Assembly (NCBI RefSeq): GCF_030317205.1
Contig: NZ_JASZYB010000003.1
Span: forward strand, 682,001 to 746,000
Reading direction: 5' to 3'
DNA from: Variovorax sp. J2L1-78
GTDB lineage: Bacteria > Pseudomonadota > Gammaproteobacteria > Burkholderiales > Burkholderiaceae_C
DNA: 64,000 bases
The position numbers and the translations under genes were made by a program. Shown one piece after another: positions 1 through 64,000 of the stretch (within the stretch, counting starts at the first letter, position 1; each line of letters begins with the position of its first letter). The notes beneath the pieces were generated by a model. The model did not search any database. It had not been told where the DNA came from and saw nothing but the letters and a program-made list of their open reading frames with translations.

Positions 1-1
1 G

Positions 2-76
2 GCGCGGCAGTTCGAGCGGCCGACCGCGATGGCGTACTGCGAGCGCGTGTGGAAGGCGGCGCTGCGGCTGCTGTAA
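2..76 (+). CDS. C-terminal end of an unidentified protein (partial)
   Basis: The window opens inside a plus-strand reading frame that ends at a TAA (74-76). Only 24 residues are visible, ending in a basic, leucine-rich tail (RVWKAALRLL). This is too little to assign a family. It runs convergently towards the IclR regulator gene, with 16 bases between the two stop codons. That it is coding is inferred from the frame running to the window edge with GC-rich third positions; a chance frame cannot be excluded. Confidence 0.4.
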   Translation, partial: ARQFERPTAMAYCERVWKAALRLL

Positions 77-92
77 ACCGATCAGGCGCCGA

Positions 93-875
93 TCAGGACA
101 GCCCGGGCTTGCCGCTCAGCGCCCGGGTCGCGCCGATCAGCATCGGCGAGAAGCGCTTGGCGAATTCTTCGACCGTCCAGTCGGCGAGCGAGCCGGAGAT
201 GTCGATCGCCGCGATGGGTTGGCCTTCGTGGTCGAGCACCGCGCTGGCCAGGTTGATCTCGCCCAGCATGCTTTCTTCGGAGGCCAGCGCGTAGCCGTCC
301 GCCCCGGCCTGTGCCACCAGTTCGCGGATGCGGGCCGGATCGGTCACGGTGCGCGAGGTGAGCGGCGTGGCGGTCGAGCGAGCGATGATGTCGTCGACCG
401 CCTCCGCTGGCAGGTGCGACATCACGGCACGGCCGCTGGCCGTGTGGATGGTCGCCAGGCGCCGGCCGATCAGCGTCGTGGTGTAGGTCTGGCGCTTGGT
501 CTGGCGGCGCAGCGCGAAGATGATGGTGAGGTCGTCGAACAGGCTCAGCTCGACGCGTTCGCCCGATTCCTTCTGCACGTCGACGATCAGCGGCGTGGCG
601 CGCTCCAGCAGCGGCACGCTGCGCAGGTAGTCGAAGGTGCGCTCCAGGATCTTCTTGCCGAGCACGAAGCCGCGGCCGTTCACGCCGCGTTCCAGGTAGC
701 CCAGGGACACCAGCGTGTACGCCATGCGCTGCGCAGCGCTGCGGTCCATGTCGCAGAAGGTGGCAATGTCGTTGAGGCTCAGCGGCGACGGATGGTCCGC
801 GAAGCACTCGAGCACGCGCATGCCCTTGGCCAGCGATTGGATGTAGAGCGTGTCGGTGCGGGGAGCGGTTGTCAT
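93..875 (-). CDS. IclR family transcriptional regulator
   Basis: A 260-residue protein, the usual IclR size. Residues about 12-60 form the winged helix-turn-helix (start YIQSLAKGMRVLECF, then DIATFCDMDRSAAQR); the rest matches the effector-binding domain (ESGERVELSLF; late motif LGEINLASAVLDHEGQPIAA). The frame is open far upstream, but the ATG at 875 precedes a normal IclR N-terminus and nothing upstream resembles the family. IclR proteins usually control adjacent catabolic genes in response to a small aromatic or organic acid. The target here is not clear: the divergent gene encodes a DUF899 protein. A palindrome at 955-969 in the shared upstream region is a candidate operator. Confidence 0.93.
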   Translation of the reverse strand: MTTAPRTDTLYIQSLAKGMRVLECFADHPSPLSLNDIATFCDMDRSAAQRMAYTLVSLGYLERGVNGRGFVLGKKILERTFDYLRSVPLLERATPLIVDVQKESGERVELSLFDDLTIIFALRRQTKRQTYTTTLIGRRLATIHTASGRAVMSHLPAEAVDDIIARSTATPLTSRTVTDPARIRELVAQAGADGYALASEESMLGEINLASAVLDHEGQPIAAIDISGSLADWTVEEFAKRFSPMLIGATRALSGKPGLS

Positions 876-954
876 CGTGGGGGTGGGCAGCGCGACCCCA
901 GCGGCCGCAGCGCCTGAGGATAACGCGCAAATGTATTGCGATGCGCCCACGGTC

Positions 955-969
955 GATCGAATGTCGATC
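955..969. promoter_or_regulatory. Perfect 6-3-6 palindrome, candidate IclR operator
   Basis: GATCGA-ATG-TCGATC is a perfect inverted repeat in the 216-base gap between the divergent IclR (start 875) and DUF899 (start 1092) genes. IclR proteins bind short palindromes near their own promoters, so an operator role is reasonable but inferred from position only. No convincing -35/-10 pair was seen in the gap. Confidence 0.4.
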
Positions 970-1091
970 TTGTGAGGAAGGTGTATGGCGATGCAGGATG
1001 GGACTGTCGCCGGGCGTTTCGCTTGGCCTACGCCTGACAGACCGTCGACGGCCGAACCTGCTCGACGAGACGACCCAAGGAGCACGATCCA

Positions 1092-1793
1092 ATGTCCGAT
1101 GCACGCCGACCCGCGGCCGACTTGGCCGCCCATGCCAGGACGCCTTTTCCCGGCGCCTCTGCCGCCTACGACGCCGCCCGCCAGGCGCTGCTCGCCGAGG
1201 AGATCGAGTTTCGACGGCATGCCACTCGTCTGGTCGCGCAGCGCCAGGCGCTGCCGCCCGGCCCCGTCATCGAGAAGAACTACCGCTTCAAGGACGAGCA
1301 GGCCTTCGAGGTCGGGCTGCGCGATCTGTTCGGCGACAAGGACACGCTGGTCACCTACTTCTGGATGTATGGCCCGCAGCGTGAGCGGCCCTGCCCGATG
1401 TGCACCAACTGGCTCGGCGCGGTGAACGGCAACGCCGCCGACATCAAGCAGCGCGTGGCGCTCAAGATCCTCGGGCGCTCGCCGGTCGAACGGCAATACG
1501 CCTTCGCGCAGGAGCGTGGTTGGCGCGACCTGAATTTCGTGCAGACGGTCGGCGACGACTGGGCGAAGGACCTGGGCGTGCTCATGCCCGACGGCAGTGA
1601 ATACCCCGCGCTCACCGTGTTCCGCCGCGATGGCGACACGGTGCGGCTGTTCTGGGCCAGCGAGATGACCGGCGAAATGGCCGACCCCGGCCAGGACCCG
1701 CGCGATTCGCCGGACATCGCGTCGCTCTGGTCCATCCTCGATCTCACGCCCGACGGTCGGGGCACCGACTGGTACCCGAAGCTCAACTACTGA
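1092..1793 (+). CDS. DUF899 family thioredoxin-like protein
   Basis: A 233-residue protein of the DUF899 family, which adopts a thioredoxin-like fold and has no established reaction. Visible marks are the N-terminal helix rich in E and R, the block EKNYRFKDEQ, the strand VTYFWMYGP and a CPMC redox-type motif at residues 101-104, then a long tail ending in DWYPKLNY. An AAGGAG ribosome site lies 8 nt before the ATG. It is divergent from the IclR gene and convergent with dkgB. The cytosolic location is inferred from the lack of a signal peptide. Confidence 0.85.
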   Translation: MSDARRPAADLAAHARTPFPGASAAYDAARQALLAEEIEFRRHATRLVAQRQALPPGPVIEKNYRFKDEQAFEVGLRDLFGDKDTLVTYFWMYGPQRERPCPMCTNWLGAVNGNAADIKQRVALKILGRSPVERQYAFAQERGWRDLNFVQTVGDDWAKDLGVLMPDGSEYPALTVFRRDGDTVRLFWASEMTGEMADPGQDPRDSPDIASLWSILDLTPDGRGTDWYPKLNY

Positions 1794-1810
1794 CGGACCG
1801 TGCCGGTCAG
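1790..1810. terminator. Small hairpin between convergent genes
   Basis: CTGACGG and CCGGTCAG form a short imperfect stem that includes both stop codons of the convergent DUF899 and dkgB genes. There is no T tract on either side, so at best it is a weak or factor-dependent end signal. Confidence 0.25.
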
Positions 1811-2619
1811 TCCCAGGCCGGTGCCAGGCCTTCGGGGCTGGTGAGGCGTTCGTTGCGGTCGAGTGTGGCGATCTGCGCCATGTCGGCATCGCTCAATGTG
1901 AGTTGCTGCGCCAGCAGATTGCTCGCCAGGTTCTCGCGCTTCGTCGACGACGGGATCACCGCGTAGCCCAGCTGCATGGCCCAGGCCAGCACCACCTGCG
2001 CCGGCGTCGCGCGGTGCGCTGTCGCGATGGCCTCGATCACCGGATCCTTCAGCGCCTTGCCGTAGGCCAGCGTCATGTACGAGGTGATGTGGATGCCCTG
2101 GCTCTTCGCGAAATCGACGACCTTGCGGTTCTGCAGGAAGGGCGACAGCTCGATCTGGTTCGTCGCGATATTCTCCGCGCCCACCGCTGCGATGGCCTCC
2201 TTCATCAGCGCGATGTTGAAGTTGGAGATGCCGATGCGCTTCGTCAGTCCCTGCGCCTTGGCGTCCATCAGTGCACCCATGAACTCGGCGACGGGCACCT
2301 CGTTCTTGGGCGAGGGCCAGTGGATCAGCGTCAGGTCGACGTGCGTCGTGCGCAGCTTCGAGAGGCTCTCCTTCAGGCTGGGCAGCAGCTTGTCCTTGGC
2401 GTAGTTGGCGGTCCAGATCTTGGTGGTGATGAAGATGTCGTCGCGCGGCACGCCGCTGTCGGCGATCGCCTGGCCGACCTCGGCTTCGTTGCCGTAGATC
2501 TGCGCCGTGTCGACAAGCCGGTAGCCGAGTTCGAGGCCTGTCTTGACCGAGTCGATGACGACCTGGTCCTTCAGGCGGAAGGTGCCGAGGCCGAAGGCGG
2601 GAATGGTGTTCGTGTTCAT
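1807..2619 (-). CDS. dkgB: Aldo/keto reductase, 2,5-diketo-D-gluconate reductase B type
   Basis: A 270-residue NADPH-dependent aldo/keto reductase closely resembling E. coli DkgB over its full length ([11 protein letters not shown] start, [10 protein letters not shown] end). The catalytic tetrad is visible: D37 and Y42 (DTAQIYGNE), K67 (TTKIW) and H100 (TLIHWPSP). The cofactor segment [10 protein letters not shown] is near the C-terminus. Such enzymes reduce 2,5-diketogluconate and reactive aldehydes such as methylglyoxal. The longer upstream frame is rejected because family similarity begins at the ATG at 2619. The gene lies 49 bases downstream of an MFS exporter on the same strand, probably one operon. 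Confidence 0.93.
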
Positions 2620-2668
2620 GGGGTTCCTTGTCGATGAAATGGGAGGATGGGTCGGTTGAAAACGGGCG

Positions 2669-3871
2669 TCAATGGCCGACTGGCACGGGGCCGCTCGAAC
2701 GCACCGGGATTCCGCTGCGGCGGTCCAGCACGCCACTCCACTGCGTGATGCCCAGCGAAACCAGCACCACCAGGGCGCCGATCCACGGCGTGTGCATCAG
2801 CCCCAGGTGCGTGACGATCAGGCCGCCGGCCCAGGCCGCGCCGGCGATGCCGAGGTTGAAGGCCGCGATGTTCAGGCCCGAGGCCACGTCGACCGCCTGC
2901 GGCGTGAAGCGCTCCGCCTGCTTCACCACGTAGACCTGCAGGCCCGGCACGTTGCCGAAGGCGACGGCGCCCCAGGCCAGCACGGTGGCCAGCGCCAGCC
3001 ACTTGTGCGGCGCGGTGAACTGGAAGACGAGCAGCACGGCGGCCAGCAGCGCGAAGATGATCTTCAACGCCGGGATCGGGCCCAACCGGTCGGCCAGCTT
3101 GCCGCCCCAGATGTTGCCCACGGCCACCGACACGCCGTACACCAGCATCACCCAGCCGACCGCGCCGGCGCTGAAGCCCGCCACGTCGGTGAGGATCGGC
3201 GCGAGGAAGGTGAAGGGAATGAACGAGCCGCCGTAGCCGATGGCGGTCTTGGCGTACACCAGCAAGAGGCGCGGTTCGGCCAGCACCCTGGCCTGCTGCA
3301 CCAGCGAGGCCGGCGCGCTGTGGCGGATGTCGTTCGGCACGAAGATCCAGCTGCCGATGAAGGCGATCACGCCCAGCCCCGAGACGGCGAGGAAAGTCTC
3401 GCGCCAGCCGAAGTGCTGGCCGATGAAGGTGCCCAGCGGCACGCCCGTGACCAGCGCCACCGTGAGCCCGGTGAACATGATCGCGATGGCGCTCGCCGCC
3501 TTCTCCCTGGGCACCAGGCCGGTGGCGATGGTCGAGCCGATCGAGAAGAACACACCGTGCGCCAGGCCGGTGAGGATGCGCGCCGCCACCAGCGTTTCGT
3601 AGCTGGGCGCCTGCCAGGCCAGCAGGTTGCCGGCGGTGAAGAGCGCCATCAGGCCGAGCAGCAGCGCCTTGCGCGGCACCTTGCCGGTCAGCGCGGTGAG
3701 CACCGGCGCGCCGACGGCGACACCGAGCGCATACAGGCTGACCAGCAGGCCGGCCGAAGGCAGACCGATGCCGAGGTCGGCCGCCACGGTGGGCAGCAGG
3801 CCGACGATCACGAACTCGGTCGTGCCGATGGCGAAGGCGCTGAGGGTCAGCGCCAGAAGGGCAATGGGCAT
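2669..3871 (-). CDS. MFS transporter, YdhP/AraJ-like drug or sugar exporter
   Basis: A 400-residue inner-membrane protein with the twelve hydrophobic segments of the major facilitator superfamily. The first segment carries [15 protein letters not shown], typical of the DHA1-type YdhP/AraJ exporters, and the motif around VPRKALLLG follows segment 2. A GGAG ribosome site lies 8 nt before the ATG. Substrate cannot be told from sequence. It is flanked by its probable regulator (LysR, upstream, same strand) and by dkgB downstream, so the set could export or detoxify a carbonyl compound; that is inference. Confidence 0.88.
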
Positions 3872-3951
3872 GGAAGCACTCCGTTGAAGAATTGCGACGG
3901 AGTGTCGGCCGATCGTCCTTGCAGAAAAACCCGCTATTCAGCCAAAGACTG

Positions 3952-3966
3952 TTGATGAAAGATCAA
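3952..3966. promoter_or_regulatory. LysR-type box upstream of the MFS-dkgB operon
   Basis: TTGAT-GAAAG-ATCAA is a perfect 5-bp dyad that fits the T-N11-A rule of LysR-type binding sites. It overlaps the stop codon of the LysR gene and sits about 80 bases before the MFS start. It is a candidate site for the neighbouring LysR protein; no binding evidence is available. Confidence 0.45.
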
Positions 3967-4862
3967 GAGTCAGGTGGGCGCGTGCCGAACCACTGCTTCA
4001 GGAACTGGACGCACGCGACCACCTTGCGCGGCGCCAGCCGGCGATCCGGATAGACCGCGTAGAGCCGCAGCGGCGGCCGTTTTGTCTCCGGGAACAGCTC
4101 CACCAGCGCGCCGGCACCGAACTCCGGCTGGGCGACGAAATCGGGCAGCACCGCGATGCCCAGGTCGGCCAGCACCAGCCGCTTGAGAAAGGGCGTGCTG
4201 TTGGCGCGCATGGCGGGCGTGACGGACACGTGCGTCTGCCCGGCGTGATGCAGCGGCCATCGCGCCCCGGCGGTAGCATAGGCATAGGAGAAGCAGGCAT
4301 GGGCGCCCAGTTCATTGGGTGAGCCGGGGCGGCCGTGCCGGGCGATGTAGCCCGGCGAGGCACAGACGTGCAAGGCGAATTCGGCGATGCGTTGGGCGGT
4401 GTAGCTGGAGTCCTTCGGGTCGGTCGTTGCGCGCAGGCCCAGGTCGAAGCCTTCCTGCAACAGGTCGACATGCCGGTCGCCGAATTCGACGTCCAGCTCG
4501 ACCCGCGGGTGCGCCGCGGCGAAGGCCGCCAGCGCCTCGCCCAGGTCGGCCAGACCCAGTGCCATCGGCGCGTTCAGCCGCAACCGGCCGGAGGCCGCAC
4601 CGGCCGCGCCGGCGGCCTCGGCATCCGCGTCTTCCATCGCGCGCAGCACCGCGGCGGCGCGTGCGGCATAGCCCGCGCCGACCTCCGTCAGCGACACGCG
4701 GCGCGTGGTCCGGTGGAGCAGCTTCGCGCCCAGCGACTGCTCCAGTTCGGCGATCGCCTTGCTCGCGGCCGACGCCGAAATCTCCAGCTCTGCGGCCGTG
4801 GCGGAAAAGCTCTGCAGCTGCGCGAGGCGGGTGAAAAGTCGCAGGGTGCTCAGTCGATCCAT
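3963..4862 (-). CDS. LysR family transcriptional regulator (upstream of MFS-dkgB)
   Basis: A 299-residue LysR-type regulator. Residues 1-60 form the winged helix-turn-helix (LFTRLAQLQSFSATAAELEI, then LLHRTTRRVSLTEVG); residues about 90-299 match the periplasmic-binding-like effector domain. The ATG at 4862 is preferred over the earlier frame opening because AAGGAAAG lies 9 nt upstream of it. The type resembles the large group that controls short-chain dehydrogenases, exporters and reductases. It is divergent from the SDR gene and co-directional with the MFS-dkgB pair, so it may control either or both. Confidence 0.93.
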   Translation of the reverse strand: MDRLSTLRLFTRLAQLQSFSATAAELEISASAASKAIAELEQSLGAKLLHRTTRRVSLTEVGAGYAARAAAVLRAMEDADAEAAGAAGAASGRLRLNAPMALGLADLGEALAAFAAAHPRVELDVEFGDRHVDLLQEGFDLGLRATTDPKDSSYTAQRIAEFALHVCASPGYIARHGRPGSPNELGAHACFSYAYATAGARWPLHHAGQTHVSVTPAMRANSTPFLKRLVLADLGIAVLPDFVAQPEFGAGALVELFPETKRPPLRLYAVYPDRRLAPRKVVACVQFLKQWFGTRPPDS

Positions 4863-4973
4863 CGCGTGATTCTTTCCTTGGCGTGGATTGTCCCTGCACG
4901 AGCGGCCCATTTATCCGCGGGGCTTGCGGCCCTAACTTCGCTCCTCGATTCACCACGCCTCAACGGACATTCC

Positions 4974-5768
4974 ATGGATCTGCAACTCACAGGCAAGACC
5001 GCCCTCGTCACCGGCGCCACCGCCGGCATCGGCCTGGCCATCGCACGCACGCTGGCACGCGAAGGCGTGGCCGTCACCCTCGTCGGCCGCAGCGGCGACA
5101 AGCTCGCGGCGGCGCGCGATGCCATCATGGCGGCGGTTCCACGCGCCGAACTGACGCTGATCACGGCCGACGTCGGCACCGCCGTCGGCGTCGCCGCGCT
5201 GGCCCAGGCGCAGCCGCACGTCGACATCCTGGTCAACAACCTCGGCTTCTACGAGGCCAAGCCCTTCGCCGAGATCAGCGACGAGGACTGGCTGCGCATG
5301 CTCGACGTCAACGTGATGTCGGGTGTGCGCCTGTCGCGCCACTACTTCCCGCGCATGCTGCAGCGCAATTGGGGCCGCGTGATCTTCATGTCGAGCGAGG
5401 TCGGCGCCTTCACGCCGCCGGACATGGTGCATTACGGCGTCAGCAAGTCGGCGCAGTTGGCCGTCTCGCGCGGCATGGCCGAGCTCACCCAGGGCACTGG
5501 CGTCACGGTCAACAGCGTGCTGCCCTCGGCCACCCGTTCGGACGGCATCGTCGCTTACCTGCGGCAGACGGCGCCGCGCCCTGGCATGAGCGACGCGGAG
5601 ATCGAGGCGAACTTCTTCGCCACCTACCGGCCCAGTTCGCTGATCGCCCGAATGATCGAACCGGAGGAAGTCGCCGCGATGGTGGCGTTGCTCGCCAGCC
5701 CGCTGGGTGCGGCCTCCAACGGCGCAGCGGTGCGTGTCGAAGGCGGGACCTTCCGCTCGATTCTGTGA
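4974..5768 (+). CDS. SDR family NAD(P)-dependent oxidoreductase
   Basis: A 264-residue classical short-chain dehydrogenase. TGATAGIG (residues 13-20) is the TGxxxGxG dinucleotide motif; the NNxG motif reads NNLG (88-91) instead of NNAG. Catalytic S141, Y154 and K158 are present (MSSEVG; HYGVSKSA). The C-terminal segment GAAVRVEGG is the usual substrate/cofactor loop end. Residues 195-235 form an extended lid with many charged positions. The substrate is unknown. The start follows family length; the open frame upstream is antisense to the LysR gene. The next gene starts 29 bases downstream, so the two are likely cotranscribed. Confidence 0.93.
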   Translation: MDLQLTGKTALVTGATAGIGLAIARTLAREGVAVTLVGRSGDKLAAARDAIMAAVPRAELTLITADVGTAVGVAALAQAQPHVDILVNNLGFYEAKPFAEISDEDWLRMLDVNVMSGVRLSRHYFPRMLQRNWGRVIFMSSEVGAFTPPDMVHYGVSKSAQLAVSRGMAELTQGTGVTVNSVLPSATRSDGIVAYLRQTAPRPGMSDAEIEANFFATYRPSSLIARMIEPEEVAAMVALLASPLGAASNGAAVRVEGGTFRSIL

Positions 5769-5797
5769 GCGCCCCCCACCCTTCACGCGACGCGACC

Positions 5798-6997
5798 ATG
5801 ACCCGACGACACGCCCTTTCCCGACGCCTCGCCGCCGTGCTGATCCTGGCCACGCCGGCCCTCGCCTGGGCCGACACCGGCCTCGAGCGCTGGCGCAGTT
5901 ACACCGGCGTCAGCTGGAGCGCCCCCGCGGCCGACGGCACCGATCCGAAGCCCTTCGCCCACTCGGTCGGCGCACCCATCGCCGGCTTGCACTTCGACGC
6001 GCGCGGCACGGCCTACGTCAGCACGCCCCGGCTGGTGTCGACCGCCGCACCCGCCACGCTGAGCCGGCTCGACACCGCGGCGCGCACCGGGCCGGCACGG
6101 CTCACGGCTTTTCCCTCGACTGCGGCCAACGCCACCGATGCGGCGCCGGCGGAACATCTGCGCAACGTGCTGGGTTTTCACGTGGACCGCAAGAACGGCT
6201 GGCTCTGGGCGCTCGACCTGGGCTTCGTCGCCGGCGAAGCCGAATCGCCGCCCGGCGCACAGAAGCTGCTGGTGATCGACCTGGCCTCGGGCCGCACCGT
6301 GAAGCGCATCGCGCTCGACGGCGTGGCCGACCGGAAGGGCAGCTTCCTCAACGACGTGGCCGTCGACGAGACACGCCGCGTGGCCTACATCGCCGACAGC
6401 GGCTTGCGCAGCGCCCCGGCCAACCAGGTGGGCCTGATCGTCGCGGACTTCGCGTCGGGCACGGCGCGGCGGGTGCTCGACCGGCATGCGGCGCTGCAGG
6501 TGGAGCCAGGTGTGAAGACCATGTCGCATGGCGGCGAGGTCTGGCCGGGCAATCCGCTGCTGCTGGGCATCAACGGCGTGGCGCTGTCGCCCGACGCCGG
6601 CACGCTGTACTGGACGGTGACGACCGGCACGCGCCTGCGCAGCCTGCCTACCGCGCTGCTGCGCGATCGGCGCAACGACGACGCCCGGCTGGCCGCTGCC
6701 ATCCGCGACCTGGGCATGGTCGGCGGCAACACCGACGGCATCGTGACCGATGCGACGGGCTCGCTCTACATCACCGACGTGACGCGCAACGGCATCGTGC
6801 GCTACACGCCGCGTGATCAGGCCATGACCCTGCTGGCGCAGGACGAGCGCGTGTATTGGCCCGACACGGCGGCCATCGGCCCGGGCGGCGACCTGTTCTT
6901 CACGGCCAGCGCGCTCAATCAGCATTTCGCCGGCGCGGTGAAGGCGGGTGAGGAGCGCTACGACATCTGGCGGCTGCCGCTCCACGCCGAACCTTGA
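5798..6997 (+). CDS. Secreted major royal jelly / yellow-family protein
   Basis: A 399-residue protein with a clear signal peptide (basic start MTRRHALSRR, hydrophobic core, likely cleavage after ALAWA). The mature part resembles the major royal jelly/yellow and SMP-30/gluconolactonase-like beta-propellers: LRNVLGFHVDRKNGWLWALD, then LNDVAVDETRRVAYIADSG, a central LLGINGVALSPDAGTLYWTV block, and SLYITDVTRNGIVRY near the end. Bacterial members are periplasmic and poorly characterised; some have been suggested to act on lactones. It follows the SDR gene by 29 bases and precedes a LysR regulator. Function remains inferred from fold only. Confidence 0.8.
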   Translation: MTRRHALSRRLAAVLILATPALAWADTGLERWRSYTGVSWSAPAADGTDPKPFAHSVGAPIAGLHFDARGTAYVSTPRLVSTAAPATLSRLDTAARTGPARLTAFPSTAANATDAAPAEHLRNVLGFHVDRKNGWLWALDLGFVAGEAESPPGAQKLLVIDLASGRTVKRIALDGVADRKGSFLNDVAVDETRRVAYIADSGLRSAPANQVGLIVADFASGTARRVLDRHAALQVEPGVKTMSHGGEVWPGNPLLLGINGVALSPDAGTLYWTVTTGTRLRSLPTALLRDRRNDDARLAAAIRDLGMVGGNTDGIVTDATGSLYITDVTRNGIVRYTPRDQAMTLLAQDERVYWPDTAAIGPGGDLFFTASALNQHFAGAVKAGEERYDIWRLPLHAEP

Positions 6998-7034
6998 GGT
7001 CTCCTGGTGGCGGCTGCGCCAGAATCCGCCTTCC

Positions 7035-7922
7035 ATGAAGACCACCCTCGAAGAACTGCAGGCGTTCACCGCCGTGGCCGGTGCCGGCTCGATCACGGCG
7101 GCCGCCGAGCAGCTGGGCCAGACGGTGTCGGGCGTGAGCCGTGCGCTGGGTCGGCTCGAGAAGAAGCTCGACACCACGCTGCTGCGCCGCACGACGCGCC
7201 GCATCGCGCTCACGGAAGAGGGCGCGGCCTTCCTGGCCCATGCACGCGCCATCCTCGCGTCGATCGACGAGGCCGAGGAACTGATGGCCGCGCGCCGCCA
7301 GAAGCCCGCCGGCCGGTTGCGCGTGAACGCGGCGACGCCCTTTATGCTGCACGCCGTCGTGCCGCTGGTGCCGGAATTCCGCCGCGCCTACCCGCAGATC
7401 ACGCTGGAGCTCGACACCGACGAGCTCAACATCGACCTGCTGGAGCGGCGCACCGACATCGCGATCCGCATCGGCGCGCTGCGCGATTCCACCTTGCACG
7501 CGCGCCCGCTGGGCACCAGCCGCATCCGCGTGCTGGCGAGCCCGGCCTACCTGGCTGCGCAGGGCCGGCCGAAAACCGTGGCGGCCCTGGCCAGGCACAC
7601 GCTGCTTGGCTTCACGCAACCGGAGTCGCTCAACCGCTGGCCGCTGCGCGGGGCGCACGGCGACGAATGGCAGATCGCGCCGGACCTCACGGCGTCGAGC
7701 GGCGAGACGTTACGTCAGCTGGCGCTGCAGGGCGCGGGCATCGTCTGCCTGTCGGACTTCATGACCGCCGGCGACCGCACGCGCGGCGATCTGGTGCAAC
7801 TGCTGGCCAAGGACACGGTGGACGTGCGGCAGCCGCTCAACGCGGTGTACTACCGCAACACGCAGTTGGCGGCGCGCATCGCGTGCTTCCTGGACTTCCT
7901 GGCCGCACGGCTCGGTCATTGA
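7035..7922 (+). CDS. LysR family transcriptional regulator
   Basis: A 295-residue LysR-type regulator with the N-terminal helix-turn-helix (LQAFTAVAGAGSITAAAEQL, then LLRRTTRRIALTEEG) and an effector domain from about residue 90 (RLRVNAATPFMLHAV; DIAIRIGALRDS). The ATG at 7035 gives the normal family N-terminus and is 37 bases after the royal-jelly-type gene. A CAGAAT box lies 9 nt upstream of the ATG and there is no ribosome site. It is convergent with the next gene, with a 9-base gap. Targets are unknown; the SDR and secreted protein just upstream are candidates. Confidence 0.92.
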   Translation: MKTTLEELQAFTAVAGAGSITAAAEQLGQTVSGVSRALGRLEKKLDTTLLRRTTRRIALTEEGAAFLAHARAILASIDEAEELMAARRQKPAGRLRVNAATPFMLHAVVPLVPEFRRAYPQITLELDTDELNIDLLERRTDIAIRIGALRDSTLHARPLGTSRIRVLASPAYLAAQGRPKTVAALARHTLLGFTQPESLNRWPLRGAHGDEWQIAPDLTASSGETLRQLALQGAGIVCLSDFMTAGDRTRGDLVQLLAKDTVDVRQPLNAVYYRNTQLAARIACFLDFLAARLGH

Positions 7923-7931
7923 GCCAGCGGG

Positions 7932-8348
7932 TCAGGCCTTGCTTTTCTTGTGGGGGCCGAGTTCGCCGCTCGCCGTCATGCGTTCGGCGCGGTCCAACGC
8001 GGCTTCCAGCACCTCGATGGTGTTGGTGCCGCTGCGCAAGCGCCGCGATTCGTGGCGCATCAGCTCGGCCGTTTCTTCGCCCGCGAGTTGCTGCAGCTGC
8101 GACATCAACTCCCGCCGACGGCGCACCAGCGCGACCACCGGCGTTTCACGCGGTTGACGCAGGCGCAGCACGAGCACCGCGACGAACAGCACGCCCAGGG
8201 CCATGGCGATCCATGCCCAAGCCGGAAACCACGGTAGCCAATCTGCCAAATCGATGCCCTCGTTGTACGCCGCCCAGTCGTCGGGCGGCGACACCACTCT
8301 AGGGTGGGAGGGCGAGCGCGCGAGTCGGGCATTCGGATGAAAGAGCAT
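7932..8348 (-). CDS. Hypothetical single-pass membrane protein
   Basis: A 138-residue protein of unrecognised family. Residues about 43-63 ([20 protein letters not shown]) form one transmembrane helix; the C-terminal half is charged, probably helical or coiled-coil ([21 protein letters not shown]), and ends in KKSKA. The N-terminal 40 residues are low-complexity. The start at 8348 is the first ATG that avoids running into the dapF control region; a later start near the membrane segment is possible. It is divergent from dapF with a 64-base gap. Confidence 0.6.
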
Positions 8349-8400
8349 CGGCGTTGTCCGACGCGCCGCCCCGACCCGCCCATGGGGGCGGCGCGCGACC

Positions 8401-8406
8401 GATAAT
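8401..8406 (+). promoter_or_regulatory. Candidate -10 box of dapF (short or no leader)
   Basis: GATAAT ends 6 nt before the dapF ATG and no Shine-Dalgarno is visible, so transcription would start at or next to the start codon. Confidence 0.45.
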
Positions 8407-8412
8407 CCGCCG

Positions 8413-9288
8413 ATGCGAATTCGCTTTACCAAGATGCAGGGTGCCGGCAACGACTTCGTCGTGCTCGACGAGACCGGTGCGCCGCTGGGCCTGTCGGCCG
8501 CGCAGTACCAGTTCCTGGCCGACCGTCATTTCGGCGTCGGTGCCGACCAGATCCTGTCCGTGCGGCCGTCACCAGCCGCGGGCATCGACTTCCAGTATGT
8601 GATCCACAACGCCGACGGCGGCGAGGTGGAGCAGTGCGGCAACGGCGCGCGCTGCTTCCTGCGCTTCGTGCGCGAGCACGGGCTGACCACCAAAGACGTC
8701 GTGCGCGTGCAGACGCTGTCGGGCGTGATCGAGCCGCGCATGGGCGACGACGGTCGCGTCACGGTCGACATGGGCGCGCCCATCTTCGAGCCGGCGCGCG
8801 TGCCCTTCGATGCCGCCGGCCTCGATCCACAGCCCGATGGCGGCTGGCAGACCTGGCACCTCGCGCTCTCGACCCGTGCGGAAGGCGCGATCGTGCCTTT
8901 TGCGATCCTGTCGATGGGCAATCCGCACGCGGTGCAGATCGTCGATGACATCGAGACCGCACCGGTGGCCGAGCAGGGCCCGCTGATCGAACACCACCCG
9001 CGCTTTCCGCAGCGGGTCAATGCCGGCTTCCTGCAGATCGTCGACCGCACGCATGTGCGCCTGCGCGTGTACGAGCGCGGCGCCGGCGAGACGCTGGCCT
9101 GCGGCACCGGCGCCTGCGCCGCGGTGGTGGCGGGCATCCGCCTGGGCCATCTTGATGCCCGCGTCGACGTCGAGACGCGCGGCGGCATCCTCACCATCGA
9201 ATGGCACGGGGTGGACCAGCCCGTGCGCATGACCGGCCCCGCCATCACCGTCTTCGAAGGCGAGATCGACATTCCGGACGAACTATGA
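8413..9288 (+). CDS. dapF: Diaminopimelate epimerase
   Basis: A 291-residue cytosolic enzyme converting LL- to meso-diaminopimelate, the precursor of both lysine and the peptidoglycan stem peptide. The N-terminus [15 protein letters not shown] is the family hallmark. The two catalytic cysteines are C75 (QCGNGARC) and C230 (ACGTGACA). Length is slightly above the usual 275. Its stop codon overlaps the start of the DUF484 gene (ATGA), so translation is probably coupled. It supplies the meso-diaminopimelate used by MurE further along the window. Confidence 0.97.
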
Positions 9289-9980
9289 ATTTCACGCACA
9301 ACAACAACGCCGCCATGAACCCGATCACCGAGGACGACATCGCCGACTACCTGGCGAACACGCCCGACTTCTTCGAGCGCCATGCGCAGCTGCTTGCCCA
9401 GGTTCAGCTGACCAGCCCGCACGGCAACCGCGCGGTGAGCCTGCAGGAACGCCAGGCCGAGATGCTGCGCGAGAAGATCAAGGCCCTGGAGCACCGCGTG
9501 ATGGACATGGTGCGCCATGGCACCGAGAACGTGGTGACCGCCGACCGGCTGCAGCGCTGGACGCGTGGCCTGCTCACCGCGCGCGATCCGCGCGGCCTGC
9601 CGCTGCAGATGGCCGGTGAGCTGCAGTCCCTCTTCATGGTGCCGCAGATCGCCATCAAGGTCTGGGACTGCGATGCGGTCTACGGCAACGAGCCCTACGC
9701 CCAATGGGTCAGCGACGACGTCAAGGCCTTCGCCACCTCGCTGACCACGCCCTACTGCGGCCTGAACGCCGGGCTGGAAGCCACCGCCTGGCTGGACGAT
9801 GCCAAGGCGGCGGTGTCGATCGCGCTGATCCCCCTGCGTGCGGAGCCCTCGGCGCCGGCCTTCGGCCTCTTGGTGCTGGCGTCGCCCGATGCGCAGCGCT
9901 TCAACCCCGAGATGGGCACCGACTTCCTCGAGCGCATCGCCGACCTCGCATCGGCCGCGCTGTCGCGCCTGCGGCCTTGA
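9285..9980 (+). CDS. DUF484 family protein
   Basis: A 231-residue protein of the DUF484 (YigA-like) family, normally found between dapF and xerC in proteobacteria, as here. It shows the N-terminal helix [20 protein letters not shown], then a [20 protein letters not shown] coiled coil, and a GAF-like C-terminal domain ([22 protein letters not shown]). The ATG overlaps the dapF stop (ATGA). A second ATG lies ten codons in. No reaction is known for the family; the constant gene context suggests a link to XerC or to cell wall genes, which is not proven. Confidence 0.9.
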
Positions 9981-9997
9981 GGCCGGGCGGTCGACCC

Positions 9998-10609
9998 GTG
10001 CGGACCGGGCTGCGCCTGCTGGCCCTGGGCCTGGGCGCGGCGGTGGTGGCTTACGGGGCGATCGCTTTCACGATCTGGCAGCGGGCGGAGGCCTTGCTTG
10101 CCGCCGGCTCGCCGCGACCCGCGGACGCCGCGTTGGTGCTCGGCAACCGGGCCTACCGCCATGGTGCCCCCAACCCCTGCCTGACCGGCCGCGTCGACAC
10201 CGCCGTATCCTTGGCGCAGGCCGGGCTGGTGCCGCAGCTGGTGATGTCGGGCGGCATCGACCATGAGGATCGCCGCATCGAATCGGAAGTGATGGCCGTG
10301 CATGCGCGCGCCATCGGCTACACCGGGCCGCTGCTGCGCGAAAGTCAGTCGAACTCGACGCGCGAGAACCTCGCGATGTCCGCCGCCGTGCTGCGCGAGG
10401 CGGGCGTGCGGCGGGTCATCGTCGTGTCGGAGCCCTACCACCTGTGGCGGGTCGAGCGGCTCGCGCGTGCCAGCGGTTTCGCGCACGACTTCGACGTGCA
10501 GTACGCCGCCGCGCCCACGGCCTGCTGGCAGCGCTGGGGCATGCGTTTTCGCGGCGCGCTGCGCGAACCGCTGGCCATCGTGAACAATGCCTTCCATGGC
10601 TACTTCTGA
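9998..10609 (+). CDS. YdcF/SanA-like membrane protein (DUF218)
   Basis: A 203-residue protein with one N-terminal membrane helix (LRLLALGLGAAVVAYGAIAF) followed by a DUF218 domain: ADAALVLGNRAYRHG, VMSGGIDHED, ESQSNSTRENLAMSAAVL and VIVVSEPYHLWR. The ESxSxxTxEN block is the family core. SanA-type members affect envelope permeability to vancomycin; the biochemical role is unsettled. The start is a GTG at 9998, 17 bases after the DUF484 stop; an earlier start would overlap that gene deeply. The 3' end overlaps the start of xerC by 14 bases. Confidence 0.85.
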   Translation: MRTGLRLLALGLGAAVVAYGAIAFTIWQRAEALLAAGSPRPADAALVLGNRAYRHGAPNPCLTGRVDTAVSLAQAGLVPQLVMSGGIDHEDRRIESEVMAVHARAIGYTGPLLRESQSNSTRENLAMSAAVLREAGVRRVIVVSEPYHLWRVERLARASGFAHDFDVQYAAAPTACWQRWGMRFRGALREPLAIVNNAFHGYF

Positions 10610-11582
10610 GGACACCGGGGCCGGCGCCGCTGCAGCGCTGATCGAGCGCTACCTCGAGCACGCGCGCGTCGAGCGCCGGCTGGCCGGGCGCACCCTCGAC
10701 ATCTATGCCGAGCACCTGCGGGCGCTGGCCGCGAAGATGGCCGAGGCGCGCCTGCCGGTCGACCGCGTCACCGCCGCCCACGTGCGCCGCTGGATGGCGC
10801 AGATGCACAGCGCCGGGCGCGAGCCGCGCGGCATCGCGCTGGTGCTGTCGTGCTGGCGCAGCTTCTTCCGCTGGCTTGGCCAGCAGCGGCTGGTGCCCTT
10901 CAACCCGGTGCAGGATGTGCGCGCGCCGAAGGCGGCCCGTCCGCTGCCCAAGGCGCTGGCGGTCGACGACGCGGTGCAGTTGGCCGAGCTGCACGACCCC
11001 GATGCGGACCCGTGGACCGAGGCACGCGACCGTGCCATCGTCGAGCTGCTCTACGGCTGCGGGCTGCGCGTGAGCGAGCTGGTCGGGCTCGACGTGCATG
11101 CCGGCAAGGATGCGCGCGGCTGGGTCGATCTCGACGCGGGCGAGGCGCAGGTGCTGGGCAAGGGCAGCAAGCGGCGCGGCGTGCCAGTCGGCGGCAAGGC
11201 GGCCGACGCCCTGCGCACCTGGCTGGCGGTGCGCGACCAGTGCGCCGCGCTGCCGGCTGCCCGGGTGCGCGACCCGGCGAGCGCCGCGGCGCTCTTCATC
11301 GGCCGCACCGGCATGCGCTTCTCGGCGCAATCGGTGTGGAAGACGGCCAAGGCGCGCAGCCTGAAGGCCGGGCTGCCGGCGGCGGTGCATCCGCACATGC
11401 TGCGCCATTCCTTCGCCAGCCACGTGCTGCAGTCGAGCAGCGACCTGCGCGCGGTGCAGGAACTGCTCGGCCACGCCAACATCACGACCACGCAGGTCTA
11501 CACCCGGCTGGATTTCCAGCACCTGGCCAAGGCCTACGATGCGGCGCATCCACGGGCCAAGGCCAAAGACGACACCGAATGA
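10596..11582 (+). CDS. xerC: Tyrosine recombinase XerC
   Basis: A 328-residue tyrosine recombinase that, with XerD, resolves chromosome dimers at dif. The N-terminal SAM-like domain (ERYLEHARVERRLAGRTLDIY) is followed by the catalytic domain with R in YGCGLRVSELVGL, K in LGKGSKRR, H-x-x-R in HPHMLRHSFASH, H in LLGHANI and the nucleophile Y in TTQVYTRLD. The start could be 10587 or 10596; both overlap the preceding gene. The stop overlaps the rlmI start (ATGA). The dapF-DUF484-xerC order is classic. Confidence 0.95.
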   Translation: MATSEDTGAGAAAALIERYLEHARVERRLAGRTLDIYAEHLRALAAKMAEARLPVDRVTAAHVRRWMAQMHSAGREPRGIALVLSCWRSFFRWLGQQRLVPFNPVQDVRAPKAARPLPKALAVDDAVQLAELHDPDADPWTEARDRAIVELLYGCGLRVSELVGLDVHAGKDARGWVDLDAGEAQVLGKGSKRRGVPVGGKAADALRTWLAVRDQCAALPAARVRDPASAAALFIGRTGMRFSAQSVWKTAKARSLKAGLPAAVHPHMLRHSFASHVLQSSSDLRAVQELLGHANITTTQVYTRLDFQHLAKAYDAAHPRAKAKDDTE

Positions 11583-12781
11583 AAACACTCCGCCTCAAGC
11601 CCGGCAAAGAAAAATCGCTGTTGCGCCGCCACCCGTGGGTGTTCGAGTCCGCCATCGCACGTGGCGGGGCCGACCCCGGCGAAACGGTGCGCGTGGAGTC
11701 GCACGACGGCCAATTCCTCGCGTGGGCGGCGTTCAGCCCGAGCTCGCAGATCCGCGCACGCGCCTGGAGCTTCGTCGAGACACAGCGCATCGACGCCGCG
11801 TTCCTGGCGTCGCTGTGTGCCCGCGCCGTCGGCGCGCGCCGCTACTTCGATCTGCAGAGCGATGGCATCCGGCTCGTGCACGGCGAGGCCGACGGGTTGC
11901 CGGGCCTGATCGTCGACCGCTACGGCGACACCCTGGTCGCACAGTTCGGCTCTGCCGGCGTCGAACGCTGGAAGGACGTGCTGGCCGATGCGCTGCTGGC
12001 CGCTACGGGTTTGACCAAGCTCTACGAGCGCTCCGATGCGAGCGGTCGCGAGCGCGAAGGCCTCAAGCCCGTCACCGGCTGGCTGCGCGGGGAGGACGCC
12101 ACCGCGCAGGTGATCCGCGAGCACGACTGGCGGTTGTCGCTCGATATCGCGACCGGCCACAAGACCGGCTTCTACCTCGACCAGCGCGACAGCCGGCAGC
12201 GCTTCGCCGAGATCGCGCAGCACCGGCGCTTTCGCCGCGTGCTCAACTGCTTCTGCTACACGGGCGGCTTCACCGTCGCGGCGCTGGCCGGGCTGAAGGC
12301 GGCGGGCGCGATCGACGGCGCCGAACTGACCTCGATCGACTCGTCGCTGCCGGCCTTGGAGCGCGCGCGCGCCAACCTGGCGCTCAACGGCTTCGAGGGC
12401 GCCAACGCGCAGTTCCTCGACGCCGACGTGAACGCCTCGCTGCGCCGCTTCATCGAGGAAGGCCGCAGCTTCGACGCCATCGTGCTCGACCCGCCCAAGT
12501 TCGCACCCACGGTGGCCCATGCCGAGCGCGCCGCGCGGGCCTACAAGGACATCAACCGGCTGGCGCTGAAGTTGCTCGAGCCCGGTGGCGTGCTGCTGAC
12601 CTTCTCGTGCTCGGGCGGCATCAGCGCCGACCTGTTCCACAAGATCGTGGCCTCGGCCGGGCTGGACGCGGGCGTGGACGGTTACATCAGCGAACGTCTG
12701 GGGGCCGCGCCCGACCACCCGATGACCATCGAGTTTCCCGAAGGGGAGTACTTGAAAGGCCTCGTCGTGGTGCGCAAGTAG
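11579..12781 (+). CDS. rlmI: 23S rRNA m5C1962 methyltransferase, RlmI type
   Basis: A 400-residue SAM-dependent methyltransferase. An N-terminal PUA domain (LRLKPGKEKSLLRRHPWVFE) is followed by an EEHEE linker domain and a Rossmann-fold catalytic domain: VLNCFCYTGGFTVAA (SAM loop), FDAIVLDPPKF (motif IV) and LLTFSCSGG (motif VI, catalytic cysteine). Family members modify C1962 of 23S rRNA. The ATG overlaps the xerC stop, so the dapF-to-rlmI set is probably one transcript. Naming as RlmI rests on domain order and length (E. coli 396). Confidence 0.9.
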   Translation: MKTLRLKPGKEKSLLRRHPWVFESAIARGGADPGETVRVESHDGQFLAWAAFSPSSQIRARAWSFVETQRIDAAFLASLCARAVGARRYFDLQSDGIRLVHGEADGLPGLIVDRYGDTLVAQFGSAGVERWKDVLADALLAATGLTKLYERSDASGREREGLKPVTGWLRGEDATAQVIREHDWRLSLDIATGHKTGFYLDQRDSRQRFAEIAQHRRFRRVLNCFCYTGGFTVAALAGLKAAGAIDGAELTSIDSSLPALERARANLALNGFEGANAQFLDADVNASLRRFIEEGRSFDAIVLDPPKFAPTVAHAERAARAYKDINRLALKLLEPGGVLLTFSCSGGISADLFHKIVASAGLDAGVDGYISERLGAAPDHPMTIEFPEGEYLKGLVVVRK

Positions 12782-12855
12782 GGTTTGACCTTGCCGCGGC
12801 GCCTGCCCGGCCGCGTCGCTAAACTTTCCGCCTTTCCCGTTCTCGGAGTTCCGCT

Positions 12856-13908
12856 ATGGCCCTCATTCCCGCCACCATCCTCACCGGCTTTCTCGGCTCC
12901 GGCAAGACCACGCTGCTCAAGCGCATCCTCTCCGAGGCGCACGGCCAGAAGATCGCCGTGATCGAGAACGAATTCGGCGAAGAGAACATCGACAGCGACA
13001 TCCTGGTGACGGAGTCGAAGGAGCAGATCGTGCAGATGAGCAACGGCTGCGTCTGCTGCACCATCCGCGAAGACCTGCGCGAGGCGCTGCAGCTGCTGGC
13101 CGCCAAGAAGCGCCAGGGCCTGCTCGACTTCGACCGCGTGGTGATCGAGACCACCGGCCTGGCCGACCCCGGCCCCGTGGCCCAGACCTTCTTCATGGAC
13201 GACGAGATCGCCGAGAGCTACCTGCTCGACTCGATCCTGACGCTGGTCGATGCCAAGCACGCGCCGCAGCAGCTCAACGACCGCCAGGAAGCGCGCCGCC
13301 AGGTGGGCTTCGCCGACCAGATCTTCATCAGCAAGAGCGAACTCGTCTCCGAAGCCGAAACCGAGGCGCTGATCCACCGCTTGAAGCACATGAATCCGCG
13401 CGCGCCCCAGCAGAAGGCGCATTTCGGCGATGTGCCGCTCAAGGACATCTTCGACCTGCGTGGCTTCAACCTGAACGCCAAGCTCGACATCGACCCGGAC
13501 TTCCTTTCGGCCGACGAGCACGATCATCACGACCATGATCACGCGCACGGCGAGCATTGCGACCATCCCTCGCATGCGCACGACGGCCATGGCCACCATC
13601 ACCACACGGACGACGACGTCAAGAGCTTCGTCTACAAGGCCGACCGCGCCTTCGACCCGGCCAAGCTCGAGGATTTTCTGGGTGCCGTCGTCAACATCTA
13701 CGGCCCGAAGATGCTGCGCTACAAGGGCGTGCTGAACATGAAGGGTACCGACCGCAAGGTGATCTTCCAGGGCGTGCACCAGCTGATGGGCAGCGACCTG
13801 GGCCCGGAATGGGGCGCTGACGAGGCCCGTCAGAGCCGGATGGTGTTCATCGGCATCGAGCTGCCGCGCGACATCCTGGAACAGGGACTGGAGCAGTGCC
13901 TGGTCTGA
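12856..13908 (+). CDS. CobW/COG0523 metal-chaperone GTPase with His-rich segment
   Basis: A 350-residue G3E GTPase. The Walker A motif GFLGSGKT is at 11-18, the COG0523 metal motif CVCC (C65, C67, C68) follows, and SKSE (159-162) matches the guanine-specificity position. Residues 222-250 hold 15 histidines, a metal-storage or metal-sensing loop typical of zinc-trafficking members (YeiR/ZigA/YciC types); the C-terminal CobW domain follows. A GGAG ribosome site lies 9 nt before the ATG. It probably loads or senses zinc or another divalent metal in the cytosol. The gene stands alone, between rlmI and dksA, with no Zur box that I can see. Confidence 0.9.
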   Translation: MALIPATILTGFLGSGKTTLLKRILSEAHGQKIAVIENEFGEENIDSDILVTESKEQIVQMSNGCVCCTIREDLREALQLLAAKKRQGLLDFDRVVIETTGLADPGPVAQTFFMDDEIAESYLLDSILTLVDAKHAPQQLNDRQEARRQVGFADQIFISKSELVSEAETEALIHRLKHMNPRAPQQKAHFGDVPLKDIFDLRGFNLNAKLDIDPDFLSADEHDHHDHDHAHGEHCDHPSHAHDGHGHHHHTDDDVKSFVYKADRAFDPAKLEDFLGAVVNIYGPKMLRYKGVLNMKGTDRKVIFQGVHQLMGSDLGPEWGADEARQSRMVFIGIELPRDILEQGLEQCLV

Positions 13909-13980
13909 GTGCCGGAGCGCCCGTTGTGGCGTATCGGCACGGCGAGCCGGCGCGAAAGGCCCGGCCGCTTCATATCTATA

Positions 13981-13986
13981 TACAAT
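13981..13986 (+). promoter_or_regulatory. Candidate dksA -10 with GC-rich discriminator
   Basis: TACAAT is followed at once by CGCGCGCC. A GC-only discriminator next to the start site is typical of promoters repressed by ppGpp, and DksA is a ppGpp partner, so autoregulation is plausible. No good -35 was found 16-18 bases upstream. The predicted leader is about 175 nt. Confidence 0.35.
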
Positions 13987-14008
13987 CGCGCGCCTGTTCC
14001 GCAGCCGC

Positions 14009-14031
14009 CCCGGGTCTTCAGAAGGCCCGGG
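14009..14031 (+). other. Strong hairpin in the dksA leader
   Basis: CCCGGGTCTT pairs with AAGGCCCGGG around a 3-base loop (CAG), giving a 10-bp stem with one G-U pair. There is no T tract, so it is not a classical terminator. It may stabilise the 5' end of the dksA mRNA or end the upstream transcript with Rho. The rest of the 259-base gap holds a second palindrome, CCACCGGTGG, near 14099-14108. Confidence 0.5.
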
Positions 14032-14167
14032 TGTGACTTCCGGCATAGGAGGGCGTGCGTTCCTGGCGTGCTTTCAAGGGTATAACCCCGAGGGCTCGCC
14101 ACCGGTGGGCACCTGACAGTGTGGGTCGTGGGGTCGAAGAACCGCACGGCTTTCAGGGGGAGAGCCA

Positions 14168-15166
14168 GTGAAAGCGCATTCGAGTTCGTCGAAGGAGCCA
14201 GCCACCGTGAAGAAACCTGCCGCGAAGGCCAAACCTGTCTTGAAGCCGGTCGTCCCGAAGACGCCGGCGGCCAAGTCGGCAACGTCGTCGGCGAAAAAGG
14301 CTTCCACCCCGTCGGCTCCAGCCAAGAAAGTCAGCGTGGCGCCGGCAAAGACCGTCCGCGCCGTGAAAGCCGCTCCGCCCGCCCCGGCCCGCAAGGCTGT
14401 GGCGAAAAAAAGTACACCGAAGGCAGCCCCCGTGGCTGCCGCGTCGTCCAAACCCACCGGCCGCAGTGCCGAACCACCTGCTCCTTCGCTCCCCATGAAA
14501 AAAACGGCTGCCGCCTCCACTTCCGCCCCGGCGACAACTCCCGTCACCTCGATCCCCGCCGCGCCCGCTCCGGCCGCCCGCGGTGGCCGGGTGTCGCGTC
14601 TGTCGCAATTGACCGTTCCTTCGATGGCGCAGTCGGTCGCCTCGACGGCGGCCAAGTCCAGCTTCACGCAAAGCGCTCCTGCCCTGGTGCCGCCGCCCCC
14701 GCTGGCCGTCAAGAAAGATCCGAAGCTCGCGAACAACTGGAAGACCAAGTCCGCCGAGGAACTGACCGATCAGGAAGTGATCGCCATGCCCGACAGCGAG
14801 TACATGAACGAGAAGCAGATGGCCTTCTTTCGCCTGAAGCTGATCGAGCTCAAGCGCGGCATCCTGGAGAACGCCGGCGAAACCACCGAGCATCTGCGTG
14901 AAGACACCGTGGTGGTGCCCGACCCGGCCGACCGCGCCACCATCGAGGAAGAGCATGCGCTGGAACTGCGCACGCGCGACCGCGAACGCAAGCTGCTCAA
15001 GAAGATCGAGCAGTCGATCCAGCGCATCGACGCCGGCGACTACGGCTACTGCGACGAGACCGGCGAGCCCATCGGCGTCGGCCGCCTGCTGGCGCGTCCG
15101 ACCGCCACGTTGTCGCTCGAGGCGCAGCAACGCCGCGAACTCAAGCAGAAGATGTTCGGAGACTAG
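14168..15166 (+). CDS. dksA: RNA polymerase-binding factor DksA with long basic extension
   Basis: A 332-residue protein, twice the usual length of about 150. The last 140 residues are DksA: helix EYMNEKQMAFFRLKLIELKR, coiled-coil tip PDPADRA with D252, D255 and A257 (the DxxDxA motif acting in the RNA polymerase secondary channel), then ELRTRDRERKLLKKIEQS. The zinc finger keeps only C295; the other three positions are T298, S316 and A319. Single-cysteine DksA proteins are known, for example in alphaproteobacteria. Residues 1-190 are Lys/Ala/Pro/Ser-rich without visible domains. The GTG start has a GGGGGAG ribosome site; an internal start is possible. Confidence 0.93.
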   Translation: MKAHSSSSKEPATVKKPAAKAKPVLKPVVPKTPAAKSATSSAKKASTPSAPAKKVSVAPAKTVRAVKAAPPAPARKAVAKKSTPKAAPVAAASSKPTGRSAEPPAPSLPMKKTAAASTSAPATTPVTSIPAAPAPAARGGRVSRLSQLTVPSMAQSVASTAAKSSFTQSAPALVPPPPLAVKKDPKLANNWKTKSAEELTDQEVIAMPDSEYMNEKQMAFFRLKLIELKRGILENAGETTEHLREDTVVVPDPADRATIEEEHALELRTRDRERKLLKKIEQSIQRIDAGDYGYCDETGEPIGVGRLLARPTATLSLEAQQRRELKQKMFGD

Positions 15167-15229
15167 ACGGGGCCGCCCCGCCCCTGCGACATGACCTCCC
15201 CATCGATGCCCTGAGTTCCTCACCCCAGC

Positions 15230-16837
15230 ATGTCCAAGGAAGAACCGTCCGGCCGCCTGCTTTCGAAAGTGGCGAAGTTCGTTCGCAATCCGCTCAAGGA
15301 CTGGGCCGAACTGGACGCGCAGGATTCGGCCGCGAGCGAGAACGGCTACAGCCGCGAGATGCTCAAGGAGATGATCGAGCGGCGCCAGCGCAACGATTTC
15401 GTGCGTCGCCGCGAGTTCGACATGCTGCGCAAGCTGCGCCAGCGGGAAGCAGCCGGCGCACGAGACCCGGGGCAACCCTCCTCGCTGAACCTCAGCAGCA
15501 CCTCGGGCAAGACCGAAGGACGCGCCCTGACGCTCAAGAAGATCGACGAGATCGAGGCGCAGATGTCCAAGCAGTGGTGGAAGGGCTCGCCCGCCACGAC
15601 CCCCACCGACGACGAACCGTCGATCAACCCCGAGGTCCTGGCGGCTCAGCGGGCCCGGGCGTATGCCGACACGGCCCCCCAGGCGGCCGACAGCACCGTG
15701 CCGGCGGTCGCCGAGGCGCCGGCCAATGCCGCCGCTGCGCACAGTGCAGCGGTGCCACTGCTGGTCTACGACAGTGCGCTCGACGAGGCAGCGATCCGCT
15801 TTGCGCATGGCGACGATGCCGGCGCCGAGTCGATTTTGTTGCAGAGCCTGCTGTCCGACGCGACCCAGAACGACCACAACGACATCTGGCTGGCGCTGCT
15901 CGACCTGTACCGTGCCATCGGTGACGCCGAGAAGTTCGTGGCGGCGAGCACCCGGTATGCCCAGCGCATGAAGCGCAACGGCCCCGAGTGGGTGTCGTTG
16001 CGTGCGCTGGCGCGCGGGGTGCAGACCAGCGTCGCGGCCACGGGTCAACATGCGGCCGACTGGCGCAGCCCGGCACAGCTCAGCCGCGAGGGCCTGGTCG
16101 AGCTCACGCGTGCATTGGGGGGCGCGGGTTCGGTGTGGACGCTCGACTGGCGCCTGCTCGGCGGCATCGACCTGGCCGCGGCCGGGCCGCTGAAGTCGCT
16201 CTTCGCGCACTGGTCGGCATCGCCGGTCGACGTGCGATTCGTCGGTGCCGGGCGCCTGCTGGCTGTGCTCGAGAAGGCCACGCCTGCCAACGAGCGCAAC
16301 ACCGACGAGACCTGGTGGCAGTTGCGCATGGCTGCGCTGCGGCTCATGAACGAGGTCGACCTCTTCGAACTGGTCGCGCTCAACTACTGCATCACCTACG
16401 AAGTCTCGCCGCCGCCCTGGGAGGAGCCCCAGGGCCGCTATGCCGGCGTGGAGTCGACGGGGATGAGCCGGCCGGCCGGGTTGTCCATGGGCATGAGCAT
16501 CGACGGGGATGCGCCGGAATCGTCGACGGGTTCACCCGAGATCCTGGGCGCGACCCTGGCCGGTGACCTGAGCGGCGAGTCGGAGTCGACCTGGCGCCGA
16601 CTCGATGCCGAGATCGCCGAGGCCGAGATGACCGACCCGACGGCACCTGCGACCATTCACTGCTCGGCCCTCGTGCGCCTGGACCTCGCCGCCGCCGGCA
16701 CGCTGCTGCACTGGGTGACCGAGCGCGACGCCAACGGCCAGCGCGTGCAGTTCGTCGATGCGCACCGCCTGATCGCCACCTTCTTCAAGGTGGTGGGCAT
16801 CGCGGACCACGCGCTGGTCCGGGTGCGCGAAAACTAG
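15230..16837 (+). CDS. STAS-like/TPR-like protein of unknown function
   Basis: A 535-residue cytosolic protein that I cannot place in a named family. Residues 1-150 are charged and helical ([31 protein letters not shown]). A FimV/TPR-like stretch follows around 180-240 ([39 protein letters not shown]). Two STAS-like segments come next: [20 protein letters not shown] with LLAVLEKA, and [20 protein letters not shown] with [13 protein letters not shown] at the end. STAS folds bind partners or nucleotides, often in anti-sigma pathways. It lies 63 bases after dksA and 62 before hslV, all on one strand. Confidence 0.7.
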
Positions 16838-16899
16838 CCGTTACCAGCGGGGGCCTGACGGTCCCTTGCATTGATCCGGGCCATCCCCAGATGGCTTCG

Positions 16900-17445
16900 A
16901 TGGAACAGTTTCACGGCACCACCATCGTCAGCGTGCGCCGCAAGACCCCCGGAGGCGACCAGGTCGCCATCGGCGGGGACGGGCAGGTCACACTCGGCAA
17001 CATCGTCATCAAGGGCACGGCGCGCAAGGTGCGGCGGCTCTATCACGGCAAGGTGCTGGCTGGCTTTGCCGGCGCCACGGCCGACGCCTTCACGCTCTTC
17101 GAGCGCTTCGAGGCCAAGCTCGAAAAGCACCAGGGGCACCTGACCCGCGCGGCGGTCGAGCTCACCAAGGACTGGCGCACCGACCGCGTGCTGCGCAAGC
17201 TGGAGGCCATGCTGGCCGTGGCCGACGCCACCACCTCGCTCATCATCACCGGCAACGGCGACGTGCTGGAACCGGAAGACGGCGTGATCGCCATCGGCTC
17301 GGGCGGCGCCTATGCGCAGTCGGCCGCCAAGGCGTTGATCGACAACACGGACCTCTCTGCCGAGCAGATCGTGCGCAAATCGCTGGCGATCGCCGGAGAA
17401 ATCTGCATTTACACGAACATGAACCACACGGTGGAAGCGCTCTGA
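16900..17445 (+). CDS. hslV: ATP-dependent protease HslVU, peptidase subunit
   Basis: A 181-residue threonine protease that, with the HslU ATPase, forms the proteasome-like HslVU complex in the cytosol. The active-site threonine is the first T of TTIVSVRRK, exposed after removal of the short propeptide [15 protein letters not shown] and the [14 protein letters not shown] block are family marks. An ATG three codons earlier (16891) is possible; 16900 gives the propeptide common in betaproteobacteria. hslU begins 2 bases after the stop. No clear heat-shock promoter was seen upstream. Confidence 0.96.
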
Positions 17446-17447
17446 CC

Positions 17448-18770
17448 ATGTCCATGACCCCCCAGGAAATCGTCTCGGAGCTCGACAACCACATCGTGGG
17501 CCAGCCGGCGGCCAAGCGCGCGGTGGCCATCGCCCTGCGCAACCGCTGGCGCCGCCAGCAGGTCGAGGAGCCGCTGCGCCACGAGATCACGCCCAAGAAC
17601 ATCCTCATGATCGGCCCCACGGGCGTTGGCAAGACCGAGATCGCCCGTCGCCTGGCGCGCCTGGCCGATGCGCCCTTCATCAAGGTCGAGGCGACCAAGT
17701 TCACCGAGGTCGGCTACGTCGGCAAGGACGTGGATGCCATCATCCGCGACCTGGCCGAGATCGCGGTCAAGCAGACGCGCGAGAAGGAAAGCGCCAAGTT
17801 CCGCATGCGGGCTGAGGATGCGGCCGAGGAGCGCATCCTCGACGCGTTGCTGCCCCCGGCCCGGCTGGCCGATGGCAGTGCGTCGGACACCCAGAACGCC
17901 ACGCGTCAGGCCTTCCGCAAGAAGCTGCGCGAAGGCGCGCTCGACGACAAGGAGATCGAAATCGATCTCGCCGAAGCCCGTGCGCCGATGGAGATCATGG
18001 GCCCGGCGGGCATGGAGGAGATGACCGAGCAGCTGCGCGGCATGTTCGGCCAGTTGGGCGCTGGCAAGCGCAAGACGCGCAAGCTCAAGATCGCCGAGGC
18101 GATGCGACTGGCGATCGACGAGGAGGCCGGCAAGCTGGTCAACGAGGACGACATCCGTGCGCTGGCGATCCGCAATGCCGAGGAGAACGGCATCGTCTTC
18201 ATCGACGAGATCGACAAGGTCGCGACCCGCAGTGATGCCCAGGGTTCGGACATCTCGCGCCAGGGTGTGCAGCGCGACCTGCTGCCACTGGTCGAGGGCA
18301 CGGCCGTCACCACCAAGTACGGCGTGGTGCGTACCGACCACATCCTGTTCATCGCGAGCGGGGCGTTCCACCTGAGCAAGCCGAGCGACCTCATTCCCGA
18401 GCTGCAGGGGCGCTTTCCGATCCGCGTCGAGCTGCAGTCGCTGTCGATCGCCGACTTCGAGGCGATCCTGATGCAGACGCGTGCCTCGCTGGTCAAGCAG
18501 TACCAGGCGCTGCTGGCCACCGAGGGCGTGACGCTCGACTTCACGCCGGAAGGCATCACGCGCCTCGCCGGCATCGCCTTCGAGGTGAACGAGCGCACCG
18601 AGAACATCGGCGCGCGCCGGCTGTCGACGGTGATGGAGCGCCTGCTCGACGAGGTGAGCTTCGACGCCGCGCGGCTCGGCGGGCAGGCGATCCACATCGA
18701 CGCGGCCTATGTGGACCAGCGCCTCGCGGCACTAAGTCACGACGAAGATCTTTCGCGTTTCATCCTCTGA
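17448..18770 (+). CDS. hslU: ATP-dependent protease HslVU, ATPase subunit
   Basis: A 440-residue AAA+ unfoldase, the regulatory partner of HslV. It shows [17 protein letters not shown] at the start, Walker [10 protein letters not shown] (about residues 53-61), the pore-loop region GYVGKDV, the variable I domain (about 110-240), Walker [11 protein letters not shown], and sensor/arginine-finger elements GRFPIRVEL and ENIGARRL. The C-terminus LSRFIL inserts between HslV subunits. Length matches E. coli (443). It is cotranscribed with hslV. A hairpin 16 bases after the stop is a probable transcript end. Confidence 0.97.
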
Positions 18771-18786
18771 CGCGCAAGGCGTCACG

Positions 18787-18836
18787 GCACTTGGCTTCAC
18801 GCAGAACATTCACTGCGTGAGCTAAGTGCTTCATTT
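18787..18836 (+). terminator. Probable hslVU terminator hairpin
   Basis: GCACTT (18787-18792) pairs with AAGTGC (18824-18829), and TTCACGCAG (18796-18804) with CTGCGTGAG (18813-18821), around an 8-base loop. TTCATTT follows the stem. The stem is long but the T tract is interrupted. A second stem, CGCGCTTT/AAAGCGCG (18848-18875), lies just downstream without a T tract. Confidence 0.55.
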
Positions 18837-18918
18837 GCAACGGAATTCGCGCTTTCGGAGGGTTCGAAAAGCGCGCTAAGTCGTTGATTCCATTACAAAA
18901 AATAGACAACAGGCCTTG

Positions 18919-18946
18919 TTGTCGTACCTTGGTTTCCTGCTACAGT
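18919..18946 (+). promoter_or_regulatory. Candidate sigma-70 promoter of the dcw cluster (Pmra)
   Basis: TTGTCG (18919-18924), a 16-base spacer and TACAGT (18941-18946) sit at the expected place, about 88 bases before the mraZ start. The last hexamer overlaps the first of four MraZ-type repeats, so MraZ binding would block it. Confidence 0.6.
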
Positions 18947-18978
18947 GCAAAAAAGTGCAGTTAAGTGGGAAAAAGTGT
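18943..18978 (+). promoter_or_regulatory. MraZ operator: four AGTG repeats at 10-bp period
   Basis: CAGTGC, AAGTGC, AAGTGG and AAGTGT begin at 18943, 18953, 18963 and 18973, exactly one helical turn apart. MraZ is known to bind GTG-containing direct repeats spaced about 10 bp between the promoter and the start of mraZ, repressing the cluster. The repeats overlap the -10 and the start site, fitting autorepression. Confidence 0.8.
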
Positions 18979-19033
18979 CGGATGTCGCCTCGTCGAGGTG
19001 CGCGACCGCTCCCACCACAGGGGTTTCGTGGCC

Positions 19034-19465
19034 GTGTTTCAAGGCGCTTCATCGCTGAGTCTGGATGCGAAGGGTCGGCTGTCCGTGCCGACCCGGCATC
19101 GTGACGTGCTGGCCGCGACGGCCGGCGGTCAACTCACGATCACGCGCCATCCCCACGGCTGCCTGATGATTTTCCCGCGTCCCGCGTGGGAACAGTTCCG
19201 CGAACGCATCGCCGCGATGCCGTTGAAGGACCAGTGGCTCAAGCGCCTGTTCCTCGGCAATGCGATGGACGTCGACATGGACGGCACCGGCCGCATCCTG
19301 GTGTCGCCGGAACTGCGTGCCGCCGCGAACATCGCGCGCGACACGCTGCTGCTCGGCATGGGCAGCCACTTCGAGCTCTGGGACAAGGCCACGCACGACG
19401 CCAAGGAAGCCGAAGCGATCCAGGCCGGCCTGCAGTCCGAAGCGCTCCAGGACCTCGCCTTTTGA
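19034..19465 (+). CDS. mraZ: Transcriptional regulator MraZ
   Basis: A 143-residue DNA-binding protein with two SpoVT/AbrB-like halves, each carrying the DxxGR motif: [13 protein letters not shown] near the start and [13 protein letters not shown] in the second half. It forms ring-shaped oligomers and represses its own cluster by binding repeated operators. The start is a GTG at 19034 ([15 protein letters not shown]), 10 nt after AGGGG; the frame extends further upstream but into the operator, where no MraZ sequence is expected. The stop overlaps a TTG start of rsmH (TTGA). Confidence 0.95.
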
Positions 19466-20400
19466 CGAGCGCCGCCTTGAACACGTCCTGGACCCACACC
19501 ACGGTGCTGCTGCACGAAGCGGTCGATGCGCTGCTCGCCGACCGGCCGCAGCCGCTCGTCGGCACCTACGTCGACGCGACCTTCGGGCGCGGTGGCCACA
19601 GCCGGTTGCTGCTCGATAGGCTGGCGCCGGAGGCCCGCCTCATCGCGTTCGACAAGGACGCGGAAGCGGTGGCCGAAGCAGCGCGCATCACCGATGCGCG
19701 TTTTTCCATCCGGCACCAGGGCTTCAAGGATCTGGGGGAGCTGCCGCCGGGCAGTGTCGCCGGGCTCCTGATGGACCTCGGCATCAGCTCCCCGCAGATC
19801 GACAACCCCGCACGGGGTTTTTCTTTTCGTTTCGACGGCCCGCTCGACATGCGCATGGACACCACGCGCGGCGAGAGCGTGGCCGAGTGGCTGGCAACGG
19901 CCGAAATTCAGCAGATTGCAGAGGTGATCCGTGACTATGGCGAAGAACGGTTTGCTGTTCAGATTGCAAAGGCGATTGATGCTCGCCGACAAGAACGGGG
20001 CCCAATTTCAACCACCACCGAGCTGGCCGAGCTCGTGGCTGGCGCGGTCAAAACCCGCGAGCAGGGCCAGAACCCTGCAACGCGCACATTTCAGGCTCTT
20101 CGGATTTTCATCAACGCCGAGCTTGAAGAGCTGCAACAGGCGCTAGACGCCAGCCTCGCGGTGCTGCAGCCGGGCGGCCGGCTGGCGGTGATCGCCTTCC
20201 ATTCGCTCGAGGACCGGATCGTCAAGCAGTTCATCGCGACGCACTCGAAGGAGGTCTACGACCGCCGTGCGCCCTTCGCCGCGCCGAAGGTGATGAAGCT
20301 GCGCGCCCTGGGCCGCATCCGCCCGTCCGAGGCCGAGGTGGCCGGCAACCCGCGCGCCCGCAGCGCGATCCTGCGCGTGGCCGAGAGGACCGACGCATGA
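19462..20400 (+). CDS. rsmH: 16S rRNA m4C1402 N4-methyltransferase RsmH
   Basis: A 312-residue SAM-dependent enzyme (formerly MraW) that methylates N4 of C1402 in the ribosomal P site. Marks include [13 protein letters not shown], the SAM loop [34 protein letters not shown] and [13 protein letters not shown]. No ATG is available: the best start is TTG at 19462, overlapping the mraZ stop as TTGA; another TTG at 19477 is possible. Two oddities lie inside: a terminator-like hairpin (19804-19827) and a low-GC stretch (about 19895-20150) with ATT, GCA and TTT codons unlike the neighbours. Confidence 0.96.
19804..19827 (+). terminator. Intrinsic-terminator-like hairpin inside rsmH
   Basis: AACCCC, loop GCAC, GGGGTT, then TTTCTTTT. 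The stem, 4-base loop and T-rich tail match a Rho-independent terminator, yet lie within the rsmH frame (coding DNPARGFSF). Active translation would normally melt it; it could stop transcription of the cluster when rsmH is poorly translated. Confidence 0.45.
19895..20150 (+). other. Low-GC codon-usage patch within rsmH
   Basis: Bases 19921-19980 contain 29 G+C of 60 by hand count, against 43 of 60 at 20161-20220. Isoleucine is coded repeatedly by ATT here, which is rare in the flanking genes. The protein remains a normal RsmH, so this is either a recombined segment or local codon selection. Confidence 0.55.
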
Positions 20401-20744
20401 CGCGCCTGAACGTCCTGCTGCTGATCGCCGTGATGGCCACGGCGATGTTCCTCGTGCACACGCAGTACCGCTCGCGCCTGCTCTACACCGAGCTCGACCG
20501 CGCCAACACCGAGGCGCGCCGGCTCGAGGTCGATGGCGACCGCCTGCAGGTCGAGAAACGCGCCCAGGCCACGCCGCTGCGGGTCGAGAAGCTGGCCAAG
20601 GAACAGTTGAAGATGCGCACCACCACACCGGCCATCACGCAGTACGTGCGGCCGGACGGCACCGTGATTCCGCCGATCCCGGCGCCGGCGGCTTCCGCCC
20701 CGGCCAGGCCGGCCTCGACCAACCCATCCCGGAGGACCGGTTGA
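20397..20744 (+). CDS. ftsL: Cell division protein FtsL
   Basis: A 115-residue bitopic inner-membrane protein. Residues 4-22 ([19 protein letters not shown]) are the transmembrane helix, followed by a periplasmic coiled coil ([20 protein letters not shown]) and a proline/alanine-rich tail. FtsL forms the FtsQLB complex that activates FtsW-FtsI at the septum. The ATG overlaps the rsmH stop (ATGA), and the stop overlaps the ftsI start region (TTGATG). Identification rests on position, size and topology, since FtsL diverges strongly in sequence. Confidence 0.93.
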
Positions 20745-22498
20745 TGGTCCGCCGCAGCCGCAGCGTGCAGTACACGACCAGCCCCTTGCTCGCGAGCAAG
20801 ACGCCGGTCTGGCGCAGCAAGTTCATCGTCGCCGCGATCGCGATGGGTTTCGTGGTGCTGGCCGCCCGCGCGGCCTACGTGCAGGTGATCGACAACGAGT
20901 TCTTCCAGCGCCAGGGCGAGGTGCGCTTCGCGCGCACGCTGGAGCTGCCGGCCAACCGCGGCCGCATCCTCGACCGCAATGGCCTGCTGCTGGCGTCGAG
21001 CGTGGTGGCGCCCAGCATCTGGGCCATTCCCGAAGACATCGAGCGCAACGACCCGGATGTGAAGACCAAGCTCAAGCAGGTGGCCAAACTGCTGGGCATG
21101 GCGCAGAAGGACTTCGACAAGAAGCTCGAGGACGAGGACAAGACCTTCGTCTGGATTCAGCGCCAGGTCGACGCCCCCATCGCCAAACAGATCGCCGACC
21201 TGAACATCAAGGGCATCTACCAGCGCAAGGAATACAAGCGCCAGTACCCCGAGGGCGAGGCGGCCGCGCACGTGGTCGGCTTCACCAACGTGGAAGACCA
21301 CGGCCAGGAAGGCATCGAGCTCGCCTTCGACAAGGACCTGGCCGGCAAGGCCGGCTCGCGCCGCGTCATCAAGGACCGCCTGGGCCGCGTGGTCGAGGGC
21401 GTCGGCGAGACGGTGCCGCCGGTCGACGGCAAGGACATCCAGCTGTCGGTCGACAGCAAGGTGCAGTTCTTCGCCTACCAGAAGCTGCGCGACGCGGTGA
21501 TCGCACGCCGTGCCAAGGCCGGCAGTGTGGTGGTGCTCGACAGCACGACCGGCGAGATCCTCGCGCTCGCGAACTACCCGAGCTACGTGCCCGACAAGCG
21601 CCAGAACCTCACCGGCGAGCAGTTGCGCAACCGCGCGCTCACCGACACCTTCGAGCCCGGCTCGACGATGAAGCCGATCACCGTGGCGATGGCGCTCGAG
21701 GCCGGCCGCGTGAAGCCCTTGACATTGATCGAAACCGGCCCCGGTCGCTTCCAGATCGGCGGCTTCACCATCAGCGACACGCACAACTACGGCACGCTGA
21801 CGGTCGAGGGCGTGATCCAGAAGTCGAGCAACGTCGGCGCGCTCAAGATCGCCCAGAAGATGACGCCCCACGAGATGTGGGACACCTACACCGCGCTCGG
21901 CTACGGCCAGAAGCCGCAGGTGCAGTTCCCCGGCGCCGTCACCGGCCGGCTGCGCCCGTGGAAGAACTGGAAGCCGGTCGAGCAGGCCACCATGGCCTAC
22001 GGCTACGGCCTGTCGGCCTCGCTGTTTCAAATGGCGCATTCGTACACAGCCTTCGCGCACGACGGCAGCATCATCCCGGTGACGATGCTCAAGAGTTCCG
22101 ACGCGGCGGTGGGTGTGCGCGTGTTCTCCGCCGAGAACGCCCATGCGGTCCGCAAGATGCTGCAGATGGCCGCCGGCCCCGGCGGCACCGGCCAGCTCGC
22201 GCAGACCGTGGGCTACTCGGTGGGCGGCAAGTCCGGCACGGCGCACAAGCAGGTCGGCAAGGGCTACGCCAGCAACAAGTACCGCGCCTGGTTCACCGGC
22301 ATGGCGCCGATCGAGAAGCCGCGCATCATCGTCGGCGTGATGATCGACGAGCCGAGCGACGGCCAGTACTTCGGCGGCATCGCCGCGGCACCCGTCTTCA
22401 GCGAAGTCGTGCAGCAGACGCTGCGCATGATGAACGTGGCGCCCGACCTCGCGGTCAAACCGCTGGTCATCACGCAAGGCGTGGACGAGAGTTTCTGA
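20744..22498 (+). CDS. ftsI: Peptidoglycan D,D-transpeptidase FtsI (PBP3)
   Basis: A 584-residue class B penicillin-binding protein that cross-links septal peptidoglycan. One N-terminal helix (about 27-44) anchors it. The PBP dimer domain (RGRILDRNGLLLA) is followed by the transpeptidase with all three active-site motifs: S307-T-M-K310 (PGSTMKP), SSN (QKSSNVGAL) and KSGT (GGKSGTAHK). The ATG at 20744 is chosen because GGAGG lies 8 nt upstream; a TTG just before it is also possible. The stop overlaps the murE start by one base. Partners are FtsW and FtsQLB. Confidence 0.97.
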   Translation: MVRRSRSVQYTTSPLLASKTPVWRSKFIVAAIAMGFVVLAARAAYVQVIDNEFFQRQGEVRFARTLELPANRGRILDRNGLLLASSVVAPSIWAIPEDIERNDPDVKTKLKQVAKLLGMAQKDFDKKLEDEDKTFVWIQRQVDAPIAKQIADLNIKGIYQRKEYKRQYPEGEAAAHVVGFTNVEDHGQEGIELAFDKDLAGKAGSRRVIKDRLGRVVEGVGETVPPVDGKDIQLSVDSKVQFFAYQKLRDAVIARRAKAGSVVVLDSTTGEILALANYPSYVPDKRQNLTGEQLRNRALTDTFEPGSTMKPITVAMALEAGRVKPLTLIETGPGRFQIGGFTISDTHNYGTLTVEGVIQKSSNVGALKIAQKMTPHEMWDTYTALGYGQKPQVQFPGAVTGRLRPWKNWKPVEQATMAYGYGLSASLFQMAHSYTAFAHDGSIIPVTMLKSSDAAVGVRVFSAENAHAVRKMLQMAAGPGGTGQLAQTVGYSVGGKSGTAHKQVGKGYASNKYRAWFTGMAPIEKPRIIVGVMIDEPSDGQYFGGIAAAPVFSEVVQQTLRMMNVAPDLAVKPLVITQGVDESF

Positions 22499-24000
22499 TG
22501 GACGACCTGAACCTGCGCACCCCCAACGAAGCCGCGCATTGGCTGCGCTCCTGCGTGGGCGGCGACCTGCACGCCGACAGCCGGCAGGTCGGCGACGGCG
22601 ATGGCTTCATCGCCTGGCCCGGCGCCGCGACCGACGGGCGCGCGCACGTGGCATCCGCACTGGCGCAAGGGGCCTCGGTGTGCCTGGTCGAGCGCGAGGG
22701 CGTCGAGGCCTTCGGCTTCGACGAACGCCTGCCGATCGCCAGCTTCGCCGGCCTGAAGGCCGCGACCGGGCCGATCGCCGCGTCGTTCTACGGCCAGCCG
22801 TCGAGCCAGATCCCGCTCATCGCCGTGACCGGCACCAACGGCAAGACCTCGACCGCCTGGTGGCTGGCGGAAGCACTGTCCAAACGTGCCGGCCATGGCC
22901 CCTGCGCGCTGATCGGCACGCTCGGCATCGGCACGCCGCCCGAACTGCGCTACACCGGCCTCACCACGCCCGACCCCGTGATGCTGCAGCGCGAGCTGCG
23001 CCGCTTCGTCCGGCAGGGCTTCAGCGCCTGCGCCATCGAGGCCTCGTCGATCGGCATCGCCGAGCGGCGGCTCGACGGTTGCGAGATCCGTGTCGCGGTC
23101 TTCACCAACTTCACGCAGGACCACCTCGACTACCACGGCAGCATGGACGCCTACTGGGAGGCGAAGGCCGAGCTGTTCCGCTGGCCCGGCCTCGCCGCCG
23201 CGGTGGTCAACATCGACGACCTGCATGGCGCGACCCTGGTCAAGAACCTGATCGATCGTGGCGTCGGCACGCTCGACGTCTGGACCGTGTCGGCCGGCGG
23301 CGCCGCCGCGCGCCTGATGGCGCAGGACGTCCGCTATGACGCCGAGGGCCTGCGCTTCGACGTGGTCGAGCAGGGCACCGGCACGCAGACGCTGTCGACC
23401 CGGCTCATCGGCCAGTACAACGTGGCCAACCTGCTCGGCGTGATCGGCGCGTTGCGCGCCCTCGGGATGACCTTGGCCGAGGCCGTCGACGCCTGCCGTG
23501 ACCTGCAGAGCGTGCCGGGCCGCATGGAGCGCGTCGCGCTGCCGGGCCAGCCGCTGGCGGTGGTCGACTACGCCCACACGCCCGACGCGCTCGACAAGGC
23601 GCTGGCCGGTCTGCGCCCGCTGGCCGCACAGCGCGGCGGCGTGCTGTGGTGCGTGTTCGGCTGCGGTGGCGACCGCGACGCGACCAAGCGCCCGCTGATG
23701 GCCGCCGTCGCCGAGACGCAGGCCGATCGCGTGGTGATCACCAGCGACAACCCCCGCAGCGAGAAGCCGGCCGCGATCATCGGCCAGATCCTGCTGGGGC
23801 TGTCGGACCCCGATGCCGCGCAGGTCGAGCCCGACCGTGCCCGCGCCATCGCCGAGACGCTGGCCCAGGCGGCACCCGCCGACGTGGTGCTGATCGCCGG
23901 CAAGGGCCACGAGGCCTGGCAGGAAGCCGGCGGCGTGCGCACCGAATTTTCAGATCGAATTCACGCGCTCGACGCGTTGCAACGCAGGAGTGCTGAATGA
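22498..24000 (+). CDS. murE: UDP-MurNAc-L-Ala-D-Glu:meso-DAP ligase MurE
   Basis: A 500-residue cytosolic Mur ligase adding meso-diaminopimelate to the stem peptide. The ATPase loop TGTNGKTSTAWW lies near residue 115, EASSIGIAERRLDG follows in the central domain, and DNPRSEKP in the C-terminal domain is the signature that selects diaminopimelate rather than lysine. FTNFTQDHLDYHG carries the carbamylated-lysine region context. The ATG overlaps the ftsI stop (TGATG) and the stop overlaps the murF start (ATGA). Its substrate is made by DapF encoded earlier in the window. Confidence 0.97.
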   Translation: MDDLNLRTPNEAAHWLRSCVGGDLHADSRQVGDGDGFIAWPGAATDGRAHVASALAQGASVCLVEREGVEAFGFDERLPIASFAGLKAATGPIAASFYGQPSSQIPLIAVTGTNGKTSTAWWLAEALSKRAGHGPCALIGTLGIGTPPELRYTGLTTPDPVMLQRELRRFVRQGFSACAIEASSIGIAERRLDGCEIRVAVFTNFTQDHLDYHGSMDAYWEAKAELFRWPGLAAAVVNIDDLHGATLVKNLIDRGVGTLDVWTVSAGGAAARLMAQDVRYDAEGLRFDVVEQGTGTQTLSTRLIGQYNVANLLGVIGALRALGMTLAEAVDACRDLQSVPGRMERVALPGQPLAVVDYAHTPDALDKALAGLRPLAAQRGGVLWCVFGCGGDRDATKRPLMAAVAETQADRVVITSDNPRSEKPAAIIGQILLGLSDPDAAQVEPDRARAIAETLAQAAPADVVLIAGKGHEAWQEAGGVRTEFSDRIHALDALQRRSAE

Positions 24001-25451
24001 GTGCGCAGGTCCCCATGATGACCCTCGGCCAGGCGCTTGCCTGGGTGCCGGGTGCGCGTCTGGTCGGCGATGCCGAAACACCGCTCGTGCGGGTGCACAC
24101 CGACACCCGCAGCCTGCAGCCGGGCGACCTGTTCGTGGCGCTGCGTGGCGAGCGTTTCGATGCCAACGACTTCCTGGCCGACGCACGCGCGAAGGGCGCG
24201 GTCGCGGCCATCGCGCACGGCGGCCTCGAGGCGGCGGGCCTGCCGGGCCTCGAAGTGCCCGACACGCTGGCGGCGCTCGGCGCACTGGCCGCGGGCTGGC
24301 GGGCGCAGTTCGACCTGCCGCTGGTGGCCGTCACCGGCAGCAACGGCAAGACCACGGTCACGCAGATGATCGCGACCATCCTGCATGCCGCGTGGGGCGA
24401 CCGGTCGCTGGCGACCGTCGGCAACTTCAACAACGAGATCGGCCTGCCGCTCACGCTGCTGCGGCTGCGCGCCCACCACCAGCTGGCGGTGGTCGAGCTC
24501 GGCATGAACCACCCCGGCGAGATCGCGCGGCTCGCGACCATCGCACGGCCGACCATCGCACTGGTCAACAACGCCCAGCGCGAGCACCAGGAATTCATGG
24601 CGACGGTCGAGGCCGTGGCCCGCGAGAACGGCAGCGTCTTCGCGGCCTTGCCGGAAACCGGCACCGCGGTGTTTCCGTTCGGCGATGCCTTCACGCCGCT
24701 GTGGAACGAGATCGCCCATGAAGGCGCGACCCGTCGCTGCCTCACTTTCGGCGACCACCCCGACGCCGACATCGCCCTGGCCCGCGCCGAATGGCGCCAG
24801 GGCGCCTGGTCGATCGAGGTGCGCACGCCGCTCGGCCCGCTGCAGACCACGCTGGCCATCGCCGGGCACCACAACGTGATCAACGCGCTGGCGGCCACCG
24901 CCTGCGCCCTGTCCAGCGGCGTGTCGATCGAGAAGATCGCCGAGGGCCTGGCGGCCTTCGAGCCGGTCAAGGGCCGCTCGAAGGCAAGCGCCATCGCGCT
25001 GTCGGCGGGCCGCACGCTCACGCTGGTCGACGACACCTACAACGCGAATCCCGATTCGGTGCGCGCCGCCATCGACGTGCTCGCCGCCTTGCCCGGTCCG
25101 CGCCTGCTGGTGCTGGGCGACATGGGCGAAGTCGGCAACCAGGCCGAGGGCTTCCATGCCGAGGTGGGCGAATGGGCGCGCGACCGCGGCGTCGAAATGC
25201 TGTTCGCGCTGGGCGAGGAGACGGTGCACAGCGTGGCCGCCTTCGCCGACCAGCGGGTGCGCCGCCAGGGGCGCCATTTCACCGACGTCGAGGCGCTCAA
25301 CGCGGCCGTGCTCGAACAGCTGCCCGAACTCGCCAGCGTGCTGGTCAAGGGCTCGCGCTTCATGCGGATGGAACGGGTGGTGCAGGCCATCGCCGCAGCC
25401 ACCACGACCACCGACAACCATAACGACAAGGAGGCCGGTCATGCTGCATGA
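23997..25451 (+). CDS. murF: UDP-MurNAc-tripeptide:D-Ala-D-Ala ligase MurF
   Basis: A 484-residue Mur ligase attaching the D-Ala-D-Ala dipeptide made by Ddl. It shows DTRSLQPGDLFVALRG in the N-terminal domain, the ATPase loop TGSNGKTTVTQM, VVELGMNHPGEIARL, and in the C-terminal domain DDTYNANPDSVRAAI and LGDMGEVG. The ATG overlaps the murE stop (ATGA). The C-terminal tail (about 465-484) is low-complexity ([19 protein letters not shown]). The murF-mraY junction holds a short coupling cistron with a strong ribosome site. Confidence 0.97.
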   Translation: MSAQVPMMTLGQALAWVPGARLVGDAETPLVRVHTDTRSLQPGDLFVALRGERFDANDFLADARAKGAVAAIAHGGLEAAGLPGLEVPDTLAALGALAAGWRAQFDLPLVAVTGSNGKTTVTQMIATILHAAWGDRSLATVGNFNNEIGLPLTLLRLRAHHQLAVVELGMNHPGEIARLATIARPTIALVNNAQREHQEFMATVEAVARENGSVFAALPETGTAVFPFGDAFTPLWNEIAHEGATRRCLTFGDHPDADIALARAEWRQGAWSIEVRTPLGPLQTTLAIAGHHNVINALAATACALSSGVSIEKIAEGLAAFEPVKGRSKASAIALSAGRTLTLVDDTYNANPDSVRAAIDVLAALPGPRLLVLGDMGEVGNQAEGFHAEVGEWARDRGVEMLFALGEETVHSVAAFADQRVRRQGRHFTDVEALNAAVLEQLPELASVLVKGSRFMRMERVVQAIAAATTTTDNHNDKEAGHAA

Positions 25452-25473
25452 ACCGCGCACCACCCCATGCTGA
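25441..25473 (+). CDS. Ten-codon coupling cistron at the murF-mraY junction
   Basis: A perfect AAGGAGG (25428-25434) stands 6 nt before an ATG at 25441 that opens a 10-codon frame ([10 protein letters not shown]). Its TGA (25471-25473) overlaps the second ATG of mraY as TGATG. mraY itself has no visible ribosome site. The likely role is to load ribosomes that then reinitiate at mraY. This is inferred from layout; the peptide itself need not matter. Confidence 0.4.
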
Positions 25474-26645
25474 TGAGCTTGGCCCAATGGCTGCAGACGC
25501 TCTCGCCCGAGTTCGGGTTTTTGCGCGTTTTCCAGTACCTCACCTTCCGCGCGCTGATGGCCGCGACCACGGCCCTGCTGATCGGCCTGGCGGTCGGCCC
25601 GTACGCCATCCGCCGGCTGACCGCGCTCAAGATCGGTCAGCCGGTGCGCGGCTACGGCATGGAAACGCACCTGACCAAGAGCGGCACGCCCACCATGGGC
25701 GGTGTGCTCGTGCTGTTCTCCATCGCCTTTGCCACCGTGCTGTGGTTCGACCTGAGCAACCGCTTCGTGTGGATCGTGCTGTGGGTGACACTGGGCTTCG
25801 GCGCCATCGGCTGGGTCGACGACTGGCGCAAGGTGGTGCGCAAGGACCCGGAAGGCATGCGCTCGCGCGAGAAGTATTTCTGGCAGTCGCTGGTCGGCCT
25901 GTTGGCCGGCTTCTACCTGCTGTTCAGCATTTCCGAGAGCTCCAACTGGCGCGTGCTGGAACTGTTCTTCGCCTGGGTGCGCTCGGGCTTCGCGCTCGAC
26001 TTCCCGCCCAAGATCAACCTGCTGGTGCCTTTCTTCAAGGAGATCAGCTACCCGCTCGGCGGCATCGGCTTCGTCATCCTGACCTACCTGGTGATCGTGG
26101 GATCGAGCAATGCGGTGAACCTCACCGACGGTCTCGATGGCCTGGCGATCATGCCGGTGGTGATGGTCGGCTCGGCGCTGGGCGTGTTCGCCTACGTCAC
26201 CGGCAGCTCGGTCTATTCGAAGTACCTGCTGTTCCCGCACATCCCCGGTTCGGGCGAACTGCTGGTGTTCTGCTCGGCCATGGCCGGCGCGGGGCTGGCC
26301 TTCCTGTGGTTCAACACGCACCCGGCGCAGGTCTTCATGGGCGACGTCGGCGCGCTGGCGCTGGGCGGCGCGCTCGGCACCATCGCGGTCATCGTGCGCC
26401 AGGAGATCGTGTTCTTCGTCATGGGCGGCATCTTCGTGGTCGAGGCGATCTCGGTGATGGCGCAGGTGATGTACTTCAAGTACACCAAGAAGCGCTTCGG
26501 CGAAGGGCGGCGCATCCTGAAGATGGCGCCGCTGCACCACCACTTCGAGAAGAGCGGCTGGCGCGAGACGCAGGTCGTCGTGCGCTTCTGGATCATCACG
26601 ATGCTGCTGTGCCTCGTGGGCCTTTCCACATTGAAGCTTCGCTGA
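25467..26645 (+). CDS. mraY: Phospho-MurNAc-pentapeptide transferase MraY
   Basis: A 392-residue integral membrane enzyme making lipid I from UDP-MurNAc-pentapeptide and undecaprenyl phosphate. About ten transmembrane segments are visible. Family motifs: [22 protein letters not shown] (acidic catalytic pair), [30 protein letters not shown] and the PLHHHFE loop. Starts at 25467 and 25473 are both possible; the second overlaps the stop of the ten-codon cistron. Length is above E. coli (360), owing to extra residues in the loop around [18 protein letters not shown]. murD starts 4 bases downstream. Confidence 0.97.
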
Positions 26646-26649
26646 GTCC

Positions 26650-28698
26650 ATGAAGCACCTGCACGACCTTCCCGTCCTCGTCCTCGGTCTCGGTGCGTCC
26701 GGCCTGGCGATGGCGCGCTGGTGCGCGCGGCATGGTGCCCAGGTGACGGTGGCCGACACGCGCGACACGCCGCCGGCCCTCGCGACGCTGCAGGCCGAGT
26801 GGCCCGGCGTGCGCTTCGTCGGCGGACCGCTGACCGCAGCCCTTGTCGAAGGCACGCCGATCCGCGCCGTGTACCGCTCGCCCGGCCTGACGCCAGCGAC
26901 GATCGCGCCGGTGGTCGACGCGGCACGCGCCATCGGCCTGCCGGTGGGCGGCGAGCTCGATCTGTTCGCGCAGGCGTTGCGCGATCTGAAGACGGTGACG
27001 CTGCCGGAGGTGCCGGCGGTGGAACCCGTCGACCCCGAAGCCATCGCCGAGGTGGCACCCGCTGCGGTCGAGACCGCCGAGCCGACGCCGTCGGCACCAT
27101 CGACGGAACCCGCCGCGGCCGAAGAAAACGCCGATGGCGCTGAGGCTGCGCCCCGCGCGCTGGCCGAAGACATGCCACGCGACGCGGCGGCGAGCGTGCC
27201 GGCGCCCGTGGAGGCGCCCATCGAAGCGCCCGTGGAGGCGCCCATCGAAGCGCCCGCCGACGACCTGCCGCTCGCCACGGACGAGGTGGTCGATTCCATC
27301 GCCGAGCCTTCGGAGCCCGCGCCCGCGGCCGTCCCCGCGGCCCCCCGTCCCGCGCTCCCCACGCCCGGCAAGCCCTACGTCGCGACCGCCGCCAAGGACG
27401 CGGCCGAGTTCGTGGCCCGCATCGCCGAACTGTCGGCCACCAACCCGGCGTCGGCCGTCGTCGAGGACGACTCGCCCCAGCTTCCGCTGGTGCCGCATGC
27501 CGAGCCCGAGCCGCCCAAGGGCTACGCGCCGGCGGTGCTCGCCATCACCGGCACCAACGGCAAGACCACCGTCACGTCGCTGACCGGCCTGCTGGTCGAG
27601 CGCGCCGGCAAGACCGTGGCCGTCGCCGGCAACATCGGCCCGACGCTGCTCGACACGCTGGCCGCACACCTCGATGCCCAGACGCTGCCCGACGTGTGGG
27701 TGCTGGAACTGTCCAGCTTCCAGCTCGACGGCGTGCAGGACTTCGAGCCCACCGCCGCGGCGGTGCTGAACCTGACGCAGGACCACCTGGACTGGCACGG
27801 CGACATGGCGTCGTATGCGGCCGCCAAGGCGCGCATCTTCGGCCAGCACGGCCTGATGATCCTGAACCGCGGCGAGGCGGGCGTCATGCAGATGCTGCCG
27901 CCACCGGTTCGCGTGAAGCTGCAGCGCCCACAGGTCCGCACGCACATCACCTTCGGCGCCGGCCTGCCGCTGCGCCCGAGCGACTTCGGCATCGAGCGTG
28001 TCAACGGCATGGCCTGGCTGGTGCGCGCGCTGGAGGCCGACGAGACGATCAAGCGCAAGCGCGGTGCTGCGGCGCAAGAGGAAGAGATCTTCCTGCAGCG
28101 CCTGATGCCGGCCGACGCGCTGCGCATCCGCGGCCAGCACAACGCGCTCAACGCCCTGGCGGCCCTGGCGTTGGCCAGTGCGGCCGGCTGCCCGTTGGGT
28201 CCGATGCTCTACGGCCTGCGCGAGTACCACGGCGAGCCGCACCGCGTCGAATCGGTGGCCATCGTCGACCAGGTCGAGTACTTCGACGACAGCAAGGGCA
28301 CCAACGTGGGCGCGACAGTGGCCGCGCTCCACGGACTGGGCGCCGAGCGCCGCATCGTCGCCATCCTCGGCGGCGACGGCAAGGGCCAGGACTTCGAGCC
28401 GCTGGCCGCACCGGTGCGCCAGGTGGCGCGCGCGGTCGTGCTGATCGGGCGCGATGCGCCGGTGATCGAGGCCGCGCTGGCCTCGACCGGCGTCACGCTC
28501 GTGCACGCCGCGTCGATGGACGAAGCCGTGCAGCTCGCCGCAAAGCGCGCCCACCCCGGCGACGCCGTGCTGTTGTCGCCAGCCTGCGCCAGCTTCGACA
28601 TGTTCAAGGACTACGCACACCGCGCGCAGGTCTTCTGCGATGCGGTGCAGGCCCTGGCCGACGCGCCGTCGTCGCTGCACGAGGAGGACGCTTCATGA
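26650..28698 (+). CDS. murD: UDP-MurNAc-L-Ala:D-Glu ligase MurD with large insertion
   Basis: A 682-residue Mur ligase adding D-glutamate; E. coli MurD has 438. Residues 1-113 are the UDP-binding domain ([15 protein letters not shown]). Residues about 114-290 are a Pro/Ala/Glu-rich insertion without visible fold, containing two copies of VEAPIEAP (187-202) from a 24-bp tandem repeat. The ATPase domain then begins with [12 protein letters not shown] (300-311) and proceeds normally ([24 protein letters not shown]), ending with [15 protein letters not shown] and [17 protein letters not shown]. All catalytic motifs are present, so the enzyme should be active. The stop overlaps the ftsW start (ATGA). 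Confidence 0.96.
27208..27255 (+). repeat. 24-bp tandem repeat, two copies, within murD
   Basis: The 24-base unit starting GTGGAGGCGCCCATC occurs twice without mismatch (27208-27231 and 27232-27255) and encodes VEAPIEAP twice. It lies in the low-complexity insertion and suggests growth by slippage. Confidence 0.9.
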
Positions 28699-29993
28699 GC
28701 GACGCCGCCGCCGCCACGCCCAACACCGCGCCGGGCCGCTTCGGCGGCTGGTTCCGCCGTGCCGCCAAGAGCGGCATGGACGCGCTGCCGATGCACCTGC
28801 CGGTGCGCCTGGGCGGCGGCAGCGTGTCGCAGACCAAGGCCGCGCCGATGCGCGTGCTGGGCTTCGACCAGTCGCTGTTATGGGTCACGCTGGCGCTGCT
28901 GGCGTGGGGCATGGTGATGGTCTATTCGGCCTCCATCGCGCTGCCGGACAACCCGCGCTTCGCGCGTGCCGGCTACGGACCCATGTTCTTCCTGCTGCGC
29001 CACGTGCTGTTCATCTCCATCGCCTTCGTCGCCGCGCTGCTGGCCTTCCAGATCCCGATGCAGACCTGGGAGCGCGTGGCGCCGTGGATCTTCGTCGTGT
29101 CGCTGCTGCTGCTGGTGCTGGTGCTCATCCCGCACGTGGGCCGCGTGGTCAACGGCGCGCGCCGCTGGCTGCCGCTGGGCATCATGAACTTCCAGCCCTC
29201 CGAGCTCGCCAAGCTGGCGATGGTGCTCTACGCCGCCAGCTACATGGTGCGCAAGATGGAGATCAAGGAACGCTTCTTCCGCGCCGTGCTGCCGATGGGC
29301 ATTGCGGTGGTGGTGGTCGGCATGCTGCTGCTGGCCGAGCCCGACATGGGCGCCTTCATGGTGATCGCGATCATCGCCATGGGCATCCTCTTCCTCGGCG
29401 GCGTGAATGCGCGGATGTTCTTCGTCATCGCCGCGCTGGTGGTGGCCGCTTTCGCGCTGATCGTGATGACCAGCGAATGGCGCCGCGAGCGGATCTTTGC
29501 CTACCTCGATCCCTTCAGCGAGGCGCACGCGCTCGGCAAGGGCTACCAGCTGTCGCACGCACTCATCGCCATCGGCCGCGGCGAGATCTTCGGCGTGGGC
29601 CTGGGCGGCAGCGTCGAGAAGCTGCACTGGCTGCCCGAGGCGCACACCGACTTCCTGCTGGCCGTGCTGGGCGAAGAGTTCGGCCTCATCGGCCTGCTGC
29701 TCATCATCGGCATGTTCCTGTGGCTGACGCGCCGCATCATGCACATCGGCCGCCAGGCGATCGCGCTCGACCGCGTGTTCTCCGGTCTGGTGGCACAGGG
29801 CATCGGCATCTGGATCGGCTTCCAGTCGTTCATCAACATGGGCGTGAACCTGGGCGCGCTGCCGACCAAGGGCCTCGGCCTGCCGCTGATGAGCTTCGGC
29901 GGCTCGGCCATGCTGATGCAGCTGATCGCGCTGTCGATCGTGCTGCGGGTGGACTACGAAAACCGTGTGCTGATGCGAGGTGGTCGGATATGA
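28695..29993 (+). CDS. ftsW: Septal peptidoglycan glycosyltransferase FtsW
   Basis: A 432-residue SEDS-family membrane enzyme that polymerises lipid II at the septum with FtsI. About ten transmembrane segments begin near residue 55 ([20 protein letters not shown]). Family marks: [22 protein letters not shown], the catalytic-region [38 protein letters not shown] and the closing [11 protein letters not shown]. The N-terminal 50 residues are a cytosolic extension. ATGA overlaps couple it to murD before and murG after. Confidence 0.96.
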
Positions 29994-31072
29994 CGCGCAC
30001 GGCATTGGTCATGGCGGGCGGTACCGGCGGGCACATCTTCCCGGGCCTGGCCGTGGCCGAAGCGCTGCGCGACCGCGGCTGGGCCGTGCACTGGCTGGGC
30101 GCGCCCGGCGGCATGGAGCAGCAGCTGGTGCCGCCGCGCGGCTTCGCCTTCGAGCCGGTGCAGTTCGGTGGCCTGCGCGGCAAGGGGCCGCTCACGCTGC
30201 TGATGCTGCCCGCGCGGCTGCTGCGCGCCTTCGTCCAGAGCATCGGCGTGTTGCGCCGGGTACGGCCCGACGTGGTCATCGGCCTGGGCGGCTACATCAC
30301 CTTTCCCGGCGGCCTGATGAGCGTGCTGCTCGGCAAACCGCTGGTGCTGCACGAGCAGAACTCGGTGGCCGGGCTGGCCAACAAGGTGCTCGCGAGCGTC
30401 GCGAACCGCGTGTTCACCGCCTTCCCCAACGTGCTGAAGAACGCGCAGTGGGTGGGCAATCCGCTGCGCGAGGCTTTCGTGTCGCAGCCCGATCCGGTCA
30501 CGCGCTTCACCGGCCGCAGCGGGCCGCTGAAGCTGCTGGTGGTGGGCGGCAGCCTGGGCGCGAAGGCGCTCAACAGCATCGTGCCCAAGGCCCTGGCGCG
30601 CATCGCGCCGGCGCAGCGCCCGATCGTGATGCACCAGAGCGGCGCCAAGCAGATCGACGACCTGCGCGCCAACTACGTGGCGGCCGGTGTCGAGGCCGAG
30701 CTCACCCCTTTCATCGACGACACCGCCACCGCCTACGCGACCGCCGACCTGATCGTCGCGCGCGCCGGCGCCAGCACCGTCACCGAAATCGCAGCCGTCG
30801 GCGCCGCAGCGCTGTTCGTGCCTTTCCCTTCCGCGGTCGACGACCACCAGACCACCAACGCGCGCTTCCTCGTGGACGCGGGCGGCGGCTGGCTGGTGCA
30901 GCAGACCGAACTCACGCCTGAATTGTTGGCCGACTTGCTCCAGAAACTCGAACGAACCACGCTGGTGGACAAGGCCGTGAAGGCCAAGACGATGCAGAAG
31001 ACCGAGGCGGTCAGCGCCGTGGTGCTGGCCTGCGAAGAACTCGCGGCGAAGAAGCACGGAGGCGGCGCATGA
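29990..31072 (+). CDS. murG: Lipid II synthase, GlcNAc transferase MurG
   Basis: A 360-residue GT28 enzyme, peripheral to the inner membrane, that adds GlcNAc to lipid I. It shows the glycine-rich loop [19 protein letters not shown], a second loop [37 protein letters not shown], and in the C-terminal UDP-GlcNAc site [15 protein letters not shown] and [13 protein letters not shown]. The ATG overlaps the ftsW stop and the stop overlaps the murC start. Length matches E. coli (355). Confidence 0.97.
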
Positions 31073-32526
31073 AGCACGCCATTCGCCACATCCATTTCGT
31101 CGGCATCGGCGGCGCCGGCATGAGCGGCATCGCCGAGGTGCTGCTCAACCTGGGTTACCGCATCTCGGGCTCCGACCTCTCGGACAGCGTCACGCTGCGC
31201 CGCCTGGCCGGCCTGGGCATCGCGACCCACGTGGGCCACGCGGCGGCGAACATCGCGGGCGCCGACGCCGTGGTCACGTCGACCGCCGTGCAGGCCGACA
31301 ACCCCGAGGTGATCGCCGCACGCGAGAAGAAGATTCCCGTGGTGCCGCGCGCCCTGATGCTGGCCGAGCTGATGCGCCTGAAGCAGGGCATCGCCATCGC
31401 CGGCACGCACGGCAAGACGACGACGACCAGCCTGGTGGCCAGCGTGCTCGCCGCGGCCGGGCTCGACCCGACCTTTGTGATCGGCGGGCGCCTCAACAGC
31501 GCCGGTGCCAATGCGCAACTCGGCAGCGGCGACTACATCGTGGTCGAGGCCGACGAATCGGACGCGTCCTTCCTGAACCTGCTGCCGGTGATGGCGGTGG
31601 TCACGAACATCGACGCCGACCACATGGAGACCTACGGGCACGACTTCGGCAACCTGAAGAAGGCCTTCGTCGATTTCCTGCACCGCATGCCCTTCTACGG
31701 TGTCGCGATCCTGTGCACCGATGACGAGGCGGTGCGCAGCATCGTGCCCGAGGTGACCTGCCCGGTGACCAGCTACGGCTTCAACGAAGACGCTCAGGTG
31801 CGCGCCGTGAACGTGCGCGCGGTCGGGGGCCAGATGCACTTCACCGCGCAGCGCCGCAACGGCATCACGCTGCCCGACCTGGACATCGTGTTGAACCTGG
31901 CCGGCGAGCACAACGTGCTGAATGCGCTGTCGGTGATCGCGGTGGCGGTCGAGCTCGGCGTGGCCGACGACGCCGTGCAGCGCGGCCTGGCTGATTTCAA
32001 GGGCGTGGGCCGGCGCTTCCAGAGCTACGGCGACGTGCCGGTGAAGGATGCCTCCGGCACGGCGGCTTTCACGCTGATCGAGGACTACGGCCATCACCCG
32101 GTCGAGATGGCGGCCACCATCGCTGCGGCCCGTGGCGCCTTCCCGGGACGCCGCCTGACGCTGGCTTTCCAGCCGCACCGCTACACCCGCACGCGCGACT
32201 GCTTCGAGGACTTCGTCAAGGTGCTGGGCACGGCCGATGCCGTGCTGCTGGGCGAGGTCTACGCGGCCGGCGAGGCGCCCATCGTGGCGGCCGACGGCCG
32301 CTCGCTGGCGCGTGCCCTGCGCGTGGCCGGCAAGGTCGAGCCGGTGTTCGTCGACGAGATCGGCGCGATGGCGCAGGCCATTCTCGACAACGCGCGCGAC
32401 GGCGACGTCGTCATCTGCATGGGCGCCGGTTCCATCGGCGCCGTGCCCGGCCGCGTGGTGGAGCTGGGCGGCGCGGCCGCATCGGTGAAGCCGGGCCAGT
32501 TCACCCGCGAAGGAAGGGCGCTGTGA
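31069..32526 (+). CDS. murC: UDP-N-acetylmuramate:L-alanine ligase MurC
   Basis: A 485-residue Mur ligase adding L-alanine to UDP-MurNAc, the first stem-peptide step. Motifs: [19 protein letters not shown] at the N-terminus, ATPase loop [66 protein letters not shown] and [20 protein letters not shown]-type overlaps link it to murG and ddl. The central Ala-rich helices are ordinary. A paralogue of related origin, mpl, lies at 57.4-58.8 kb. Confidence 0.97.
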
Positions 32527-33491
32527 GCACTCCGAACATCCAGTCACTCGGTAAGGTCGCCGTCCTTTTCGGCGGCACCTCGGCCGAGCGCGAGATCTCG
32601 ATCCTGTCGGGCACCGGCGTGCTCGAGGCGCTGCGCTCGCGCGGCGTCGACGCGCATGCCTTCGATCCGGCCGAGCGCGACCTGGTCGAACTCAAGCGCG
32701 AAGGCTTCGCGCGCTGCTTCATCGCGCTGCACGGGCGCCACGGCGAAGACGGCACGGTGCAGGGCGCGCTTGAACTCCTGGGCATTCCCTACACCGGCTC
32801 CGGTGTGATGGCGTCGAGCGTGGCCATGGACAAGGTCATGACCAAGCGCATCTGGCAGGCCGACGGCTTGCCGACGCCCAAGTACGTGCGCCTGGCCGCC
32901 GACCAGCAGAGCCGCGAGCAGATCCGCGCCGTGCCCGACGTGCTCGGCCTGCCGCTGATCGTCAAGCCACCGCGCGAAGGCTCGTCCATCGGCGTGACCA
33001 AGGTACAGGGCTATTCGCAGATGCAGGAGGCGGTGGCGCTCTCCGCGAAGTACGACGCCGACGTGCTGTGCGAGGAGTTCATCGAGGGCGAGGAAGTCAC
33101 TTGCTCCGTGCTCGGCCACGGGCTCGACGCGCAGGCCCTGCCGGTGATTCGCATCGCCGCGCCCGAGGGCGCCTACGACTACCAGAACAAGTACTTCACC
33201 GACGACGTCAAGTACCACTGCCCGAGCGGCCTGCCCGAAGCGGAGGAAAAGGAGATCCAGCGCCTCACGCTGGCGGCCTATCGCACGCTCGGCTGCCGCG
33301 GCTGGGGCCGCTCCGACGTGATGATCCGCGCGAGCGACCGCAAGCCCTTTCTGCTGGAGTTGAACACCTCCCCCGGCATGACGACGCATTCGCTGGTGCC
33401 GATGGCGGCACGTGCGGTGGGCATCGCCTACGAGGACCTGTGCGTGCGCGTGCTGGCATCGGCGGCACTCGATTCGGAAGGCAAGGTCTGA
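32523..33491 (+). CDS. ddl: D-alanine--D-alanine ligase
   Basis: A 322-residue ATP-grasp enzyme producing the D-Ala-D-Ala dipeptide for MurF. It shows [17 protein letters not shown], the [18 protein letters not shown] block, [44 protein letters not shown] and [16 protein letters not shown] (metal and substrate site). The start is a GTG that overlaps the murC stop (GTGA). Position in the cluster corresponds to ddlB of E. coli. ftsQ follows after a 4-base gap. Confidence 0.97.
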
Positions 33492-33495
33492 CGAC

Positions 33496-34278
33496 ATGGC
33501 CACGACCGCACCCGTCCCCTTCGACGTCAAGCTCATGAACCTCACGGCGACGCTGGTCTTCGCCGTGTTCGGTGTCGTGCTGCTGGCGGCGGGGGCGTGG
33601 TGGGTGCTGCGCCAGCCCTTCTTCCCGATCGCCGGCATCAAGGTCGACGGCGAGGTGACGCACAACAACACGGTCACGCTGCGTGCCAACGTGGCGCCGC
33701 AGCTGGCGGGCAACTTCTTCACCGTCGACCTGGCGCGCGCGCGCACGGCCTTCGAGTCGGTGCCCTGGGTGCGCAAGGCCGTGGTGCGGCGCGAGTTCCC
33801 GAACAAGCTGCGCGCCACGCTGACCGAGCATGTGCCGGTCGCGCACTGGGGCGACGAGGCGGGCTCGAAGCTGGTCAACGGCTTCGGCGAGGTCTTCGAG
33901 GCCAACGTGGCCGAGGTCGACGACCAGCTTCCGCGGCTCGACGGCCCGGTCGAGCAGGCCGGGCAGGTGCTGGGCATGTACCGCCTGCTGGCACCGCTGT
34001 TCCAGCCCTACGAGCTGAGCGTGGTCGAGCTCGGCCTGTCGAGCCGTGGCAGCTGGCATGTGCTGCTCGACAGCGGCGCGCTCGTCGAACTGGGCCGCGG
34101 CCGCAGCGAGGAAGTCGTGGCCCGCACCGAGCGTTTCCTGCGCACCGTGTCGCAGGTGGCCGCGCAGTATGGCCGCACCGTCGCCTCTGTGGAAGGCGCC
34201 GACCTGCGGCACAACGAAGGCTATGCGCTGCGAATGCGCGGCGTCACCACGGTCGTCAACGACCCCAAGAAGAAATAA
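33496..34278 (+). CDS. ftsQ: Cell division protein FtsQ
   Basis: A 260-residue bitopic membrane protein. A cytosolic tail of about 12 residues is followed by one helix (LTATLVFAVFGVVLLAAGAWWV), a POTRA domain (FPIAGIKVDGEVTHNNTVTL; VPWVRKAVVRREFPNKLRAT) and the beta domain (EHVPVAHWGDEAGSKLVNGFGEVFE). FtsQ joins FtsL and FtsB in the divisome and recruits FtsW-FtsI. The ATG at 33496 is 4 bases after the ddl stop. The C-terminus is basic (NDPKKK), as in many betaproteobacterial copies. Confidence 0.95.
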   Translation: MATTAPVPFDVKLMNLTATLVFAVFGVVLLAAGAWWVLRQPFFPIAGIKVDGEVTHNNTVTLRANVAPQLAGNFFTVDLARARTAFESVPWVRKAVVRREFPNKLRATLTEHVPVAHWGDEAGSKLVNGFGEVFEANVAEVDDQLPRLDGPVEQAGQVLGMYRLLAPLFQPYELSVVELGLSSRGSWHVLLDSGALVELGRGRSEEVVARTERFLRTVSQVAAQYGRTVASVEGADLRHNEGYALRMRGVTTVVNDPKKK

Positions 34279-34298
34279 GCGAACACCGAGGACATTCC

Positions 34299-35528
34299 AT
34301 GCCCAAAGAATACAAAGACCTGGTCGTCGGACTCGACATCGGCACCGCCAAGGTGATGGTGGTGGTGGCCGAGGTGCTGCCCAACGGCGAACTCAAGCTG
34401 GCCGGCCTCGGCGTGGCGCCGAGCAACGGCCTCAAGCGCGGCGTGGTGGTCAACATCGACGCCACGGTGCAGAGCATCCAGCAGGCGCTGAAAGAAGCGG
34501 AACTGATGGCCGACTGCAAGATCGGCCGCGTCTACACCGGCATCACCGGCAGCCACATCCGCGGCATCAACTCCAGCGGCATGGTGGCGGTGAAGGACAA
34601 GGAAGTGACGCCCGCCGACGTGGCCCGCGTGGTCGAGACGGCGCGCGCCATCAACATCTCGAGCGACCAGCGGCTGCTGCTGGTGGAGCCGCAGGAGTTC
34701 GTGATCGACGGCCAGGACGTGAAGGAGCCGATCGGCATGAGCGGCATGCGGCTCGAGGCCAAGGTGCACATCGTGACCGGTGCCCAGAGCGCGGCCGAGA
34801 ACATCATCAAGTGCGTGCGCCGCTGCGGCCTGGAGGTCGACCAGCTGATGCTGAATCCGCTGGCCTCGAGCCAGGCGGTGCTGACCGAGGACGAGCGTGA
34901 ACTGGGCGTGTGCCTGGTCGACATCGGCGCGGGCACGACCGACGTGGCGATCTTCACCAACGGCGCGATCCGCCACACGGCCGTGATCCCGATCGCGGGC
35001 GACCTGATCACCAGCGACATCGCGATGGCGCTGCGCACGCCGACCAAGGACGCCGAGGACATCAAGGTCGAGAACGGCTACGCCAAGCAGCTGCTGGCCG
35101 ACCCCGACACGCAGGTCGAGGTGCCGGGCCTGGGCGACCGCGGCCCGCGCATGCTGAGCAAGCAGGCGCTGGCCGGCGTGATCGAGCCGCGCGTCGAGGA
35201 GATCTTTTCGCTCGTCCAGCAGGTGGTGCGCGAGTCGGGCTACGAGGAAGTGCTGTCGTCCGGCATCGTGCTGACCGGCGGCAGCGCGGTCATGCCGGGC
35301 ATGGTCGAACTCGGCGAGGACATCTTCCTCAAGCCGGTGCGCCGCGGCATCCCGAAGTATTCGAGCGCGTTGTCCGACATGGTGGCGCAGCCCCGTGCGG
35401 CTACCGTCATGGGGTTGCTCGAAGAAGCACGTTTTGCGCGCATGCGCGGCTACAAGGTCGCGCAGAAGAACGGTTCGGTGAAGACGGCCTTCGGCCGCTT
35501 CAAGGACTTCATCGTGGGGAACTTCTGA
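34299..35528 (+). CDS. ftsA: Cell division protein FtsA
   Basis: A 409-residue actin-like ATPase that tethers FtsZ to the membrane. Visible are LVVGLDIGTAKVMVVVAEV (phosphate 1), VCLVDIGAGTTDVAIF (phosphate 2), VIPIAGDLITSDIA, GIVLTGGSAVMPGM (adenosine loop) and the C-terminal amphipathic membrane helix KTAFGRFKDFIVGNF. The 1C domain (about 80-160) is present (GITGSHIRGINSSG). It starts 20 bases after ftsQ. Downstream, 161 bases separate it from ftsZ. Confidence 0.97.
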   Translation: MPKEYKDLVVGLDIGTAKVMVVVAEVLPNGELKLAGLGVAPSNGLKRGVVVNIDATVQSIQQALKEAELMADCKIGRVYTGITGSHIRGINSSGMVAVKDKEVTPADVARVVETARAINISSDQRLLLVEPQEFVIDGQDVKEPIGMSGMRLEAKVHIVTGAQSAAENIIKCVRRCGLEVDQLMLNPLASSQAVLTEDERELGVCLVDIGAGTTDVAIFTNGAIRHTAVIPIAGDLITSDIAMALRTPTKDAEDIKVENGYAKQLLADPDTQVEVPGLGDRGPRMLSKQALAGVIEPRVEEIFSLVQQVVRESGYEEVLSSGIVLTGGSAVMPGMVELGEDIFLKPVRRGIPKYSSALSDMVAQPRAATVMGLLEEARFARMRGYKVAQKNGSVKTAFGRFKDFIVGNF

Positions 35529-35529
35529 C

Positions 35530-35646
35530 ATGAAGTTCTACCCCCTCTGGCTGGCCCGCGGCAGTCCGCCCCGGCACTTCAACGAGCGATGGCGGCGGAC
35601 CGGTCCGCCATCCCCACGAGCAACCGGTCCGCGCACAGAAAAATAG
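35530..35646 (+). CDS. Possible 38-residue small ORF in the ftsA-ftsZ gap
   Basis: An ATG one base after the ftsA stop opens a 38-codon frame ending at a TAG (35644-35646). The peptide is basic and rich in R, P and W (start MKFYPLWLARGSPPRHF), with no signal or membrane helix. No ribosome site of its own is visible, but ribosomes ending ftsA could reinitiate. The frame crosses the palindrome at 35594-35609. It may be chance coding in a leader; evidence is weak. Confidence 0.25.
   Translation: MKFYPLWLARGSPPRHFNERWRRTGPPSPRATGPRTEK
35594..35609 (+). other. 16-bp perfect palindrome in the ftsA-ftsZ gap
   Basis: GGCGGACCGGTCCGCC is a perfect palindrome; outer GATG and CATC can extend the stem across a small bulge. 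No T tract follows. It could be a hairpin that shapes ftsZ mRNA processing or an operator for an ftsZ promoter. The remaining gap sequence up to the ftsZ start is comparatively A-rich (AAAAATAGTTCAGAAAC). Confidence 0.5.
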
Positions 35647-35689
35647 TTCAGAAACACACGGCAACTGCAAGCAATCTAGGAGTCACCAA

Positions 35690-36898
35690 ATGGCCATCGA
35701 AATGATCGAAATGGAAGAGTTCAACCAAGGCACGCAGATCAAGGTGATCGGCGTGGGCGGCGGCGGCGGCAACGCGGTCGCGCACATGATCGAGCGCGGC
35801 GTGCAAGGCGTTCAGTTCTCCTGCGCCAACACCGACGCGCAAGCGCTGTCGCGCAGCAACGCACCCAAGCTGATCCAGCTGGGCAACAACGGCCTGGGCG
35901 CCGGTGGCAAGCCCGACAAGGGCCGCGAGGCGGCCGAACTGGCGGTGGACGAAATCCGCGCGGCCATCGACGGCGCGCACATGCTCTTCATCACCGCCGG
36001 GATGGGCGGCGGCACCGGCACCGGTGCGGCACCGGTCATCGCGCGCATCGCCAAGGAGATGGGCATCCTCACCGTCGGCGTGGTCACCAAGCCCTTCGAC
36101 TGGGAAGGCGGCAAGCGCATGAACAACGCCGACAGCGGCCTGGCCGAGCTCGAAGCCAACGTCGACTCGCTGATCGTGATCCTGAACGAGAAGCTGCTCG
36201 AAGTGCTGGGCGAGGACGTGACGCAGGCCGAGGCCTTCGCGCATGCCAACGACGTGCTGAAGAACGCCGTCGGCGGCATCTCGGAAATCATCAACGAGTA
36301 CGGCGGCGTGAACGTCGACTTCGAGGACGTGCGCACCGTGATGGGCGAACCCGGCAAGGCCATGATGGGCACGGCCGCGGCCAGCGGCCCCGACCGCGCG
36401 CGCATCGCCGCCGAGCAGGCCGTGGCCTGCCCGCTGCTCGAAGGCATCGACCTGTCGGGCGCCAAGGGCGTGCTGGTGCTGGTGACGGCGTCGAAGGGCT
36501 CGCTGAAGCTGTCGGAATCGAAGCTGGCGATGAACACGATCCGTGCCTATGCCTCGCCGGACGCGCACGTGATCTACGGTGCCGCCTACGACGAGAACCT
36601 GGGCGACGAGATGCGCGTGACGGTGGTCGCCACCGGCCTGTCGCGCCCTGACGCACGCCGCCAGGCTCCGACGCTGGAAGTCATCCGCACCGGCACCGAC
36701 AACATCGGCTTCACCGTGCCGACGCTGGGCGGCGTGGGCCATGCCGGCGCGCACGGCCAGCCGAACTACGAAGGCATGGCGGTGCCGAGCGTGTGGCGCA
36801 CCAACCGCACGATGGCCGCGGCCAAGGTCGACGCGCTGTCTTCGGGCGGCATGGACGACTTCGAGATCCCCGCGTTTTTGCGTCGGCAAGCCGACTGA
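35690..36898 (+). CDS. ftsZ: Cell division protein FtsZ
   Basis: A 402-residue tubulin-like GTPase forming the Z ring. The GTP-binding signature [11 protein letters not shown] follows [20 protein letters not shown] is at the N-terminus; the T7 loop [11 protein letters not shown] supplies the catalytic acids to the neighbouring subunit. The variable linker (about 320-385) is short and Gly/Ala/Asn-containing; the conserved tail [14 protein letters not shown] binds FtsA and other partners. The ribosome site CTAGGAG lies about 8 nt before the ATG. Confidence 0.98.
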
Positions 36899-36961
36899 GG
36901 CCGACCGTGTGACTATGGAGGCCATAGCGAGCCGCGCGTTCCGGCGTGCGTCTCGCGCTCC

Positions 36962-36967
36962 TAAAAT
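36962..36967 (+). promoter_or_regulatory. Candidate -10 box of lpxC (leaderless)
   Basis: TAAAAT ends 7 nt before the GTG start of lpxC and no ribosome site is present, so a transcript from here would be leaderless. Read-through from ftsZ is also possible. Confidence 0.45.
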
Positions 36968-36974
36968 CACGGCC

Positions 36975-37898
36975 GTGCTGCAACAACGAACGCTCAAGTC
37001 CATCACCCGCGCCGTCGGCGTGGGGCTGCACAGTGGGCAGCGGGTGGAACTCACGCTGCGGCCGGCGGCGCCGGACACGGGCATCGTGTTCCGCCGTGTC
37101 GACCTGCCCGAGCCGGTGGACATCCCGATGACGGCCGAGGCCGTCACCGACACGCGCCTGGCGTCGACCATCTCCAAGGGCGGCGCCAAGGTGCAGACCG
37201 TCGAACACCTGATGTCGGCCTGCGCCGGCCTGGGCATCGACAACCTGGTCATCGACATCACGGCGGACGAAGTGCCGATCCTCGATGGGTCGGCTTCGTC
37301 GTTCGTCTTTCTTCTTCAAAGCGCGGGCATCGTGCTGCAGCAGGCACCGCGTCGCTTCATCCGCGTGGTGAAGCCGGTCGAGGTGCGCGAAGGCGAGGGC
37401 GCCAACGCCAAGTGGGCGCGGCTGGAGCCCTATCACGGCTTCAAGCTGAGCTTCGAGATCGACTTCGACCACCGCGTGGTCGACTCGACCGGCCAGCGCG
37501 TCGAGTTCGATCTGGGAAGTGGCTCGTACAGCCGCGACATCGCACGGGCGCGCACCTTCGGCTTCACCAAGGAAGTCGAGTACATGCGCAGCAAGGGCCT
37601 GGCGCTGGGCGGCGGGCTCGACAACGCGATCGTCATGGACGACACCAAGGTGCTGAACGTCGGCGGCCTGCGCTACGACGACGAGTTCGTGAAGCACAAG
37701 ATCCTCGACGCGATGGGCGACCTGTACGTGATCGGCCGCCCGCTGCTGGCGGCCTACAGCGCCTTCCGCTCGGGCCACGCCATGAACAACCAGCTGCTGC
37801 GCGAACTGCTGCGGCACGAGGACGCCTACGAGATCGTCACCTTCGACGACGAGAAGCTCGCCCCAGCGGGCTTTGCCGAAGTGGCGCGCGCCTGGTAG
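36975..37898 (+). CDS. lpxC: UDP-3-O-acyl-N-acetylglucosamine deacetylase
   Basis: A 307-residue zinc enzyme doing the committed step of lipid A synthesis. Zinc ligands are in [15 protein letters not shown] (H) and [15 protein letters not shown] (H and D); [14 protein letters not shown] carries the general-acid histidine. [17 protein letters not shown] at the N-terminus is typical. The GTG at 36975 gives the normal N-terminus (MLQQRTLK); the frame upstream overlaps ftsZ. Length agrees with E. coli (305). It closes the dcw cluster, as in other proteobacteria. Confidence 0.97.
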
Positions 37899-37915
37899 CG
37901 CCGGCGTACCGACCG

Positions 37916-38092
37916 ATGCTGCTGTTCCGCTGGGCCATCCTTCTGCTGCTGCTCGTGGCCGGCGTGTCCTTCGCGTTCTATGCGGGCACGGGCCAAGTGA
38001 AGTACCGGCGCTTCGGCTGGATCGTCCTCAAGTGGACGCTGCTGGCGGCGTTCGGCTTCTTCGCCGTGCTGATCGCCGAACGCGTGGCCTGA
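37916..38092 (+). CDS. Small two-helix membrane protein
   Basis: A 58-residue protein with two hydrophobic helices (about 2-22, LLFRWAILLLLLVAGVSFAF, and 36-54, VLKWTLLAAFGFFAVLIA) separated by a basic loop (GQVKYRRFGW). It starts 18 bases after the lpxC stop on the same strand and runs to 4 bases before the convergent ruvC stop. The compact, fully coding fit between two genes and clean topology argue that it is real. Family and function are unknown to me. Confidence 0.65.
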   Translation: MLLFRWAILLLLLVAGVSFAFYAGTGQVKYRRFGWIVLKWTLLAAFGFFAVLIAERVA

Positions 38093-38096
38093 AGCC

Positions 38097-38645
38097 TCAG
38101 CGCGTCCGGCCCTTGCGGTACATGCCGCTTGTGCTGCGCGACAGATCCGCCGCTTCGCCCAGCCGTGCCATCGAACTGCCGACATGCGCATGCGTGATCG
38201 CAATGCCCAGCGCATCGGCGGCGTCGCTGCCGGGCAGGCCCGGCAGGTCGAGCAGTCGCTTCACCATCTCCTGCACCTGGGCCTTCGCAGCCTGACCATG
38301 ACCGGCCACGGCGCGCTTCATCTGCAGCGCGGTGTACTCGGCGACCGGGAGGCTGCGCGACACCAGTGCCGTGAGGCAGGCGCCGCGCGCCTGGCCGAGC
38401 AGCAGCGTGGACTGCGGATTGACGTTGACGAAGATGATCTCGACGGCCGACGCATCGGGCTGGTAGCGCGCCACGATCTCGCCGATGCCGTCGAACAGCA
38501 CCTTGAGCCGTTCGGGCAGGTTGCCCCGGTCCAGATGCTTGGTGCTGATCGTGCCGCTGGCCACGTAGCGCAGGGCATGGCCGTCCAGGTCGACCACGCC
38601 GAAACCGGTGGTTTGCAGGCCGGGGTCGATACCGAGGATGCGCAT
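38097..38645 (-). CDS. ruvC: Holliday junction resolvase RuvC
   Basis: A 182-residue endonuclease resolving Holliday junctions with RuvAB. The four acidic active-site residues are D7 (ILGIDPGL), E69 (SAVEIIFVN), D141 and D144 ([16 protein letters not shown]). The basic C-terminus RKGRTR is as expected. The ATG start gives the canonical MRILGIDPG. ruvA and ruvB are not in the window. It is convergent with the small membrane protein gene. Confidence 0.97.
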
Positions 38646-38661
38646 GTCGAGGGCGGAGCAG

Positions 38662-38685
38662 GGCCGACGGCACAGGCCGTCGGCC
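38662..38685 (-). terminator. 10-bp perfect hairpin between porin and ruvC
   Basis: GGCCGACGGC and GCCGTCGGCC are perfectly complementary around ACAG. It lies after the porin stop and 17 bases before the ruvC start, both on the minus strand. No T tract follows on that strand, so a Rho-assisted end or an mRNA-stability role for the porin transcript is more likely than a classical terminator. Confidence 0.5.
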
Positions 38686-38738
38686 GCAAGGGGGATGGGC
38701 CTTCGACTGTAGCCGACCGCCCCAGCCGTCGCGTGCGA

Positions 38739-39845
38739 TCAGAACCGGTGGCGCACGCCGACGGTGTAGCCGTTGCGGCTCTTCGGCCCGCCTGCGGCCG
38801 TCGTGCCGTTGAGGTTGGCCTCGCCCTTCAGGCGCGTGGTGTCGAATTCCGCATAGATGTCGGTGCGGCGCGACAGCGCATAGTCGGCCGCGAACACGAA
38901 GAAGTTGGCCCGTGCGTCACCGGCAACCGTGGGCCCCGACTGCTTGGTGCGGTAGTAGTGCGCGCCGAGGTTGAGCAGCGGCATGATCTGGTAGCCCAGG
39001 CCGATGGTCGCGAGGTCGCGCTGGTTGGCCGCCAGGAAGGCCGGTCCGCCGAAGTTGCCGTTGGCGACCGAGCTGCCGCTCCACAGGCTCGACAGCACCG
39101 CGAGGTCGGTGGCTGCCGTCAGCGGGCCGCCGTCCAGCTTGTTGCGGCCGTAGCCCACATTGAGGTACCACTTGTCGATGCGGTAGGAACCGCCCAGCGT
39201 CCAGGCGTCGAGCTTGCGGCCCGATCCGAACTCGTAGTTCTGGAAGGCCCCGCCGACGGCCAGGCCACCGGAGGCATAGCGCAGGTAGGCACCGACCGTC
39301 CGGCCCCCGGTGGGCGCGTCCTCGTCGAACGAGTACTGCAGGCCGCCTCGGAAGTCGCCGTACTCGGCCACATACTTGATCATGTTGCTGGCGCGCGCCC
39401 CCAGCGAAAAGCCGATCTCCGGCTTGAACGCGTCGAAATACGGCGAGTAGGGAAACGACGCATAGGTGCTGGTCACCACGTCGAACAGGACGTTGTACTG
39501 GCGCCCGAGCATCACGCGGCCGAAGCTACTGCTCTGCAGGCCGACCCAGGACTGCTGGAAGTAGTTGGTGGTCGCCTGGGCCCCGGTGTCGGTGTTGAAG
39601 CGGTTCTCCAGGTTGGCCAGCGCGCGCAGTCCGCCGCCCATGTCCTCGGTCACGTTGATGCCCCAACGGCTCTGCGACATGCCGCCACCGATCATCTGCG
39701 TCAGGCTCCCGTCGCCTGCCGGGCCTTCGTTGGTCGTGTGCCGGACGGCGGCGTCGACGATGCCGTAGATCTGCACACTGGACTGGGACCAGGCCAGGGG
39801 GGCGGCGGCGAGCAGGGCACCGGCCATCGAAGCTTTCCTGAGCAT
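38739..39845 (-). CDS. Gram-negative porin, Burkholderiales type
   Basis: A 368-residue outer-membrane trimeric porin. The signal peptide is MLRKASMAGALLAAAPLAWS, followed by the family start SQSSVQIYGIVDAAVRH. SRWGINVTEDMGGGLRALANLE and FGRVMLGRQYNVLFD are characteristic, alternating beta-strand patterns run to the end, and the terminal YTVGVRHRF ends in the phenylalanine needed for BAM insertion. It allows diffusion of small solutes. GAGGAG lies shortly before the ATG. The 167-base upstream gap holds a short dyad, CTACCG-CA-CGGTAG (39952-39965), of unknown role. Confidence 0.95.
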   Translation of the reverse strand: MLRKASMAGALLAAAPLAWSQSSVQIYGIVDAAVRHTTNEGPAGDGSLTQMIGGGMSQSRWGINVTEDMGGGLRALANLENRFNTDTGAQATTNYFQQSWVGLQSSSFGRVMLGRQYNVLFDVVTSTYASFPYSPYFDAFKPEIGFSLGARASNMIKYVAEYGDFRGGLQYSFDEDAPTGGRTVGAYLRYASGGLAVGGAFQNYEFGSGRKLDAWTLGGSYRIDKWYLNVGYGRNKLDGGPLTAATDLAVLSSLWSGSSVANGNFGGPAFLAANQRDLATIGLGYQIMPLLNLGAHYYRTKQSGPTVAGDARANFFVFAADYALSRRTDIYAEFDTTRLKGEANLNGTTAAGGPKSRNGYTVGVRHRF

Positions 39846-40012
39846 TCTGCGTCTCCTCGTTGTGGTGCCCGCTACTCTAGGGTAGGACCACGCAGTTGCG
39901 ACGAAGTGTTTCCTGCTCGATTTCCCCTATGGGTGAATCCGGCGCAAGTTGCTACCGCACGGTAGAAGCAGGGGGCCGAAGACGCGTCGGCGATGCGCAC
40001 ACGCTGCGCGCT

Positions 40013-41062
40013 TCAGAGGCCGAAGTACCAGCGCACCGAGTGGAAGAACACCGGTGCTGCAAAGCACAAAGCGTCGACACGGTCCAGGAGGCCGTTGGCA
40101 CCGGTCACGCCCACCCCCTTTTGGCCCCAGTTCGGAATGCCCCGGTCACGCTTGAGCGCCTTCATCACCAGGTGGCCCATCGAGCCGGCGACGCAGGCGA
40201 TGAGCGCCATGGCCAGCGCCTGGCCGAACTTGAAGGGCGTGATGAACGACATCGCCGCGCCGACCACGCTGGCGATCGCCATGCCCAGGCCCCAACTGGC
40301 CCAGTTGAAGCTGCGGCTCACGTGGGGTGCGAAAGGCTTGCGTGCCAGCCAGCGCCCGACGATGCCGCGCCGCGCGACATCCGCCTCGTCCGGCGGCAGG
40401 TAGGCGAAGCGGCGTGCGATCAGGTGCTGCACCACCATGCAGGTCTGCACCACGAAGACCAGGAAGAACACGAGGAAGGCGCTCTTGCCTTCGTAGCCGG
40501 GGAAGGACAGCAACAGCAGCGCCGGCACGTGGCTCATGCCGTAGACGCAGACCATGATGCCCCACTGCAGCTTGGCGTTGCGCTCCAGGAACTGGCTGGG
40601 GTCGTTGGCCAGCGCGCTCACCACCGGGATGGCGATGAACACGTAGACCGGGATGAAGACGGTGAAGAGGTCGAAGCGCGCGGTGGCCACCAGCATGAAC
40701 TGGACCGGCAGCACCACGAAGAAGGCCAGGATCAGGCTGCGGTGGTCGCCGCGCCGCGTGGGCGACAGTGTGATGAACTCGCGCAGCGCGAAGAAGGCGA
40801 TGAGGGCGAACAGCAGCGTGGCCACACCCGGACCGAGGGCCCAGCCGATCCAGAACACCACCGCCATGAACCAGGTGGTGCGCAGCAGTGCGCGGAAGTC
40901 CGCGAACTCGCGCAGCCAGGCCTCGCCGTGCGCTGCATTGCGCCGTTCGCGCAGGCCGACCAGCAGCGTGACGATGCTCACCAGCGTGAGCACGCCGAAG
41001 ACGATGAAGAAGAGCGCGGCGACCTGGTGGGTCGGCGAGAGGTTGCGAAGGAAGGCGTTCAT
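40013..41062 (-). CDS. Phosphatidate cytidylyltransferase-like protein (CdsA family)
   Basis: A 349-residue membrane protein of the CdsA family, which makes CDP-diacylglycerol from phosphatidate and CTP. About eight hydrophobic segments are visible. The C-terminal signature region reads MKALKRDRGIPNWG then GANGLLDRVDAL: the KRD and DRxD elements are kept, but the usual PGHGG is replaced by TGANG. This resembles the second CdsA-like group found next to an acyltransferase, as here. The ATG overlaps the stop of that gene (ATGA). Because of the altered motif I do not assign the cdsA symbol. Confidence 0.85.
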   Translation of the reverse strand: MNAFLRNLSPTHQVAALFFIVFGVLTLVSIVTLLVGLRERRNAAHGEAWLREFADFRALLRTTWFMAVVFWIGWALGPGVATLLFALIAFFALREFITLSPTRRGDHRSLILAFFVVLPVQFMLVATARFDLFTVFIPVYVFIAIPVVSALANDPSQFLERNAKLQWGIMVCVYGMSHVPALLLLSFPGYEGKSAFLVFFLVFVVQTCMVVQHLIARRFAYLPPDEADVARRGIVGRWLARKPFAPHVSRSFNWASWGLGMAIASVVGAAMSFITPFKFGQALAMALIACVAGSMGHLVMKALKRDRGIPNWGQKGVGVTGANGLLDRVDALCFAAPVFFHSVRWYFGL

Positions 41063-41706
41063 ACGTGGCGCAGCGCGATCACGGCTTCGCGTGCACGGTC
41101 GAGAAAGGCGCGGCGCTCTTCGCCCGGCGCCAGGGCGATCGGCGCGCCGAAGGTCACCGAGCAGAGGATGGGCACCGGCACGATCTCGCCCTTGGGCATC
41201 ACGCGCTGCACGTTGTCGATCCAGGCCGGCACCAGCACCACGTCGGGGAACATCTGCGCCAGCGTGAACAGGCCCGACTTGAACTTCTGCGGCTCGCCGG
41301 TGTGGCCGCGCGTGCCCTCGGGGAAGATGATGATCGAGTCGCCGCTCTTGAGGGCCTCGATGAGCGGCTGCAGCGGCGCCATCGGGTCGGGCGGCGGCGC
41401 GCCTGCTTCGGCCGGTGCCGGCGTGCCGCCGCGCTCCACGTAGATCGCATTGAACACCTCGGTGGTGATCCAGCGCTTCATCGGCGTGTTGGCCCAGTAG
41501 TCGCGCGCTGCGATCGGCCGGGTGATGCTGCGCAGCTCTTCGGGCAGCGCGGCCCAGATCATCACCAGGTCGAGGTGGCTCTGGTGGTTGGCGAAGTAGA
41601 TGCGCTGCTCGGCCTTCGGCGGGCAGCCCCACCATCGGGCTTGTGCGCCGGTGAGCAAACGCACCAGGCCCAGCAGCACCCACCCCAGCAACTTCGCAGC
41701 AAGCAT
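41059..41706 (-). CDS. 1-acyl-glycerol-3-phosphate acyltransferase-like protein
   Basis: A 215-residue PlsC-type acyltransferase. NHQSHLD is the HX4D catalytic motif; FPEGTRGHTGE is the substrate-binding block III; a membrane helix (AAKLLGWVLLGLVRLL) starts the protein. The ATG at 41706 is preferred over a GTG at 41736 because the latter would overlap the divergent DUF2809 gene, and a TATCAT box ends 7 nt before 41706. It would supply phosphatidate to the CdsA-like enzyme whose gene overlaps its stop. Residues about 97-110 are a proline/alanine insertion. Confidence 0.88.
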   Translation of the reverse strand: MLAAKLLGWVLLGLVRLLTGAQARWWGCPPKAEQRIYFANHQSHLDLVMIWAALPEELRSITRPIAARDYWANTPMKRWITTEVFNAIYVERGGTPAPAEAGAPPPDPMAPLQPLIEALKSGDSIIIFPEGTRGHTGEPQKFKSGLFTLAQMFPDVVLVPAWIDNVQRVMPKGEIVPVPILCSVTFGAPIALAPGEERRAFLDRAREAVIALRHV

Positions 41707-41713
41707 GGCGGCG

Positions 41714-41719
41714 ATGATA
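41714..41719 (-). promoter_or_regulatory. Candidate -10 box of the plsC-like gene
   Basis: TATCAT on the minus strand ends 7 nt before the ATG at 41706, with no ribosome site between, as for several other genes in this window. Confidence 0.45.
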
Positions 41720-41726
41720 CGGGGCC

Positions 41727-42131
41727 ATGACGACACCTCCCGCCCTTGCCTGGCGCTTCGATGCGCGTGCCTTCGCCATTGCGCTGGCGCTCTTTGTCCT
41801 CCTCGTGCTGCTGGCCACCCTGGGGGCGCGCGCCGGTTGGCTGCGCGGCTTCGTCGGCGACGTGCTGGCCGTGGCCTGGCTGTACTTCGTCTTCAAGACC
41901 GTGGTGCCAGTGCGGCCGATGCCGCTCGCGCTGGCCGCCTTCGGCGTGGGCTGTGCACTGGAACTGGGCCAGTACCTCGCGCGGCTGGGGCATTGGCAGA
42001 TCGCGAACCCCGTGCTGCGCGTCGTCATCGGCAGCACGCCGGACTGGCTGGACGTGCTGGCCTACGGCCTTGGCGCCGTGGCGGCCGTCTCGATCGAGCA
42101 GCGCGGGAAGCACCGTAGAGTCGAAGCATGA
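41727..42131 (+). CDS. DUF2809 family membrane protein
   Basis: A 134-residue protein with four hydrophobic segments matching the DUF2809/VanZ-like small membrane proteins: FVGDVLAVAWLYFVFKT, FGVGCALELGQYLARLG, then VLRVVIGSTPDWLDVLAYGLG, where the GSTxDxxDxLAY block is typical. Function is unknown. It is divergent from the plsC-like gene with 20 bases between starts, and its stop overlaps the GNAT start (ATGA). Confidence 0.82.
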   Translation: MTTPPALAWRFDARAFAIALALFVLLVLLATLGARAGWLRGFVGDVLAVAWLYFVFKTVVPVRPMPLALAAFGVGCALELGQYLARLGHWQIANPVLRVVIGSTPDWLDVLAYGLGAVAAVSIEQRGKHRRVEA

Positions 42132-42658
42132 CGACGCAACGATTGCTGCCTGCCCGCGCCGAGGACATCCCGGCGCTCATCGACCTGATCCTCACGCATG
42201 GCCCGAATCCTTGGAACTGGCTGCCGCCCGATGACGTGGCGCGGCATGTCGCGCAGATCGCGACCGGGGAGGTCGGCGCGGTGGTCGCCTGGGCGGGCGA
42301 CGCCGTGCAAGGCGTCGTCACCTTCTGCCAGACGCAGCACTTCGCGCGCTACCAGCCGGCCGGGCGCACCGCCCAGCCGCAGGGCTATGTCTGCGAAGCG
42401 GTCGTGCACCGCGATGCCGTCGGGCAAGGGCTGGGCGCCCGCCTGTTGCGGGCGGCGCTCGATGCGCTGAAGGCGCAGGGGCTGCACGCGGTCTACATCG
42501 ACCGCCATGAAGAGAACGCCGCCTCGGCCGGGATGATGCGCAAGGCCGGGTTCACCGTGATCGACACCTTCGACGAGCCCGCGAGGCGGCCCCACGGCTC
42601 GGGCCGCACGACCGTGTGCCGCATCGTCTTCGACGACGACGCCGCGCCGTCTGTCTAG
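42128..42658 (+). CDS. GNAT family N-acetyltransferase
   Basis: A 176-residue acetyl-CoA-dependent acyltransferase. VHRDAVGQGLGARLLRAAL carries the acetyl-CoA loop (QGLGARL), preceded by YVCEAVVH and followed by VYIDRHEENAASAGMMRKAGF. The substrate (amine, protein or antibiotic) cannot be told. The start overlaps the DUF2809 stop. Its TAG stop (42656-42658) shares the palindrome CTAG with the convergent mtgA stop (42655-42657), so the two genes overlap at their ends. Confidence 0.9.
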   Translation: MTTQRLLPARAEDIPALIDLILTHGPNPWNWLPPDDVARHVAQIATGEVGAVVAWAGDAVQGVVTFCQTQHFARYQPAGRTAQPQGYVCEAVVHRDAVGQGLGARLLRAALDALKAQGLHAVYIDRHEENAASAGMMRKAGFTVIDTFDEPARRPHGSGRTTVCRIVFDDDAAPSV

Positions 42659-43416
42659 GGCAACTCGGCGGCCGACATCCGCGCCATGATGGTCGACGCG
42701 CGTCCGCTCACGTAGGGCGAGCCCGGCCGCTTCTCGAAGAATTTGGGGCTGGGCAGCATCACCGCGAGGCGCGCCGCCTCGTTGGCGCTCAGGCGCGCTG
42801 CCGGTTTGTTGAAGTAGTGCTGCGCTGCGGCCTCGGCGCCGAACACGCCTTCGCCCCATTCGACGTTGTTCAGGTAGATCTCGAGGATGCGGCGCTTGCT
42901 CAGCAGCGCCTCGAGCGCGGCGGCGAGCACCAGCTCCTGGCCCTTGCGCAGCAGCGTGCGTTCACCCGACAGCAGCAGGTTCTTCGCCAGTTGCTGCGTG
43001 ATGGTCGAGCCGCCGCGGATCTTCGCGGGCGCCGGTTCCTTGCCGCGGGCGCGGGCCTGGGCGGCACGGCGCGCCGCGATCTCCTCGGCCTTGGCGTTGC
43101 GCTGGCGGGCGCGTTCGATCGCCTCCCACTCGATGCCGCCGTGGTAGATGAACTCGGCGTCCTCGCTGGCGATCACCGCGCGCTTGAGCGTGTCGGCGAT
43201 GCGGTCGTAGGGCACCCATTCCTGCTGCCAGCCGGGCGAGTCGCCGCGCTTGGCGTTGGCGCGACCGTTCGTCGCGATCTGCCAGGCTTCGGAACGCTGG
43301 AAGGCGGTCGATTCCGGTGCGACCACCGTCATGAACGCGATGCGCCCGAGGAAGAAGAGCTGAAGGCCGATGCCCGCCAGCACCAGGCAGAGCAGCCAGC
43401 GCGCGATCTGTCGCAT
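42655..43416 (-). CDS. mtgA: Monofunctional peptidoglycan glycosyltransferase
   Basis: A 253-residue GT51 enzyme polymerising lipid II into glycan strands in the periplasm. An N-terminal helix (ARWLLCLVLAGIGLQLFFLG) anchors it. Motif 1, AVIASEDAEFIYHGG, holds the catalytic glutamate; motif 2 is GGSTITQQLAKNLLL; motif 3, RRILEIYLNNVEWGEGVFG. An extra basic/alanine helix of about 25 residues lies between motifs 1 and 2. The ATG is 4 bases after the aroE stop, so it closes the rnr-tonB-aroE-mtgA operon. Confidence 0.95.
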   Translation of the reverse strand: MRQIARWLLCLVLAGIGLQLFFLGRIAFMTVVAPESTAFQRSEAWQIATNGRANAKRGDSPGWQQEWVPYDRIADTLKRAVIASEDAEFIYHGGIEWEAIERARQRNAKAEEIAARRAAQARARGKEPAPAKIRGGSTITQQLAKNLLLSGERTLLRKGQELVLAAALEALLSKRRILEIYLNNVEWGEGVFGAEAAAQHYFNKPAARLSANEAARLAVMLPSPKFFEKRPGSPYVSGRASTIMARMSAAELP

Positions 43417-43420
43417 GCGC

Positions 43421-44260
43421 CTAGCCGTCGACCAAGGCGCGCAATTCAGCCAGCACCTGCGCCGCCGGCGGGCGAACGCCGCGCCAGATCGCAAAGGCCT
43501 CCGCCGCCTGCTCGACCAGCATGCCGAGGCCGTCGCGCGGCACCGCACGATGTGCGCGGGCCCAGTCGAGAAAGCCCGCGGCGGCCGGCCCGTACATCAT
43601 GTCGATGGCCAGCGTGCCGGGCTTGAGCACCGACGCCGCCACCGGCACCGCGCCGCCCGACAGGCTGGACGCGCTGGCGTTGACCACGATGTCGAAGTTG
43701 CCGTCCACGGTGTGCAGTTCCTGCGCTTCGATGCTGGCGTGGTGTTCCAGCGCCAGCGCGGCGTGGCGCTGCACCAGCGTGATGGCCTTCGCCAGCGTCC
43801 GGTTGGCGACGACCACGCGCCGCGCGCCGGCTGCCAGCACCGGGCCGAGCACGCCCGAGGCACCGCCGCCCGCGCCGATCAGCAGCACGTCGCGCCCGGC
43901 GATCGGCACGCCGGCGTTGCGCTGGATGTCGTTGACCAGGCCCACACCGTCGGTGTTGTCGCCGTGCATGCCGTCGTCGCGAAAGCTCAGCGTGTTGACG
44001 GCTTCGGCCAGCGCGGCGCGCTCGCTCACATGCTGGGCCGCGTCACGCGCGTCGAACTTGAAAGGCACGGTGACGTTGCAGCCGCGGGCGGTGCCGACGG
44101 GGTCGGCGCGGAAGGCGGCCAGGCCTTCGGCGAAGCCACCGAGTTCGACGCGGCGCCGACCGTAATTCAGGGTCTCGCCGGTCAGCTCGGCAAAGCGGGC
44201 GTGGATCCAGGGCGAGCGGCTGTGCTCGACCGGGTTGCCCATGACGCAGTACAGGTCCAT
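43421..44260 (-). CDS. aroE: Shikimate dehydrogenase
   Basis: A 279-residue NADPH enzyme reducing 3-dehydroshikimate in aromatic amino acid synthesis. It shows YCVMGNPVEHSRSPWIHARFA, GCNVTVPFK (catalytic lysine), NTLSFRDDGMHGDNTDGVGL (catalytic aspartate), the glycine-rich loop LLIGAGGGASGVL and NRTLAKA. The ATG at 44260 is the conventional start, but a TTG at 44269 overlaps the preceding stop as TTGA and could be used. The pathway's first enzyme, DAHP synthase, is at 55.7 kb. Confidence 0.96.
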   Translation of the reverse strand: MDLYCVMGNPVEHSRSPWIHARFAELTGETLNYGRRRVELGGFAEGLAAFRADPVGTARGCNVTVPFKFDARDAAQHVSERAALAEAVNTLSFRDDGMHGDNTDGVGLVNDIQRNAGVPIAGRDVLLIGAGGGASGVLGPVLAAGARRVVVANRTLAKAITLVQRHAALALEHHASIEAQELHTVDGNFDIVVNASASSLSGGAVPVAASVLKPGTLAIDMMYGPAAAGFLDWARAHRAVPRDGLGMLVEQAAEAFAIWRGVRPPAAQVLAELRALVDG

Positions 44261-44265
44261 GGTGC

Positions 44266-45126
44266 TCAATTCTGGCGGGACGACAGCTGCGTCTCGAGCG
44301 TCTCGTCCCGCGTGAAGCGGAAACGCGAGGGCAGCACGATCTGGTCGGCCTGGCGTCGCATCGCGTCGCTGAAGCGGCCGAAGTTGCCGATGCTGCGCAC
44401 GATGGCCTGCGCCCGGCGGTCGAGCGCGAGGTTGCCCGAGGTCTCGACCACTTCGGTGGCCAGCAGGCTGCCGTCGAAGTTGACGGTGACCAGCATGGTG
44501 AGCTCGCCGTAGAGCTTCTTGCCGGCGACTTCGGGAAAGTTCTCGGTGCCGCGCGATTCGATGCGCCGACGCAGTGCATCCACGTACACCGCATAGGCGG
44601 CCTCGCGTGTCGACGGGCTGATGTAGCGTTTCTTGGGGCGGGCGTTCTCTTCGTTCACCCGGCGCTCGATCTCGGCCAGCAGGTTGATGAGCTGCCGGCG
44701 CTTCTCTTCCTGTGCCTTGGCCTCGCTCGGGTTGCCCTGCTGGCGCGGGTCGGGCATCGGCATCGCGGCGAGCTGCTGCTTGATCTGGGCCAGCAGCAAC
44801 TGCTGCTGCGCCTGCATCGCCTCGACCTTGCGCTCGGCCTCTTCCATCGAGTCGCCGATGGTGGTGAAGGTCGAGGGCGGCAGCGGGCTGGTGGCACGGC
44901 CGCGGTCGAGGTCGCCGCCGCCGGCCATCGACTTCTGCGCGATCGCCATCGCCTTGTCGGGTGTCTCGTTGGTCGACGCGTTGACCAGGATGATCTCGAG
45001 CGGCGTGTCCTGGAACACGCGGTTGAACGCCTGCGGATCGACGAAGCGCACCGTCAGCAGCGCGGCATGCGCGATCACCGACAGGCCGAGGGCGATCTGC
45101 AGGGTGCTCAGGTCTTTGAGGTTCAT
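44266..45126 (-). CDS. TonB/TolA-like energy-transducing protein
   Basis: A 286-residue periplasm-spanning protein. One N-terminal helix (LQIALGLSVIAHAALLTVRF) carries the S-H pair typical of TonB membrane anchors. A long charged and Gln-rich middle follows (EEAERKVEAMQAQQQLLLAQ), then a TonB C-terminal fold (YVDALRRRIESRGTENFPEV; LYGELTMLVTVNFDGSL; ALDRRAQAIVRSIGNFGRF). No exbB/exbD genes are nearby. It sits between the RNase II-type gene (31 bases) and aroE (overlap). Receptor partner is unknown. Confidence 0.88.
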   Translation of the reverse strand: MNLKDLSTLQIALGLSVIAHAALLTVRFVDPQAFNRVFQDTPLEIILVNASTNETPDKAMAIAQKSMAGGGDLDRGRATSPLPPSTFTTIGDSMEEAERKVEAMQAQQQLLLAQIKQQLAAMPMPDPRQQGNPSEAKAQEEKRRQLINLLAEIERRVNEENARPKKRYISPSTREAAYAVYVDALRRRIESRGTENFPEVAGKKLYGELTMLVTVNFDGSLLATEVVETSGNLALDRRAQAIVRSIGNFGRFSDAMRRQADQIVLPSRFRFTRDETLETQLSSRQN

Positions 45127-45157
45127 GACGCGCTCGGCGGGGTAACGTTCGACTTTT

Positions 45158-47218
45158 TCAGGCCGGTGTGTTCTCCGCGGCAGCCTCGCTGTCGTTGAGG
45201 TCCACGGCGATGGCGATCGGGCCGGCCACTTCTTCCTCTTCGTCGGTACCGCTGTCGTCGAGCGCCGCCGCATCGGCCGGTGCGTCGAGGCGCTCGATGA
45301 CCGTGCCGTGCACGTCGAGCGCGATCTCGTCGATTTCGCCGAGCTTCACGCGCACGTGGGCGCCACGTTCCTGCTGGCCGGCCACCGGGAACACCAGCGG
45401 CAGCGTGTCGGCGCGTACCAGGGCACCGTTCGGGATGTCCTTGATCACCGTCGCCGTCAGTTCGCCGATGCCCTGCTGCTGCAGGTACTTCAGCGTCCAG
45501 AAGCGTTCCATGCCGCCCTGGTAGGCGTTGTAGGTCGCATAGGCCGCGTCGAAGCCCGAGAGGATCGAGAACAGGTCGGCATCCTTCGGCTTGAAGGGCG
45601 CGGCCAGCGCGGCGGTCTTGCCGTGGCGCGCCGCCGCGATGATCTGCCACTGGTTCACCAGGTCGGTGTAGCGGCGCAGCGGCGAGGTGCTCCAGGCATA
45701 ACTCTTCACGCCCAGGCCCGCATGCGGCAGCGCCCGGGTGCCCATGCGCACCTTGATGCCGGGCGCCAGGCTGGCCTGGCTGCGGTAGAGGCCCGGCACG
45801 CCGAGCTCGCCCAGCCAGCCGCCCCAGCCGCTGTTGGCCAGGATCATGGCTTCGGAGACGATCAGGTCGAGCGGCGCACCGCGCTGGCGCGTGCTGATTT
45901 GCACCTGCTCGCTGCCTTCGGGCTCGCCTTCATTCCCCACGAGGCGGAAGTTGTAGTCGGGGCGGTTGAAGTTCTCCGGCTTGCCGCGCACGACTTCGCG
46001 CTGCGCCTTCAATTGCTTGGCTAGGCGGAACAGGAAGCTGAGCGGCGCACGCAGCGTGTTCACCACCTCGGGCGTGTCGGCGCTCTGCACCGCGGCGTCT
46101 TCCAGCCAGGCCTGCGTGATGACGCCGTCGAGCCGGTCGTGCCGCAGGTTGGCGACGATCGGTACGCGCTCGATCTTGGTTTCGGTGCCCTGCAGTTCGA
46201 GCGTGGCTTCGTCGAAGCGCGCATAGAGCGACACGGCCGGGCGGTCGCCGCCTTCGAGCAGCGTGTAGCTCTGCACCACCGCGTCGGGCAGCATGGTGAT
46301 CTTGTAGCCCGGCATGTAGACGGTGGACATGCGCGCGCGCGCCACCTGGTCGAGCGGGCTGCCGGGCGCGAAGGCCAGGCCGGGCGCGGCGATGTGCACG
46401 CCGACGGTGACCGTGCCGCTGCCCAGGCCCTGCACCGACAGCGCGTCGTCGATCTCGGTGGTCTGCGAATCGTCGATCGAGAAGGCCTCGACGCCGTCGG
46501 CACGCGGCAGGTCGTCGGCGATCGCCGGGGCGCTGAGCGCGGGCGGGAAGGCCGTGCCCTTGGGGAAGTTCTCGAACAGGAAGCGCTTCCAGTGGAACTG
46601 GTAGGCCGAGTCGATGGCCCCGGCGCGTTCGAGCAGGTCGAGCGGCGCGCGCTGGGCAGTACGCGAAGCTTCGACCACCGCCTTGTACTCCGGCGCGTTC
46701 TTGTCGGGTTTGAAGAGGATCTTGTAGAGCTGCTCGCGCACGGGCGCCGGGCACTCGCCCGCCACCAGCTGGGCCGCCCACTCGGCGATCTGCGCCAGCA
46801 CCTGCTTTTTCTTCTCGATCGCGGCCAGCGCCTGCTGGATGATCTCGGCCGGCGCTTTTTTGAAGCGGCCCTTGCCGGCGCGTCGGAAGTAGTGCGGCGC
46901 CTCGAACAGCGCGAACAGCGCTGCGGCCTGCTGCACCAGCGAGGGGTTGGCCTGGAAATACTCGGTCGCCAGGTCGGCGAAGGCGAATTCGCCCTCGGGC
47001 GCGAATTCCCAGGCCAGGTCGAGGTCCATGCCGGCGGCGAGCGCGCGGGCATCGGCGATCAGCTCGGCCGGGGCCGGTTTCTCGAAGCGCAGCACGATGT
47101 GTGCGCCCTTGACCTTGACCCGCTTCCCGGTGTCGAGCTCGACCTGCGCCGACGCTTCGGCCTCCGACAACACGCGGCCGCCGAGGTACTTGCCGGCTTC
47201 TTCGAACAATACAAACAT
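45158..47218 (-). CDS. RNB-domain exoribonuclease (RNase II family)
   Basis: A 686-residue 3'-5' exoribonuclease. The RNB domain (about 250-540) shows the acidic metal cluster FSIDDSQTTEIDDALSV, in which a glutamate stands where E. coli RNase II has D207. RMSTVYMPGYKITMLPDAVVQSYTLLEGG and YAWSTSPLRRYTDLVNQWQI are later family blocks. The N-terminal 200 residues and the S1-like tail (about 600-660) differ from E. coli Rnb and Rnr, so I give no symbol. The ATG (MFVLFEEAGKYLGG) has a GACAAT box ending 7 nt upstream. Confidence 0.92.
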   Translation of the reverse strand: MFVLFEEAGKYLGGRVLSEAEASAQVELDTGKRVKVKGAHIVLRFEKPAPAELIADARALAAGMDLDLAWEFAPEGEFAFADLATEYFQANPSLVQQAAALFALFEAPHYFRRAGKGRFKKAPAEIIQQALAAIEKKKQVLAQIAEWAAQLVAGECPAPVREQLYKILFKPDKNAPEYKAVVEASRTAQRAPLDLLERAGAIDSAYQFHWKRFLFENFPKGTAFPPALSAPAIADDLPRADGVEAFSIDDSQTTEIDDALSVQGLGSGTVTVGVHIAAPGLAFAPGSPLDQVARARMSTVYMPGYKITMLPDAVVQSYTLLEGGDRPAVSLYARFDEATLELQGTETKIERVPIVANLRHDRLDGVITQAWLEDAAVQSADTPEVVNTLRAPLSFLFRLAKQLKAQREVVRGKPENFNRPDYNFRLVGNEGEPEGSEQVQISTRQRGAPLDLIVSEAMILANSGWGGWLGELGVPGLYRSQASLAPGIKVRMGTRALPHAGLGVKSYAWSTSPLRRYTDLVNQWQIIAAARHGKTAALAAPFKPKDADLFSILSGFDAAYATYNAYQGGMERFWTLKYLQQQGIGELTATVIKDIPNGALVRADTLPLVFPVAGQQERGAHVRVKLGEIDEIALDVHGTVIERLDAPADAAALDDSGTDEEEEVAGPIAIAVDLNDSEAAAENTPA

Positions 47219-47225
47219 GGGCGCG

Positions 47226-47231
47226 ATTGTC
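47226..47231 (-). promoter_or_regulatory. Candidate -10 box of the RNase-tonB-aroE-mtgA operon
   Basis: GACAAT on the minus strand ends 7 nt before the ATG at 47218 with no ribosome site between. Confidence 0.4.
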
Positions 47232-47268
47232 CCATGGGCACCCGACACCGGCGCCGGCGGCACCGGCG

Positions 47269-47856
47269 TCAGACCGGATCGAGGAAGCGCAGGACGTCGA
47301 CGAGGTGCTTCGTCTCGAAGTCAGACAGCGCATGGTCGCCGCCTTCGAGCAGGCGCACCCGGCTGCCCGGGTAGCGGGCCGACATTTCGCGCCAGTCCAG
47401 CACCTCGTCGCCCTTGGCGACGATGGCGAAGATGCGTTCGGGCCGGGTGACCGGGCCAACTTCCAGCGTGCGCAGCTCCTCGATGAACGCCGGCTGGAAA
47501 TAGAAGTGTTGCGCCGGGTCGTGCCAGGCGGTCTGGTCGCCGATGTAGCGGGCCAGGTCGCGCGCCGGGTCGACGGCCGGGTTGAGCAGCACCGCCGGGC
47601 AGCGCGTCATGGCCGCGACGTAGGTCGCGTAGAAACCGCCCAGCGACGAGCCGATGACGGCCATGGTGTCGCGTGGCCAGGGGTCGATGCCGCGCATGAC
47701 CATGTCCATCGCTTCGCGCGGCGAGGGCGGCAACTGCGGGCACCACCAGTGCACGCCCGGGTGGTGCCGCGCCACGTGCTCGGCCACCAGACGCGCCTTC
47801 ATCGACTGCGGCGACGAGCGGAAACCGTGCAGGTAGAGCAGATGGGTGGTGGGCAT
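47269..47856 (-). CDS. YqiA/YcfP-like alpha/beta-hydrolase (esterase)
   Basis: A 195-residue small esterase of the UPF0227/YqiA type. It opens with LLYLHGFRSSPQSMKA (oxyanion region), has the nucleophile elbow GSSLGGFYA, LLNPAVDPARDL after it, the acid in VAKGDEVLDWRE and the histidine in EGGDHALSDFE. The ATG at 47856 gives the family start (HLLYLHGF) and follows a TAGCAT box by 7 nt; an ATG at 47865 is an alternative. It precedes the RNase gene by 50 bases on the same strand. Natural substrate is unknown. Confidence 0.9.
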   Translation of the reverse strand: MPTTHLLYLHGFRSSPQSMKARLVAEHVARHHPGVHWWCPQLPPSPREAMDMVMRGIDPWPRDTMAVIGSSLGGFYATYVAAMTRCPAVLLNPAVDPARDLARYIGDQTAWHDPAQHFYFQPAFIEELRTLEVGPVTRPERIFAIVAKGDEVLDWREMSARYPGSRVRLLEGGDHALSDFETKHLVDVLRFLDPV

Positions 47857-47863
47857 CGTGGGC

Positions 47864-47869
47864 ATGCTA
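47864..47869 (-). promoter_or_regulatory. Candidate -10 box of the YqiA-like gene
   Basis: TAGCAT on the minus strand ends 7 nt before the ATG at 47856; no ribosome site is present. Confidence 0.4.
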
Positions 47870-47911
47870 ACCGCGGCATCACCCCGTCCGACCGGCGGCG
47901 CGCAGCGCAAG

Positions 47912-47935
47912 GAAAAAGCCCCGCCGAGGTGGGGC
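47912..47935 (-). terminator. Intrinsic terminator of the lipoprotein gene
   Basis: On the minus strand GCCCC, an 8-base loop and GGGGC are followed by five T residues, 21 bases after the lipoprotein stop. It separates that gene from the YqiA-like gene downstream. Confidence 0.75.
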
Positions 47936-47956
47936 CGTGGCAGGGACATCGTGCGA

Positions 47957-50044
47957 CTACTGCAGCTTGTAGGTGCCGATCTTCTTGCTCAGTTCGACCT
48001 GCCGCGTGTTGCGGGCCCACAGTTCGAACATGTTCAGCGTCGTGCCCTGCGCGTATTGCGTCGGCGAGGTCGCATCGCAATGCGCGTCCGACTGGCTCTG
48101 CTTCGAGCAGTAGAGCTTCGCCTTGCGCGCGGTGATCGACACGCCGACCGTGTCGTTGTAGCGCGCACCCTGGACGTTGTTCACCGTCGGCGCGCGGCCG
48201 TAGGCGGACAGCGAGGTCGGGGCCAGCGCGCCGCCGGGGACCACCCAGCCGGCCGTGTCGCCGTCGGCGCTGAAGTCGATGATGTTCGGCTCGGCCGGGT
48301 CGAGCGCCCCGAAGACCAGACTGCCGGAATTCGACGCGGCGGTTTCCGCAATCAGCTCGGCGCGCAGCGCCGGCGTCGCGTCGGCGAACACCAACTGACG
48401 GATCTCGGCGATCGTCTGGGCGCGCGAGAGCGTGCGGTAGCTCTGCACGACGTTGGGCACCTGGGCGTCGACGTGGAAGAACTCCAGCTTCCAGACGCTC
48501 TGGTCCTGCAGGGCCCGCACGCCGGCTTCGTCGTACTGCGGCGTGGCGGTGAAGAAACCTTCCTTGTCCACCGGATTGCCGGCGGTCGCTGCATCGCGGT
48601 AGGCCGCGGCGAGCCGGTAGACGGGCGTCGCCGTGGGCGAGTTGTTGCTCTGGATGACGAGGTAGGACAACCCGCCGCTGGGCACGAAGGTCAGTTGCGT
48701 GCCCATCGGGGTGGTCGCCACCACCTTCGCGAAGATCGGCGCGCCGTTGCCGTCGACGCGGTTGTCGATGCTGATGTTGTAGCCCGTGGTGTACGAGCTG
48801 AACGCCGGCGTGTTGATCAGCTCGCGATCCTCCGAAAGCGGCCGAACGCTCGCGCTGTAGGCGTTGCCGTTGCCGACCAGCTTGAGCGTGCCGTTCACGT
48901 TGCGCGCGATGAGCGTGTCGTTGTCGGCGTTGCCGGTGGTGTCCACCCAGCGATAGCTCATGACCACGTCGCCGTTCGTGCGGAGGAACTCGAAGTTGCC
49001 GCGCTCCCACTTCAGGCCCGTGGCGCCGCTTCGGAACAGGCTGGCGTAGGCGCCGCGGTTGTTGGCGTCGCGGCCGACGTTGTTGCCGTTGCTGTAGAAG
49101 GTGGCCGGGTCGTCGTTCAGGAACAGGCTGCGGCAGGCCGGTGCCACCACGTTGGCGGCGGTGCCGGTGACCACGCCGCTGTCGTTGCCGTTCGCAACGC
49201 GCTGCGAGGCGGGCAGGGCGTAGCAGGCGGTCATGCGTTCGAACAGGCCGGCCACCATCGCGGGCGACGGGATCGCCTCGAGCTGGGAGGCCGTGATGGC
49301 CGGCAGCGTCGGCACGGACGTGGCGTCGCTGCGGAAGACGATGGAGATCGGTGCGGCATCGGCCGTCGCAGGCTGTGCCTTCACCGTGATCTCGATGTTG
49401 GCCGCGGTGCCGTCGGGCCGCACGCTGACCGAGATGGCGTCGAGCACCTTGTCCTGGCCGGTGCCGTCGGCGGCGAAGACACCGGACATCGGATCGATCG
49501 TCACGTTCAGTGCGCTCAGCAACGGCTGCAGCGCGGTGAGGAGTTCGCTCGCCTCCGCCTGGATCGTCGCGGCCGTGACGGTATCCGGTTTGGTGACGAT
49601 CGCGCCGGCCAGGCTGGCCGGGTTGCCGTCGGGCGCCAGTTGCGAGACGACGATGGTCGTCAGCGGCGTGACGTTGGCCGTGCCGCTGCCGGCGCTGGCC
49701 GTGGTGCTGTAGAAGCTCAGCTCCTCGCGGCTGGCCTTGATGACCAGCGGTGCCTTGGTGCCCAGGGGCAGGGTGCAGCTGTAGGCGCCCTTGTCGTCGG
49801 TCTGGGTCGTGCAGACCGTGGCACCGGTCTGGTCCGTGACGGTGACCGTGGCGCCGGCGAAGGCCGCGCCGGTGGCGGCCACGCCGCTCAGTGTGGCCTG
49901 GGTCGCGACCGGCTCGGTGACCGGGGGCGTGGTGCCCGTGCCCGGTCCCGAAGCCGATCCGCCATCGCCTCCCCCACCGCACGCAGCCAGCGACAGCACA
50001 ACAGCCGCCGCAAAGCCCGCACGGGCCTTCTTGTTCATCGTCAT
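47957..50044 (-). CDS. Large lipoprotein with carboxypeptidase-regulatory-like start, unknown function
   Basis: A 695-residue lipoprotein. The signal ends in the lipobox LAAC (residues 19-22, counted from the ATG at 50044), followed by a glycine-rich linker. Residues about 50-110 resemble an Ig-like/carboxypeptidase regulatory domain (TLSGVAATGAAFAGATVTVTD; DDKGAYSCTLP). The remainder is beta-rich with no family I recognise (FERMTACYALPASQR; FEFLRTNGDVVMSYRWVD). AAAGGA lies 5 nt before the ATG. It is divergent from the two-component system, which may control it. A direct repeat lies at 50063-50080 in the shared region. Confidence 0.8.
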   Translation of the reverse strand: MTMNKKARAGFAAAVVLSLAACGGGGDGGSASGPGTGTTPPVTEPVATQATLSGVAATGAAFAGATVTVTDQTGATVCTTQTDDKGAYSCTLPLGTKAPLVIKASREELSFYSTTASAGSGTANVTPLTTIVVSQLAPDGNPASLAGAIVTKPDTVTAATIQAEASELLTALQPLLSALNVTIDPMSGVFAADGTGQDKVLDAISVSVRPDGTAANIEITVKAQPATADAAPISIVFRSDATSVPTLPAITASQLEAIPSPAMVAGLFERMTACYALPASQRVANGNDSGVVTGTAANVVAPACRSLFLNDDPATFYSNGNNVGRDANNRGAYASLFRSGATGLKWERGNFEFLRTNGDVVMSYRWVDTTGNADNDTLIARNVNGTLKLVGNGNAYSASVRPLSEDRELINTPAFSSYTTGYNISIDNRVDGNGAPIFAKVVATTPMGTQLTFVPSGGLSYLVIQSNNSPTATPVYRLAAAYRDAATAGNPVDKEGFFTATPQYDEAGVRALQDQSVWKLEFFHVDAQVPNVVQSYRTLSRAQTIAEIRQLVFADATPALRAELIAETAASNSGSLVFGALDPAEPNIIDFSADGDTAGWVVPGGALAPTSLSAYGRAPTVNNVQGARYNDTVGVSITARKAKLYCSKQSQSDAHCDATSPTQYAQGTTLNMFELWARNTRQVELSKKIGTYKLQ

Positions 50045-50062
50045 CTCGGTCCTTTGATTGAT

Positions 50063-50080
50063 TCGTTACGAGGTCGTTAC
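50063..50080. promoter_or_regulatory. TCGTTAC direct repeat at 11-bp period
   Basis: TCGTTAC occurs at 50063-50069 and 50074-50080, one helical turn apart, 20-35 bases before the lipoprotein start and in the gap shared with the response regulator gene. Tandem same-face sites are typical for LuxR-type response regulators. Binding is inferred only. Confidence 0.4.
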
Positions 50081-50169
50081 ATGCGACGGGCGCCAGTGTC
50101 TGCGTCATGGCCGCGCGGCACATCCCATGAATCAGTGAGTCAGCAAAGATTTCCAAGTGTTTCGCGGCG

Positions 50170-50175
50170 TATGCT
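50170..50175 (+). promoter_or_regulatory. Candidate -10 box of the response regulator gene
   Basis: TATGCT ends 8 nt before the ATG at 50184; no ribosome site is visible between. Confidence 0.35.
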
Positions 50176-50183
50176 TCGCGCCC

Positions 50184-50927
50184 ATGCATACCGAGGTATC
50201 AACCGGGCAAGGGAGCTCGTTCAGGGTGCTGGTCGTGGAGGACGACGTGCGGGCACGCGGCTTTTTCGAGCAGAGCGTGCGCGCGAGCGACCGTCTTCGG
50301 TGGATGGCCGGCCTCGGGACCGTGCGCGAGGCGCTGGAATGGCTGGCCGCGACGGCCGAAGCGCCGGATGTCCTGCTGGCCGATCTCGGCCTGCCCGACG
50401 GCAGCGGGCTCGAGGTGATCCGTGCGACGGTGGCCCGCTTCCCCCGGTGCGAGCCGCTCGTGATCTCGGTCTTCGGCGACGAGGACAACGTGCTGGCGAG
50501 CATCGAGGCCGGCGCCGTCGGCTACCTGCACAAGGACGCGCCGCCCGAGGACATCGCCCAGACCATTCTCGACATGAAGGCCGGTGCGTCGCCCATTTCG
50601 CCCATGATCGCGCGCCGCGTGCTGGCCAAGTACCGCCTCCTGCATTGGGCGGCCAGCGCCGGTGCACCGGCCGACGTGGCCGCCGCCGTCGCCCCGCCGC
50701 CCGTGCCGGGGGCCGACGCACCGGCGCTGCTGTCGGCACGCGAACAGGAGGTGCTGGCCCTCATCGCCCGCGGTTTCTCCTACGCGGAAATCGCGCGGCT
50801 CAAGTCGCTGAGCGTGCACACGGTGCAGACGCACATCAAGAACCTCTACGGCAAACTGGCGGTGCATTCGAAGAACGAGGCGGTGTTCGAAGCCACGCGG
50901 CTCGGGCTGCTGCGCCACCCGGGCTGA
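50184..50927 (+). CDS. LuxR/NarL-type response regulator
   Basis: A 247-residue response regulator. The receiver domain (residues 13-130) has the acidic pair in VVEDD, the phospho-acceptor D67 (LLADLGLPDGSG), and K117 (YLHKDAP). After an Ala/Pro linker, the C-terminal LuxR helix-turn-helix reads LSAREQEVLALIARGFSYAEIARL then VHTVQTHIKNLYGKL. The ATG at 50184 is preferred over a GTG at 50157. The partner histidine kinase gene starts 12 bases downstream. Target genes are unknown; the divergent lipoprotein is the obvious candidate. Confidence 0.95.
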   Translation: MHTEVSTGQGSSFRVLVVEDDVRARGFFEQSVRASDRLRWMAGLGTVREALEWLAATAEAPDVLLADLGLPDGSGLEVIRATVARFPRCEPLVISVFGDEDNVLASIEAGAVGYLHKDAPPEDIAQTILDMKAGASPISPMIARRVLAKYRLLHWAASAGAPADVAAAVAPPPVPGADAPALLSAREQEVLALIARGFSYAEIARLKSLSVHTVQTHIKNLYGKLAVHSKNEAVFEATRLGLLRHPG

Positions 50928-50938
50928 TCGGCGTAGCG

Positions 50939-52771
50939 ATGCAGGCGGCGCTGCGATTCGTCCTTCTGGCGTTTGCGGCGCTGTGGGTCGGCATCGCCGC
51001 AGCAGAAGGGCCGAGCGAGCCGATGCTCGCCTTGCGCAGCGGCAGCGTGGTGAGCGTCGTCGATGGCCGCACGCAAGAAGCCGCCGTGACGCTGCCCTAC
51101 CACTGGGACCGCATGCACCAGGGCCGGCCGGGCGAGGCGCGCTTCACGCTGCCCTTCCGCATGGCGGAGACACCGGCCGAGCCGTGGGGCCTGTTCATTC
51201 CGCGCGTCGGCAGCGCCTTCGACGTCGCGCTGAACGGCCACGTGCTGCAGACCTACGGCGACCTCGCGCGTCCGCACGGCGCCGACTACGCCAAGGCACC
51301 GATCTACCTGCCGATCCCGGCGCAGCTGCTGCATCCTGGTGAGAACCTGCTGCAGATCCGCATCCGCGCCGATTCGGGCCGTCGCGCGGGGCTGGCGGTG
51401 CCCACGATCGGGCCGGCGGTGCCGGTCCGCGGCAGCGTGTTTGCGCCCGCGTACGCCTGGCGCTTCACGGGCTCCGTGCTCTTGTCGGCGTTCAGCATCG
51501 TGGTCGGCGCCATTTCCCTGGGCCTGTGGTTCACGCAGGCCGATACGGCCGGCGCGGGCCGACCGCGGCGCGAATCCTTGTACCTGTGGGCGGCGTTGGC
51601 GGAATTCTGCTGGGCGTTGCGGGTGGCCGACGGCGCCATCCGGGAGCCACCCCTGCCCTGGGTCGCCTGGGGCGTGCTGATGACGGCCTGCTATTCGGGC
51701 TGGGCCGGTTCCTGCCTCATGTTCTGCCAGCATCTGGCCGGCTGGCAGGACCGGGCCGGCATGCAGTGGCTGCGACGTGCGGTGGCTGTCGTCTTCACCG
51801 TTCCCGTCCTGGCCTGCTATGTGGCCCTGACACGGGCCGAGCCCTTCTGGCTGACCGGGTGGCTGGCGTTGGAGATCGTCGCGGTGACGGCCTATGTCCT
51901 CTTCTTCCTGGGGGCGACGCTCAGGCGGCCGACGGCCGCGCGCGTGCTCGTGGCCTCGGCGCTGGCCCTCACCCTGGTGGTGGCGGTGCGCGACTGGGTC
52001 GTCATCCGCGTCAGCGACGCCTACGGCGACACGACCTGGGTGCGCTACACCTCGCTGTTTTTCGGCATGGCCTTGCTGGGCGTCGTGCTGATGCGTTTTC
52101 GGGATGCCAGCGCCCAGTCGCGCGACCTGCTGCGCACGCTCGCCGTCCGCGTGGCCGACCGCGAGCGCGAACTGGCGTCGGTCTATGGCCACCTGGAACG
52201 CGCCGCGCGCGAACAGGAGCGCACACAGGAGCGCGAGCGCATCCTGCGCGACATGCACGACGGCGTCGGCTCGCACATCAGCTCGGCGATTCGCCAGCTG
52301 CAGTCCGGCCATGCCAGCCATCCCGAGGTGCTGCGCACGCTGCGCGATTCGCTGGACCAGTTGAAGCTGTCCATCGATGCGATCCAGTTGCCGCCGGGCG
52401 ATGTGCAGGCGCTGCTGGCCGGCCTGCGCTACCGGCTCGAGCCCCGCTTCGCCAGCTCGGGCATCGCGCTCGAATGGGCCGTGGACGAACTGCCGTTGCT
52501 GCCGCGCCTGGACGCGCCGCTGATGCGGCAACTGCAATTCCTGCTCTTCGAAGCCGTGTCGAACGTGCTGCAGCACGCGCAGGCCGGTGTGCTGCGGATC
52601 GAGGCGGTGGTGGCCGGTGCCGCGGTGCGCATCCGCGTCGTCGACGACGGCGTCGGCTTCGACGCGGCGCGGGTTCCGCGCGCGCTCGCCCAACGGGCCG
52701 AGGCGATCGGCGCGACCATCGCCGTGCAAAGCCGACCCGGCCACACGGTCGTCCAGGTCGATTTCGCCTGA
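50939..52771 (+). CDS. Sensor histidine kinase, 7TM-DISM/HisKA_3 type
   Basis: A 610-residue membrane kinase. The signal-like start is followed by a periplasmic jelly-roll domain (about 25-165, with LHPGENLLQIRIRADSGRR, a carbohydrate-binding-like DISM-ED2 fold), seven hydrophobic segments (about 172-385), a coiled coil (RDLLRTLAVRVADRERELAS) and the HisKA_3 helix with H440 (RERILRDMHDGVGSHIS). The ATPase domain shows LLFEAVSNVLQHA (N box) and VVDDGVGFDA (G1). The final G2 block is short. It pairs with the response regulator just upstream; the ligand is unknown, but the fold suggests a sugar or envelope fragment. Confidence 0.93.
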   Translation: MQAALRFVLLAFAALWVGIAAAEGPSEPMLALRSGSVVSVVDGRTQEAAVTLPYHWDRMHQGRPGEARFTLPFRMAETPAEPWGLFIPRVGSAFDVALNGHVLQTYGDLARPHGADYAKAPIYLPIPAQLLHPGENLLQIRIRADSGRRAGLAVPTIGPAVPVRGSVFAPAYAWRFTGSVLLSAFSIVVGAISLGLWFTQADTAGAGRPRRESLYLWAALAEFCWALRVADGAIREPPLPWVAWGVLMTACYSGWAGSCLMFCQHLAGWQDRAGMQWLRRAVAVVFTVPVLACYVALTRAEPFWLTGWLALEIVAVTAYVLFFLGATLRRPTAARVLVASALALTLVVAVRDWVVIRVSDAYGDTTWVRYTSLFFGMALLGVVLMRFRDASAQSRDLLRTLAVRVADRERELASVYGHLERAAREQERTQERERILRDMHDGVGSHISSAIRQLQSGHASHPEVLRTLRDSLDQLKLSIDAIQLPPGDVQALLAGLRYRLEPRFASSGIALEWAVDELPLLPRLDAPLMRQLQFLLFEAVSNVLQHAQAGVLRIEAVVAGAAVRIRVVDDGVGFDAARVPRALAQRAEAIGATIAVQSRPGHTVVQVDFA

Positions 52772-52789
52772 GGAAGCGGCGCGGGCGTC

Positions 52790-52795
52790 GATAAT
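52790..52795 (+). promoter_or_regulatory. Candidate -10 box of rodA
   Basis: GATAAT ends 8 nt before the rodA ATG and no ribosome site is present. Confidence 0.45.
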
Positions 52796-52803
52796 CCGCG
52801 CCC

Positions 52804-53958
52804 ATGTCGGCCGTCTTCAACCAACCCTCGTTCGCGCGCCGCATCGCGCCCATCTTCCAGGGCTTCGACGGTTTCCTCGCGTTCGCGGTGTTCCTGCTGG
52901 CCTGCGCCGGGCTGCTGACGATGTATTCGTCGGGCTACGACCACGGCTCGCGCTTCATGGACCACGGCCGCAACATGCTGCTGGCCGGTTTCATCATGTT
53001 CGTGGTGGCGCAGGTGCCGCCGCAGCGGCTGATGCACTTCGCGGTGCCGCTCTACACGGTGGGCGTGGCGCTGCTGATCGCGGTGGCGATCTTCGGCATC
53101 ACGAAGAAGGGCGCCAGGCGCTGGATCAATATCGGCATGGTGATCCAGCCCAGCGAGATCCTGAAGATCGCGATGCCGCTGATGCTGGCCTGGTGGTTCC
53201 AGCGGCGTGAGGGCCAGTTGCGGCCGCTCGACTTCGTGGTGGCCACCGTTCTGCTGGCGGTGCCGATCGGCCTCATCATGAAGCAGCCCGATCTTGGCAC
53301 CGCGCTGCTGGTGCTGGCCGCGGGGATGTCGGTGATCTTCTTCGCCGGCCTGAGCTGGAAGCTGATCGTGCCGCCGGTGCTGATCGGCGTGGTGGCCGTC
53401 ACGCTCATCGTCGGCTTCGAGTCGAAGCTGTGCGCCGACGGCGTCGATTGGCGGGTGCTGCACGACTACCAGAAGCAGCGCGTGTGCACGCTGCTCGACC
53501 CGACCAAGGACCCGCTGGGCAAGGGCTTCCACATCATCCAGGGAATGATCGCCATCGGCTCCGGCGGCATCGGCGGCAAGGGTTTCATGCAGGGCACGCA
53601 GACGCACCTGGAGTTCATCCCCGAGCGCACCACCGACTTCATCTTCGCGGCGTATTCCGAGGAGTTCGGCCTGGCGGGCAACCTGTTCCTGATCAGTGCC
53701 TTCATCTTCCTGATCTTCCGCGGCCTCGCGATCGCCATGGACGCGCCCACATTGTTCTCGCGCCTGCTGGCCGGGGCGGTGACCATGATCTTCTTCACCT
53801 ACGCCTTCGTGAACATGGGCATGGTCAGCGGCATCCTTCCCGTGGTGGGCGTGCCGCTGCCCTTCATCAGCTACGGCGGCACGGCGATGGTCACGCTCGG
53901 GCTGGCGCTGGGCATCCTGATGTCGATCTCGCGCGCCAGGAAGCTGGCGCAGAACTGA
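52804..53958 (+). CDS. rodA: Peptidoglycan glycosyltransferase RodA (MrdB)
   Basis: A 384-residue SEDS-family membrane enzyme polymerising lateral-wall glycan with PBP2. Ten hydrophobic segments are visible. Motifs: LTMYSSGYDHG in the first helix, KKGARRWINIGMVIQPSEILKIAMPL, KQPDLGTALLVLAAG (catalytic-region aspartate), QGTQTHLEFIPERTTDFIFAAYSEE and LPFISYGGTAMVTL. It is the elongation counterpart of FtsW earlier in the window. mrdA and the mreBCD genes, often upstream in other genomes, are absent here; the two-component system occupies that place. Confidence 0.95.
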   Translation: MSAVFNQPSFARRIAPIFQGFDGFLAFAVFLLACAGLLTMYSSGYDHGSRFMDHGRNMLLAGFIMFVVAQVPPQRLMHFAVPLYTVGVALLIAVAIFGITKKGARRWINIGMVIQPSEILKIAMPLMLAWWFQRREGQLRPLDFVVATVLLAVPIGLIMKQPDLGTALLVLAAGMSVIFFAGLSWKLIVPPVLIGVVAVTLIVGFESKLCADGVDWRVLHDYQKQRVCTLLDPTKDPLGKGFHIIQGMIAIGSGGIGGKGFMQGTQTHLEFIPERTTDFIFAAYSEEFGLAGNLFLISAFIFLIFRGLAIAMDAPTLFSRLLAGAVTMIFFTYAFVNMGMVSGILPVVGVPLPFISYGGTAMVTLGLALGILMSISRARKLAQN

Positions 53959-54023
53959 GGCCATTGCCCCCGGCGAGGGGTAGGCGAAGCAGGCACGTCC
54001 CCGTTGCGCGGCCTGGGGCGAGC

Positions 54024-54029
54024 AATAAT
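54024..54029 (+). promoter_or_regulatory. Candidate -10 box of tldD
   Basis: AATAAT ends 6 nt before the tldD ATG; no ribosome site is visible. Confidence 0.4.
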
Positions 54030-54035
54030 GCCTTG

Positions 54036-55496
54036 ATGATCTCCCGCGAACCCACCATCGAACGCCTCGCCACGGCGCAGGCGTTGCTGCTCACGCCTTT
54101 CGGACTCGACGAGTCCCACCTCGGCAAGGCGCTCGCCGAGATCAAGGCCCACCAGGTCGACGACGCCGACCTCTACTTCCAGTACACGCGCAGCGAGGGC
54201 TGGAGCCTGGAAGAGGGCATCGTCAAGACCGGCAGCTTCAGCATCGACCAGGGCGTCGGCGTGCGGGCGGTGAGCGGCGAGAAGACGGCCTTCGCCTACT
54301 CCGACGACATCTCCGAGGCCTCGCTGCTCGACGCGGCGCGCACGGTGCGCGCCATCTCGTCGGCCACGCGCGGCGGCCGGGCCAAGGTGCCGACGCGCAA
54401 GATCGCCTCGAGCCGCTCGCTCTACAACGGGGTCGACCCGATCTCCACGCTCGACAGCACCGCCAAGGTCAAACTGCTGGAAAAGGTCGAGCAGCTGGCC
54501 CGCAGCCGCGACCCGCGTGTGGCGCAGGTCATGGCCGGCCTGGCCAGCGAATACGACGTGGTGCTCGTGGCGCGCGCCGACGGCACCCTGGCGGCCGACG
54601 TGCGTCCCCTGGTGCGGCTGTCGGTGACGGTCATCGCCGAGCAGAACGGTCGGCGCGAGATCGGCTCCGGCGGTGGTGGCGGGCGCTTTGGCCTGGCCTA
54701 CTTCGACGACGAGCACATCGCCGAGTACGTCGACCACGCCGTGAAGGCCGCGCTGACCAACCTGGAGGCACGGCCCGCGCCGGCCGGCGAGATGACCGTC
54801 GTGCTCGGTTCCGGCTGGCCCGGCATCCTGCTGCACGAAGCCATCGGCCACGGGTTGGAGGGTGACTTCAACCGCAAGGGCTCGAGCGCGTTCTCGGGCC
54901 GCATCGGCCAGCGCGTGGCGGCCAAGGGCGTGACGGTGCTCGACGACGGCACCATCGCCGACCGCCGCGGCTCGCTCAACGTCGACGACGAGGGCAACGC
55001 CAGCCAGCGCAACGTGCTCATCGAGGACGGCATTCTCAAGGGCTACATCCAGGATTCGATGAACGCCCGCCTGATGGGCGTGAAGCCCACCGGCAACGGC
55101 CGCCGCGAGAGCTACGCGCACGTGCCGATGCCGCGCATGACCAATACCTACATGCTGGGCGGCGACAAGGACCCGAAGGAGATCGTCGCGAGCATCAAGA
55201 AGGGCTTGTACGCCACCAACTTCGGCGGCGGCCAGGTCGACATCACCAGCGGCAAGTTCGTCTTTTCGGCGAGCGAGGCCTACTGGGTCGAGAACGGCAA
55301 GATCCAGTACCCGGTCAAGGGCGCGACTATCGTCGGCAACGGCCCCGATGCACTGACCCGTGTGACCATGATCGGCAACGACATGGCGCTCGATTCCGGC
55401 GTCGGCACCTGCGGCAAGGAAGGCCAGAGCGTGCCGGTGGGTGTGGGCCAGCCGACGCTGCGCATCGACGGCCTCACCGTTGGCGGCACCGCCTGA
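54036..55496 (+). CDS. tldD: Metalloprotease TldD
   Basis: A 486-residue zinc protease that, with TldE/PmbA, cleaves unfolded peptides and processes modified peptides such as microcin B17 and CcdA. The HExxxH motif is in LLHEAIGHGLEGDFNRKGSSAF; DADLYFQYTRSEGWSLEEG and RESYAHVPMPRMTNTYM are family blocks, and the C-terminus has VGTCGKEGQSVPVGVGQP. Length matches E. coli (481). The partner tldE gene is not in this window. The transcript is followed by the DAHP synthase leader. Confidence 0.95.
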   Translation: MISREPTIERLATAQALLLTPFGLDESHLGKALAEIKAHQVDDADLYFQYTRSEGWSLEEGIVKTGSFSIDQGVGVRAVSGEKTAFAYSDDISEASLLDAARTVRAISSATRGGRAKVPTRKIASSRSLYNGVDPISTLDSTAKVKLLEKVEQLARSRDPRVAQVMAGLASEYDVVLVARADGTLAADVRPLVRLSVTVIAEQNGRREIGSGGGGGRFGLAYFDDEHIAEYVDHAVKAALTNLEARPAPAGEMTVVLGSGWPGILLHEAIGHGLEGDFNRKGSSAFSGRIGQRVAAKGVTVLDDGTIADRRGSLNVDDEGNASQRNVLIEDGILKGYIQDSMNARLMGVKPTGNGRRESYAHVPMPRMTNTYMLGGDKDPKEIVASIKKGLYATNFGGGQVDITSGKFVFSASEAYWVENGKIQYPVKGATIVGNGPDALTRVTMIGNDMALDSGVGTCGKEGQSVPVGVGQPTLRIDGLTVGGTA

Positions 55497-55532
55497 CGCC
55501 CTGGCGCAACGCGCATTTTCCGAAACCCGTGC

Positions 55533-55538
55533 TACATT
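55533..55538 (+). promoter_or_regulatory. Candidate -10 box of the DAHP synthase leader
   Basis: TACATT ends 8 nt before the leader peptide ATG. No clear -35 was found 16-18 bases upstream. A start here would give a transcript that begins almost at the leader start codon. Confidence 0.45.
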
Positions 55539-55546
55539 CGCCCCTC

Positions 55547-55621
55547 ATGTCGCAACACGCCGCTTTCTATTTTTCGTACTTTTGGTTCCGGATCTCCGGC
55601 GGCCTAGAGGCGAGCGCGTAA
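55547..55621 (+). CDS. Aromatic leader peptide of the DAHP synthase attenuator
   Basis: A 24-codon frame ATG to TAA encodes a peptide in which residues 7-14 are FYFSYFWF: four Phe, two Tyr and one Trp codon within eight. Such a run does not occur by chance in ordinary coding, and the frame ends 23 bases before a terminator stem in front of an aromatic pathway gene. Charged tRNA(Phe), tRNA(Tyr) or tRNA(Trp) shortage would stall the ribosome on codons at 55565-55588. It is the sensing element of an attenuator like pheL or trpL. Confidence 0.85.
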   Translation: MSQHAAFYFSYFWFRISGGLEASA

Positions 55622-55651
55622 GACAAACTTACACCCTCCAAAGACCGCCGG
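55596..55651 (+). promoter_or_regulatory. Predicted antiterminator of the DAHP synthase leader
   Basis: CCGGCGG at 55596-55602, inside leader codons 17-19, is identical to the 3' arm of the terminator and can pair with its 5' arm CCGCCGG (55645-55651). A ribosome stalled on the aromatic codons leaves this copy free to form the antiterminator; one that reaches the stop codon covers it, letting the terminator fold. Confidence 0.75.
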
Positions 55652-55675
55652 CGCTCACGCCCCGGCGGTTTTTTT
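55644..55675 (+). terminator. Attenuator terminator upstream of DAHP synthase
   Basis: ACCGCCGG and CCGGCGGT form an 8-bp stem around a 10-base loop, followed by seven T residues counting the last stem base (55669-55675). It lies 42 bases before the DAHP synthase start and is the only full intrinsic terminator near an upstream start in this window. Confidence 0.9.
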
Positions 55676-55717
55676 ATGCCCTTTTGATCCCCGAACCCTA
55701 GACCCAGGAGCCGCACG

Positions 55718-56836
55718 ATGACCCATCCCTCCGCCCCCACCAGCGACAGCTGGTATGCGCGCGTCGAAAAAACCAGCGAAACCGACGACGAACGCATCAA
55801 GGACATCAACGTGCTTCCCCCTCCTGAACATCTGATCCGCTTCTTCCCGATCCGCGGCACCGCCGTGGAGACGCTGATCACCGGCACCCGCCGCAACATC
55901 CACAACATCATGGCCGGCAGCGACGACCGGCTGCTGGTGGTGATGGGGCCGTGTTCGATCCACGACCCGGCGGCCGCGCTGGAGTACGCCCGCCGCCTCA
56001 AGGTGCAGCGCGACAAGTACGCCGATTCGCTGGAGATCGTGATGCGCGTGTACTTCGAGAAGCCGCGCACCACCGTCGGCTGGAAGGGGCTGATCAACGA
56101 CCCGTACCTGGACGAGAGCTTCCGCATCGACGAAGGTCTGCGCATCGCGCGCCAGCTGCTGATCGACATCAACCGCATCGGCCTGCCGGCCGGCAGCGAG
56201 TTCCTCGACGTGATCTCGCCGCAGTACATCGGCGACCTGATCAGCTGGGGCGCGATCGGCGCGCGCACCACCGAAAGCCAGGTGCACCGCGAACTCGCCT
56301 CGGGCATCTCGGCGCCGATCGGCTTCAAGAACGGCACCGACGGCAACATCCGCATCGCCACCGATGCCATCCAGGCGGCGGCGCGCGGCCACCATTTCCT
56401 GTCGGTCCACAAGAACGGCCAGGTCGCGATCGTGCAGACCAACGGCAACAAGGACTGCCATGTGATCCTGCGTGGCGGCAAGGCGCCCAACTACGACGCC
56501 GCAAGCGTGGCGGCCGCCTGTCGCGATCTGGAGGCCGCCAAGCTGCCGCCGACCTTGATGGTCGACTGCAGCCACGCCAACAGCTCCAAGCAGCACCAGA
56601 AGCAGATCGAGGTGGCGCAGGACATCGCGGGTCAGATCGCCGGCGGCAGCCGCAACGTGTTCGGCGTGATGGTCGAAAGCCACTTGAGCGCCGGCGCCCA
56701 GAAGTTCACGCCGGGCCAGGACGCGATCGGCAATCTGGCCTACGGGCAGAGCATCACCGACGCCTGCCTGGGCTGGGACGATTCCACCGCCGTGCTCGAC
56801 ACGCTGTCGCAGGCGGTGAAGCGCCGCCGGGGTTGA
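55718..56836 (+). CDS. aroG: 3-deoxy-7-phosphoheptulonate (DAHP) synthase, class I
   Basis: A 372-residue enzyme joining phosphoenolpyruvate and erythrose-4-phosphate, the first step to Phe, Tyr and Trp. The AroF/G/H-type N-terminus DDERIKDINVLPPPEHLIRFFPI is present, with MGPCSIHDPAAALEYA (substrate loop), EKPRTTVGWKGLINDP (KPRT), GARTTESQVHRELASG, KNGTDGNI and DCSHANSSKQ (metal site). AGGAG precedes the ATG. The symbol aroG is by family; which amino acid inhibits it cannot be read with certainty. The attenuator upstream links expression to aromatic amino acid supply. Confidence 0.94.
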   Translation: MTHPSAPTSDSWYARVEKTSETDDERIKDINVLPPPEHLIRFFPIRGTAVETLITGTRRNIHNIMAGSDDRLLVVMGPCSIHDPAAALEYARRLKVQRDKYADSLEIVMRVYFEKPRTTVGWKGLINDPYLDESFRIDEGLRIARQLLIDINRIGLPAGSEFLDVISPQYIGDLISWGAIGARTTESQVHRELASGISAPIGFKNGTDGNIRIATDAIQAAARGHHFLSVHKNGQVAIVQTNGNKDCHVILRGGKAPNYDAASVAAACRDLEAAKLPPTLMVDCSHANSSKQHQKQIEVAQDIAGQIAGGSRNVFGVMVESHLSAGAQKFTPGQDAIGNLAYGQSITDACLGWDDSTAVLDTLSQAVKRRRG

Positions 56837-56858
56837 TCGCTCTCGGCGCGATGCTCGC

Positions 56859-57362
56859 TCAGATGAGCCGGGCGAGTTCGGGCCAGTGGTGCCGCAGGAG
56901 CGCGGCCTCGTCGCTGCCATCGGGCATCAGCGAGAAATCGGCGAAGTCGAAGCCCGGGCCGACCATGCAGGCGGCCAGCGCGTAGTCGCCGCTGGTGTGC
57001 GTGGCGATCGGCTCGGCCGCCTGCCACTGGCCGGCCGGCACCACATGCTGGGGGCGTGTGCCATGCGCATCGACCGGCCCGAGCCGCGTGTGCGCCGGCG
57101 CGGTGCGCCATGCCGCGTCGGCGGTCCACAGGGTCAGGGGCGCGCCTTCCAGATACACCCACACCTCGTCGGACACGACGCGGTGCCAGCGCGAATGCTG
57201 GCCGGTTTCGAGCAGGAAATAGATGCTCGTCATCGCGGAGCGCGCGGGTCGGCCATCGGCAGGCGTGACGTGCGCGACCGAGCGGAACACCTCCCGGTAC
57301 CAGCCGCCTTCCGGATGCGGCTGCAATTCGAGGGTCTCGATGAGTTGCCGCACCCGCGTCAT
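56859..57362 (-). CDS. DUF985 cupin protein
   Basis: A 167-residue protein of the DUF985 cupin family. LIETLELQPHPEGGWYREVFRS opens it, TSIYFLLETGQHSRWHRVVSDEVWVYLEG is the central cupin strand set with the HRxxSDE block, and HVVPAGQWQAAEP with YALAACMVGPGFDFADF close the barrel. The reaction is unknown. Its ATG overlaps the mpl stop (ATGA), so it is translated from the mpl transcript. It is convergent with DAHP synthase (22-base gap). Confidence 0.9.
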   Translation of the reverse strand: MTRVRQLIETLELQPHPEGGWYREVFRSVAHVTPADGRPARSAMTSIYFLLETGQHSRWHRVVSDEVWVYLEGAPLTLWTADAAWRTAPAHTRLGPVDAHGTRPQHVVPAGQWQAAEPIATHTSGDYALAACMVGPGFDFADFSLMPDGSDEAALLRHHWPELARLI

Positions 57363-58771
57363 GTTCGGTCCCGGGCGCGCAGCGCGGCCAGCAGCTTGTC
57401 GTGCACGCCGCCGAAGCCGCCGTTGCTCATGCAGACGATGTGATCGCCCGCCCGCGCTGCGGTCGCGACCTGCACCACCAGCGGTTCGATGCCGTCGACC
57501 ACGCGCGCCCGGTCGCCCATCGGCGCGAGGGCCGATGCCGCATCCCAGCCCAGACCGCCGCTGTGGCAGAACGACAGGTCCGCCGCCTCCAGGCTCCACG
57601 GCAGTTGCGCGGCCATGGTGCCCAGCTTCATGGTGTTGCTGCGCGGCTCGAAGACCGCCAGGATGCGGTCGCCACGCCGTCCCTCGCCGTCCAGCTTGCG
57701 GCGCAGGCCGTCGATCGTGGTGCGGATGGCGGTGGGATGGTGCGCGAAATCGTCGTAGACGGTGACCGCGCCGCCGTCGCGCTCGACCGTGCCGCGCAGC
57801 TCCATGCGCCGGCGCACGTTGCGGAAGTTGCCGAGCGCAGCGGCGGCCTCGGCTGGCGGCACACCCACGTGGTCGGCGGCGGCGATGGCGGCCAGCGCAT
57901 TCATCTGGTTGTGCTCACCCGACAGGGCCCATTCGACGCGGCCGACCACGGCGCCTCGGCGTAGCACGTCGAAAGCGTCGTGCGCGCCGTGGGCCTGCCA
58001 GTCCGCGTGGGCGCCCTCGGCACCGAAGCCGCTCACTTCGCTCCAGCAGCCCTGCGCCAGCACGCGCTGCAGGCTTTCCTCTCTGGCGTTCACGATCACG
58101 CGGCCAGTGCGGGGTACGGTCCGCACCAGGTGATGGAACTGCCGCTCGATGGCTGCGAGGTCGTCGAAGATGTCCGCGTGATCGAACTCGAGGTTGTTCA
58201 GGATCGCGGTGCGCGGCCGGTAGTGGACGAACTTGCTGCGCTTGTCGAAGAAAGCGGTGTCGTACTCGTCGGCCTCGATGACGAAGGCGGGGCCCTGGCC
58301 GAGCCGCGCCGACGCGCCGAAATCGAGCGGCACGCCGCCCACCAGGAAACCGGGCGCCCGGCCCGCGCGTTCCAGGACCCATGCCAGCATCGAGGTGGTC
58401 GTCGTCTTGCCGTGCGTGCCCGCCACGGCCAGCACATGCCGGCCCTGCAGCACGTGCTCGGCCAGCCACTGCGGCCCGCTGGTGTAGGGCGCGCCGGCGT
58501 CGAGGATGGCTTCCATCAGGGGAAACTTCGGCGCGCCGTCGGGCAACCGGGCGCGCGAGACCACGTTGCCGACGACGAACATGTCGGGCGCCAGCGCCAT
58601 CTGGTCCGTACCGAAGCCTTCGATGAGGTCGATGCCGAGCGCGCGCAGCTGGTCGCTCATGGGGGGGTAGACGCCGGCGTCGCAGCCCGTCACCCGGTGG
58701 CCGGCTTCGCGCGCCAGTGCGGCGACGCCGCCCATGAAGGTGCCGCAGATGCCGAGGATGTGAATGTGCAT
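57359..58771 (-). CDS. mpl: UDP-MurNAc:L-Ala-gamma-D-Glu-meso-DAP ligase
   Basis: A 470-residue Mur ligase that re-attaches recovered murein tripeptide to UDP-MurNAc in peptidoglycan recycling. It begins MHIHILGICGTFMGGVAALA, has the ATPase loop [51 protein letters not shown], and the C-terminal YDDFAHHPTAIRTTIDGL and FEPRSNTMKLG. The ATG at 58771 is the family start; the longer open frame upstream is antisense to the next gene. A TAGAAT box ends 7 nt before the ATG. Confidence 0.96.
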   Translation of the reverse strand: MHIHILGICGTFMGGVAALAREAGHRVTGCDAGVYPPMSDQLRALGIDLIEGFGTDQMALAPDMFVVGNVVSRARLPDGAPKFPLMEAILDAGAPYTSGPQWLAEHVLQGRHVLAVAGTHGKTTTTSMLAWVLERAGRAPGFLVGGVPLDFGASARLGQGPAFVIEADEYDTAFFDKRSKFVHYRPRTAILNNLEFDHADIFDDLAAIERQFHHLVRTVPRTGRVIVNAREESLQRVLAQGCWSEVSGFGAEGAHADWQAHGAHDAFDVLRRGAVVGRVEWALSGEHNQMNALAAIAAADHVGVPPAEAAAALGNFRNVRRRMELRGTVERDGGAVTVYDDFAHHPTAIRTTIDGLRRKLDGEGRRGDRILAVFEPRSNTMKLGTMAAQLPWSLEAADLSFCHSGGLGWDAASALAPMGDRARVVDGIEPLVVQVATAARAGDHIVCMSNGGFGGVHDKLLAALRARDRT

Positions 58772-58778
58772 CAGGTCG

Positions 58779-58784
58779 ATTCTA
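58779..58784 (-). promoter_or_regulatory. Candidate -10 box of mpl
   Basis: TAGAAT on the minus strand ends 7 nt before the mpl ATG; no ribosome site is present. Confidence 0.45.
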
Positions 58785-58840
58785 GGGATGCTCGTCGGAG
58801 GAACTTCCATGGAATGCTGCAGTGCGGGCAGAATGCCCGG

Positions 58841-59434
58841 ATGGACACGTCGAAGCGCGAAATCGCTGCCACAGCCGCCCGCCTCGTGGTCGAGGAGGGG
58901 CTGGAGTACGGCCCGGCCAAGCGCCGCGCCCTGCGCGACCTGGGCCTGTCGGCGCGCACGGCGTTGCCGCACAACGACGAGGTCGAGGCCGAGGTGCGCG
59001 AGTACATCGCGCTGTTCTGTGCCGACACCCAACCCAGAGAGCTGCACGCACTGCGCCAGCTTGCGCTGGAATGGATGGAGCGCATGGCCGTCTTCCGCCC
59101 GCATGTAGGGGGCTCCGTGTGGCACGGCACCGCGACCCGGCTGTCGGACGTCTACATCCAGCTGTTCTGCGACGACTGCAAGTCGGCCGAGATCGCACTG
59201 ATCGACCATCACGTCGACTACGAGCCGCGCATGGTGACCGGCTTCCACGGCGAACAGGTGGAGGCCTTGAGCGTCCACGCGATGAGCCGCGCGCTCGGCG
59301 AGGAAATCGGCGTGCATCTCCTGGTGTACGACCTCGACGACCTGCGCGGCGCGCTCAAGCCCGATTCGCAAGGGCGCACGCCCCGTGGTGATCTGCAGGC
59401 ACTGCGCCGGCTGATGGAAAAGGACACGGCATGA
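58841..59434 (+). CDS. Conserved hypothetical protein next to mpl
   Basis: A 197-residue cytosolic protein. Residues 1-60 are helical (AATAARLVVEEGLEYGPAKRRA, then TALPHNDEVEAEVREYIALF); the second half, RLSDVYIQLFCDDCKSAEIALID and VDALSVHAMSRALGEE-like strands, vaguely resembles a nucleotidyltransferase fold, but no catalytic motif is certain. I recall similar proteins beside mpl in Burkholderiales, without known function. A CAGAAT box ends 6 nt before the ATG. The stop overlaps the next gene (ATGA). Confidence 0.75.
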   Translation: MDTSKREIAATAARLVVEEGLEYGPAKRRALRDLGLSARTALPHNDEVEAEVREYIALFCADTQPRELHALRQLALEWMERMAVFRPHVGGSVWHGTATRLSDVYIQLFCDDCKSAEIALIDHHVDYEPRMVTGFHGEQVEALSVHAMSRALGEEIGVHLLVYDLDDLRGALKPDSQGRTPRGDLQALRRLMEKDTA

Positions 59435-59979
59435 CGTCGCCCTCGACACGACGCACCTGGATGCTGGGTGGCGTGGCTGCCGCGGCGGCCGTGGCTGGGG
59501 GGGGAGCGGCCTGGTGGCGCCATGCGGCACCGACGCAGGCTGCGGGTGAGCAGTTGTCCGCCAGCTTCTGGGCGTCGCGCTTCGAGCAGCCGGATGGTTC
59601 CTCTCTTCAGATGGCGTCGCTCAAGGGCAAGCCGCTGCTGCTGAACTTCTGGGCCACCTGGTGCCCGCCCTGCATCGAGGAACTGCCGATGGTCGACCGC
59701 TTCTACCGCGATCAGCGGGCCAATGGCTGGCAAGTGGTAGGCTTGGCGATCGATCGGCCCGAGGCGGTGAAGAAGTTCCTGGCACGCACGCCCGTGACTT
59801 TTCCCATCGGCATCACCGGGCTCGACGGCACCGAACTGGTTCGAGAACTGGGAAATACCGGCGGTGGCCTGCCTTTTACGTTGGTTTTAGCAGCCAATGG
59901 CAGCGTGGCCGCCCGCAAGATGGGCCAGTTGCTGCCTGCCGACCTGGATGCTTGGCAGCGCGCAGAACTTCACAGTTAG
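59431..59979 (+). CDS. TlpA-like thiol-disulfide oxidoreductase
   Basis: A 182-residue periplasmic or membrane-anchored thioredoxin-fold protein. The N-terminus STRRTWMLGG followed by an alanine-rich hydrophobic stretch looks like a Tat-type signal or anchor. The active site is W77-C78-P-P-C81 (NFWATWCPPCIEELPMVDRF), with the cis-proline region GGGLPFTLVLAANG. TlpA/ResA relatives reduce periplasmic disulfides, often for cytochrome maturation. The start overlaps the preceding stop. It is followed by the accB promoter region. Confidence 0.92.
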   Translation: MTSPSTRRTWMLGGVAAAAAVAGGGAAWWRHAAPTQAAGEQLSASFWASRFEQPDGSSLQMASLKGKPLLLNFWATWCPPCIEELPMVDRFYRDQRANGWQVVGLAIDRPEAVKKFLARTPVTFPIGITGLDGTELVRELGNTGGGLPFTLVLAANGSVAARKMGQLLPADLDAWQRAELHS

Positions 59980-59982
59980 AAT
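59952..59982 (+). promoter_or_regulatory. Weak candidate promoter for accBC
   Basis: TTGGCA (59952-59957) and TAGAAT (59977-59982) lie 19 bases apart, a long spacer, at the end of the tlpA-like gene. The resulting accB leader would be about 95 nt. No other good pair was seen in the 104-base gap. Confidence 0.35.
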
Positions 59983-60083
59983 CTCGCCGATACAACCCGG
60001 CACTTGGCGCATGAACGCCGAAATAAGCCGATTTTCAGGTGAGTTCAATCCGGAACGACCGGCACAGCCGGCAATGGAGTCCC

Positions 60084-60533
60084 ATGGATCTGCGCAAGTT
60101 GAAGACACTGATCGATCTGGTGTCTGAATCGAATATTTCCGAACTGGAAATCACCGAAGCCGAAGGCAAGGTCCGCATCGTCAAGGCCGGTGAAGCGGCA
60201 CCGGTGCAATACGTTCAGTCGGTGGCTGCGCCTGCGGCTGCGGTCGCTGCGCCCGCGGTCGCGGCGGTGCCGGAACCTGTCGCCGCACCGGTGGCGACCG
60301 GCCACACCGTGAAGTCGCCCATGGTCGGCACCTTCTACCGCTCCTCGAGCCCCGGCGCGCCGGCCTTCGTGGAAATCGGTGCCCAGGTGAAGGAGGGCGA
60401 CACGCTCTGCATCATCGAGGCGATGAAGATCCTCAACGAGATCGAGGCCGACAAGTCCGGCACCGTCACCCAGATCCTCGGCGAGAACGGCCAGGCCGTC
60501 GAATACGGCCAACCGCTGTTCATCATCGCGTGA
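60084..60533 (+). CDS. accB: Acetyl-CoA carboxylase biotin carboxyl carrier protein
   Basis: A 149-residue carrier subunit. The N-terminal helix [20 protein letters not shown] is followed by an Ala/Pro linker (about 45-70) and the biotinyl domain with the lysine K115 in [33 protein letters not shown] contains the thumb loop. GGAGT precedes the ATG at 60084; an upstream ATG in frame lacks similarity. accC follows with an overlap. The complex with AccC and AccAD makes malonyl-CoA for fatty acids. Confidence 0.97.
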
Positions 60534-60535
60534 CC

Positions 60536-61885
60536 ATGTTCAAGAAGATTCTGGTTGCCAATCGCGGCGAGATCGCACTTCGAATCCAACGGGCCTGCAG
60601 CGAACTCGGCATCAAGGCCGTGATGGTCTATTCGGAAGCCGACCGTGACGCCAAGTACGTCAAACTGGCGCAGGAGGCGGTGTGCATCGGCCCGGCACCG
60701 TCGGCGCAGAGCTACCTCAACATGCCGGCGATCATCTCGGCGGCCGAAGTGACCGATGCGGAGGCGATCCACCCCGGCTACGGCTTCCTCAGCGAGAACG
60801 CGAACTTCGCCGAACGTGTCGAGCAGAGCGGGTTCCAGTTCATCGGCCCCACGCCCGAGTCGATCCGCATCATGGGCGACAAGGTGTCGGCCAAGCAGGC
60901 GATGATCAAGGCCGGGGTGCCCTGCGTGCCGGGCTCGGAAGGCGAACTGTCGGACGACGCCGCGACCAACAAGCGTATCGCGCGTGCCATCGGCTACCCG
61001 GTCATCATCAAGGCCGCGGGCGGCGGCGGTGGCCGCGGCATGCGCGTGGTGCACACCGAGGCGGCGCTGGTCAATGCGATCCAGATGACCAAGGCGGAAG
61101 CCGGGGCCGCCTTCAACAATGCGGCCGTGTACATGGAGAAGTTCCTCCAGAACCCGCGCCACATCGAGATCCAGATTCTCGCCGACAAGCACAAGAACGC
61201 GGTGTACCTGGGCGAACGCGACTGCTCCATGCAGCGGCGCCACCAGAAGGTCATCGAGGAATCGCCGGCGCCGGGCATCGCGCGCAAGCTGATCGAGAAG
61301 ATCGGCGAGCGGTGTGTCGCGGCCTGCAAGAAGATCGGCTACCGCGGCGCGGGCACCTTCGAGTTCCTCTACGAGAACGGCGAGTTCTACTTCATCGAGA
61401 TGAACACGCGGGTGCAGGTCGAGCACCCGGTGACGGAATTCACCACCGGCATCGACATCGTGAAGACGCAGATCATGGTGGCCGCGGGCGAGAAGCTCCC
61501 GTTCACGCAGCGCCAGATCGAGATGCGCGGCCATTCGATCGAATGCCGCATCAACGCCGAAGACGCCTACAAGTTCACGCCGTCGCCGGGCCGCATCACG
61601 ATGTGGCACCCGCCGGGCGGGCCGGGCGTGCGCGTCGATTCGCACGTGTACACCAACTACTTCGTGCCGCCGAACTACGACTCGATGATCGGCAAGATCA
61701 TCGTGCACGGCGACACGCGCGAGCAGGCGATGGCGCGCATGCGCACGGCGCTCAACGAGACCGTGATCGAAGGCATCCAGACCAACATCCCGCTGCACCG
61801 TGAGCTGATGGTCGACGCCAAGTTCATGGCCGGTGGCACCAACATCCACTACCTCGAAGAGTGGCTCGCGGCGCGAGCCCGGTGA
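60536..61885 (+). CDS. accC: Acetyl-CoA carboxylase biotin carboxylase subunit
   Basis: A 449-residue ATP-grasp enzyme carboxylating the biotin of AccB; the length equals E. coli AccC. Motifs: [45 protein letters not shown] (ATP loop), [19 protein letters not shown] (bicarbonate site) and [16 protein letters not shown] (catalytic). The ATG at 60536 is conventional; a GTG at 60530 overlaps the accB stop as GTGA and may start or couple translation. The pair is followed by prmA after 6 bases. Confidence 0.98.
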
Positions 61886-61891
61886 TGCGCC

Positions 61892-62776
61892 GTGTTTGAG
61901 CTTCGCCTGCTGGCGCCGGAAGAACGCGTCGAAGACCTGAGCGATGCGCTCGATGCCCTCGAGGCCCTGAGCGTGTCCGTCGAAGACGCCGACGCGCAGA
62001 CCGACGCCGAGCAGGCGCTTTTCGGCGAGCCCGGCATGCCGCCGCCGAAAGACGGCTGGCAACGTTCGCGCGTGATCGCACTGTTCCCCGATGAAGGCGC
62101 TGCGCGCGAGGCGGCCACGCTGCTGTCGGCGCAGGACTTCTTCGCCGGCTGCGAGGTGGTCGGCGTGGCCGACGTGCCGGAGCAGGACTGGGTGCGGCTT
62201 ACGCAGTCGCAGTTCGCGCCGGTCGAGATCACGCCCGAGTTCTGGATCGTGCCGACCTGGCACGAACCGCCGACCCAGGCGCGGCAGACCATCCGCCTCG
62301 ACCCGGGCCTGGCCTTCGGCACCGGCACGCATCCCACCACGCGCATGTGCCTGCGATGGATCGCGACGCTGCAGCCCGCCGCGCCGGCGCGCGTGCTCGA
62401 CTACGGCTGCGGCTCGGGCATCCTGGCGATCGGCGCGGCGAAGTTCGGCGCGGTGGCGATCGATGCGGTCGACATCGATCCGTCGGCGGTCGAGGCCACG
62501 CGCCTCAATGCCGACGCCAACGCGGTCACGCTGAACGCGGGCCTGCCCGATGCGGCGCAGGGCCGCTACGACGTGGTGCTGGCCAACATCCTGGCCACGC
62601 CGCTCAAGGTGCTCGCGCCGCTGCTGTGCGCGCACGTCGCGCCAGGCGGTTCGCTGGTGCTGGCCGGCATCCTCGAGCGCCAGGCCGACGAACTCAAGAA
62701 CGCCTACGCACCGTACGCGGCGCTCGAGGTGAGCGATGCCGAGGACGGCTGGATCCTCATGACGGCGCGCCTGTAG
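61892..62776 (+). CDS. prmA: Ribosomal protein L11 methyltransferase
   Basis: A 294-residue SAM-dependent enzyme trimethylating L11. The N-terminal substrate domain ends near residue 100; the linker has IRLDPGLAFGTGTHPTTRMCL, the catalytic domain VLDYGCGSGILAIGA (SAM loop), AVDIDPSAVEATRLNA and VLANILATPLKVLAPL (NIxxxxL motif). The start is a GTG at 61892. It lies 6 bases after accC, the common order accB-accC-prmA in betaproteobacteria. Confidence 0.96.
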   Translation: MFELRLLAPEERVEDLSDALDALEALSVSVEDADAQTDAEQALFGEPGMPPPKDGWQRSRVIALFPDEGAAREAATLLSAQDFFAGCEVVGVADVPEQDWVRLTQSQFAPVEITPEFWIVPTWHEPPTQARQTIRLDPGLAFGTGTHPTTRMCLRWIATLQPAAPARVLDYGCGSGILAIGAAKFGAVAIDAVDIDPSAVEATRLNADANAVTLNAGLPDAAQGRYDVVLANILATPLKVLAPLLCAHVAPGGSLVLAGILERQADELKNAYAPYAALEVSDAEDGWILMTARL

Positions 62777-62814
62777 CCGTCGCTGGCCCGCCGACCTGGG
62801 CGAGGGCCGATCCC

Positions 62815-62820
62815 TACAAT
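62815..62820 (+). promoter_or_regulatory. Candidate -10 box of the zinc-ribbon gene
   Basis: TACAAT ends 9 nt before the ATG at 62830; no ribosome site is present. Confidence 0.4.
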
Positions 62821-62829
62821 CGACGCCTC

Positions 62830-64000
62830 ATGAGTCTCGCCACCCGCTGCCCCGAATGCGGCACCACGTTCAAGGTGGTGCGGGACCAGCTTCGCATCTC
62901 CGACGGTTGGGTGCGCTGCGGGCGTTGCAGCCATGTGTTCGACGGCACCGAACATCTGCACGACACCGAGGCGGTGGCACCCGATGGGGGGCCTGCCGCG
63001 ACCGTCGATGATGTGTCGCGTGGACCGGCCCTGCCGTCGCCGGAGGCTTCGGCACCGTCAGCGTTCGTGGGCGACGATGCCGAGCCCGCGTCGACCGCCT
63101 CAGACGCGGCGCCGGCGCCCGAGACGCCGCGCCCCGTGGCGACGCCGACCCTGGCCGACATCGATTTCTTCAACGACGCCTTGTCGCGCCTGCAGCGCGG
63201 CGCGCCGTCGTTCGACGACGACGCGCCGGCCCCGACATCGGTGCCGACGGTCATCACCGACCACATTCCGCAACCGCCGCGCACGCAGCCCGTGACGCTC
63301 GAGGCGCCCTCCCTCGGCTGGCCGTCGTTCACCGGTTACGCGCCGACCACCCCCGTGCCGGTCATCGCGTTTCCCGCCGATGACGCGCCGACGTCGTCGT
63401 CTGCCGCGCCCCAAGCCATCGACACCTGGTCGCGGCTGCCGTCCCTGCACCTGGGCGACGTGCCACGGCGCGCAGAGGCACCGGTGCCAGCGGCCGTGCC
63501 CGACACCGACGACGCGCAGTTTCAGAAGGCGTTGCGCCGTGCGCGCGTCAAGTCCGCCAAGATCGCCCGGTCGCGCGCCAAGGCCAGGGACAGCCAGCCG
63601 GCCGCCGTCGTGATGACGGCGAGCGAACCGGTGGAGCCACCGCCGGCGGCGTCCGAGTTGCCGGTCGCGGCCGCGAGGCGACGTGTGTCGCGCGCAGGCG
63701 ATGTGCCGCACCGCCGCGGTTTCCGTCCGGGCTGGCCTTGGCGCATGCTGTCGGTCGTCGCGCTGCTGGGCCTGGTGGCGCAGATGCTCTACCAGGAACG
63801 CAGTGCCATCGTGGCCCGCCAGCCGTCGTGGCGGCCCGCCTTCGCCAGCGCCTGCGAAGTGCTGGGTTGCCAGCTGGCGGCGCTGCAGCGCATCGCGGAC
63901 ATCACCATCGACGGGGCCTCCTTCGTGCGTGAGAAGGGCGGCGAGGGCTATCAATTGAGCTTCACGTTGCGCAATCGCGCCGATCTGCCGCTGGCCATGC
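62830..64000 (+). CDS. Zinc-ribbon/DUF3426 protein (partial, cut by window end)
   Basis: The first 390 residues of a protein usually found after prmA in betaproteobacteria. Residues 1-38 form an MJ0042-type zinc ribbon with CPEC and CGRC pairs (ATRCPECGTTFKV; WVRCGRCSHVF). A long Pro/Ala/Asp-rich region follows (about 40-290), then one membrane helix (about 300-318, MLSVVALLGLVAQMLY) and the beginning of a DUF3426 domain (ACEVLGCQLAALQRI; SFTLRNRADLPL). The frame is open to the last base. Function is unknown; the zinc ribbon would be cytosolic and DUF3426 periplasmic. Confidence 0.9.
   Translation, partial: MSLATRCPECGTTFKVVRDQLRISDGWVRCGRCSHVFDGTEHLHDTEAVAPDGGPAATVDDVSRGPALPSPEASAPSAFVGDDAEPASTASDAAPAPETPRPVATPTLADIDFFNDALSRLQRGAPSFDDDAPAPTSVPTVITDHIPQPPRTQPVTLEAPSLGWPSFTGYAPTTPVPVIAFPADDAPTSSSAAPQAIDTWSRLPSLHLGDVPRRAEAPVPAAVPDTDDAQFQKALRRARVKSAKIARSRAKARDSQPAAVVMTASEPVEPPPAASELPVAAARRRVSRAGDVPHRRGFRPGWPWRMLSVVALLGLVAQMLYQERSAIVARQPSWRPAFASACEVLGCQLAALQRIADITIDGASFVREKGGEGYQLSFTLRNRADLPLAM

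Follow-up and report, generated by a model that had tools for sequence, protein, structure and literature searches.

A putative ribosome-mediated attenuator with an aromatic leader peptide ahead of the DAHP synthase gene aroG in Variovorax and other Burkholderiales

The first shikimate step is a main control point for aromatic compounds, and the locus described here raises the question of how the gene for that step, aroG, could be tied to the supply of phenylalanine, tyrosine and tryptophan in Variovorax sp. J2L1-78. In E. coli the step is carried out by isoenzymes repressed by TyrR and TrpR (PMC11802643, PMC5343134), aroF and aroH being described as under these two regulators in the available text of PMC11802643. 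We analysed a window of 64 kb (the whole stretch of 64,000 nucleotides considered here), in which a sequence-only reading had noted an aromatic leader peptide and a terminator in front of aroG. The well-known pheL, trpL and hisL leaders are ribosome-mediated attenuators. We place the aroG leader in the same class, as a ribosome-mediated transcription attenuator, with a probability of about 0.92, and the comparative analyses below suggest that the cell very probably makes more DAHP synthase when it is short of aromatic amino acids. If so, many members of the order have, in front of a single gene, an RNA switch that could read three end products together.

Anatomy of the leader region

The features of the locus are collected in Table 1. 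The sequence-only reading had described a 24-codon frame with four Phe, two Tyr and one Trp codon among codons 7-14, an 8-bp GC stem with seven T residues 42 bases ahead of the aroG ATG (counted from the end of the T run), and a second copy of CCGGCGG inside the leader frame, and all of this proved exact in the sequence. Its designation of the downstream gene as aroG-type also stands, the product matching TIGR00034 at E 1.7e-161. This is the sole AroFGH-type DAHP synthase detected in the genome, in which no class II enzyme (PF01474) was found, and the nearest named relatives of the protein belong to Variovorax (90% and 89%) and Xenophilus (89%). We also observed a small perfect hairpin, GTAAG-ACAAA-CTTAC at 55618-55632, which overlaps the leader stop codon within the antiterminator loop.

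Table 1. Coordinates of the features at the aroG leader, in window positions.
Feature	Position	Strand	Basis
Promoter element of extended -10 type, TGcTACATT, separated from the leader ATG by 8 nt	55530..55538	+	sequence
Leader ORF, 24 codons + TAA, MSQHAAFYFSYFWFRISGGLEASA (ATG 55547-55549, TAA 55619-55621, read directly)	55547..55621	+	sequence; start predicted leaderless
Control codons 7-14, Phe Tyr Phe Ser Tyr Phe Trp Phe	55565..55588	+	sequence
Segment 2, CCGGCGG, repeating the terminator 3' arm	55596..55602	+	antiterminator partner of 55645-55651
GAGG, second antiterminator helix, 5' side	55607..55610	+	covariation
CCTC, second antiterminator helix, 3' side	55635..55638	+	covariation
Segment 3, CCGCCGG, common to antiterminator and terminator (5' arm)	55645..55651	+	covariation
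Intrinsic terminator, 8-bp stem closed by A55644-T55669, 10-nt loop, seven T (55669-55675)	55644..55675	+	sequence, covariation, fold z-score
Terminator 3' arm, CCGGCGG	55662..55668	+	sequence
AGGAG, Shine-Dalgarno sequence of aroG	55706..55710	+	sequence; anti-SD duplex energy
aroG, DAHP synthase (AroFGH type), putative regulated gene	55718..56836	+	TIGR00034 match

The density of aromatic codons is exceptional for this DNA. Seven such codons within eight occur at a single place on both strands of the 64 kb, and among 50 windows generated by a first-order Markov model, one strand of each being scanned, none reached six per eight. A degenerate pattern of the run's codons had one match in the 5.69-Mb genome and none when reversed as a control. 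Folded in isolation, the terminator stretch reaches -22.8 kcal/mol (z = -5.48, equalled by 0 of 200 shuffles) and the antiterminator stretch -23.3 kcal/mol (only z = -1.96, equalled by 7 of 200), and when the whole leader is folded alone (z -3.97) the terminator is formed and segment 2 is paired locally. A simple consensus scan of the window returned neither a terminator nor a promoter, the former being missed because loops were limited to 3-8 nt and the actual loop has 10, the latter because a -35 match was required and the element here is an extended -10.

Conservation before aroG and spread within the order

Among 80 named loci, the best of at least 590 AroG relatives, inspection of the best short ORF placed an aromatic leader ahead of aroG in 67, spanning relatives in Comamonadaceae, Burkholderia and Oxalobacteraceae. 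Each has a short ORF with an aromatic run, a terminator with a GGCGG arm and then aroG; 66 of the 67 have at least five aromatic residues per ten codons, and one (L028) has four. The components seen in the window, from the leader frame with its aromatic codons to the terminator and the duplicated arm, thus recur ahead of aroG in relatives rather than being absent there. The sequence-only reading had kept to Comamonadaceae, where the leader is indeed present, yet it is found as well in Burkholderia, Oxalobacteraceae and further families. No leader was seen in the other 13 named loci (L018, at a contig end, L034, L036, L037, L038, L039, L052, L054, L058, L059, L068, L073 and L081), which include Polynucleobacter and Cupriavidus. 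The AroG proteins of two Cupriavidus loci (L034, L037) and three Polynucleobacter loci (L036, L038, L039) that are without a leader are 74-78% identical to that of the window.

These loci also bear on a rival account, in which the hairpin is merely the transcription terminator of the upstream gene tldD and the leader ORF is fortuitous. The gene, whose product matches the TldD model, ends at 55496 in the window, and tldD lies in the fetched upstream flank of 50 of the 67 leader loci. The remaining 17, however, have no tldD match in a flank of up to 1.5 kb, and four loci (L036, L038, L039, L081) have tldD and no leader. Since leader and tldD occur independently, we rejected a plain tldD terminator. 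The duplication of the terminator arm within the leader and the conservation of aromatic codons across families also count against it, and we consider this account to be close to negligible.

Typical leader peptides are FYFxYFWF in Comamonadaceae types, MSAKFYFYFFWHLKPLADREG in Burkholderia types and FFTGYFYFSNSNPKAVE in Oxalobacteraceae types. With the window included, 52 of 68 leaders hold Phe, Tyr and Trp, 14 hold Phe and Tyr, and two hold Phe alone; in a set of 110 leaders Tyr occurs in 106 and Trp in 77. TTT accounts for 0.65 of the Phe codons in leaders vs 0.16 in the aroG genes that they precede, and this locally rarer codon would fit a slow, stall-prone run. TnaC and SecM are examples of nascent-peptide arrest, and the YFWF(S) core conserved in many Comamonadaceae-type leaders could likewise suggest that the peptide itself, and not tRNA charging, stalls the ribosome. 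We find this very improbable, as the peptides differ widely among families (FYFYFFWH, FFTGYFYFS, HSFYAFFGFFAWYW, YFFWFWYP), the shared trait being aromatic richness. The N-terminal run, ahead of the GGCGG core, is kept as aromatic codons across leaders. The core itself lies in the three reading frames in 60, 39 and 3 of 102 leaders, and the C-terminal part is therefore kept as RNA and not as peptide. One leader, in Candidatus Burkholderia humilis (L064, about 1311-1443), is frameshifted in the aromatic run when set beside related leaders, and its ORF continues through the terminator, which looks like decay of the regulation.

A covariance model built from the 67 leaders and run on 399 genomes of the order (Burkholderiales) matched 133 of them at E up to 0.001, many weak matches being to the terminator only. 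At E < 1e-5 there were 102 matches outside the source genome, and of these 39 were fetched, hand-picked across families. All 39 precede an AroG gene and 38 show an ORF with at least four aromatic residues per ten codons. Among weaker or partial matches, four full-length ones (L119-L122, E 3.5e-5 to 6.5e-4), two partial ones in other genomes (L117, L132) and two weak places in the source genome (L094/L126 and L095) were dismissed, with no AroG match within the fetched 1.4-3.1 kb; one further full-length match (L123) is before aroG and shows no aromatic ORF.

We also drew a sample independently of the model: of 121 genomes of the order in which AroG was detected, 60 were examined ahead of their best AroG match, and a leader had to show at least five aromatic residues in eight codons. 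A leader was present in 17 of the 60, distributed over 12 of the 35 families sampled, and was not seen before the examined AroG in the other 43. Outside the order it was present in one of 40 sampled genomes, of 106 bearing AroG, and none was found on the reverse strand of these 100 regions, used as control. Neither genome set is strictly random: the sample left out two genomes (G036, G057), and the 40 outside genomes were chosen in part by the order of their handles and in part from the first entries among the matches. As one AroG per genome was considered (the best, or in G022 the first of a tandem pair), leaders ahead of further AroG copies may have escaped notice. With no leader seen at 13 of the 80 named loci or before the examined AroG in 43 of the 60 sampled genomes, we conclude that the element is widespread but patchy in the order.

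Several individual loci deserve mention. In the outside genome (G410, locus L203, of another order) a single aromatic leader, ARFYRWYYFPKPPAEEG, is convincing; it has its own terminator and a copy of GGCGG before aroG. In G022 (L101, L153) two AroG-type genes stand in tandem with an aromatic leader ahead of the first, and in G152 a full-length model match lies, by its position, ahead of the first of two tandem AroG-type genes; judging from this arrangement, one attenuator may serve two tandem isoenzymes in both genomes. G158 has an AroG of 76% with no model match nearby and a second AroG of 64% with one.

Antiterminator pairing and the predicted position of the ribosome

The sequence-only reading had raised the possibility of a mutually exclusive antiterminator between segments 2 and 3, and had named covariance folding as a check. 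The comparative data favour such a pairing. Terminator arms vary by group (CCGCCGG, CCGCCAG, CCGCCT, CCGCCC) and the leader copy often changes along with the arm, to AGGCGG in L078 and L082, to GGGGCGG in L032 and to CTGGCGG in Burkholderia types. In an alignment of 67 rows, with relatedness not fully corrected, the covariation score was 0.101 for the antiterminator vs 0.044 shuffled and 0.133 for the terminator vs 0.059 shuffled. Antiterminator cells changed on both sides numbered 17 vs 5.4 shuffled, and 11 of the 67 rows are unpaired at a single variable inner position of this helix (column 67 with 147). In all 107 leaders whose terminator was detected (of 110, those of L025, L100 and L179 being undetected), the terminator 5' arm pairs better with its own leader than with a shuffled version of it, the mean score being 18.9 vs 12.3 for shuffled leaders and 17.0 for arms of other species, again with relatedness not fully corrected; in this test one locus (L113) has an arm of only 4 bp, and L203 was assigned an incorrect position.

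A second helix, absent from the sequence-only reading, adds to this. Just 3' of GGCGG lies a purine-rich stretch, with GAGAGG within 12 nt in 49 of 98 leaders, and it pairs with bases slightly upstream of segment 3, the pairs taking the forms GAGG/CCTC, CGAGA/TCTCG, AGGGA/TCCCT, CTGG/CCAG, TGGAGT/ATTCCA and CGGG/CCCG. Permuting partners 5000 times gave the smallest possible value, p = 0.0002, for 101 leaders and again for the 49 Comamonadaceae types, and p = 0.024 for 21 leaders of other families; the pairing was not significant in 14 Oxalobacteraceae types (p = 0.09) or in 16 nearly uniform Burkholderia types (p = 0.41), group labels having been assigned by hand. These bases take no part in the core of the terminator stem, and the second helix therefore lends the antiterminator independent support. 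So strong a conservation of RNA segments outside the codon run could also point to a protein- or ligand-dependent terminator (a riboswitch, a T-box or a TRAP-like element) in which the ORF is incidental. The conserved segments are, however, accounted for by the two antiterminator helices, and in a comparison with Rfam 15 no family reached its gathering score at the 20 named loci examined (of 80), while window positions 54500-57000 had four matches, all below it, so that we hold such an element to be highly improbable.

We propose that the attenuator would work as follows. RNA polymerase would start at or beside the leader AUG, with a ribosome translating the leader behind it. Were charged Phe-, Tyr- or Trp-tRNA scarce, the ribosome would stall within codons 7-14 and free segment 2 and GAGG, which would pair with CCGCCGG and CCTC as these emerge; with the antiterminator in place the terminator would come too late and aroG would be transcribed. 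With the three tRNAs all charged, the ribosome would pass onto segment 2, CCGCCGG would then pair with the terminator 3' arm, and transcription would end in the T run.

The position of the codons is consistent with this scheme. Assuming that 15 nt are protected downstream of the first base of the P-site codon, a stall would leave the GGCGG core free for 666 of the 704 aromatic codons in 102 leaders, that is for 411 of 444 Phe, 183 of 186 Tyr and 72 of 74 Trp codons. For the window itself, a stall at any aromatic codon but the last Phe, codon 14, would leave CCGGCGG entirely free; with the ribosome at the stop codon GAGG would be covered, and CCGGCGG probably only in part. The distance from GGCGG to the stop codon varies from 1 to 32 nt among leaders.

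Folding predictions for 68 leaders (segment 2 being picked wrongly in L066, and the frameshifted L064 being given a substitute stop position) place the antiterminator above a probability of 0.5 in 65 when the ribosome is stalled in mid-run and segment 4 is not yet made, and form the terminator in all 68 when the ribosome is at the stop codon. For the full RNA at equilibrium with a stalled ribosome, the mean probability of the terminator is 0.78 (1.0 in the window) and the antiterminator exceeds 0.5 in only 14 of 68. As the terminator is favoured at equilibrium despite the stall, the model needs kinetic, co-transcriptional folding. No general 1:2 (pause or protector) hairpin was found: N-terminal pairing was significant in 12 of 62 leaders, mostly Burkholderia types, and local 1:2 pairing was no better than shuffled (12.24 vs 12.30). 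A TCCGCC/GGCGGA match is seen in most Burkholderia-type leaders, and we have not taken the 1:2 hairpin as obligatory for the class.

Which amino acids are sensed is a separate matter. The leader could be an attenuator that is in effect a sensor of a single amino acid, mainly Phe, to which the Tyr and Trp codons add little. Of the three, Phe alone is found in all 110 leaders, 76 of which have the full set, and the Phe-Tyr-Phe leader AroR of C. glutamicum answers to limitation of Phe and not of Tyr (PMC11802643, available text). The frequent Tyr and Trp codons speak against it, however, nearly all of them being so placed that a ribosome stalled there would leave the GGCGG core uncovered, and we regard a mainly Phe-dependent sensor as rather unlikely. 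We would tentatively go further, at a little less than even odds, and view the attenuator, free of a Shine-Dalgarno sequence, leaderless and patchy but widespread in one order, as a three-input OR gate: any shortage of Phe, Tyr or Trp would raise a single DAHP synthase, the gate would replace the TrpR control of enteric bacteria, and the terminated RNA and the peptide would be free to act elsewhere. No member of the Trp repressor family was found in the Variovorax sp. J2L1-78 genome. The same genome has nine matches to PF02954 (TyrR-type helix-turn-helix), so a TyrR-like regulator may be encoded there.

A probable leaderless start and comparison with known systems

Promoter placement and the start of the leader mRNA are an addition, absent from the sequence-only reading. 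The best -10 box of Comamonadaceae-type loci ends 6-9 nt ahead of the leader ATG in 44 of the 45 examined, and the extended TGn form, mostly TGcTACATT, is found in 43 of these 45 boxes. None of these 45 has a good Shine-Dalgarno sequence at the leader, in that none reaches an anti-SD duplex of -6 kcal/mol; by comparison, 35 of 66 aroG starts reach -6 kcal/mol or better, a figure tilted in favour of aroG because several candidate starts were compared and the best one kept. In the window the duplex is -6.6 kcal/mol at aroG, likewise the best of candidate starts, vs +0.6 at the leader. Given the -10 box 6-9 nt before the ATG and the lack of a good Shine-Dalgarno sequence, the leader mRNA is probably leaderless in the Comamonadaceae-type group to which the window belongs. 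Across 110 leaders a -10 box lies at 5-10 nt in 64, of which 56 are extended. The best boxes are farther off in Burkholderia types (33-54 nt) and Oxalobacteraceae types (25-45 nt), and a good Shine-Dalgarno sequence at the leader was found in 0 of 13 and 0 of 10 of these, respectively.

The sequence-only reading had also known of no described Phe/Tyr/Trp leader on this gene in Comamonadaceae. In a literature search covering mainly the main text of openly accessible papers, we found no published description of this aromatic aroG leader for proteobacteria, and an aromatic leader before a DAHP synthase gene is known in C. glutamicum. The available text of PMC12125101, PMC8632094, PMC2659441, PMC7298713, PMC11802643 and PMC4046766 does not describe one in proteobacteria, that of PMC5343134, on the TrpR and TyrR regulons, mentions no such leader, and the main text of PMC2965389, as far as available, contains neither aroG nor DAHP. 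The main text of PMC5688073 lacks aroG, DAHP, leader and aldolase; the 82 short 5'UTR transcripts of B. cenocepacia in its supplementary table could include aroG.

The closest parallels lie elsewhere, and the idea of an aromatic attenuator for DAHP synthase, being known in C. glutamicum, is therefore not new to biology. The AroR leader, or aroF attenuator, of that species reportedly goes back to Neshat et al. in 2014. According to the available text of PMC11802643 AroR attenuates a DAHP synthase operon, and the aroF attenuator was also predicted in PMC4046766. Like the aroG leader, AroR is an aromatic leader peptide before a DAHP synthase gene, with transcription going up on a stall, as proposed for the aroG leader; unlike it, and compared by description only, AroR belongs to an actinobacterium and no Trp is mentioned in the available text (PMC11802643). 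The uORFC-13-1 motif before aroF in Acholeplasma, a predicted uORF with Phe and a terminator, shares with the aroG leader the combination of uORF and terminator before a DAHP synthase gene, and differs, again by description only, in its 24 representatives (Acholeplasma and environmental), its RBS and its minimum of at least one Phe (PMC8632094, available text).

Attenuation of E. coli aroF was reportedly treated by Camakaris in 1980. Attenuation of aroF/aroH has been proposed for E. coli and Shewanella, with no aromatic leader of the present form described in the available text (PMC2659441). In S. meliloti the rnTrpL attenuator RNA begins at the leader ATG and is leaderless, and the predicted transcript start of the aroG leader resembles it in this; rnTrpL/peTrpL differs in being a Trp leader before trpE(G) whose terminated RNA and peptide act in trans (PMC7298713, available text).

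The aroG leader offers a simple setting for asking how a sensor based on ribosome stalling weighs several amino acids, and it lets attenuation be studied on a probably leaderless mRNA. With trpL, pheL and pheM of Enterobacteria it shares control codons and an antiterminator and terminator built from shared arms, whereas those leaders each concern a single amino acid and precede different genes. In trpL a 1:2 hairpin is common and clear, and there is a Shine-Dalgarno sequence, while the aroG leaders have no general 1:2 hairpin and no good Shine-Dalgarno sequence. Within the known class of attenuators the aroG leader is thus unusual in that it combines codons for all three aromatic amino acids with a start that is probably leaderless and an occurrence in many families of one order.
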